NCBI GenBank assembly: GCA_015488325.1
Contig: WFOA01000099.1
Span: forward strand, 1-32,096
Length of the DNA stretch: 32,096 nucleotides
From: Acidimicrobiia bacterium
Lineage (GTDB): Bacteria > Actinomycetota > Acidimicrobiia > Spongiisociales > ZC4RG35
Reading direction: 5' to 3'
Below the pieces are notes generated by a model. That model searched no databases. It was given only the letters and a program-made list of their open reading frames with translations, and was not told the origin of the DNA. Positions 1 to 32,096 of this stretch are shown piece by piece (the first letter of the stretch is position 1; every line of letters starts with the position of its first letter). Position numbers and translations under genes: made by a program.

Positions 1-176
1 CCCTCGACACCCCCCTCGAAGCCTCCGGCGCCGTCTTCCCGATGGTCCACATCGACATGAACGAGAACGGCGCCTACGACTTCGCCCCACCCGACGTCAC
101 CACCGACGTCCCCGGTGTCGGCGACGACGGCCAATCCGTCACCGTGGCCCGGATCGAGATCACCGTCGAAGGCTGA
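1..176 (+). CDS. C-terminal end of a DUF7282-like protein (partial)
   Basis: An open frame enters from the left edge, with its first complete codon at base 3, and ends at TGA 174-176, giving 58 residues. The visible part reads LEASGAVFPMVHIDMNENG, then a YDF motif, and closes with a short beta-rich tail VARIEITVEG. From memory this resembles the end of the DUF7282 domain, a beta-sandwich found in secreted or cell-surface proteins of haloarchaea and actinobacteria, which has a similar M-H-x-D-x-N-x-N-G-x-Y-D-F stretch. The N-terminus, any signal peptide and any repeat number are outside the window. The function of DUF7282 is unknown. It is followed after 57 nt by the mutase gene on the same strand. 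Family assignment is by motif only. Confidence 0.6.
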   Translation, partial: LDTPLEASGAVFPMVHIDMNENGAYDFAPPDVTTDVPGVGDDGQSVTVARIEITVEG

Positions 177-233
177 CGACTGCGACCGACCGGGCGGCGG
201 CGGCCGGGATCGGGCCCGGTACCCTGGCGGGCC

Positions 234-1934
234 GTGAACAGCTTCGACCCCGTCGCCGCCGCCCGGGCCTGGATCGACGGCGACCCCGACCCCGAGACCC
301 GACGCGAGCTGCAGGCCCTCGTCGACGCCGGCGCCGTCGACGAGCTCGCCGACCGCATGGCGGGCACTCTGCGCTTCGGAACCGCCGGGCTTCGGGGACG
401 GGTCGAGGCCGGGTCGAACCGGATGAACCGGGCCACCGTGATCCGGGCCACCCGCGGGGTGGCAGACTGGCTCCTCTCCCGCGACTCCCGGGGACCGGTG
501 GTGGTGGGTCGAGACGCCCGGCTCTCCAGCGAAACGTTCATGGCCGACACGGTCGGCGTCCTCGTGGCCGCCGGGTTGGAGGTCCGCTACCTTCCCGAAC
601 CCACCCCGACCCCGGTGGTCGCCTACACCGCACGACGGCTCGAAGCCGACGCCGCCATCGTCATCACCGCCAGCCACAACCCACCCGCCGACAACGGCTA
701 CAAGGTCTACGACTCGAACGCGGTGCAGATCATCCCGCCCGCCGACGTCGAGATCGCCGAGGCCATCGACCGGGTCGGCCGGGCCGTCGACGTCCCCCGC
801 GTCGACGACCCCTACGGTCACCCGTCGGCGACCCCGGTGGACATGTGGAGCTCCTACATGGCGGACCTCCGGAGGCTGCTGCCCCAGACCGAAGGCTCCG
901 ACGCCCTCGACATCGTCTACACCCCGCTCCACGGGGTGGGGGGACCCTGGACGACCGGGGCCTTGGCCCGATTCGGGTTCACCGCCGTTCACACCGTCGC
1001 CGACCAGTTCGAACCCGACGGACGTTTCCCGACCGTGGCGTTCCCCAACCCCGAAGAGCCCGGCGCCCTCGACCTGGCCGAAAACCTGGCCCGCCACGTG
1101 TCGGCCGACCTCGTCCTCGCCAACGATCCCGACACCGACCGTCTCGCCGTGTCGCTTCCCACCGCAGACGGATGGCAGCGACTCACCGGGAACGAGATCG
1201 GCGTCCTCCTCGCCGATTTCCTCTTGGACCAGACCCGGCTCGAACGCCCCATCCTCGTGAGCTCGATCGTCTCGTCGCCGATGCTGGCGGAGATGGCGGC
1301 GGCGGCCGGCGCCGTCCACACGGCGACCCTGACCGGCTTCAAGTGGATCTGGAACGCCGTGTTGGATCTGGAAGCCGAAGGCGCCGGGACGTTCCTGTTC
1401 GGATACGAGGAGGCGCTCGGGTATTCGGTGTGGCCGGCGGTGCGGGACAAAGACGGCATCTCCGCGGCGGTGGTGTTCGCTCAGCTCGCCGCCGCCGAAC
1501 ATGCCCGGGGCCGGACGGTGTGGGATCGCCTCGACGACCTGTTTCGGCGGTTCGGGGTGTGGGTGTCGACCCAGCTCTCCATCGTCCGACCCGGCACCGG
1601 GGGCCTCGCCGAGATCGACGCCGCCATGGCCCGCCTCGGCGAGGAGCGGCCCACGGGGCTGGGCGGGTTCGCCGTCACCGACGTGCATGACTTCCGTGTC
1701 GGCGCCGAGGAGCGGCCCCGATGGCTCCCCGCCGCTCCCCTCGTCGAGTACCGCCTCGGCGAAGCCGGTCGGGCCCTGGTCCGGCCTTCGGGGACCGAGC
1801 CGAAACTCAAGATCTACGTCGACCTCCGCCGGGACGCCGACGACGACCTCCCCCGCCGGCGACGCCACCTCGCCCGCGAAGCCGCCGAGGTGGCGGCCGA
1901 CCTCGCCCGTTTCGCCGGACTGCCTCCCGCCTGA
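234..1934 (+). CDS. Phospho-sugar mutase (phosphoglucomutase/phosphomannomutase, PGM2-like)
   Basis: This protein of 566 residues belongs to the alpha-D-phosphohexomutase superfamily, which moves a phosphate between C6 and C1 (or C5 and C1) of a cytosolic sugar phosphate. All four family signatures are present: the phosphoserine loop TASHNPP with Ser147, the Mg-binding loop DPDTDR with Asp298, Asp300 and Asp302, the sugar-binding GYEEALG at 390-396, and the phosphate-binding RPSGTEPK at 517-524. An early FGTAGLRG and a PEEPGALDLA stretch place it nearer the PGM2/PmmB type (about 550-580 residues) than the short GlmM type. The start is GTG at 234. It converges with the minus-strand metallophosphoesterase, leaving only 9 nt between the two stops. 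The exact sugar (glucose, mannose, ribose or deoxyribose phosphate) cannot be read from sequence alone. Confidence 0.93.
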   Translation: MNSFDPVAAARAWIDGDPDPETRRELQALVDAGAVDELADRMAGTLRFGTAGLRGRVEAGSNRMNRATVIRATRGVADWLLSRDSRGPVVVGRDARLSSETFMADTVGVLVAAGLEVRYLPEPTPTPVVAYTARRLEADAAIVITASHNPPADNGYKVYDSNAVQIIPPADVEIAEAIDRVGRAVDVPRVDDPYGHPSATPVDMWSSYMADLRRLLPQTEGSDALDIVYTPLHGVGGPWTTGALARFGFTAVHTVADQFEPDGRFPTVAFPNPEEPGALDLAENLARHVSADLVLANDPDTDRLAVSLPTADGWQRLTGNEIGVLLADFLLDQTRLERPILVSSIVSSPMLAEMAAAAGAVHTATLTGFKWIWNAVLDLEAEGAGTFLFGYEEALGYSVWPAVRDKDGISAAVVFAQLAAAEHARGRTVWDRLDDLFRRFGVWVSTQLSIVRPGTGGLAEIDAAMARLGEERPTGLGGFAVTDVHDFRVGAEERPRWLPAAPLVEYRLGEAGRALVRPSGTEPKLKIYVDLRRDADDDLPRRRRHLAREAAEVAADLARFAGLPPA

Positions 1935-1943
1935 CCGGGGACA

Positions 1944-3818
1944 TCAGTCCTCCGACGCCAGCCACGGCCCTCGACCGAGGACACCGAACGCCCGACGTCC
2001 GTCGACGAGGGAGACCCACCCCGCGTCGGCCTCCACCCGCTGGGCAGTCCCCACCAGCGCCACCCGACACCCCCCACCTTCGAACGTCCGCACCCCGTCG
2101 GCGACCTCGACGAGCCGCCACGTTCCCGAAGCACACGACGCCATCGCCGCCAGGGCTCGGAGACCGGCCCGTGGATCACCCCGTCGGTCCACGAGGCCGA
2201 GACGGGGGAAGTAGCCGCGGTCGTGGTCGACGAAGCCGTCGAGGAAGACGGCGACACCCGGATTCGCCCGGGCGACGATCTCGGCCTCCACCACCCGGTT
2301 CGCCAGCTCTGCCTCGTCGTCGAACATGGATCCTTCGCCCCGACGGGGCAACTCGACGCAGACAACGGCCGCCAGCCCGCAACCGGCGGCCACGTCGACG
2401 GCCGCGGCGACCGACTCCCAGATCGGGTCGGGCGGACGGACCCGGAACACCGCCTCGTCGGCGAAGCCTGCCGACGCGGCGACGGTCTCGACGGAGTCGA
2501 CGACGGAGAAGCCGGAGGAGACGAAATGCGCCCCCCGGAACGAGGGTCCTTCCACCGGGACGAGGGGAGCCACCGCCAACGTCCCCGACGGCGGTCGTGG
2601 CGTCCGACCGTCCCACACCGCACCCGGGGGGAGGACCACCTCCCACCGGGCGACGGCTCCCGAACCGGGAACCCCCTTCAGCCGTTCGACGCCGGGGACG
2701 ACCACCGTGAACTCGGTGCCGCGACCTGCCAGTTCGAACACCCGCTCCCGGGTGTCGGCCCGTTCCAGGTCGTCGACGGGGATCCGAACCCGACGGATCC
2801 GCGCCTCCCACAGGGCGAAGACGGAGGCGTCGTCGCGGGCCCGTTTCCGACCGAACTCGTCGAGCCCGCCCATCACGAGGTCCCGGGGGAAGGCCCATCC
2901 GTGGCGGAGCGTGACGCCGATCCGGGTCTCACACCCCGAGGGGGCTGGCACGACGACCGGGCCGCCAACGTCGGTCCCGGCACGGCCCCAGGTCCGGACG
3001 GGATGGACGATGTGCCCGTCGGCTCCCACCTCGACGACGAACAGGCCGAGCTTTCCGCGATCGTCGCGGCCGAACTGGTCGACGGGGGCGACGGCGTCGA
3101 ACTCGGCGTAGCCGGGGCGTACGAACCCGACGGCCGGCACCACGTACAGGTCCGTCCCCCCGTGACGCCGATGGAAGAAGCGGTGCACGTGGCCGGAGAA
3201 GACCGCTTCGACGTCGTACCGCTCCACCAGGTCGAGCAGGCGCCGCCGCACCGGCGGGGCCAGGTTGTCGTAGTGCTCCGCCTCGGTCGGGTCCCACAGG
3301 TAGGGCGGATAGTGCCCGAACAGGAAGATGCGTTCGCCTGCCTCGGCGGCGTCGGCCAACGTCGCCTCCAGCCAACGCCACTGGTCGGCTTCGGCCGGGG
3401 TGCCCGTACCGAGAACCGGGGTGTCGACGAGGACGAACCGACAGCCTTCCGCCCGAAACGACCGGTGTCGAGGACCCCAGCGGGCCTCGAAGCGGACGTA
3501 GTGCTCTTCGGACGCCGTCGGTGCGTCCACCCACGGGAAGGGTTTGTCGCCGACGTCGTGGTTGCCGGGCACGACGTAGAGGGGAGCGTCGAGGCGGGCG
3601 TAGGCGACGGACGCCAGTTCGTTCGCCCGGTGATGGTGCACATCCCCCGGGACCGGATGGACGACGTCGCCGAGGTGGATCACGAACGCCGGGGCCAGCC
3701 GGTTGAGGACGTCGACCATGTGCCGGTTCCGGGCCTCGAGGAGGGCGTTGGCGGGGAAGTCACCCGGCGGCAGGTCGTCGGGTCGCACGTGGGTGTCGGC
3801 GACGACGGCGAACCTCAT
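1944..3818 (-). CDS. Calcineurin-like metallophosphoesterase with a long uncharacterised C-terminal domain
   Basis: The N-terminal ~280 of 624 residues are a calcineurin-type phosphoesterase. The di-metal motifs are complete and in order: D-x-H at Asp8/His10, GD at Asp51, GNHD with Asn87/His88, GHYPP with His169, and GHVH with His210/His212. Such enzymes hydrolyse phosphomono- or phosphodiesters. Residues ~285-624 are not part of the usual domain. They contain alternating hydrophobic strand and helix segments, and a stretch AVFLDGFVDHDRGYFPRLG that looks barrel-like, but I do not recognise the family. The start is ATG 3818, whose ATGA overlaps the stop of the alpha/beta hydrolase. The open frame continues upstream to 4232, but that part is the antisense-frame shadow of the hydrolase gene. 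It is the last gene of the minus-strand run. Confidence 0.85.
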   Translation of the reverse strand: MRFAVVADTHVRPDDLPPGDFPANALLEARNRHMVDVLNRLAPAFVIHLGDVVHPVPGDVHHHRANELASVAYARLDAPLYVVPGNHDVGDKPFPWVDAPTASEEHYVRFEARWGPRHRSFRAEGCRFVLVDTPVLGTGTPAEADQWRWLEATLADAAEAGERIFLFGHYPPYLWDPTEAEHYDNLAPPVRRRLLDLVERYDVEAVFSGHVHRFFHRRHGGTDLYVVPAVGFVRPGYAEFDAVAPVDQFGRDDRGKLGLFVVEVGADGHIVHPVRTWGRAGTDVGGPVVVPAPSGCETRIGVTLRHGWAFPRDLVMGGLDEFGRKRARDDASVFALWEARIRRVRIPVDDLERADTRERVFELAGRGTEFTVVVPGVERLKGVPGSGAVARWEVVLPPGAVWDGRTPRPPSGTLAVAPLVPVEGPSFRGAHFVSSGFSVVDSVETVAASAGFADEAVFRVRPPDPIWESVAAAVDVAAGCGLAAVVCVELPRRGEGSMFDDEAELANRVVEAEIVARANPGVAVFLDGFVDHDRGYFPRLGLVDRRGDPRAGLRALAAMASCASGTWRLVEVADGVRTFEGGGCRVALVGTAQRVEADAGWVSLVDGRRAFGVLGRGPWLASED

Positions 3819-4711
3819 CGGCCGAGCCGACGCCGGACCTCGACGGCCACCGCCTCGGGGGCTTCCATCGGGACGAAATGGGTGATCCCCGGGAGCCGGA
3901 CGTGGTCGGCTCCCAGATGGGCGGCGGTCTCTTCGGCGAGTTCGTTCGGATGGGTGACCGAATGTTCGGCGGTGACGAGGGTGACGGATCCGCCCAACCC
4001 TTCGACCGCCTCCCACACCTCCCCGAAATCCTCCTGGGAGAAGGTCGCCGCCTCCCATGCCGGCCGGCACTTCAGCATCCAACCGTCCCGGGTCTGTCGG
4101 AAGCCGTGTTCGACGTACAGGCGCAGCACCCCGTCGGCCCAGGTGGAGAACACCTCCTTGGCGGCGAAGGTCCGGTAGGCCTCCTCTGAGGTCTCGAAGC
4201 CGGGGCGGCGACGGCGAGCGGCCTCCGCCCACGGGTTGCCGACCGTCCTCATCGCCTCGACGGCCGACGGCGGCAACAGCGCAGGGTCGATCACCACCAC
4301 GGCGTCGAAGGGACCGAACCGGGCCTGACAGCCGGCGACGGCCATCCCCCCCAGGGAGTGACCGACCCCGACGAGCCGTCCCCGCCGACCGAAGGTCTCG
4401 GCGACCCGGGCGACGTCGCCGGCGTAGTCCCAGACCGACGGTCCCCGATCGGGCTCCGGCGAGTCCCCGTGGCCCCGCAGATCCACCGCGACGAGGGTCG
4501 CCCCCACGTCCATCGCCCGCAACGCCCGGACGGTGGGAGCCCAGATCTCTTTGTGGAACCCGGTGGCGTGGGCGAACACGACGACGTCCTCGTCGCCCTC
4601 CCAGACCGCCACCGCCAGGTCGACGTCGTCACCGGGGACCGTCCGCCGGGCGGCGACGGCGAGCACGTCTTCCAAGGTCGAGGACGAAGCCAGACGCGTC
4701 GTCGCATCCAT
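3815..4711 (-). CDS. Alpha/beta-fold hydrolase
   Basis: This 298-residue protein has the alpha/beta hydrolase layout: a strand followed by the oxyanion region FAHATGFHKEIW (47-57), the DLRGHGDS turn (77-84), the nucleophile elbow GHSLGG with Ser119, and a late GITHFVPME with candidate catalytic His278. The acid residue is probably the Glu or Asp near 249-256 but was not pinned down. The family cleaves esters, amides, C-C bonds or epoxides, and the substrate cannot be inferred. ATG 4711 was chosen; an in-frame GTG six codons upstream (4729) is an alternative with no better ribosome site. The stop overlaps the start of the metallophosphoesterase (ATGA), which suggests translational coupling. 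The DUF2237 gene lies 28 nt upstream. Confidence 0.88.
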   Translation of the reverse strand: MDATTRLASSSTLEDVLAVAARRTVPGDDVDLAVAVWEGDEDVVVFAHATGFHKEIWAPTVRALRAMDVGATLVAVDLRGHGDSPEPDRGPSVWDYAGDVARVAETFGRRGRLVGVGHSLGGMAVAGCQARFGPFDAVVVIDPALLPPSAVEAMRTVGNPWAEAARRRRPGFETSEEAYRTFAAKEVFSTWADGVLRLYVEHGFRQTRDGWMLKCRPAWEAATFSQEDFGEVWEAVEGLGGSVTLVTAEHSVTHPNELAEETAAHLGADHVRLPGITHFVPMEAPEAVAVEVRRRLGR

Positions 4712-4739
4712 GGCCGGGCACCGTAGCACCCCGGACCCC

Positions 4740-5129
4740 TCAGGCTTCGAGACCTCCCGGGTCGGCGGGTACGTCGACCGCGTAGGCCTGGAGGACGTCC
4801 AAGGGGACCACCTCCAACGCCCGCTCGTGGGTGGAGGCCAACACCACCGGGGCGGCGACGCCGTCCAGGTGTGCCCGCAGCCAGTTGACGGCGGTGACGC
4901 ACCAGCGGTCGCCCGGGCTCAGGCCGGGGAAGCGGTACCGGGGGACCGGCGTCACCAGGTCGTTGCCGATCCGACGCTGGTGTTCGAGGAACTCCCTGGT
5001 CATCACCGCGCAGATGGTGTGGCTGCCCAGGTCCGAGTCGTCGGTGCGACAGCTCCCATCCCGGTACCAGCCGGTGAGGGGATCGGTGCTGCAGGGTTCC
5101 AGCTCTGTGCCGAGGACGTTCCTGTCCAT
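4740..5129 (-). CDS. DUF2237 family protein
   Basis: This is a 129-residue protein matching what I recall of DUF2237. It begins MDRNVLGTELEPCSTDPLTG, then has YRDG, a DLGSHTICAVMT block (residues ~33-44), a FPGLSPGDRWCV block and a histidine/aspartate-containing end. Its length equals that of the usual single-domain family member. The function of the family is unknown; conserved Cys and His residues have led others to suspect a metal or redox role, but nothing here proves it. The start is ATG 5129. It is separated by 53 nt from the upstream aminotransferase-like gene and by 28 nt from the downstream hydrolase, so it may belong to the same minus-strand transcript or start a sub-operon. Confidence 0.85.
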   Translation of the reverse strand: MDRNVLGTELEPCSTDPLTGWYRDGSCRTDDSDLGSHTICAVMTREFLEHQRRIGNDLVTPVPRYRFPGLSPGDRWCVTAVNWLRAHLDGVAAPVVLASTHERALEVVPLDVLQAYAVDVPADPGGLEA

Positions 5130-5182
5130 GGCCCGAGTATGGCCGAGTGGCCGACCCGACGACGCCCAAACCCCTCCGGAGG

Positions 5183-6331
5183 TCACCCCCAGTAGGTTCG
5201 GTGGGCCGAAAAGGCGGTGAGGAACCGGTCGAGATCGGTGTCGTCGTTGTAGAGGTGAAGAGAGACCCGCAGGTTCCCGTCCCTCGCCGACGTCACGATT
5301 CCCTCGCCCCGAAGGGCGGTGACGAGACCTTCGGCGTCGCCGCATCGGACCGCCACGAGGGGCCCCACCTGCGGGGACTTCGGGGTGGCGACCGTCGCCC
5401 CGAGCTCCTCGAGCTCCTCGACGAGCCTCCGGGCCAGCTCCTCTACGTGCGTCTCGATCGCCCGGGTCCCGACCTCGTTGACGATCCCGAGCCCGGCCAC
5501 CGCCGCGTAGATCGACGGGATGGGCGGAGTGCCGGCTTGGAACCGCCGCGCATCCGGGGCGGGGCTGTAGTCGTGGACGTCCATGGCGAAGATGTCCTCG
5601 TCGGCGAACCAGCCCGTCTGGGTCGGGACGAGCCGGCCGACGAGCTCCGACCGGCACCACAGGAACGCCACACCGGCCGAAGCGAGCAGGTACTTGAGGG
5701 CGCCGCCGGTGAGGAGGTCTGCGCCCAGGTCCCCCACGTCCACGTCGATCGCCCCCAGACCCTGGTAGCCGTCGACCAGGCTGAGGGCCCCCCGCTCCCG
5801 GGCCAGCCCCACCAGTTCGGCGGCGGGCAGCCGGGCGCCGTTGCGGTAACTGACGAGGGAGAAGGAGACGAGGGCGGTCCGCTCGTCGACGAGGCGGTCC
5901 GCCGCCGCCAGGTCGACTCCCCCGTCGGGACCCTCGGGGATCTCCACGATCCGCAGTCCTCGCCGCTCCTGGGCCCAGAAGATCTGGCCGACGGTGGGAA
6001 AGTCGAGGGCCGTGTACACCAACGTGTCCCGGCTCTCTTCGATCGGCAACGCGCTGACGACGGTGCTGACGGCGTGTGAAACCGAGCCGGTGACCGCCAC
6101 CTCGTCGGGCCGCGCCCCGACGAGCCGGGCGAAGGCCTCGCGCGCCTCGACCTCTTTCCCCACCCACAGGTCCCAGGGTGAGCCGAGCTCGTCCCAGTCC
6201 TCGAGGTAGCGGGCGTAGGCGGCCCGAACCCGATCCGAGAGCGCCCCCTGCGAGCACGAGTTCAGGTAGGTGGTGTGCTCCAGGATGGGGAACCGGCGAC
6301 GCCAGCGGCGAGGCAGATCGGCCATCGTCAT
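5183..6331 (-). CDS. Class V aminotransferase-fold PLP enzyme (kynureninase/cysteine desulfurase-like)
   Basis: The 382-residue protein has the class V aminotransferase fold. It shows an N-terminal TYLNSCSQGALS substrate-binding stretch, Asp187 in SLVDGYQ (pyridine-nitrogen partner), a DLGADLLTGG strand and the probable Schiff-base Lys213 in GGALKYLLAS. The DGYQ-x-x-G-x-x-x-x-D-V arrangement is closest to kynureninase and isopenicillin-N-epimerase-like relatives. Members cleave C-S or C-C bonds, epimerise or transaminate, so the reaction is open. The start is ATG 6331, whose ATGA overlaps the livF stop; a second ATG two codons later is possible. Being coupled to an amino-acid-type importer suggests it acts on the imported compound or an early derivative. 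That link is an inference from position. Confidence 0.88.
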   Translation of the reverse strand: MTMADLPRRWRRRFPILEHTTYLNSCSQGALSDRVRAAYARYLEDWDELGSPWDLWVGKEVEAREAFARLVGARPDEVAVTGSVSHAVSTVVSALPIEESRDTLVYTALDFPTVGQIFWAQERRGLRIVEIPEGPDGGVDLAAADRLVDERTALVSFSLVSYRNGARLPAAELVGLARERGALSLVDGYQGLGAIDVDVGDLGADLLTGGALKYLLASAGVAFLWCRSELVGRLVPTQTGWFADEDIFAMDVHDYSPAPDARRFQAGTPPIPSIYAAVAGLGIVNEVGTRAIETHVEELARRLVEELEELGATVATPKSPQVGPLVAVRCGDAEGLVTALRGEGIVTSARDGNLRVSLHLYNDDTDLDRFLTAFSAHRTYWG

Positions 6332-7035
6332 CTCCCCAGGTAGGCCCGTTTGAGATCTTCGTCCTCCGCCAGCTCCGACGCCGGGCCCGACAGGACGATC
6401 CTGCCGGTCTGGAGGACGTAACCGCGGTCGGCGATCTGCAGCGCCATGTTGGCGTTCTGCTCCACCACCAGGATCCCCACACCTTGGGCGTGGACGTCGG
6501 AGATGATCTGGAAGGACTGTTCGACCAGCACCGGGGCCAGACCCATGGACGGCTCGTCCATCAGCAACATGCGGGGCCGTGACATGAGGGCCCGCCCCAT
6601 CGCCAGCATCTGCTGTTCACCGCCCGAGAGGGTACCGGCGAGCTGGTCTCGACGTTCGTAGAGGCGCGGGAAGAGGTCGAAGACCCGCTCGAAGTCTTCG
6701 GTGAGGTCCCCGTCTCGAAGGTAGGCTCCGAGCTCGAGGTTCTCCAACACCGTCATCGGGGCGAAGACCCGTCGGTTCTCGGGCACGATCGCCATGCCCC
6801 GGGCGATCCGATGACTCGTCGGGGCGTGGGTCACGTCCTCGCCGTCGAACACGACCCTCCCCTCCGCCGGACGTACGATCCCGAGACAGGTCTTCAGGGT
6901 GGTGCTCTTCCCGGAGGCGTTGCCTCCGAGGAGACAGACCAGCTCGCCGGGGCCCACTTCGAGCGACACCTTCTGGAGGATGTGGATCTCCCCGTAGAAG
7001 GTGTCGACGTCGACGAGCTCCAACAACGCGCTCAC
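6328..7035 (-). CDS. livF: Branched-chain amino acid-type ABC transporter ATP-binding protein LivF
   Basis: This is a 235-residue cytoplasmic ATPase of the HAAT (branched-chain amino acid) importer class. It shows Walker A GGNASGKST (37-45), the signature LSGGEQ (136-141), Walker B MLLMDEP (156-162) followed by SMGLAPVL, and the switch histidine region replaced by VVEQNAN, as is normal in LivF. The first Walker A residues are GGNASGKS rather than GxNGAGKT, a common LivF variant. The start is GTG 7035; its GTGA overlaps the livG stop, and its own stop overlaps the next gene. It pairs with LivG on the LivH/LivM channel. Substrate is not defined by the ATPase; the family also imports amides, urea and aromatic acids. 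Confidence 0.94.
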   Translation of the reverse strand: MSALLELVDVDTFYGEIHILQKVSLEVGPGELVCLLGGNASGKSTTLKTCLGIVRPAEGRVVFDGEDVTHAPTSHRIARGMAIVPENRRVFAPMTVLENLELGAYLRDGDLTEDFERVFDLFPRLYERRDQLAGTLSGGEQQMLAMGRALMSRPRMLLMDEPSMGLAPVLVEQSFQIISDVHAQGVGILVVEQNANMALQIADRGYVLQTGRIVLSGPASELAEDEDLKRAYLGR

Positions 7036-7817
7036 TTGGTGGCCGCCCCTCCCGTGCCCAGGTAGGCCTCGATCACGGCCGGGTCGGCCGCCACGTCCTC
7101 GAAGCTGCCCTCGGCGATCTTGACTCCGTGGTCGAGGGCGACCACCCGATCCGAGATGCCCTCCACCACGTGCATGTCGTGCTCGATGACGAGGATGGTG
7201 TACCCGGCGTCGTCCCGGAGCTCGCCGATGAGCCGGGTGATCTCCTGGGTCTCCGCCGGGTTCATCCCCGCCGCCGGTTCGTCGAGGAGCAACAGCCCGG
7301 CCCCGGTCGCCATCGCCCGGGCGATCTCCAGGCGACGCCGGTTGGCGTACGACAGGCTGTAGGCGGGCTGGTCCAGGCGATAGCCGATGAGGCGTTCGCC
7401 GAAGAAGCGGAGACGCTCTTCGGCGACGGCGCGCATCCGGGCGGCTTCGGCCCGGGCGGCGGGTGTCCCGAAGAAGCTCCGCACCGCCCCCACCTTGCCC
7501 GACGCGTACTCGGCGGCGATCACGTTCTCCGCCACCGTCATGTTGAGGAACACCCGGAGGGTCTGGAAGGTCCGGGCGACGCCCCGTCGGGCGATCTCGT
7601 GGCGGGGGAGGCCGACGATGCTCGACCCGTCGAGGAGGATGTCGCCCTCGTCGGGTGCGAACACGCCCGAGATGAGGTTGAAGACCGTCGTCTTCCCCGC
7701 ACCGTTGGGACCGATGAGCGAGACGATCTCGCCTTCGGCGACGGTCAGGTCGAGGGAGTCGACGACCAGCAGCCCGCCGAAACGCTTGGTGAGGCCTGAC
7801 AGCTCCAGGGTCGCCAT
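7032..7817 (-). CDS. livG: Branched-chain amino acid-type ABC transporter ATP-binding protein LivG
   Basis: This is the second ATPase of the importer, 261 residues. It has Walker A GPNGAGKTT (36-44), the FQTLRVFLNMTVAENV stretch typical of LivG, a signature-region variant LSYANRRRLEIARA (from 155) where LSGGQ is usual, Walker B LLLLDEP (175-181) followed by AAGMNP, and the switch His in IEHDMHVV. The LSYANRR form is seen in other LivG proteins and is not a defect. ATG 7817 was chosen because a GAGGTG ribosome site lies about 8 nt upstream. An in-frame GTG two codons earlier (7823) would give the same 4-nt stop/start overlap with livM that its neighbours show. It forms a heterodimer with LivF. 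Confidence 0.94.
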   Translation of the reverse strand: MATLELSGLTKRFGGLLVVDSLDLTVAEGEIVSLIGPNGAGKTTVFNLISGVFAPDEGDILLDGSSIVGLPRHEIARRGVARTFQTLRVFLNMTVAENVIAAEYASGKVGAVRSFFGTPAARAEAARMRAVAEERLRFFGERLIGYRLDQPAYSLSYANRRRLEIARAMATGAGLLLLDEPAAGMNPAETQEITRLIGELRDDAGYTILVIEHDMHVVEGISDRVVALDHGVKIAEGSFEDVAADPAVIEAYLGTGGAATK

Positions 7818-7819
7818 CT

Positions 7820-9229
7820 TCACACCACCTCGACGCGAGGACGACCCAGCAGCCCGTGGGGACGAGCGACCATGAGCACCACCAACAACGCCCCGAAGAG
7901 CAGTTGACGGGTGATGCTCGGCTCCTCCACGAGTCGGTTCTCCCAGACGAGGACGAGCAGGTAGACACCGACGACAACCAGCGCGTCCTTGGCCCCGCGG
8001 CGTCGGACCGCCACGATGCCCAGCACCACGGCGATGGTGACGATGAACAGCACGCTCACCACCACGTCGGCGGACGGCACGAAACGCACCACCCACCGGT
8101 CCACCATGCCGGCGGCTTCGACGTCGACGAGGTCCGGCCAGAGCGCGGTCACCAGGCTCCGCACCGCCAGTCCCGTGGCGACGATCCCGGGGACGACGAC
8201 GAGCAGCCTCCGGCGCGGTTTGACGAGGGTGAGGGCGGCGACGGCGAGACCTCCGTAGAAGAGGAGACGTGCCCCGGCCGGGGTGCGGAGGAGCTCGGGC
8301 ACCATGGCGATGATGAGGGCGCCGACCAGCGCACCGGGCACCGATCCCTCCCCGCCCAGCACCAGGGCGGCATACACGACGATGAGGAGGGCGACGGTGA
8401 AGTTCTGAGGAAAGACCCCGAGCTGCACCGCGGCGAACACCGTGCCCGAGACGGCGGCGACGGCGGCGCCGAACGCGTAGGCGAGGACCTTGAGCCGTCC
8501 ACTCGGGATCGTCATGTGTTCGGCGGCGAGGGTGTCCTCTCGAATGGCCCGCCACCCGATCCCGGTGCGGCTACGGGCCAGGTTGGTGACCCCGACGATG
8601 AGGAAGACCACGAGAACGAGCAGGAGGAAGTAGTAGTCGCGTACCTGGCCGAAGCGGAACCCGAAGATCTCCATCGGGTCGACCCCGGCGATCCCGTTGG
8701 GACCGCCGGTGATGCTCACCGGGCCGTCGACGAAGGGCAGGTCCAGGCGGTCGAGGTTGAGGGCGAGCTCCACGAACACTTGGAGGAAGAAGAGGGTGAG
8801 GATGGCCAGGTAGTCGCCGACGAGCCGGCGGGCAGGCTGGCCGAGAACCAGCCCGATACCGAACACGGCGAGGGCGACCACGCCGACCACCAGGAGGGTG
8901 GGGAGATGGATGCCGAACTGTTCGGACGCCAAGAATGCGTATCCGTAGGCCCCGAGCCCGTAGTAGGCCACATAGCCGAGGTCGAGCAACCCGGTGTAGC
9001 CGACGACGACGTTCAGCCCGATGGCCAACATGGCGAGGAGGAGGGCGTTCACTCCCACCCGGATGCCGAAATCTCCGCCGATCACGAAGGGGTAGACCAC
9101 CGCCGCCACCACGAACAGCCCCAGCCAGTGACGGGAGGTCCAGTCGACGAGCCGACCCCACGGGCCCTCGCGGCGTACCCGACGGGACTCGAACTCTGCG
9201 ACCCAGCGATCGGTGCCGATCTCGGGCAT
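7820..9229 (-). CDS. livM: Branched-chain amino acid-type ABC transporter permease LivM, C-terminally extended
   Basis: This 469-residue polytopic inner-membrane protein has the LivM core: NVVVGYTGLLDLGYVAYYG (transmembrane entry), the DYLAILTL segment, an ITGGPNGI loop, and the EAA-like cytoplasmic coupling region RTGIGWRAIREDTLAAEHM. Usual LivM proteins have about 300-360 residues. After the last core segment (PGALVGALIIAMVPELLRTP) about 170 more residues follow, with several further hydrophobic segments and the family-typical end RPHGLLGRPRVEVV. These segments therefore look inserted before the true C-terminus and may be extra membrane helices. The start is ATG 9229, 3 nt after the livH stop. 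It forms the channel with LivH. Confidence 0.92.
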   Translation of the reverse strand: MPEIGTDRWVAEFESRRVRREGPWGRLVDWTSRHWLGLFVVAAVVYPFVIGGDFGIRVGVNALLLAMLAIGLNVVVGYTGLLDLGYVAYYGLGAYGYAFLASEQFGIHLPTLLVVGVVALAVFGIGLVLGQPARRLVGDYLAILTLFFLQVFVELALNLDRLDLPFVDGPVSITGGPNGIAGVDPMEIFGFRFGQVRDYYFLLLVLVVFLIVGVTNLARSRTGIGWRAIREDTLAAEHMTIPSGRLKVLAYAFGAAVAAVSGTVFAAVQLGVFPQNFTVALLIVVYAALVLGGEGSVPGALVGALIIAMVPELLRTPAGARLLFYGGLAVAALTLVKPRRRLLVVVPGIVATGLAVRSLVTALWPDLVDVEAAGMVDRWVVRFVPSADVVVSVLFIVTIAVVLGIVAVRRRGAKDALVVVGVYLLVLVWENRLVEEPSITRQLLFGALLVVLMVARPHGLLGRPRVEVV

Positions 9230-9232
9230 CGC

Positions 9233-10150
9233 TCAGACCTTCACCGGTTCGGGGACCCCGAAGATCCCCCGGGGCCGGATCAGCAGGAACGCGATGAGCA
9301 GGCCGAACACGATGAGATTCTGGAACGTCGACGAGATGTAGCCGGCGGAGAAGGCTTCGGCCAGGCCGATGAGCAGCCCTCCCATCATCGCTCCGGGGAT
9401 GCTGCCGATTCCTCCGATGACGGCGGCGGTGAACCCTTTGAGTCCGGCGATGAAGCCCATGAAGTGGAACACCCGGCTGAACACGAGGCCGACCATCACC
9501 CCGGCGGCCCCGGCGAGCACCGACCCAATGAGGAAGGTAGCGACGATGACCCGGTCGACGTCGATGCCCATCATCGCCGCCGCTTCCCGGTCGTAGGCCG
9601 TCGCCCGCATCGCCTTGCCCAGCTTGGTTCGTTTGACGAGCAGGTGGAGCACCACCATGAGCGCCACCGCGGAGAGGATCACGACGATCCGGATGATCGA
9701 GATCCGGAGCGGACCCCACTGCAGCCCGGTGGACGGGTCCACCATCTTGGCGGTCCCGTAGGAACGGAACCGGGCACCTGCCACCAGCAGCGCCGCGTTC
9801 TGGAGGAAGAAGGAGACTCCGACGGCGCTGATCAACGGTGCGATGCGGGGGGCGTTGCGCAGCGGCCGGTAGGCGAAACGTTCGATGACGACCCCGAGGA
9901 TCCCCGACGCCGCCATCCCGGCCAGGAACATGGCGAAGATGAGGACGACGACGGGGATCCTCGGGTCGGTCGGACCGCCGAAGGCGACGAGGACGGCGTA
10001 CCCGGCGAAAGCGCCGACCATGTAGACGTCGCCGTGGGCGAAGTTCAACAGCTTCAAAATGCCGTAGACCATGGAGTATCCGAGGGCGATGAGGGCGTAG
10101 ACGCCACCCAGCGTGAGCCCGTTCACCAGCTGTTGGAGGAAGAACTCCAT
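9233..10150 (-). CDS. livH: Branched-chain amino acid-type ABC transporter permease LivH
   Basis: The 305-residue membrane permease opens with MEFFLQQLVNGLTLGGVYAL and continues with the LivH-typical GYSMVYGILKLLNFAHGDVY. It also has the coupling-helix region LGKAMRATAYDREAAAMMGIDV, IGGIGSIPGAMMGGLLIG and the terminal LLIRPRGIFG. Its length and about eight hydrophobic segments fit the family. The start is ATG 10150, and the gene follows the substrate-binding lipoprotein by 22 nt with only a weak ribosome site. It forms the translocation channel with LivM; the substrate class (hydrophobic or small amino-acid-like compounds) follows from the family, not from residues seen here. Confidence 0.94.
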   Translation of the reverse strand: MEFFLQQLVNGLTLGGVYALIALGYSMVYGILKLLNFAHGDVYMVGAFAGYAVLVAFGGPTDPRIPVVVLIFAMFLAGMAASGILGVVIERFAYRPLRNAPRIAPLISAVGVSFFLQNAALLVAGARFRSYGTAKMVDPSTGLQWGPLRISIIRIVVILSAVALMVVLHLLVKRTKLGKAMRATAYDREAAAMMGIDVDRVIVATFLIGSVLAGAAGVMVGLVFSRVFHFMGFIAGLKGFTAAVIGGIGSIPGAMMGGLLIGLAEAFSAGYISSTFQNLIVFGLLIAFLLIRPRGIFGVPEPVKV

Positions 10151-10592
10151 GGTCTACGGCTTCGGGACGTTCCTACTTCACCAGCTCGTAGTTGCCTCCC
10201 TTGATCTGGAAGATGAAGAACCGCCCGCCGTCCACGTCGCCGTTCTCGGTGAACCGGATCGGCTGCCCGAGGATCGACGTCGGCTGGTCGACGGCCCTCA
10301 CCGCCTCCACCACGGCGTCGCGGGTGAGCTCGGTACCGGCGTCGCAGAGCGACTTGATGGCGTCCAACAGCACCACCGTCGCCGCGTAGGTCGGCGGGCC
10401 GAAGGTCCCGAACTCGCCGTACTGGGCTTCGTAGGCGGCCACCAGCTCGGCGTCTTCGGGGATGCCGCGAATGTCCGGCGCGAAGGACGACACGTAGGCC
10501 CCTTCGATCGTGAAGTCGCTCGGCGAGAACAACCCGTCGGAGCCGAAGATGACGGCGTCCTTGCCCTGCTCCGCCATCTGCTCGCCGAAGAG

Positions 10593-10595
10593 CTA
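10593..10595 (-). other. Premature in-frame amber codon in the substrate-binding protein
   Basis: Plus-strand CTA reads TAG on the coding strand. Frame upstream and downstream of it is the same, and the protein sequence reads through smoothly as QIAANA-stop-LFGEQ, so no indel is needed. TAG also serves as the natural terminator of this same gene (10173-10175) and of the PYROXD2-like gene at 23074, so general reassignment of TAG is unlikely. Confidence 0.9.
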
Positions 10596-11210
10596 GGCGT
10601 TGGCGGCGATCTGCCAGGGCAGGAACACCACGTCGGTGGCGTCGTCGATCTTCGCCACGAGGGCGGAGAAGTCGGTCACGTCCTGGCTCACCGATTCCCG
10701 GACCACCTCCACGCCGGCGTCGGCGAGGGTGGCGGCGGTGGTGTCCGCCAGCCCGGTCGAATAGGAGGTCTGGTCGTCGATGATCATCACCTTCGACGCC
10801 GCCAGCTCCTCGACCATGAACCGGGCGTCGGTGGGCCCTTGCTGTCCGTCGTGGGGGACGACTCGGAAGAACGTCGGCAGGGACCCGTCGGTGAGGGACT
10901 CACGGGTGGCCGACATCGACACGAACGCCATGGTGGCGTCGCTGAAGATCGGTCCCACCGCCTCTACCTCCTGGCTGCCGGCAGGACCGACGACCCCGAG
11001 GATCGCGTCGTCGGCGGCGAACTGCTGGGCGACGGTGCTGGCCTGGGCGGGGTCGAGAGCGGTGTCGCCTTCGACCAGCTCGAAGTTGGTGCCGTTTTCG
11101 TCGTTGTACCGATCGACGGCGAACACGGCCCAGTTCCGCTGCTCCTCACCGATGGAGGCGGCCGGGCCGGTGATCGGGGCCATCAGCCCGATCTTCGCTT
11201 CACAGACCTG

Positions 11211-11325
11211 TGGGGCGGCGGTGGTCGGGGCGGCCGTGGTCGTCGTCGCCTGCGTCGCCGGTGGCGCCGTCGTCGTCGCCGCCTCCGTCGTGGTGGTGGC
11301 CTCGCCACCGCCACCGCCGCAGGCC
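11211..11325 (-). repeat. Thr/Ala/Pro-rich low-complexity linker coding segment in the lipoprotein
   Basis: Just after the lipid-anchored Cys21 the lipoprotein has a run of about 38 residues made almost only of Thr and Ala with a few Pro, Gln and Glu, encoded by GTC/GGC-rich repeats on the plus strand. Such linkers tether the binding domain to the membrane in actinobacterial binding proteins. The DNA repeat could be prone to slippage, but no frame change is seen here. Confidence 0.75.
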
Positions 11326-11434
11326 GCCACGACCAGGGCGAACACGGCCCACCACGCGAATCGACTCTGCAACCTTCTCATCACGATTACCTCCCTATGC
11401 CCACCGGGTCGGAGTTCCCGACTCGGCTCCGACT

Positions 11435-11443
11435 TGATAAAGT
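11435..11443 (+). promoter_or_regulatory. Candidate extended -10 element TGATAAAGT of the nine-gene operon, inside an imperfect palindrome
   Basis: In this AT-richer patch TGATAAAGT fits the extended -10 form TGnTAnnnT. It would start plus-strand transcription near 11450, about 87 nt before the luciferase-like gene. No convincing -35 is visible. The element is embedded in an imperfect inverted repeat, TTGATA-AAG-TAGCAA (11434-11448), which could be an operator. The same 9-mer recurs at 30571-30579. Purely sequence-based. Confidence 0.4.
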
Positions 11444-11495
11444 AGCAAATCCAAACGCTCGATGTCGACCGGGCATCCGTACGACCCGAGATCGT

Positions 11496-11511
11496 TTGCG
11501 CAAGTATCATA
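11496..11511 (-). promoter_or_regulatory. Candidate -10 box for the importer operon and adjacent TTGCGCAA palindrome
   Basis: TATGAT on the minus strand (11506-11511) is one mismatch from the consensus -10 and would start transcription near 11499, about 118 nt before the lipoprotein start. The adjoining perfect 8-bp palindrome TTGCGCAA (11496-11503) sits over the predicted start site and could bind a repressor. The -35 is weak. Confidence 0.35.
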
Positions 11512-11536
11512 TTTCGCCGAAGGAGGGAGAACCGAG

Positions 11537-12613
11537 GTGCCGCAGCCCTTTCGCGTCGGGGTGATGCAGCTCACGATGGAGCCGCTCGACGAGATCCTGT
11601 CGCACGCCCGCGCCATGGACCGAGCCGGAATCGACACCATCTGGCTCGCCGAGGCGTACCCGTGGTGGCGGAAACATTCGATGGAGGCCCGTTCGACCAC
11701 CGCCCTCTCCCCCCTCATCGCCGCCGAGACCGACCGCCTCGCCATCGGATGGGGCATCATCTCCCCGTACTCGCGCCACCCCGTCCAGATCGCCATGGAG
11801 GCGCGCGTCACCCAAGAGGCGGCAGGCCCCGGCCGGTTCCTCCTCGGCCTCGGCGCCTCCAAGATCCTCATGCGGGAGATCGGTGTCGGTGAACGCACCA
11901 AAGCCCGGCCCCTCGCCGCCATCCGGGAGGCGGCCGAGATCATCCGTCGCACCCTCGGCGGCGAAGGATTCGAACTCGAAGGCCGTGAGTTCACCGCCCG
12001 GGTCCCCTCACTCCCGCCCGACGCCGACGCTCCCCGCTGGGAGGTTCCCGTCTACGTCGCCGCCACCGGCCCGAAGATGCTGGCCCTCGCCGGAGAGATC
12101 GCCGACGGTCTCCTCACCGCCAGCATCACCACCCCCGCCTTCGTCCGATATGCCCGCGAGGTGATGGCCGAAGGGGCGGCACGAGCGGGCCGAGACCCCG
12201 ACCAGATCGACGTCGGCTGCACGATCGTGGCGTCGATCGATCACGACCCGGCGCGGGGCCGGGACGGCGCCCGGGAGATCGCCGGCATGTACCTCGCCAA
12301 CAAGGTGCAGAACATCCGCGGGGCGGCCGACGTGCTCCTCGAGAAGGCCGGGCTCAGCTTCGACGAGATCGCACCGGTGGCCGAGGCGATGGAACGAGGA
12401 GGGAGGCTCGCCGCCAAAGAGGCGGTCACCGACGAGATCCTCGAAAAGGTGAAACCGATCGCGGGGACTCCCGCCGAATGCATCGACCGGATCCGCGAAT
12501 ACCGAGAGGCGGGATGCACCCACATCATGCTGGAGCTGTGGGGTGACGACCGTGAACGCCAGCTCGAGCTGTTCGGGGAAGAGGTGCTCCCCGCCGTGAA
12601 GGGGGACGGGTGA
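11537..12613 (+). CDS. LLM-class (luciferase-like) flavin/F420-dependent oxidoreductase
   Basis: The 358-residue protein has the bacterial-luciferase-like TIM barrel: RVGVMQLTMEPLDEILSHA at the start, TIWLAEAYPWW, a TDRLAIGWGIISPYSRHP strand-loop, GRFLLGLGASK, the conserved VPVYVAATGPKMLALAGEIADGLL block, and a late AGTPAECIDRIREYREAG. It is closest to the methylene-H4MPT-reductase-like/F420 branch rather than to the two-component FMNH2 monooxygenases, but cofactor choice is not certain. GTG 11537 was chosen because AGGAGGG (11521-11527) sits 9 nt upstream. An in-frame ATG at 11462 would add 25 residues that do not look like family sequence. First gene of the plus-strand operon; its stop overlaps the next start (GTGA). 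Confidence 0.88.
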   Translation: MPQPFRVGVMQLTMEPLDEILSHARAMDRAGIDTIWLAEAYPWWRKHSMEARSTTALSPLIAAETDRLAIGWGIISPYSRHPVQIAMEARVTQEAAGPGRFLLGLGASKILMREIGVGERTKARPLAAIREAAEIIRRTLGGEGFELEGREFTARVPSLPPDADAPRWEVPVYVAATGPKMLALAGEIADGLLTASITTPAFVRYAREVMAEGAARAGRDPDQIDVGCTIVASIDHDPARGRDGAREIAGMYLANKVQNIRGAADVLLEKAGLSFDEIAPVAEAMERGGRLAAKEAVTDEILEKVKPIAGTPAECIDRIREYREAGCTHIMLELWGDDRERQLELFGEEVLPAVKGDG

Positions 12614-13860
12614 TCGACCCTGCGCTCGTCTCCGCCGTCGTCGCCGCCGTCGACCGGGAACGGGTCGTGGCGACCGCCGCCGCCCTCGTGGCCGTCCCCT
12701 CCCCCACCGGTGCCGAAGAGGCGGCCGCCGACCTGTTGGCCGACGAGCTGGCCGACGCCGGCTGCGCCGTGACGAAACAGGAGATCGAACCGGGACGCGC
12801 CAACGCCGTAGGACGGGTCCGGGGTGTCGGAGGGGGTCCCACCCTGATGTTCAACGGACACCTCGACACCTCCTATTCGGGAGACGAGCCCTGGCTGACG
12901 GGACCGGGTTTCAAACCCGAACCGGTGATCCGCGACGACGTCGTCCTGGGCCTCGGGATCATGAACATGAAAGGGGCCGTCGCCTGCTACGTCGAGGCGA
13001 TCCGGGCCCTGCGGGACGCCGGGGTGGGACTGGCGGGCGACCTGATCGTCGCCGGCGTCGCCGGGGAGATCGAGAAAGCCGAATGGGGCGACGAATACCG
13101 AGGTGCCACCTACCGGGGGTACGGTGCCGGCACCCGCCACCTCGTGAGCCACGGCGTCGTCGCCGACGCGGCCGTCCTCGGCGAACCGACCGGAGAGCGC
13201 CTCGTCCTCGGCCACTACGGGACCATGTGGGCGAGGATCTCCACCTCCGGACCGTTCTTCCACACCGCCTTCAGCGGCGGTCGCCTCGAAGAGAACTCGC
13301 TGGTGCGGATGCATCGGATCCTCGACGACGTCATCGCCTGGATCGGCCGATGGGAAGACCGGGGCGCCTACCACGACCTTCGCGGCGTGGTCAACCTCGG
13401 CGCCATCCGGGGCGGGTTCCCGTGGCGGGTGAGCCGCACACCCCATCGCACCGACCTGTTCCTCGACATCAGAGTCCCCCCGACGATGGGCTTCGACGAG
13501 GCCGAAGCCGAGCTCCGAGACCTGGTGACCGAGCTCCGGGACCGCCATCCCGACTCCGGCATCGACTGGGAGGTCTACGTGACCGCCGGCGGGGCGGAGA
13601 TCGACGAAGACCATCCCGTGGTCCGCGCCGCCGACGCCGCCCACCGTGCCGTCGCCGGCGAAGCGCCCACCCGGGCCCGCGTGCACTGGGCCTCGGACGC
13701 CTCCACCCTCACCCGGTACGGCATCCCTTCCCTCAACTACGGGCCCATCTCGGGGGCATTGCCGGGTCCGGAAGGCGAGAGCGTCCCCATCGCCTCGCTC
13801 GTCCGAATGTCCGCCTCGTACGCGTTGTTGGCAGCCGAGTTCTGTGGAGTGAAGACATGA
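12610..13860 (+). CDS. M20-family peptidase/deacylase-like protein with altered metal-site residues
   Basis: This 416-residue protein has the ArgE/DapE/M20 layout: the metal-binding FNGHLDT with His84 and Asp86, then the GLGIMNMKG loop, VLGEPTGE with Glu192, a dimerisation-domain insert and a C-terminal SDASTLTRYGIPSLNYGP. M20 enzymes hydrolyse amide bonds of acyl-amino acids or peptides using two zinc ions. Here the bridging Asp of the canonical DMKG is Asn119, the catalytic Glu-Glu pair reads Glu153-Ile154-Glu155 (GEIEK), and the C-terminal His ligand is not found in the expected place (PGPEGE). This may be a distinct subclade with other chemistry. The GTG start at 12610 overlaps the previous stop by 4 nt, and its stop overlaps the next ATG. 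Confidence 0.85.
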   Translation: MIDPALVSAVVAAVDRERVVATAAALVAVPSPTGAEEAAADLLADELADAGCAVTKQEIEPGRANAVGRVRGVGGGPTLMFNGHLDTSYSGDEPWLTGPGFKPEPVIRDDVVLGLGIMNMKGAVACYVEAIRALRDAGVGLAGDLIVAGVAGEIEKAEWGDEYRGATYRGYGAGTRHLVSHGVVADAAVLGEPTGERLVLGHYGTMWARISTSGPFFHTAFSGGRLEENSLVRMHRILDDVIAWIGRWEDRGAYHDLRGVVNLGAIRGGFPWRVSRTPHRTDLFLDIRVPPTMGFDEAEAELRDLVTELRDRHPDSGIDWEVYVTAGGAEIDEDHPVVRAADAAHRAVAGEAPTRARVHWASDASTLTRYGIPSLNYGPISGALPGPEGESVPIASLVRMSASYALLAAEFCGVKT

Positions 13861-14759
13861 AGCTCGTGACGTTCCAAGATCCCGACGGCAACCTCCGTCC
13901 CGGCGTGCACCGGGGCGACCACGTGGTCGCCGTCGACCTGCCCGACATGCGCACCCTGTTCGAGCTGGGAGACGAAGGCCTGGAACGGGCCGCCGCCGCC
14001 ACCGGCCCGAGCTGGGCCGCCGACGACGTCCGGTTGCGGGCCCCCATCGTCCCCAAGAAGTTCTTCCACACCGCCGGGAACTTCCGGGAACACGAAGACG
14101 AGTCGAAACGGGTGGGCTGGTCCCACGAGATCGCCCCGTGGATCGTGTTCTTCCAGAACGTCGACGCCATCATCGGCCCCGACGACCCGGTGATCTACCC
14201 GTCGCATCTCACCAACGAGCTCGACTACGAACTGGAACTCGCCGTCGTCCTCAAACGGTCGGGGAAACATTTCGACGCCGACGAGGCGGAGTCCTACATC
14301 GGCGGGTACGTCATCTTCAACGACGTCACCGCCCGCGACATCCAGCGTGAGGAGATGCGGTCGGGTGTGTTCAGCTTCTGCAAGGGCATCGACACCTTCT
14401 GCCCGGTGGGCCCGTGGATCGTCACCGCCGACGAGATCGAAGACCCCCACGACCTCGAGATGCAGCTCCGGGTGAACGGAGAGATCCGTCAGCGCTCCCA
14501 TTCGTCCCGCATGTGGGTGACGATCCCCCAGATCATCGCCCACTACTCGCCGATGGGATACAGCGCCGGCGACATCGTCTCCACCGGCACCGTCTCGGGA
14601 GTCGCCGCCTTCCAGGAGAACGCCGAAGAGTGGTATCTGCGCCCCGGCGACGTGATGGAGTGCGAGATCGAGAAGATCGGCATCCTGCGGAATCCCGTCG
14701 TCTCCTGGGAGGAGGCCTACGGATCTCCGCCGCCGCCCCGAGGGGAGGGATCGCCATGA
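13857..14759 (+). CDS. Fumarylacetoacetate hydrolase (FAH) family protein
   Basis: This 300-residue cytosolic enzyme has the FAH fold. It shows an N-terminal subdomain, a FFHTAGNFREHEDE block with the conserved His79, the metal ligands Glu125 and Glu127 in ELDYELELAVV, Asp156 in FNDVTARD, the Lys-containing KGIDTFCPVGPWIVT and the late GDIVSTGT. The family hydrolyses or decarboxylates 1,3-diketo or oxo-acid compounds and includes 2-hydroxyhepta-2,4-diene-1,7-dioate isomerases and acylpyruvases, common steps late in aromatic ring breakdown. All ligands look intact. The ATG start (13857) overlaps the M20 stop, and the stop overlaps the M24 start. A Pro-rich tail (GSPPPPRGEGSP) is a likely disordered end that also contains the downstream ribosome site. 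Confidence 0.92.
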   Translation: MKLVTFQDPDGNLRPGVHRGDHVVAVDLPDMRTLFELGDEGLERAAAATGPSWAADDVRLRAPIVPKKFFHTAGNFREHEDESKRVGWSHEIAPWIVFFQNVDAIIGPDDPVIYPSHLTNELDYELELAVVLKRSGKHFDADEAESYIGGYVIFNDVTARDIQREEMRSGVFSFCKGIDTFCPVGPWIVTADEIEDPHDLEMQLRVNGEIRQRSHSSRMWVTIPQIIAHYSPMGYSAGDIVSTGTVSGVAAFQENAEEWYLRPGDVMECEIEKIGILRNPVVSWEEAYGSPPPPRGEGSP

Positions 14760-15928
14760 CCTGGCCGGTCGACACCGAGAAACTCGACCGGGTCCGGGCG
14801 GCGATGGCCGACCAGGACCTCGACGCCCTGGTGGTACGGGCCCCCGATCAGGTGCTGTACCTCACCAACTACTGGTCGATGAAGGGGTATGCGATGGCGG
14901 TGTTCCCCCGGGAGGGGGAGCCGACCTTGGCGGTGCTCGTACCCCAGGTCGAAGACGCCGCCGAGGTGGCCTGGACCACCGACATCCGGCCCTTCGCCGG
15001 CTACCACCCCGACGACCCCCGCCCACCCTCGGCCCGTTCGCTGGAGGTCGCCCTCGACGTGCTGCGAGAGAAAGGACTCACCGGACGGGTCGGGATCGAG
15101 CTCTCCCAGGTGAGTCAAGGGACAGACCGGATGATGGGTGAACCCACCGTGTTCACCATGGACTATTTCCGGGCCTTCGAAGAGGTGGTGGACGAGGTCG
15201 TCGACGCCGTACCGCTGCTCACCCGGGCACGCATGATCAAGACCCCCCAAGAACTCGAACGGATGCGGATCGCCAACGAGCTGGCAGCCCTGGCCCTCGA
15301 AGCCGTCCGCCAAGACATCCGGCCCGGGATGTCCACCGCCGAGGTCGGCGCCCGATGGGAAGGCTACGTCCATCAGATCGGCGTCGGATACGAGGGGCGG
15401 GTCCGGATGGCACGGGGATTCTCCCTCGTCTGGTCCGGCGACGGGATCCGCACCTTCACCCCCACCAAGGGCGAACCGGTCGTGGCGGACGAACCGACGC
15501 TGTTCGAGATCTGGGTGTGCGCCGACGGATACTGGAACGACCTGACGAAGAACATGCTGGCCGCAGGCGAGCTGACCTCCCGATACGACCGGCTCCTCTC
15601 CGACCTCCTCGCCATCTTCGACGAAGCCATCGCCTACGCCCGTCCCGGCGCCGAGATGGCTGGACTCGACCGTCTGATCCGCCGCCGGATCGTCGAAGCC
15701 GGCTACGAAGAGCCGTCCCATCCGGTCTCCCACGGGGTGGGGGCCCGAGCCCACGAGCCTCCCTGGCCCCACCAGGCGGCCGGAGGGACCCTGGAGGCGG
15801 GCATGGTCATCGCCATCGAACCCGGCACCTACTTCCCGGGTGGGGGCGGCCTCCGACTGGAAGACAACTTCTGGATCGGCGACGACGGCGCCGTAAAACT
15901 CTGCCGATACGAGGACGACTTCCGATGA
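14756..15928 (+). CDS. M24-family (Xaa-Pro dipeptidase-like) metallohydrolase, metal site largely intact
   Basis: The 390-residue protein has an N-terminal creatinase/prolidase domain (1-~155) and a pita-bread M24 domain. Candidate metal ligands are Glu251 (in place of the usual first Asp), Asp262 in GYWNDLTKN, His326 in SHGVGARAHEPPW, Glu355 in IAIEPGTY and Glu369 in GLRLEDNF. His333 matches the conserved second His. Four of five canonical ligands are therefore kept. M24 members cleave Xaa-Pro bonds, methionine or creatine; in catabolic operons they often act on small amidic metabolites. ATG 14756 overlaps the FAH stop, with GGGGAGGGA a few bases upstream. A second, more divergent M24 lies at 18997 in the same operon. 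Confidence 0.9.
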   Translation: MTWPVDTEKLDRVRAAMADQDLDALVVRAPDQVLYLTNYWSMKGYAMAVFPREGEPTLAVLVPQVEDAAEVAWTTDIRPFAGYHPDDPRPPSARSLEVALDVLREKGLTGRVGIELSQVSQGTDRMMGEPTVFTMDYFRAFEEVVDEVVDAVPLLTRARMIKTPQELERMRIANELAALALEAVRQDIRPGMSTAEVGARWEGYVHQIGVGYEGRVRMARGFSLVWSGDGIRTFTPTKGEPVVADEPTLFEIWVCADGYWNDLTKNMLAAGELTSRYDRLLSDLLAIFDEAIAYARPGAEMAGLDRLIRRRIVEAGYEEPSHPVSHGVGARAHEPPWPHQAAGGTLEAGMVIAIEPGTYFPGGGGLRLEDNFWIGDDGAVKLCRYEDDFR

Positions 15929-17121
15929 TCGACCGCGACAAGGTCTGGACCGGGCCCCTCAACGACGAAGCCGTCGACCGCACCCCCTTCGCCGGGCGGA
16001 CGATCGGCATCTACGACACCACCCTGCGTGACGGCGAGCAGGCCGTCGGCGTCACCCTCGGACCCGAGCTGAAGCTCGAGATCGCCCGGGCCCTCGACCG
16101 GCTCGGCGTCGACCGCATCGAAGCGGGCTTCCCCCTCGTCTCCGACGACGACGCCCGCGCCTACGAGCTGATCCTCGCCGACGGCCTCGACGCCGAGATC
16201 TGGGGGTTCTCCCGGGCGCTGCCCGGTGACGTCGACCAGCTCCTCCGGCTCGGCGTCGAAGCCGCCGTCATCGAAGCGCCCCTCTCCGACGGCAAGTTGA
16301 CGGCGTACGGCCTGAGCCGGGAGAAGGTCCTCGACCGGATCCGCGCCGCGGTATCCCACGCCGCCGAAGCGGGAATGACCGTCTGTTTCTTCGGGGTGGA
16401 CTCCTCCCGGGCCGATCCGGCGTTCCTGGAGCAGGCCTACACCGAGGCGATCCGGGTCGGCGCGAAGGAGGTGGCGATGGTCGACACCATCGGGGTCGCC
16501 GCTCCCGAAGGCGCCGCCCTGCTGGTGGAACGGTGCCGGTCGTGGGTGGGACCGGACGTCCCCATCCACTGGCACGGCCACGACGACTTCGGGTTGGGCG
16601 TGGCCTGTTCGCTGGCGGCGGTCCGGGCCGGAGCCGACTGGGTGCAGGGAAGCATCAACGGGATGGGTGAGCGGGCCGGGAACGCCGACCTGGGCGAGTT
16701 CGCCGTGGCCCTCGAAGCCCTCTACGGAGGCAACACCCGGCTCCGGCTGGAGGTGCTGACCGAGGTGGCCGAGCTGGTGGCCGACCTCGCCGGGACACCC
16801 CTCGCCCCGTGGAAGCCGATCACCGGCCGCAACACCTTCATCCGAGAGTCCGGGGCGGTGGCCATGCAGTTCCGCGACCCCCCCGCCGTCGAACCCTTCG
16901 CCTCGGAGCTGGTCGGGGCACACCGAGGACTCGTGCTGGGGAAGAAGAGCGGCATCGTCTCGGTGCGCATCAAAGCCGAAGAGTTGGGGATCGATCTCCC
17001 CGCCGAGCTCGAAGCCGACGTGCTCGCCGACGTCAAAGCCCTCGGCATCGCCAAACGTGGTCTCGTCACCGACGCCGAGTTCCGCCAGATCGTCGCCCAC
17101 CGCCAGGAGTCGAAGGGGTGA
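15925..17121 (+). CDS. DRE-TIM metallolyase family protein (LeuA/homocitrate synthase/HMGL-like)
   Basis: The 398-residue protein carries the DRE-TIM barrel signatures: DTTLRDGEQAVG with Asp31, Arg35, Asp36 and Glu38, the metal pair His217/His219 in HWHGHDDFG, and NGMGERAGNADLGE (245-258). A LeuA-like subdomain follows with GRNTFIRESGAV and GKKSG. The family condenses acetyl-CoA with 2-oxo acids (isopropylmalate, homocitrate) or cleaves HMG-CoA-like compounds. In condensing enzymes the subdomain motif is usually a T-H-x-S/A-G-x-H type, with a catalytic His; here residues 306-312 read I-R-E-S-G-A-V, so both His are replaced. Activity may thus differ from isopropylmalate or homocitrate synthesis. 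ATG 15925 overlaps the M24 stop, and its stop overlaps the next gene. Confidence 0.88.
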   Translation: MIDRDKVWTGPLNDEAVDRTPFAGRTIGIYDTTLRDGEQAVGVTLGPELKLEIARALDRLGVDRIEAGFPLVSDDDARAYELILADGLDAEIWGFSRALPGDVDQLLRLGVEAAVIEAPLSDGKLTAYGLSREKVLDRIRAAVSHAAEAGMTVCFFGVDSSRADPAFLEQAYTEAIRVGAKEVAMVDTIGVAAPEGAALLVERCRSWVGPDVPIHWHGHDDFGLGVACSLAAVRAGADWVQGSINGMGERAGNADLGEFAVALEALYGGNTRLRLEVLTEVAELVADLAGTPLAPWKPITGRNTFIRESGAVAMQFRDPPAVEPFASELVGAHRGLVLGKKSGIVSVRIKAEELGIDLPAELEADVLADVKALGIAKRGLVTDAEFRQIVAHRQESKG

Positions 17122-18080
17122 GCTTCCGGCGAGTCGTCGTCATCGGCGCCGGAGCGATCGGCAGCCTCTGTGCGGGACACCTCGCCTCCCAGGCCGAGGT
17201 GTGGCTGCTCGTCCGCCGCTCCGAACAGGCCGACCTCCTGAACGCGGAGGGTCTTCGGATCACGGGGAAGTCGGACCTCGTCGCCGAGGTCAGGGCGGTG
17301 ACCGCCGCCTCCGACCTCCCCGACGTCGACCTCTGCATCGTCGCCACCAAGGCCAACCACGTCGACCGGGCGGTGGCGCCGATGCGCGGGCACAGTCCAA
17401 CGGCGGTGGTCATGACCATCCAGAACGGTCTCGGAACCGAAGAGGTGGTCCGCCGGTACGGCACCTGGCGTATCGCCTCGGCGGTCACCTTCATGAGCGG
17501 CACCCGCATCGACGACCGTCACGTCGAATACGAGCTGGACACCGCCACCTGGATGGGTCCCTACCGTCCCTCCGGGATCGACCTCGACACCGTCACCGCC
17601 ATCGGTGACCTCTTCGAGGCGGCGGGTCTACGGGCGGAGGTCCTCGCCGACCTCCGTCCCGCCCAGTGGTCGAAGCTCATCTTCAACTCGGCGGTGAACG
17701 GTGTGGCGTCCCTCACCGACCTGCCCCACGTCTCCCTGTTCGCCCGCCGCGACCGGGACACCGACCTCGGCCATCTCGTCTACGAGCTCATGGCCGAAGG
17801 AAAGGCCGTCGCCGCCGCGGCCGGTATCGAGCTATGGGAAGACCCCTGGGAGATGAACGTGGAGGCGGTGAGCCGCGGTCAGACCCACGACGACGAGTAC
17901 GCCCACGTCCCGTCGATGCTCGCCGACGTGCGAGCCGGACGTCAGACCGAGGTCGACTTCATCACCGGTGCGCTCGTACGCGAAGCCGACCGCCTCGGGG
18001 TGCCGGTGCCCCTCAACCGGGCCCTGTGGCGGATGGTGAAGGCCCGCGACCGCTCCTACGACGAGGAGGTGACGACGTGA
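17118..18080 (+). CDS. Ketopantoate reductase-like (PanE/ApbA) oxidoreductase, copy 1
   Basis: The 320-residue protein has an N-terminal Rossmann domain with GAGAIGS (10-16) for NAD(P)H, the VATKAN (75-80) and TIQNGLGTEEV (100-110) blocks, and the helical C-terminal half with catalytic-type Lys186, Asn190 and Asn194 in KLIFNSAVN, and the closing TEVDFITGALV. The family reduces 2-oxo acids such as ketopantoate to the 2-hydroxy acid. Two paralogues in tandem inside a catabolic-looking operon argue against a role in pantothenate synthesis; acting on other 2-oxo or 2-hydroxy acids is more likely. The GTG start at 17118 overlaps the previous stop. Confidence 0.9.
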   Translation: MSFRRVVVIGAGAIGSLCAGHLASQAEVWLLVRRSEQADLLNAEGLRITGKSDLVAEVRAVTAASDLPDVDLCIVATKANHVDRAVAPMRGHSPTAVVMTIQNGLGTEEVVRRYGTWRIASAVTFMSGTRIDDRHVEYELDTATWMGPYRPSGIDLDTVTAIGDLFEAAGLRAEVLADLRPAQWSKLIFNSAVNGVASLTDLPHVSLFARRDRDTDLGHLVYELMAEGKAVAAAAGIELWEDPWEMNVEAVSRGQTHDDEYAHVPSMLADVRAGRQTEVDFITGALVREADRLGVPVPLNRALWRMVKARDRSYDEEVTT

Positions 18081-19000
18081 AGATCGGTGTGATCGGCTGC
18101 GGCGCGGTGGGCAGCCTGTTCGCCGCCCACCTGGCCGCCCTCGACGACGTCGAAGTGTGGGCCTACGACGTCTGGGCCGAACACGTCGACGCCATCAACA
18201 CGAACGGGTTGCGGCTCACCGGGGTGGGCGAAGTCCTCTCGTATCCGCGGGCGACGAACGACCCGGCCGAGCTTCCCGGCCTCGATTTCGGTGTCGTCGC
18301 CACCAAGGGCATGTACACCCGGCCGGCCATCGAAGCCACCGCCCACGCCTTCGCCGATGCGGCGGTGTGCTCGGTGCAGAACGGGGTCGGCAACGAAGAG
18401 GTCATCGCCGAGTACGTGCCTCGGGTGATCCGGGGCACCACCTTCCCGGCGGGCAAGGTGGTCGCCCCCGGGGTGGTGCAGTGGGACACCGCCGGCAAGA
18501 CGTGGATCGGGCCCTTCGAACCGAAACCGGCGTCGATGTCGGAGGTCCGCACCCTCGCCGACGTCCTCACCCGATCGGGGATGGAGACCGAGGCGTTGGA
18601 GGATGCCCGGGGTGCGCAGTGGACCAAGCTGATCTTCAACGCCGCCTCCAACGCCCTGTGCTCGCTCACCGGTCTCCCCCACGGCCGTGCCGCCCTGCAT
18701 CCCGACGTCCGCTGGGTGATGGACCGGGTCATCGAAGAAGGAAAGGCGGTGGCGGCGGCCCTCGGCATCGAGATGGAGAAGGACCCGGCGACGTTGCTCC
18801 AGGAGAGCATCGAGCCGGCCCTCGACCACGCCCCGTCGATGCTCCAGGACGTGCGGTCCCGTCGCCGAACCGAGATCGACCAGCTCAACGGCGGCATCGT
18901 CCGCTTCGGCGAGGAGGTGGGGGTCGAGACCCCCCTCAACCGGACGGCCTGGGCGCTGATCCGGGGTTTGGAGGCATCGTGGGAACTGGAGGAGACATGA
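18077..19000 (+). CDS. Ketopantoate reductase-like (PanE/ApbA) oxidoreductase, copy 2
   Basis: The 307-residue paralogue of the preceding gene has GCGAVGS (7-13) in the nucleotide site, VATKGMY and SVQNGVGNEEV blocks, Lys184/Asn188/Asn192 in KLIFNAASN and the TEIDQLNGGIV end. The two copies share the motif order, but most residues between motifs differ, so they are an old duplication or were recruited separately, not a recent copy. They could form a heterodimer or act on two successive intermediates. The GTG start at 18077 overlaps the stop of copy 1 (GTGA), and its stop overlaps the second M24 start. Confidence 0.9.
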   Translation: MKIGVIGCGAVGSLFAAHLAALDDVEVWAYDVWAEHVDAINTNGLRLTGVGEVLSYPRATNDPAELPGLDFGVVATKGMYTRPAIEATAHAFADAAVCSVQNGVGNEEVIAEYVPRVIRGTTFPAGKVVAPGVVQWDTAGKTWIGPFEPKPASMSEVRTLADVLTRSGMETEALEDARGAQWTKLIFNAASNALCSLTGLPHGRAALHPDVRWVMDRVIEEGKAVAAALGIEMEKDPATLLQESIEPALDHAPSMLQDVRSRRRTEIDQLNGGIVRFGEEVGVETPLNRTAWALIRGLEASWELEET

Positions 19001-20163
19001 ACACACGACCCAGCGACGCCGAGATCGCCCGCCGCTATTCGCTCATCCGAGACCGACTCGGACACGACGACGCCGACGCCCTCGTGGTGGCGGGAACCGA
19101 GTACACCGGGTTCGAAGGAGCGATCAGGTGGGTGTCGGGGTTCCGCATGGTCCACCGGTACGCCTACGCGGTGATCCCCCGGGACGGGGACCCGTTCATG
19201 GTGTTCCCCTCCGAAGCCCGCTGGGTCGGCGCCCACGGTGAAGCCTGGATCGAAGACCAGCGCTTCGCCGACGTCCCCGGCGCCGAGATCGGCTCGGTCG
19301 CGTCGGACCGCGGATGGCAGCGCCTCGCCGTGTACGGATCGAACTTCATCATGCCCGGGAGGGACGTCCGGGCCCTCGATTCCTTCGACACCGAGCTGAT
19401 CGACTGGGACGTCACCTTCGACCATCTCCGGGCCGTGAAGAGCGACGAGGAACTCCCCCTCGTCCGAGCGAGTTTCGAGCTGAACGAGCGGGGCTTCTGG
19501 GCGGTGCTGGAAGCCTACGAACCGGGGAAGACCGAAGCGGAGATCATGGCCCCCGCCGAAGCCCTCTTCGTCGCCAACGGCACCCAGCGGACCACGATGA
19601 ACATGGTCCTGTCCGGCCCCCACGGCGAAGCCGGCCCCGAGTTCCGCCACCCCGACCACCAACGACCCGTCGCCTCCGACGACCTGTTGCTGTATTCGAT
19701 CGAGATCGCCGGACCGTCCGGCTATTGGGCCGAGTTCGCCCGGCCGATCGCCCGAGACGGGCTCGCTCCCCGCACCGCCGAGATCATGGCCGCCTACCAG
19801 GAGGCCTTCGAGGCAGCCCGGGCGGCGCTGAGAGCCGGCAACACCGCCCACGACGTCCACCGCGCCGTGTTCGGATGTTTCGACGGCCTCGACGTGAAAC
19901 CCGGCCACGTCACCGGACATTCGATCGACATGATCATGGTCGCCCATCCACGGATCGGCGAAGGCAACGAGACGGTGCTGGAGGAGAACATGATCATCTC
20001 CATCCATCCCCACGTCGTCACCGCCGACGACTCGGCATGCCTCTACATGCAGGAGACGTTCCGGGTCACCGCCGACGGCGGCGAACAGCTGTCGTCGGTG
20101 CCGATCGTGGCGTTCCGGGGCGACGAACGTCCGAGCGACGTGATGGAGGGGACGGCCCGATGA
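18997..20163 (+). CDS. M24-family protein with degenerate metal site (creatinase-like)
   Basis: The 388-residue protein has the same two-domain outline as the M24 gene at 14756. In the C-terminal domain the first metal Asp position reads Ile235 (with Glu236 next to it), the second reads Glu246 in GYWAEFARP, His308 in VTGHSIDM is kept, the third position (Glu in IEPG) is His337 in SIHPHV, and the last Glu353 in MQETFRV is kept. Creatinase, a metal-free M24 enzyme, has likewise lost metal ligands, so this may be a metal-free C-N hydrolase or a non-catalytic partner of the other M24. ATG 18997 overlaps the previous stop, and the stop overlaps the cupin start. Confidence 0.85.
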   Translation: MNTRPSDAEIARRYSLIRDRLGHDDADALVVAGTEYTGFEGAIRWVSGFRMVHRYAYAVIPRDGDPFMVFPSEARWVGAHGEAWIEDQRFADVPGAEIGSVASDRGWQRLAVYGSNFIMPGRDVRALDSFDTELIDWDVTFDHLRAVKSDEELPLVRASFELNERGFWAVLEAYEPGKTEAEIMAPAEALFVANGTQRTTMNMVLSGPHGEAGPEFRHPDHQRPVASDDLLLYSIEIAGPSGYWAEFARPIARDGLAPRTAEIMAAYQEAFEAARAALRAGNTAHDVHRAVFGCFDGLDVKPGHVTGHSIDMIMVAHPRIGEGNETVLEENMIISIHPHVVTADDSACLYMQETFRVTADGGEQLSSVPIVAFRGDERPSDVMEGTAR

Positions 20164-20912
20164 GCACACCGCGGGTGGTCTACGACCCGATTCGGACGGC
20201 CCACCTCCCCGGGAACGGCGCCGCCGTCGAGACCCGGATCGACGATTCGGTCGGATGTCGCAACCTGGAACAGCGCATCCTCCGTGTCGCTCCGGGCGGT
20301 GATGCCCAGGTCAGGAACCCCGGATCCGAGGATGTCCTGTTCGTCCTCGCCGGTGCCGGGACCCTCGCCTTCGGGGACCACGTCGCCCCTCTGGAACCCC
20401 GGAGCGGTCTCGTCGTCCCCGCCGACACCCCCTACCGCCTCGAGGCGGGAACCGAAGGACTCGAACTGTTGTCGGTCCTGGCTCCCCAGCCGGGGAAGCC
20501 GGGAACGGTACCGGCCACCGAGGCCGCGACCCCCGACGCCCAACCGATCCGCGAAGACGACCAGGAGGTGATCGCCGCCGGAGACGACCACACGATCGAC
20601 TACATGGATCGCTGGTTCCGGGTTCTGGCGGACCCCGCACGGGGGGCCCGCTACGTCACGCAGTTCGTGGGGTACATCGCCCACAGCCGAGCGCCGGAAC
20701 ACACCCACACCTATGAGGAGGTGATCTACATCACCGACGGGGAAGGGGTCCTCCACATCGGAGAGAGCCGACCGCTGCGGCCGGGGACGAGCGTCTACCT
20801 GCCGCCCGGGACTCCCCATTGCCTGGAGAACCCCCACGACGACCAGGTTCTGGCCCTCGTCGGGGTGTTCTGCCCCGCCGGGTCGCCCAAGGAGCGGCAG
20901 CCGGCGAACTGA
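20160..20912 (+). CDS. Bicupin (two cupin domains, C-terminal metal site intact)
   Basis: The 250-residue protein has two beta-barrel cupin domains. The first (~35-110) has the fold pattern (EDVLFVLAGAGTLAFG, LVVPADTPY) but lacks the metal histidines. The second (~165-245) has the full set: His181, His183 and Glu187 in HTHTYEEVIY and His220 in PPGTPHCLEN. Such bicupins include (S)-ureidoglycine aminohydrolase, oxalate decarboxylases and dioxygenases; a one-metal-site layout is common in ureidoglycine aminohydrolase. Whether it is an enzyme of nitrogen-compound breakdown is a guess from context. ATG 20160 overlaps the M24 stop. It closes the strictly overlapping block; a 45-nt purine-rich gap precedes the monooxygenase. 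Confidence 0.88.
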   Translation: MSTPRVVYDPIRTAHLPGNGAAVETRIDDSVGCRNLEQRILRVAPGGDAQVRNPGSEDVLFVLAGAGTLAFGDHVAPLEPRSGLVVPADTPYRLEAGTEGLELLSVLAPQPGKPGTVPATEAATPDAQPIREDDQEVIAAGDDHTIDYMDRWFRVLADPARGARYVTQFVGYIAHSRAPEHTHTYEEVIYITDGEGVLHIGESRPLRPGTSVYLPPGTPHCLENPHDDQVLALVGVFCPAGSPKERQPAN

Positions 20913-20957
20913 TCTGGGAGACGGGAACGAGAGGGAGAGAGAAAGGAAACGGATCAC

Positions 20958-22196
20958 ATGGCAAAGATCCTCATCGTCGGCGCCGGTCAAGCCGGCCTGC
21001 AACTCGGTCACGGGCTGCTCCAACACGGATACGACGTCACCATCGTCTCGGATCGGACCCCGGCGGACTGGAGGGACGCCCACGTCTCGTCGAGCCAGTT
21101 CCAGTTCGCCACCAGCCTCAGCTACGAACGCGAGCTGGGCCTCGACTGGTGGGATCCGGCGGTGCCGAAAGTGGAAGGTCTCGGCGTCACCATCCCCAAC
21201 CCGGAGGGCGGTGACGCACCGGCGGTCGAATGGTTCGGCCACCTCGACAGCCCCGGGCACTCCATCGACCAGCGAGTGAAATTCCCCTCCTGGATGGAGA
21301 AGTTCGAGCTGCGTGGCGGCAAGCTCGTCATCCACGCCGCCACCCCCGAAGACCTCGACCGCTACACGGCCGAGAACGACCTGGTGATCGTCGCCACCGG
21401 CAAAGGCCGGCTCGGTCAGATCTTCGAACGGTGGGACGAACGCTGCACCTACGACGAGCCCCAGCGCGCCCTCGCCCTCACCTACTGCCACGGGGTCGAG
21501 CCCCGCGGGCCGTTCTCGTCGGTGTGCTTCAACCTGATCCCCGGTGTCGGTGAGTACTTCGTTTTCGAAGGCCTCACGTTGAACGGTCCCTGTTGGATCA
21601 TGACCTTGGAGGGGATCCCGGGCGGACCGATGGACTGTTGGGACGACGTTCGAGGCGACCCGAAGGGACATTGGGAGAAGACACTGTGGATCCTCGAGAC
21701 GTTCCTCCCCTGGGAGTACGCCCGGGTCCGCAACGCCGAGCTGACCGACGCCAAGGGGATCCTGTCGGGCCGGTTCGCGCCGACCGTGCGCAAACCGGTG
21801 GCGACGACGGCGTCGGGCCGGAAGGTGTTGGGTCTCGCCGACGCGGTGCTGTTGAACGATCCCATCACCGGACAGGGTGCGAACAACGCCACCAAGAGCG
21901 CCAAGATGTATCTCGACGCGATCCTCGAGCGGGGTGAAGGCCCCTTCGACGAGGCGTGGATGAACGCCACCTTCGAGAGGGTGTGGGACCGTCTCCAGCC
22001 AGTGGCCACCTGGACCAACGCCCTGCTGGCCCCACCGCCCGAGCACGTCATCAACCTGCTCGGCGCGGCCGGTCAGTACCAGGAGATCGCCGACCGGTTC
22101 GCCAACGGGTTCGACGACCCGAGCGACTTCTTCAACTGGTTCATGGATCCCCAACTCGCCGACCAGTACCTCCAGGAGGTCGCTTCGCGGGCGTGA
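20958..22196 (+). CDS. StyA-type (styrene/indole monooxygenase family) FAD-dependent monooxygenase
   Basis: The 412-residue protein shows the GAGQAG FAD site (residues 8-13), an ATGKGRLGQIFERW segment that matches the StyA CTGKYALGKVFEK stretch, the LADAVLLNDPITGQGANNATKSA region, and a C-terminal WTNALLAPPPEHV. Length and motif order match StyA, which epoxidises alkenes or indole using FADH2 supplied by a separate reductase, StyB. No StyB-like gene lies in the window. A purine-rich ribosome site lies 9-14 nt before ATG 20958. It is 45 nt after the bicupin and may be in the same transcript. Substrate unknown. Confidence 0.88.
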   Translation: MAKILIVGAGQAGLQLGHGLLQHGYDVTIVSDRTPADWRDAHVSSSQFQFATSLSYERELGLDWWDPAVPKVEGLGVTIPNPEGGDAPAVEWFGHLDSPGHSIDQRVKFPSWMEKFELRGGKLVIHAATPEDLDRYTAENDLVIVATGKGRLGQIFERWDERCTYDEPQRALALTYCHGVEPRGPFSSVCFNLIPGVGEYFVFEGLTLNGPCWIMTLEGIPGGPMDCWDDVRGDPKGHWEKTLWILETFLPWEYARVRNAELTDAKGILSGRFAPTVRKPVATTASGRKVLGLADAVLLNDPITGQGANNATKSAKMYLDAILERGEGPFDEAWMNATFERVWDRLQPVATWTNALLAPPPEHVINLLGAAGQYQEIADRFANGFDDPSDFFNWFMDPQLADQYLQEVASRA

Positions 22197-22217
22197 GCAC
22201 ACCACCCCTCCCCGGAT

Positions 22218-22245
22218 CGGCGGCTCGGGGCGACGGCAGCCGCCG
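22218..22245 (+). terminator. Hairpin after the monooxygenase gene, without a U-tract
   Basis: CGGCGGCT (22218-22225) pairs perfectly with AGCCGCCG (22238-22245) around a 12-nt loop, 21 nt after the monooxygenase stop. The stem is strong but no T-run follows, so it may be a GC-rich (L-shaped) terminator or another RNA structure. Confidence 0.4.
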
Positions 22246-22264
22246 GTTCGGGCCGCCGGTTCGG
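22239..22264 (+). repeat. Perfect tandem repeat of a 13-bp unit
   Basis: GCCGCCGGTTCGG is present twice head to tail (22239-22251 and 22252-22264), overlapping the right arm of the hairpin and ending just before GGAGGG. Could arise by slippage or be a two-site binding element for the downstream promoter. Confidence 0.85.
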
Positions 22265-22301
22265 GGAGGGTCACCGAGTGTGCACAACTTTTCGCACCCG
22301 A

Positions 22302-22307
22302 TACGAT
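22302..22307 (+). promoter_or_regulatory. Candidate -10 box TACGAT before the ferric-reductase-like gene
   Basis: TACGAT fits the actinobacterial TAnnnT -10 form and ends 9 nt before ATG 22317, so transcription could start close to the ATG (near-leaderless). The -35 region is weak. It sits in an AT-richer patch. If instead GTG 22278 is used, this box would lie inside the gene. Confidence 0.35.
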
Positions 22308-22316
22308 CCGTCGGCG

Positions 22317-23036
22317 ATGTCACAACGAACGTCGTCATGGGCAGACCGGCGCCGCAGCCGACGGATCCGCCGCCATGTCGGCGCCGCGGCGATCGGTGTG
22401 GTGATCTTCTGGTTCTTCTGGCAGAGCCGCCCCCAGTGGAGCCCCGACATGCGGTTCTGGAAGGCGGTCGGTGACGCCGCCTACGGACTGTTGTGGCTCA
22501 CGGTGTTCCTCGGCCCGGCTGCGAAACTGTGGCCGTCACTGCGGAGGTTCCTCTCGTGGCGTCGCCAGCTCGGGATCTGGTCGACGATCCTGGCGACCTT
22601 CCACGCACTGCTGATCATCAACGGTTGGGCGCAGTGGAGCGTCGCCCGTTTCTTCGGCTACGAGTTCGTTCCCCAGCTCGGACGGCTCGCCCGGATGGAA
22701 CCCGGGTTCGGGTTGGCGAACGTGCTTGGGCTCAGCGCCCTGTTCGTCGCCCTCGTCCTGGCGGCGACCTCGTCGGACCGGGCGTTGAAGGCCCTCAGCC
22801 CCAAGGGCTGGAAGTTCCTCCACAACGGCGCCTACTTCGTCTTCTACGTCGGGTCGATCCACGCCCTGTATTTCCTGTTCATCCACTACACCCTGTCGTT
22901 CCACAAGCGGATCCCCGAACCGGACTGGTTCCGTTTCTGGATGCTGGGCATGGTCGCCACGATCGCGGCCGTCCACGTGGCCTCGTTCGTGAAGACCGTC
23001 CAGACCTTCCGCTCGGAGGCGACCAGCCGGGCGTGA
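22317..23036 (+). CDS. Ferric reductase-like transmembrane (MsrQ/YedZ-like) protein
   Basis: The 239-residue integral membrane protein begins with a basic N-terminus (SQRTSSWADRRRSRRIRRH), followed by about six hydrophobic segments. Histidines in helices (FHALLI, FLHNGAYFVF, SIHALYFLF) fit a heme-binding ferric-reductase-like membrane core. Such proteins pass electrons across the membrane; MsrQ feeds methionine sulfoxide reductase MsrP, but no msrP is present here. ATG 22317 was chosen with a nearby -10 box. GTG 22278 has a better ribosome site (GGGGAGGG 7 nt upstream) and would add 13 residues. It follows the monooxygenase by 120 nt and converges with the PYROXD2-like gene (37-nt gap). Confidence 0.75.
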   Translation: MSQRTSSWADRRRSRRIRRHVGAAAIGVVIFWFFWQSRPQWSPDMRFWKAVGDAAYGLLWLTVFLGPAAKLWPSLRRFLSWRRQLGIWSTILATFHALLIINGWAQWSVARFFGYEFVPQLGRLARMEPGFGLANVLGLSALFVALVLAATSSDRALKALSPKGWKFLHNGAYFVFYVGSIHALYFLFIHYTLSFHKRIPEPDWFRFWMLGMVATIAAVHVASFVKTVQTFRSEATSRA

Positions 23037-23073
23037 GCGCCCCGGAGGCGGCGGGGTCGACGAAGGCTCGGGA

Positions 23074-24645
23074 CTAGCCGAGGGCCTTGGCCACCAGATA
23101 GCCGGAGCCGCCGCCGAGACCGGGACCGGGGTGGGTGGATGCGCCGATGTGGTAGAGCTGTCTCACCGGGGTTTCGTGGCCTTTGGCGCCGGGGAAGGGT
23201 CGCCACAGGAAGAACTGGTCGACGGTGCACGCCCCCGAATAGGGGTCGCCGCCCACCAGGTTGGGGTTCATCGCCTCCAAGTCGGCGGGGGTGAGCACCT
23301 TGCGGCCGACCACCAGGTCCGAGAATCCAGGCATCGCCTCGTCGAGGCGGCGCTGGATCCGGTCGGCGTAGGCCTCCCCCACCGCCGGGGTCCAGGCGCC
23401 CTCGACGGCGATCTCCCCCGCGGCGTCACCGCGGGGTCGGGACGGCAGCTCCTGGAGTTGGATCCAGACGATCCACTTCCCCTCCGGGGCCCGGGACGGG
23501 TCCACCGCACAGGGTTGACCCACCACCACCGTCGCCCGGCCGGGCAGCAGTCCCCGGTCGGCCTCGTTCATGGCCTGGGACTGGGCGTCCACCGAGTCGC
23601 ACAGGTGGACGATCGCCACGTCGGCGAGGTCGGCGTCGACCCATTCGGGTCGGGCGTCGAGGGCGTAGTGGATCTGCATGTCCGAGCGTCCGTAGCGGTA
23701 CCGGCCGGCGCGTGCCGCCACCTCCTCGGGGAGGGGTACCCCTTCGAGGAGCCGCCCGTAGAGCTGGGTGGGGGTGACGTTGGCCACCACCGCCTTCGTC
23801 GCCCGCAGCTCCTCTCCCCCGACGAGCCGCACCCCGACGGCCCGACCGTCTTCGACGACGACCCGCTCCACCTCCGCGCCGGTCCTCATCTCCCCGCCGC
23901 CACCTTCGACGATGCGACGAAATGCATCGACGATCCGGACGGAGCCTCCCACCACGACCGGCATGCCGCCCATCTCCAAGGCGGCGAGGATCACCTTCGA
24001 CATCACGGCCGAATACGCGTCGTCGGGACGCAGACCGACGTGCAGCATCCACGGCGACACCAGTGCCCTCGCCACCTCCGACGAGAAGGTCCGCTCCAGC
24101 CAGGGTCGGGCAGGCTCGAGACTCTCTCCGACGAACGCCGCCAGCTCCCGGAATCCCCGCTTCCTCCCGTGGGAGAACAGCGTCCGCGCCGCCGACCACG
24201 ACCACAACTCCTGACCCAACAGACCGAACGCCAGCTCGGCGTCACGGGCCAGGAACCGGTCCATCTCGGCTGCGTACCGTTCCCCGTCCCCCTCGCCCGC
24301 AGCCTCGAACCGGGTGACGTTCTCGGCCCGGTCGGTCGTCAACACGAGGGCCCTACCGTCCCCGGTGAGCACCCCCGTCGGTTTCTCGGTGTTGGCGAAC
24401 TCGACGCCGTGAGCCGCCAGATCGTCGGCCAGTTCGCCGTAGGCGGGGCCTCCCATGAACAGCGGGTACCACTGGGAGAGGAGGTCGTGGGTGAAGCCGT
24501 CGAACAGCTCCTCGGTCCGGATGCAGCCGCCCAGCACGTCGTTGCGTTCCAACACCAGCACCCGCCGACCTGCTTTGGTCGCCAACGCGGCGCACACCAG
24601 CGAGTTCATCCCACTGCCGACGACGATGACGTCGTGGTCGGACAT
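23074..24645 (-). CDS. PYROXD2/phytoene-desaturase-like FAD oxidoreductase, copy 1
   Basis: The 523-residue protein has an N-terminal FAD Rossmann site, VIVVGSGMNSL (third glycine replaced by Ser15), an acidic strand end LVLERND, LGGCIRTEE, and the C-terminal HIGASTHPGPGLGGGSGYLV that closes the FAD site. These are hallmarks of the phytoene desaturase/PYROXD2 (amine-oxidase) superfamily, which oxidises or reduces C-C or C-N bonds. The name does not imply carotenoid synthesis; no other carotenoid genes are here. ATG 24645 has AAGGAGG about 5 nt upstream. It ends in TAG. It is the last gene of the minus operon, 34 nt after GntR. A paralogue starts at 30615 on the far side of the operon. Confidence 0.9.
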   Translation of the reverse strand: MSDHDVIVVGSGMNSLVCAALATKAGRRVLVLERNDVLGGCIRTEELFDGFTHDLLSQWYPLFMGGPAYGELADDLAAHGVEFANTEKPTGVLTGDGRALVLTTDRAENVTRFEAAGEGDGERYAAEMDRFLARDAELAFGLLGQELWSWSAARTLFSHGRKRGFRELAAFVGESLEPARPWLERTFSSEVARALVSPWMLHVGLRPDDAYSAVMSKVILAALEMGGMPVVVGGSVRIVDAFRRIVEGGGGEMRTGAEVERVVVEDGRAVGVRLVGGEELRATKAVVANVTPTQLYGRLLEGVPLPEEVAARAGRYRYGRSDMQIHYALDARPEWVDADLADVAIVHLCDSVDAQSQAMNEADRGLLPGRATVVVGQPCAVDPSRAPEGKWIVWIQLQELPSRPRGDAAGEIAVEGAWTPAVGEAYADRIQRRLDEAMPGFSDLVVGRKVLTPADLEAMNPNLVGGDPYSGACTVDQFFLWRPFPGAKGHETPVRQLYHIGASTHPGPGLGGGSGYLVAKALG

Positions 24646-24679
24646 CACACCCTCCTTCGTGCCGTATCGGACCCTCCGT

Positions 24680-25354
24680 TCAGGACCGAGCTTGCTCCAC
24701 CTCCCGAAGCCGTTCGATCGCTGCCTCGAAGGTGTGGCTGAGATGTTCCCGCAGCGCCAGGGCGGCACCTTCGGGATCACCGCGTCGACACAGCTCCACG
24801 ATGCGGCGGTGTTCGGCGATCCGGTCGGCGATGGTGCCCCGCACCGGCAGCGACAGACGCCGGTACCGTTCCGAGTTGTCCCAGAGCATGGGGATGAGGC
24901 GCATCAACCACTTCGACCCCGACGCCTCGTAGATCGCCATGTGCAGCCGGGTGTGGACCTCGAGGGCCTGCTCGGGAGCGACTTCGGCGAGCCGGGCATA
25001 CTCTTCGACGAGCTCCTGGATGCTCCGACAGGTCTCGTCGTCGATCCGCTTGGCGGCTTCCGCCACCGCCATCGCCTCCAGCTCTTGGCGAATGCGGTAG
25101 GTCTCTTCGAGATCCTGGGCGGACATCTCGGCGACGTGTGTGCCCCGGTGGGGGGTCCGGTCCACCAGCCCGCTCCGTTCCAGATACCGCAACGCCTCCC
25201 GGATCGGCACCGAGCTCATCTGGAGACGCTCGACCTGCTCCTGCAGCCGGATCGGACTCCCCGGGGGGAGCACCCCGGTGATGATGTCCCGTTTCAGCTC
25301 GGCGAGGGCGACGTCGGCGAGGGTTCGCGGGCCGTTCCTCCCTTCCAGGGTCAT
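24680..25354 (-). CDS. GntR-family transcriptional regulator, FCD (FadR-type) subfamily
   Basis: The 224-residue protein has an N-terminal winged helix-turn-helix (~15-75: ALAELKRDIITG, QMSSVPIREALRYLE, RGTHVAEM) and a C-terminal FCD ligand domain (~80-220). In the latter the candidate metal or ligand residues are HTRLH (His 133 region), AEHRRIVE and EHLSH. FCD regulators respond to small carboxylic acids and usually repress adjacent genes. It is within the minus operon (SDR upstream by 25 nt, PYROXD2-like downstream by 34 nt), so it probably controls the molybdenum hydroxylase operon and perhaps both intergenic promoters with the TGATAAAGT element. Confidence 0.92.
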   Translation of the reverse strand: MTLEGRNGPRTLADVALAELKRDIITGVLPPGSPIRLQEQVERLQMSSVPIREALRYLERSGLVDRTPHRGTHVAEMSAQDLEETYRIRQELEAMAVAEAAKRIDDETCRSIQELVEEYARLAEVAPEQALEVHTRLHMAIYEASGSKWLMRLIPMLWDNSERYRRLSLPVRGTIADRIAEHRRIVELCRRGDPEGAALALREHLSHTFEAAIERLREVEQARS

Positions 25355-25379
25355 ACCGTCCCCCGGCCTCGCGGCCCGA

Positions 25380-26186
25380 TCACGAACCCGCCTCCATCCG
25401 CGCCAGCAGCTCTTCGAGGGGCTGGCCCATCTGCTCGGGGCCGAGGGCGCTGTAGCCGCCGTCGACCGCCAGGTCGGTCCCGGTGATGAACGACGCCTGG
25501 TCGGAGCACAGGAACACGACGGCGTTCGCCACCTCTTCGGGGTCGCCGATGCGACCGAGCATGTGGAGCGCCCCCCCGATGCGGTCGACGAACGCCCGGT
25601 CGCCGCCGCTCATGTCGCGGATCGGATTGGACCAGGTCCACCCGGGCGAGACGGAGTTCACCCGGATCCCCTTCGGGGCGAGACGGATCGCCTCCACCCG
25701 GGTCAGCTCGGCGATGGCCCCCTTGGTGGTCGAGTACACGAAGAAGAGGGGCTGGGCGACCTTGGCGCTGATCGACGAGAAGTTGACGACGGCGCCTCCG
25801 CCGCGTGCCTCCATATGGGGGGCGACCAGGGCGGTGGCGATGGCCCCGGCCACGACGTTGACGTCGAGGGCTTTCAGCCAGTCCTCCCGGGAGGTCTCCA
25901 GCCCTTCGTCGAGGTAGACGGCCGCCATGTTCACGAGGATGTCGACACCGCCGTAGCGCTCCACGGTGGTGTCCACCAGCCGGGAGAGCTGGGCGTCGTC
26001 GGTCACGTCGGTCTCGAGGAACGTGACACCGTCGCCGAGACGGTCGGCGAGAGCCTGCCCGTCGGCGGCGTTGACGTCGCCCACCGTCACCTTGGCGCCG
26101 GCGCCGTGTAGCGCCTCCACCACCTTCTGGCCGATGAGGGTGGCACCACCGGTGACGATGGCCACCTTGTCCGAAAGGTCACACAT
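25380..26186 (-). CDS. Short-chain dehydrogenase/reductase (SDR)
   Basis: The 268-residue classical SDR has the cofactor motif TGGATLIG (12-19), Asp60 in ETDVTD, NMAA (86-89) in place of NNAG, and the catalytic Ser138, Tyr151 and Lys155 in YSTTKG. A late VSPGW and the terminal GTDLAVDGGYSA complete the family pattern. Asp37 at the end of the second strand (VGDVN) suggests NAD rather than NADP. SDRs oxidise or reduce alcohols and ketones. It lies between the CoxG-like gene (15 nt upstream) and the GntR gene and is probably a step after the hydroxylase. Confidence 0.93.
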   Translation of the reverse strand: MCDLSDKVAIVTGGATLIGQKVVEALHGAGAKVTVGDVNAADGQALADRLGDGVTFLETDVTDDAQLSRLVDTTVERYGGVDILVNMAAVYLDEGLETSREDWLKALDVNVVAGAIATALVAPHMEARGGGAVVNFSSISAKVAQPLFFVYSTTKGAIAELTRVEAIRLAPKGIRVNSVSPGWTWSNPIRDMSGGDRAFVDRIGGALHMLGRIGDPEEVANAVVFLCSDQASFITGTDLAVDGGYSALGPEQMGQPLEELLARMEAGS

Positions 26187-26201
26187 TCCGTCTCCTCCGT
26201 C

Positions 26202-26663
26202 TCAGGACAGCGCTCCGAGCTCCGCCGCCGCGGCGCCGAAGAACTCCTCCAGGATCGTGTCCGCCTTCTTCTGGATCGTGCCGGCCCCCATCGTGGCGAC
26301 CGTCCCGATCACCGAGTAGCGTCCCGACACGACGATCCGTGTCCCGCCGTCGCCGGGTTCGAGCCGCAGCTCCGCCTCCACGTCGATGGTCGAGTTGACC
26401 TGACGGTCGGTCCCGGAGGCGTGGAAGCGTACCCGTTTTCCTTCCTCCAGGTCGGTCACCTCGACGTCGACGTCCGCCTTCAACTTGAAGGGACCGAACC
26501 GGTCGATGAGCACGGTCCGGTACCGGGCCAGGTGCTCGATCTCTTCGACGTCACCGACGATGCTCACCCAGCTCGCCACCTTGTCGACGTCGATGAGCAC
26601 CGGCCAGCAGGCCTCGGGAGCCGCGTCGACGTCGATCTCCCGGGAGAACTCGGCACTCGGCAT
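26202..26663 (-). CDS. SRPBCC/CoxG-like protein
   Basis: The 153-residue protein has the SRPBCC (START-like) helix-grip pattern: EFSREIDVDAAPEACWPVLIDVDKVASWV at the start, a beta-rich middle (VDVEVTDLEEG, VEAELRLEPGDGG) and a long C-terminal helix from VATMGAGTIQKKADTILEEF. CoxG relatives are encoded next to CO-dehydrogenase-type molybdenum hydroxylases and have been linked to membrane anchoring of the enzyme. Its start immediately follows the stop of the large-subunit gene (TGA-ATG with no gap), so it is translated with it. Confidence 0.88.
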   Translation of the reverse strand: MPSAEFSREIDVDAAPEACWPVLIDVDKVASWVSIVGDVEEIEHLARYRTVLIDRFGPFKLKADVDVEVTDLEEGKRVRFHASGTDRQVNSTIDVEAELRLEPGDGGTRIVVSGRYSVIGTVATMGAGTIQKKADTILEEFFGAAAAELGALS

Positions 26664-29126
26664 TCAGGATCCGCCCTTCGCCACGACCTCCACGCCCCGG
26701 CCGGCGCCGAGCCCTTCGCCGTGGAGCAGACGGTAGACCCGTTCGGGCGGGTTGAAGGAGTCGGCGACGATCGGCACGTCGGTCCCGAGGGCGTCCTGGA
26801 TGGCCGAGCAGATGGCGTGCAGCGGTGCCCCGCCGCCTTCCCCCATGCCCTTGGCGCCGGTACCGGTGAACGGTGACGGCGACTCGACCCAGTCGGTTTT
26901 GATGTGGGGCATGTCGGCCGCCGACGGCGCGTGGTAGTAGAGGAAGTTGGCGTTGAGGAGCTGTCCGTCCTCGTCGTAGCGCATCTCCTCCCGCAACGCT
27001 GCGGCGATGCCGTGGGCGGCGGCGCCATGGACCTGGCCTTCGACGATCTGAGGGTTGATCCTGGTGCCGCAGTCGTCCACCGCCGCGTAGTCGAGCACCT
27101 CGACCTTCCCCGTCTCGGTGTCGACCTCCACCACCGCCACGTGGATCTGGGATGCGTAGGTGAGGGTCAGGTTCCCGTACTTCCGATCCGGGTCGGGCGG
27201 GTCGAAGGGCGGGACGTAGACGTGGCGGCAGTTCAGGCTGATCCGCTCGGCCACCTCGGTGGGCAGCTCGGCGTTGTTGGTGTACACCATGTTGGCCAAG
27301 CCGATGAACGGGATCGCCCGCTCCGGGTCGCCGATCACTCGGGCATGACCTTCGGCCAGCTCGATCTCCTCCTCGGAGGCCCCCAGCACGAGGGCTGCGA
27401 GCTCCACCATCTCCGCCTTGAGCTTGTTGGCGGCGCCGATGACGGCGTTGATGCCGGTCACCGCGAACTGGCTGGCGTAGGTCCCCGAGAACCCCACATA
27501 GGAGTTTCGGGCCTGGTCGAACCCGGGGATGACCGTGACCTCTTCCGGGGTGATCCCGAGGATGTCGGCCACCACCTGGGCGGCGGTGGTCTCATGCCCC
27601 TGACCCTGGGGGGTGGTACCGAGAGCGACGCTCACCTCGCCGTACAGGTCGAGTTTGCAGATCGCCGCCTCGCCGTTCCCCGAGAACGGCAGCTCACGGT
27701 TGATGATCCGGGACTGGCCGAAGTTGTTGGTGCCGGAGTCGAGGGTCGAGCCGATCCCGATCCCGATCCGCTTGGTGGTGCCTTCGGCCTCCTTCTGACG
27801 TTCCCGCCACTTCGGGTAGTCGACCAGCTCCAGCGCCTTGTCGAGGGACAGGGGGAGGTTCCCCGAGTCGTACACGCAGCCGTTCGGCGTCTCGTAGGGG
27901 TAGTCCTCGGGCTGGACGTAGTTACGTTTGCGGATCTCGACGGGGTCGAATCCGAGTTCGTGGGCGACGACGTCGACGATCCGCTCCAGCATCCACAGGT
28001 GCTGCATCCGCGAGTACCCCCGGTTGGGCACGGTCGGGCACTTGTTGGTGAGCGACTGGGAGTAGTCGATCCGGAAATGCCGCATCTTGTAGCAGCCGGG
28101 CAGCACCTGGGACCAGATGACCGCGCCGAGGGGCTCGTAGTGCAAGTAGGCCCCGGCGTCGTCGATGGCGCGGGCCTTCACCCCGAGGATGGTCCCGTCC
28201 GCCATGACCGGCACCTCGATGTCGAGGAACCAGCGTTCGTTGCCGTGCCCGCCGTCGAGATGGTGTTCGGTGCGGGTCTCGACCCACTTCACCGGCCTCC
28301 CGGCCTTGCGGGACAACAGCGCCAGCACGCCGGTCTGTTTGTAGAGGTTGATCTTGATCCCGAATCCGCCGCCGATGTCCTGGGAGACGAACTCGAACCG
28401 GTCGATGCCGATCCGGAGGGACGGGGCGATCATCATCGCCCCGAACATGGGCATCTGGTTGTTGGAGATCACCTCGATGGTGTCGGTGCCGCGATCCCAG
28501 TTGACGACCACGCCGAAACATTCGATCGGCGTCGACGAGAACCGGTGGAAATGCAGCTTGTCGATCTTGACGACGTGGTCGGCTTCGGAGAGGGCCCAGT
28601 CGATGTCGCCGTATTCGTAGGTGCCCTGCCACGACACGTTGGTCCCCACCTCGTCGTGGAGGATGGGGGCGTCCGGCTCCTGGGCGGCGATGGCGTCGGT
28701 CACCGGCGGCAGCGGCTCGTACTTCACTTCGACGAGGTCGGCGGCGTCGCGGGCCAGCTCCCGGGTCTCGGCCAGCACCACGGCGACGGGCTCACCCTGG
28801 TAGCGGACCTTGTCGACCGCCATCAGGTACTCGACCATGTTCCCGCCCGGCGGTGGGGCGATCTGGAACAGCGGGTCGGTCATCTCCTTGACCTCTTCGC
28901 CCACCAGCGTGCAGTACACGCCGGTCATGTTCTCCAGCTTCGAGGTGTCGATGGAGACGATCCGGGCGTGGGCGTAGGGTGACCGCACGAAATGGGCGTA
29001 GCCCTGGCGGATCATGCCCCGGTCGTCCACGTAGCGTCCCTGACCGGTGAGGAGGCGCCGGTCCTCCTTCCTCGGGTAGTTCTGGCCGGTCCAACGGGGG
29101 GTCTCGACGCGGGTGGGAGCGGTCAT
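26664..29126 (-). CDS. Molybdenum hydroxylase large subunit (CoxL/xanthine dehydrogenase-like)
   Basis: This 820-residue catalytic subunit binds the molybdopterin cofactor. It has GGGFG (252-256), the SGNGEAAI and GTTPQGQGHETT regions, and the catalytic Glu763 in GMGEGGGAP. The active-site loop reads PNRGYSR (367-373). It therefore has neither the AYxCSFR loop of form I CO dehydrogenase nor the AYRGAGR loop of form II, so it is probably a hydroxylase for an organic substrate, such as an N-heterocycle or aldehyde. ATG 29126 overlaps the small-subunit stop. No maturation genes (CoxDEF) or molybdopterin genes lie in the window. Subunit order is FAD, Fe-S, Mo. Confidence 0.95.
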   Translation of the reverse strand: MTAPTRVETPRWTGQNYPRKEDRRLLTGQGRYVDDRGMIRQGYAHFVRSPYAHARIVSIDTSKLENMTGVYCTLVGEEVKEMTDPLFQIAPPPGGNMVEYLMAVDKVRYQGEPVAVVLAETRELARDAADLVEVKYEPLPPVTDAIAAQEPDAPILHDEVGTNVSWQGTYEYGDIDWALSEADHVVKIDKLHFHRFSSTPIECFGVVVNWDRGTDTIEVISNNQMPMFGAMMIAPSLRIGIDRFEFVSQDIGGGFGIKINLYKQTGVLALLSRKAGRPVKWVETRTEHHLDGGHGNERWFLDIEVPVMADGTILGVKARAIDDAGAYLHYEPLGAVIWSQVLPGCYKMRHFRIDYSQSLTNKCPTVPNRGYSRMQHLWMLERIVDVVAHELGFDPVEIRKRNYVQPEDYPYETPNGCVYDSGNLPLSLDKALELVDYPKWRERQKEAEGTTKRIGIGIGSTLDSGTNNFGQSRIINRELPFSGNGEAAICKLDLYGEVSVALGTTPQGQGHETTAAQVVADILGITPEEVTVIPGFDQARNSYVGFSGTYASQFAVTGINAVIGAANKLKAEMVELAALVLGASEEEIELAEGHARVIGDPERAIPFIGLANMVYTNNAELPTEVAERISLNCRHVYVPPFDPPDPDRKYGNLTLTYASQIHVAVVEVDTETGKVEVLDYAAVDDCGTRINPQIVEGQVHGAAAHGIAAALREEMRYDEDGQLLNANFLYYHAPSAADMPHIKTDWVESPSPFTGTGAKGMGEGGGAPLHAICSAIQDALGTDVPIVADSFNPPERVYRLLHGEGLGAGRGVEVVAKGGS

Positions 29127-29608
29127 GCGCTCGTCTCCTTTCCAGCGGCGGCCGCGACGGCCTCGACGATGTTGACGTAGCCGGTGCACCTGCACAGGTT
29201 GCCCCGCAGTCCTTCACGGATCTCCTCGGGGCTCGGCGACGGGTTCTTCTCCAGCAGATAGGTGGCACTCATCACCATCCCCGACGTGCAGTAGCCGCAC
29301 TGGAGGGCGTGGTGCTCGTGGAACGCCTGCTGGACCGGGGTCATCTCCCCGTCGGCGGCGAGGGCTTCGACCGTCTCGATCGTGGCCCCGTCTGCCTGCA
29401 CGGCCAACATCATGCACGACTTGATGGTGCGACCGTTGTACAGGACCGTGCATGCCCCGCAGTGGCCCGTGTCACATCCGATCTTCGGTCCGGTGAGGTC
29501 CAGGTCGTCCCGCAGGAAGTGGATGAGGAGCCGTCGGGCGGGGACGGTGGCTGCGACGGCCTCGCCGTTGAGGGTGAACTCGATGTCGAAGGTGTCGGAC
29601 CTATCCAC
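29123..29608 (-). CDS. Molybdenum hydroxylase small [2Fe-2S] subunit (CoxS-like)
   Basis: The 161-residue protein binds two [2Fe-2S] clusters. The plant-ferredoxin-type site has Cys45, Cys50, Cys53 and Cys65 (GCDTGHCGACTV, KSC). The alpha-helical site has Cys104, Cys107, Cys139 and Cys141 (QCGYCTSGM, NLCRCTGY). All eight ligands are present and the length matches the family. It passes electrons between the molybdenum centre and FAD. ATG 29608 lies 8 nt inside the end of the FAD-subunit gene, and its stop overlaps the large-subunit ATG. Confidence 0.96.
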   Translation of the reverse strand: MDRSDTFDIEFTLNGEAVAATVPARRLLIHFLRDDLDLTGPKIGCDTGHCGACTVLYNGRTIKSCMMLAVQADGATIETVEALAADGEMTPVQQAFHEHHALQCGYCTSGMVMSATYLLEKNPSPSPEEIREGLRGNLCRCTGYVNIVEAVAAAAGKETSA

Positions 29609-30461
29609 GATGACCTCCTTTCGCCGCAGCCAGCACGGCCCGTTTGGCGACGACGGGGATGACGGCTTTGCGGTACTCCGCGGTGGCGTCGGCGTCGCTG
29701 AGGGGCTCCACCCCGTCGGCGGCCGCAGCCGTCGCTTCGGCGACGGCGGCCTCGGTGACCGCCGTCCCCACCAGGGCGGCTTCGACCTCGGGTCGGCGGG
29801 TCGGGACCGGCAGACATCCGATCACCAGCTTCGCCTCGGCGATCTGGTCGTCCTCGGTGCGGACGACCGCCACCGCCCGAGCCGCCGCCTCGCCGATCTC
29901 CAAGTCCACGTATCCGACGGCGGTGCCGTCGGCGAGAGCCGGGACGGTGATGCTCTTCAGCAGCTCGCCGTCTTCGACGGCCGTGGTGAAAAAGCCGGTG
30001 AAGAACTCTTCGGCGGGGATGTCACGGGCGGCCCCGTCGGGACCCACCACGTGCATGGTCGCCCCGAGGGCGACCATGAGCGGAGGGAAGTTGTTGATCG
30101 GGTCGGCGTGACAGACGTTGCCGCCGATGGTTCCCCGATGCCGCACCTGGGGGTCGACGGTGTCGGCGGCCACCTCGGCGATGGCTCGGGGGTCGCCGCC
30201 CAGCAGATCCGATTCGGCCAACTCGGCGTAGGTGACCCCTGCTCCGATCTCCAGGGTGCCGTCGTCGTGTCGGACGATCCCTTTGAGCTCTTCGAGCCGG
30301 GAGATGTCCACGAGGAGGTCGACGGCGGCGGCACGCATCTTGAGGACGTTGATGAGGCTCTGGCCGCCGGCGAGGGCGCGAGCGTCGGGACTCGAGTTGA
30401 GTGCCTCCACGGCTTCGTCGACGGTGTCGGGTCGGCAGTACTCGACGGGTGCCAAGATCAT
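29601..30461 (-). CDS. Molybdenum hydroxylase FAD-binding medium subunit (CoxM-like)
   Basis: The 286-residue FAD subunit has the FAD-binding AGGQSL (31-36) and the TIGGNVCHADP loop (111-121), which are the two flavin motifs of CoxM-type subunits, followed by the CO-dehydrogenase FAD C-terminal domain (about 170-286). It accepts electrons from the Fe-S subunit and passes them to an acceptor. It is the first gene of the minus-strand operon, with ATG 30461 and a leader of roughly 80 nt from the predicted promoter. Confidence 0.95.
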   Translation of the reverse strand: MILAPVEYCRPDTVDEAVEALNSSPDARALAGGQSLINVLKMRAAAVDLLVDISRLEELKGIVRHDDGTLEIGAGVTYAELAESDLLGGDPRAIAEVAADTVDPQVRHRGTIGGNVCHADPINNFPPLMVALGATMHVVGPDGAARDIPAEEFFTGFFTTAVEDGELLKSITVPALADGTAVGYVDLEIGEAAARAVAVVRTEDDQIAEAKLVIGCLPVPTRRPEVEAALVGTAVTEAAVAEATAAAADGVEPLSDADATAEYRKAVIPVVAKRAVLAAAKGGHRG

Positions 30462-30501
30462 GGTTCCCTCTCCCCGGGCATGGGTCCGTCCCTCCTTCGG
30501 T

Positions 30502-30517
30502 CCGGCCGGACGGCCGG
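30502..30517 (-). promoter_or_regulatory. Perfect hairpin in the leader of the molybdenum hydroxylase operon
   Basis: CCGGCC (30502-30507) pairs with GGCCGG (30512-30517) around the tetranucleotide GGAC, inside the predicted leader of the coxM-like operon. A 10-bp palindrome TCCGGCCGGA (30501-30510) overlaps it, and another palindrome GACCGGTC lies at 30522-30529. The direct repeat CGGTCCGG occurs at 30498-30505 and 30525-30532. Role unknown; could be a binding site or attenuating structure. Confidence 0.35.
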
Positions 30518-30548
30518 CGACGACCGGTCCGGCACACAGCGTTCCTCG

Positions 30549-30557
30549 ACTCTACCA
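30549..30557 (-). promoter_or_regulatory. Candidate extended -10 TGGTAGAGT for the molybdenum hydroxylase operon
   Basis: On the minus strand TGGTAGAGT fits TGnTAnnnT and would start transcription near 30542, about 80 nt before the FAD-subunit ATG. The -35 region at 17 nt spacing is weak (TTTATC) and falls in the TGATAA direct repeat, so a regulator bound there would block the polymerase. Confidence 0.35.
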
Positions 30558-30563
30558 CTCGTT

Positions 30564-30579
30564 TGATAAGTGATAAAGT
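30564..30579 (+). promoter_or_regulatory. Tandem TGATAAG-TGATAAA repeat with candidate extended -10 TGATAAAGT
   Basis: TGATAAG (30564-30570) is followed directly by TGATAAA (30571-30577), and TGATAAAGT (30571-30579) matches an extended -10 for plus-strand transcription toward the gene at 30615. The same 9-mer occurs at 11435-11443. It is an AT-rich island in a GC-rich genome and may be an operator of the local GntR regulator. Sequence-based only. Confidence 0.4.
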
Positions 30580-30614
30580 CGCGTTCGCGGTGCGTGAGAG
30601 GAGGGTGACACGGC

Positions 30615-32096
30615 ATGCCGGATGCGGTGATCATCGGAGCGGGACACAACGGGTTGGCGGCGGCGATCCTCCTCGCCCGCGCCGGGTGGGACGTCAGCGT
30701 GGTCGAAGCAGCCAACGAACCCGGAGGGGCGGTACGGACCGCCGAAGTGACACTCCCCGGATTCCGACACGACCTCTTCGCCACCAACCTCAACCTGTTC
30801 GCCGGCTCGGCCTTCTACGCCGAGTTCGCCGACGATCTCGCCCGCCACGGCTTCGCCTTCGCCCCCACCACCCGTCCCTTCTCCTCCGCCTTCCCCGACG
30901 GCCGTTTCGTCGGGGTGACTACCGATCCCGACGAGACCGAGGAGATGATCGCCGCCGTCTCCCGAGCCGACGCGGCGGCATGGCGGGACCTCTTCGCCCG
31001 GTTCGGACGGATCGCACCCCACCTCTTCCCCCTGTTGGGGACTCCCCTCCCCTCCGCCGCCGCCCTCAAGGCCCTCTGGTCCGGAACCCGGGCCCTGGGC
31101 CGGGAATGGCCCTACGAACTGGCCCGCCTGGTGCTGTCGTCCCCGAGGGAGTTCGTCGAAGAGCACTTCGAATCACCCGAAGTCCAGGCCCTCGTCGCCT
31201 CCTGGGGCATGCACCTCGACTTCGCCCCCGACGTCGCCGGCGGTGCCCTGTTCCCCTTCCTGGAGTCGATGGCGTCCCACGCCAACGGCATGGTGCTCGG
31301 ACGGGGCGGGGCCCGGGTGATGATCGACGCCATGGTGGGGTTGCTGGAAGAGCTGGGCGGGGAGATCGTCCTCGGCCAGCGGGCCGAACGGGTCACGACG
31401 ACCGGCGGCAGAGCCACCGGCGTCGTGTTGGCCGACGGCACGGCGGTCGCCGCCCGGCGGGCGATCGTCGCCGACCTCACCCCGACCGGTCTCGCCGCCA
31501 TCACCGACGACCCCCGCATCCGCGAGGCGGCCCGCCGGTACCGCTACGGACCGGGAACGATGATGATCCACGCCGCCCTCGGCGACCTCCCACGGTGGCG
31601 CGACGAACGAGCCAGGGAGTTCGCCTACGTGCATCTCGGGCCCTACCTGGAGGACATGTCTCGCACCTACGTCCAGGCGGTGTCGGGTTACCTCCCCGAC
31701 TCCCCCACCCTCGTCGTCGGCCAGCCGACGGTGGTCGACCCGACCCGCGCTCCCGAAGGCAAGCACGTGCTGTGGGTCCAGGTCCGGGCCCTGCCGGCAC
31801 GGATCCGCGGCGACGCCGCCTCCACCATCGACGCCCCCGACGGGCGCTGGACCCCTTCGGTCGCCGAGGCGTACGTCGACCGGGTGTTCACGAAGCTCGA
31901 CGACTACGCGCCGGGGATCCGTGACCTCGTCCTCGCCCACACCGTCCTCTCCCCGGCCGACCTCGAACGGGCCGACCCGAACCTGGTGGGCGGGGACTCC
32001 CTCGCCGGGAGCCATCACCCCTTCCAGTACCTGTTCCTCCGTCCCCTCCCAGGATGGACCCGCTACCGCACCCCGGTCCCCGGCCTGTACCAGTGT
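30615..32096 (+). CDS. PYROXD2/phytoene-desaturase-like FAD oxidoreductase, copy 2 (3' end beyond window)
   Basis: The open frame from ATG 30615 reaches the right edge with no stop, giving 494 residues. It has the canonical FAD site VIIGAGHNGLAAA, VVEAANEPGGAVRT, and later blocks shared with the copy at 23074, such as VDPTRAPEGKHVLWVQ and PADLERADPNLVGGD. By comparison with that copy about 30 residues are missing, including the C-terminal FAD-closing motif. The substrate is unknown. A purine-rich stretch GAGAGGAGGG lies about 10 nt upstream. It is divergent from the molybdenum hydroxylase operon, with a shared 153-nt regulatory region. Confidence 0.9.
   Translation, partial: MPDAVIIGAGHNGLAAAILLARAGWDVSVVEAANEPGGAVRTAEVTLPGFRHDLFATNLNLFAGSAFYAEFADDLARHGFAFAPTTRPFSSAFPDGRFVGVTTDPDETEEMIAAVSRADAAAWRDLFARFGRIAPHLFPLLGTPLPSAAALKALWSGTRALGREWPYELARLVLSSPREFVEEHFESPEVQALVASWGMHLDFAPDVAGGALFPFLESMASHANGMVLGRGGARVMIDAMVGLLEELGGEIVLGQRAERVTTTGGRATGVVLADGTAVAARRAIVADLTPTGLAAITDDPRIREAARRYRYGPGTMMIHAALGDLPRWRDERAREFAYVHLGPYLEDMSRTYVQAVSGYLPDSPTLVVGQPTVVDPTRAPEGKHVLWVQVRALPARIRGDAASTIDAPDGRWTPSVAEAYVDRVFTKLDDYAPGIRDLVLAHTVLSPADLERADPNLVGGDSLAGSHHPFQYLFLRPLPGWTRYRTPVPGLYQC

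What the first reader, a model, noticed from the sequence alone, without database searches (positions are those of the whole stretch)
10593..10595. Importer substrate-binding protein broken by a single in-frame TAG
The frame is identical on both sides and the protein reads smoothly through the stop, so one base (for example CAG to TAG) explains it. All other importer genes are intact, which makes a long-dead gene unlikely. It could be a recent null mutation, a polymorphism or an assembly error, or could reflect suppression. The gene's own terminator is also TAG, arguing against general reassignment.
Basis: seen in the sequence. Interest (0 to 1): 0.65.

Follow-up and report, generated by a model that had tools for sequence, protein, structure and literature searches.

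The report
Importer gene with one stray stop
A nutrient-uptake protein gene in an environmental actinobacterial genome is cut by a single stop codon at a spot where most of its relatives carry glutamine; it looks like a very recent or erroneous one-base change, which is ordinary.

Summary
On the minus strand, the substrate-binding-protein gene (start 11381, end 10173) carries one in-frame TAG at 10593-10595, codon 263 of 402, with no frameshift. The gene heads a complete branched-chain-amino-acid-type ABC importer. The only same-genus relative available is syntenic, 91% identical in protein and has CAG (Gln) there. Six more distant orthologues also have CAG; one has GAA (Glu). Purifying selection looks the same before and after the stop (dN/dS 0.088 and 0.099), and the window's lineage shows no excess of amino-acid changes. 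The stop is therefore recent, polymorphic or an error; a long-dead gene is rejected. Recoding is not supported: the assembly encodes release factor 1, none of its 46 detected tRNAs has a CUA anticodon, no pyrrolysine ligase passed its cut-off, and 47 of 411 terminated sampled reading frames end in TAG (this one counted). In a 671 kb sample this was the only clear conserved gene split this way, apart from a transposase with an in-frame TAA. Best reading: a single C-to-T nonsense change, either a real recent null or strain variant, or a consensus error; reads are needed to separate these. Ordinary.

The parts
10173..11381 (-). Substrate-binding protein gene (Peripla_BP_6, Leu/Ile/Val-binding type) with signal region, interrupted at codon 263
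10593..10595 (-). In-frame TAG, codon 263; Gln (CAG) in 7 of 8 orthologues, Glu (GAA) in one
10173..10175 (-). The gene's own terminator, TAG (TAA in the same-genus orthologue)
9233..10150 (-). LivH-type permease (BPD_transp_2), intact
7820..9229 (-). LivM-type permease (BPD_transp_2), intact
7032..7820 (-). LivG-type ATPase (ABC_tran plus BCA_ABC_TP_C), intact; 5' limit approximate
6328..7035 (-). LivF-type ATPase (ABC_tran), intact; 5' limit approximate

Best explanation
A single-base nonsense substitution (C to T in a Gln codon, CAG to TAG) in the binding-protein gene of a Liv-type ABC importer. Either the sequenced population carries a very recent null or segregating allele, or the consensus base is wrong. 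If the base is real, translation ends after 262 residues, about 140 residues of the binding domain are lost, and the importer has no dedicated binding protein. The substitution, its position and its recency are shown; loss of function is inferred.
For: The same-genus orthologue (G001:C206 = JALSJV010000206.1) has CAG there, is 91% identical and collinear over 10.7 kb. dN/dS is 0.088 before and 0.099 after the stop, within the range of intact neighbours, 0.044-0.118. Polarised amino-acid changes are 7 on the window lineage and 8 on the relative's. A rough binomial bound gives neutral drift for no more than about 10% of the branch. In 671 kb (428 predicted frames) no other clear conserved non-transposon gene is split by a stop in the same frame. 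No second copy of the gene was found in the assembly.
Against: None direct. The bound on age rests on one outgroup and an assumed equal rate on both branches. Mutation, polymorphism and error are not separated.
Confidence: 0.93

Rival explanations
1. Sub-case of the best explanation: consensus or assembly error, or mixed strains, at one base of a metagenome-assembled genome; the organism's gene is intact.
For: The genome is fragmented (162 contigs) and looks like a metagenome assembly; the gene shows selection typical of an intact gene on both sides. No other importer gene is damaged.
Against: Mid-contig site, a plain transition with no indel; no reads to judge it by.
Confidence: 0.45
2. Sub-case of the best explanation: a real recent null or segregating nonsense allele in this lineage.
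For: C-to-T at CAG is a one-step route to a stop; the genome has six other intact Peripla_BP_6 genes, so loss may be tolerated.
Against: The other binding proteins are only distantly similar, so replacement of this one is unproven. The importer genes show no sign of relaxed selection.
Confidence: 0.48
3. Stop suppression or UAG recoding produces the full protein.
For: The protein reads smoothly through and remains conserved.
Against: Intact release factor 1; all 46 tRNAs detected have ordinary anticodons, none CUA; no PylS above cut-off; 47 of 411 terminated frames in the sample end in TAG; the TAG is not conserved in the relative.
Confidence: 0.04
4. Old pseudogene.
For: In-frame stop.
Against: Similar dN/dS on both sides, no lineage excess of amino-acid changes, no frameshifts.
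Confidence: 0.02

Closest known systems
Leu/Ile/Val-type substrate-binding proteins (LivJ/LivK class, Pfam PF13458 Peripla_BP_6; solved relatives 3ipc, 3ip5, 4n0q, 1usg, 1z15)
   Same: Full binding-protein domain over residues 62-396 when read through, and operon with two permeases and two ATPases
   Different: An in-frame TAG at codon 263 would cut the domain after residue 262
Nonsense single-nucleotide variants in bacterial and metagenome-assembled genomes
   Same: One C-to-T transition turning a Gln codon into a stop in an otherwise conserved gene
   Different: Nothing tested here distinguishes it

Membership tests
Liv-type (HAAT) substrate-binding protein | Peripla_BP_6 domain over its full length | tested here: met
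   PF13458, 141 bits, residues 62-396 of the read-through frame (profile 2-342 of 343)
Liv-type (HAAT) substrate-binding protein | Operon with LivH, LivM, LivG and LivF | tested here: met
   two BPD_transp_2 proteins and two ABC_tran proteins directly downstream
Liv-type (HAAT) substrate-binding protein | Binds branched-chain amino acids | not testable with these tools
   Ligand not tested
Genome with recoded or suppressed TAG | tRNA with CUA anticodon | tested here: not met
   46 tRNAs, none CUA; genome 98.45% complete
Genome with recoded or suppressed TAG | Many conserved genes with in-frame TAG, few TAG terminators | tested here: not met
   one such gene in 671 kb; 47 of 411 terminated predicted frames end in TAG, this one counted
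Old pseudogene | Relaxed selection or accumulated damage | tested here: not met

The most novel reading that the evidence does not exclude
A low level of natural readthrough at this TAG, by near-cognate tRNA-Gln, makes enough full-length binding protein for the importer to work, so that the stop acts as a down-regulator.
Probability: 0.02. Interest if true: 0.4.

Novelty: already known. Interest (0 to 1): 0.1.

Why it matters
It matters little beyond annotation: a gene caller will report a truncated binding protein, and the importer should not be scored as lacking one without checking the reads. It also serves as a negative test for TAG recoding in this genome.

Tried and rejected
General TAG reassignment (rejected: RF1 present, no CUA tRNA, TAG used as terminator). 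Pyrrolysine (no PylS above cut-off; the one weak match, 26 bits, is far below 178, and weak matches also occur in most control genomes). Old pseudogene. Second copy of the gene in the assembly (none). Natural end of the protein at this point (homologues run on). Re-initiation at the ATG six codons after the stop was considered; its product would lack the signal region, and no test was possible. My first orthologue alignment had L011, L019 and L020 on the wrong strand; L011 was redone, which replaces it. Two paper searches returned nothing.

Full report
Observation. The window is one whole contig (C99) of a 2.89 Mb, 162-contig genome, 98.45% complete. On its minus strand a gene runs from ATG 11379-11381 to TAG 10173-10175 and holds one in-frame TAG at 10593-10595, codon 263. 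Read through, it gives 402 residues, and Pfam Peripla_BP_6 matches residues 62-396. The truncated 262 residues match only up to 248, profile positions 2-189 of 343. Solved relatives include Leu/Ile/Val-binding proteins.

Setting. Directly downstream lie two BPD_transp_2 permeases and two ABC ATPases, the usual Liv-type set, with no internal stop. The neighbour on the other strand is a luciferase-like monooxygenase followed by an M20 peptidase.

Relatives. Among 99 related genomes, the one same-genus genome carries the closest orthologue, 91% identical with no stop. It is JALSJV010000206.1, from an Acidimicrobiia metagenome-assembled genome, collinear with window 5651-16379 at 85% DNA identity. 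Codon 263 is CAG there and in six further orthologues of about 50-56% identity, and GAA in one of about 70%. The window's gene is the only one with a stop.

Age. dN/dS against the same-genus orthologue is 0.088 before and 0.099 after the stop. Over the whole gene it is 0.095, against 0.044-0.118 for six neighbouring genes. Of the amino-acid differences that the outgroup resolves, 7 fall on the window's lineage and 8 on the relative's. With a neutral rate taken from dS, more than about 10% of the branch without selection is unlikely (P about 0.05). This is a rough bound with one outgroup and an assumed equal rate. The gene is not long dead.

Recoding. The genome has an intact release factor 1 above the curated cut-off. 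All 46 tRNAs found with the Rfam model have an ordinary anticodon by ARAGORN, none CUA. No pyrrolysine ligase reached its cut-off. In 671 kb sampled, 47 of 411 terminated predicted frames end in TAG, 350 in TGA and 14 in TAA; the TAG count includes this interrupted frame. I read by eye the junctions of the other same-frame neighbours: they look like ordinary gene boundaries with a new start or antisense shadow frames, but I did not confirm each by homology. The one other clear interruption is a transposase with TAA. Suppression is therefore unsupported, though a tRNA in the missing 1.5% of the genome cannot be excluded.

Function. If the base is real, the importer loses its own binding protein (inference). 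Six other Peripla_BP_6 genes in the genome are intact, but their full-length matches to this protein are below 30% identity, so whether any could replace it is unknown.

Verdict. A single nonsense substitution, recent, polymorphic or erroneous. It is an ordinary event and scores low.

Noticed in passing
L090 (G000:C83:20000-39999), about 15592-16101 +: A transposase fragment with an rve-type integrase core has an in-frame TAA (LLEA*VLVADW) and reads on in the same frame to the end of its domain.
   Followed up: partly
L089 (G000:C25:40000-57371), 3488-3578 +: ARAGORN calls a tRNA of unknown type with a four-base anticodon (ccca); the Rfam tRNA model does not report it, so it is probably a false call.
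   Followed up: partly
window 5183-6331 -: A class-V aminotransferase, with a weak kynureninase C-terminal match below its cut-off, lies just downstream of the importer operon and may hint at the substrate.
   Followed up: no
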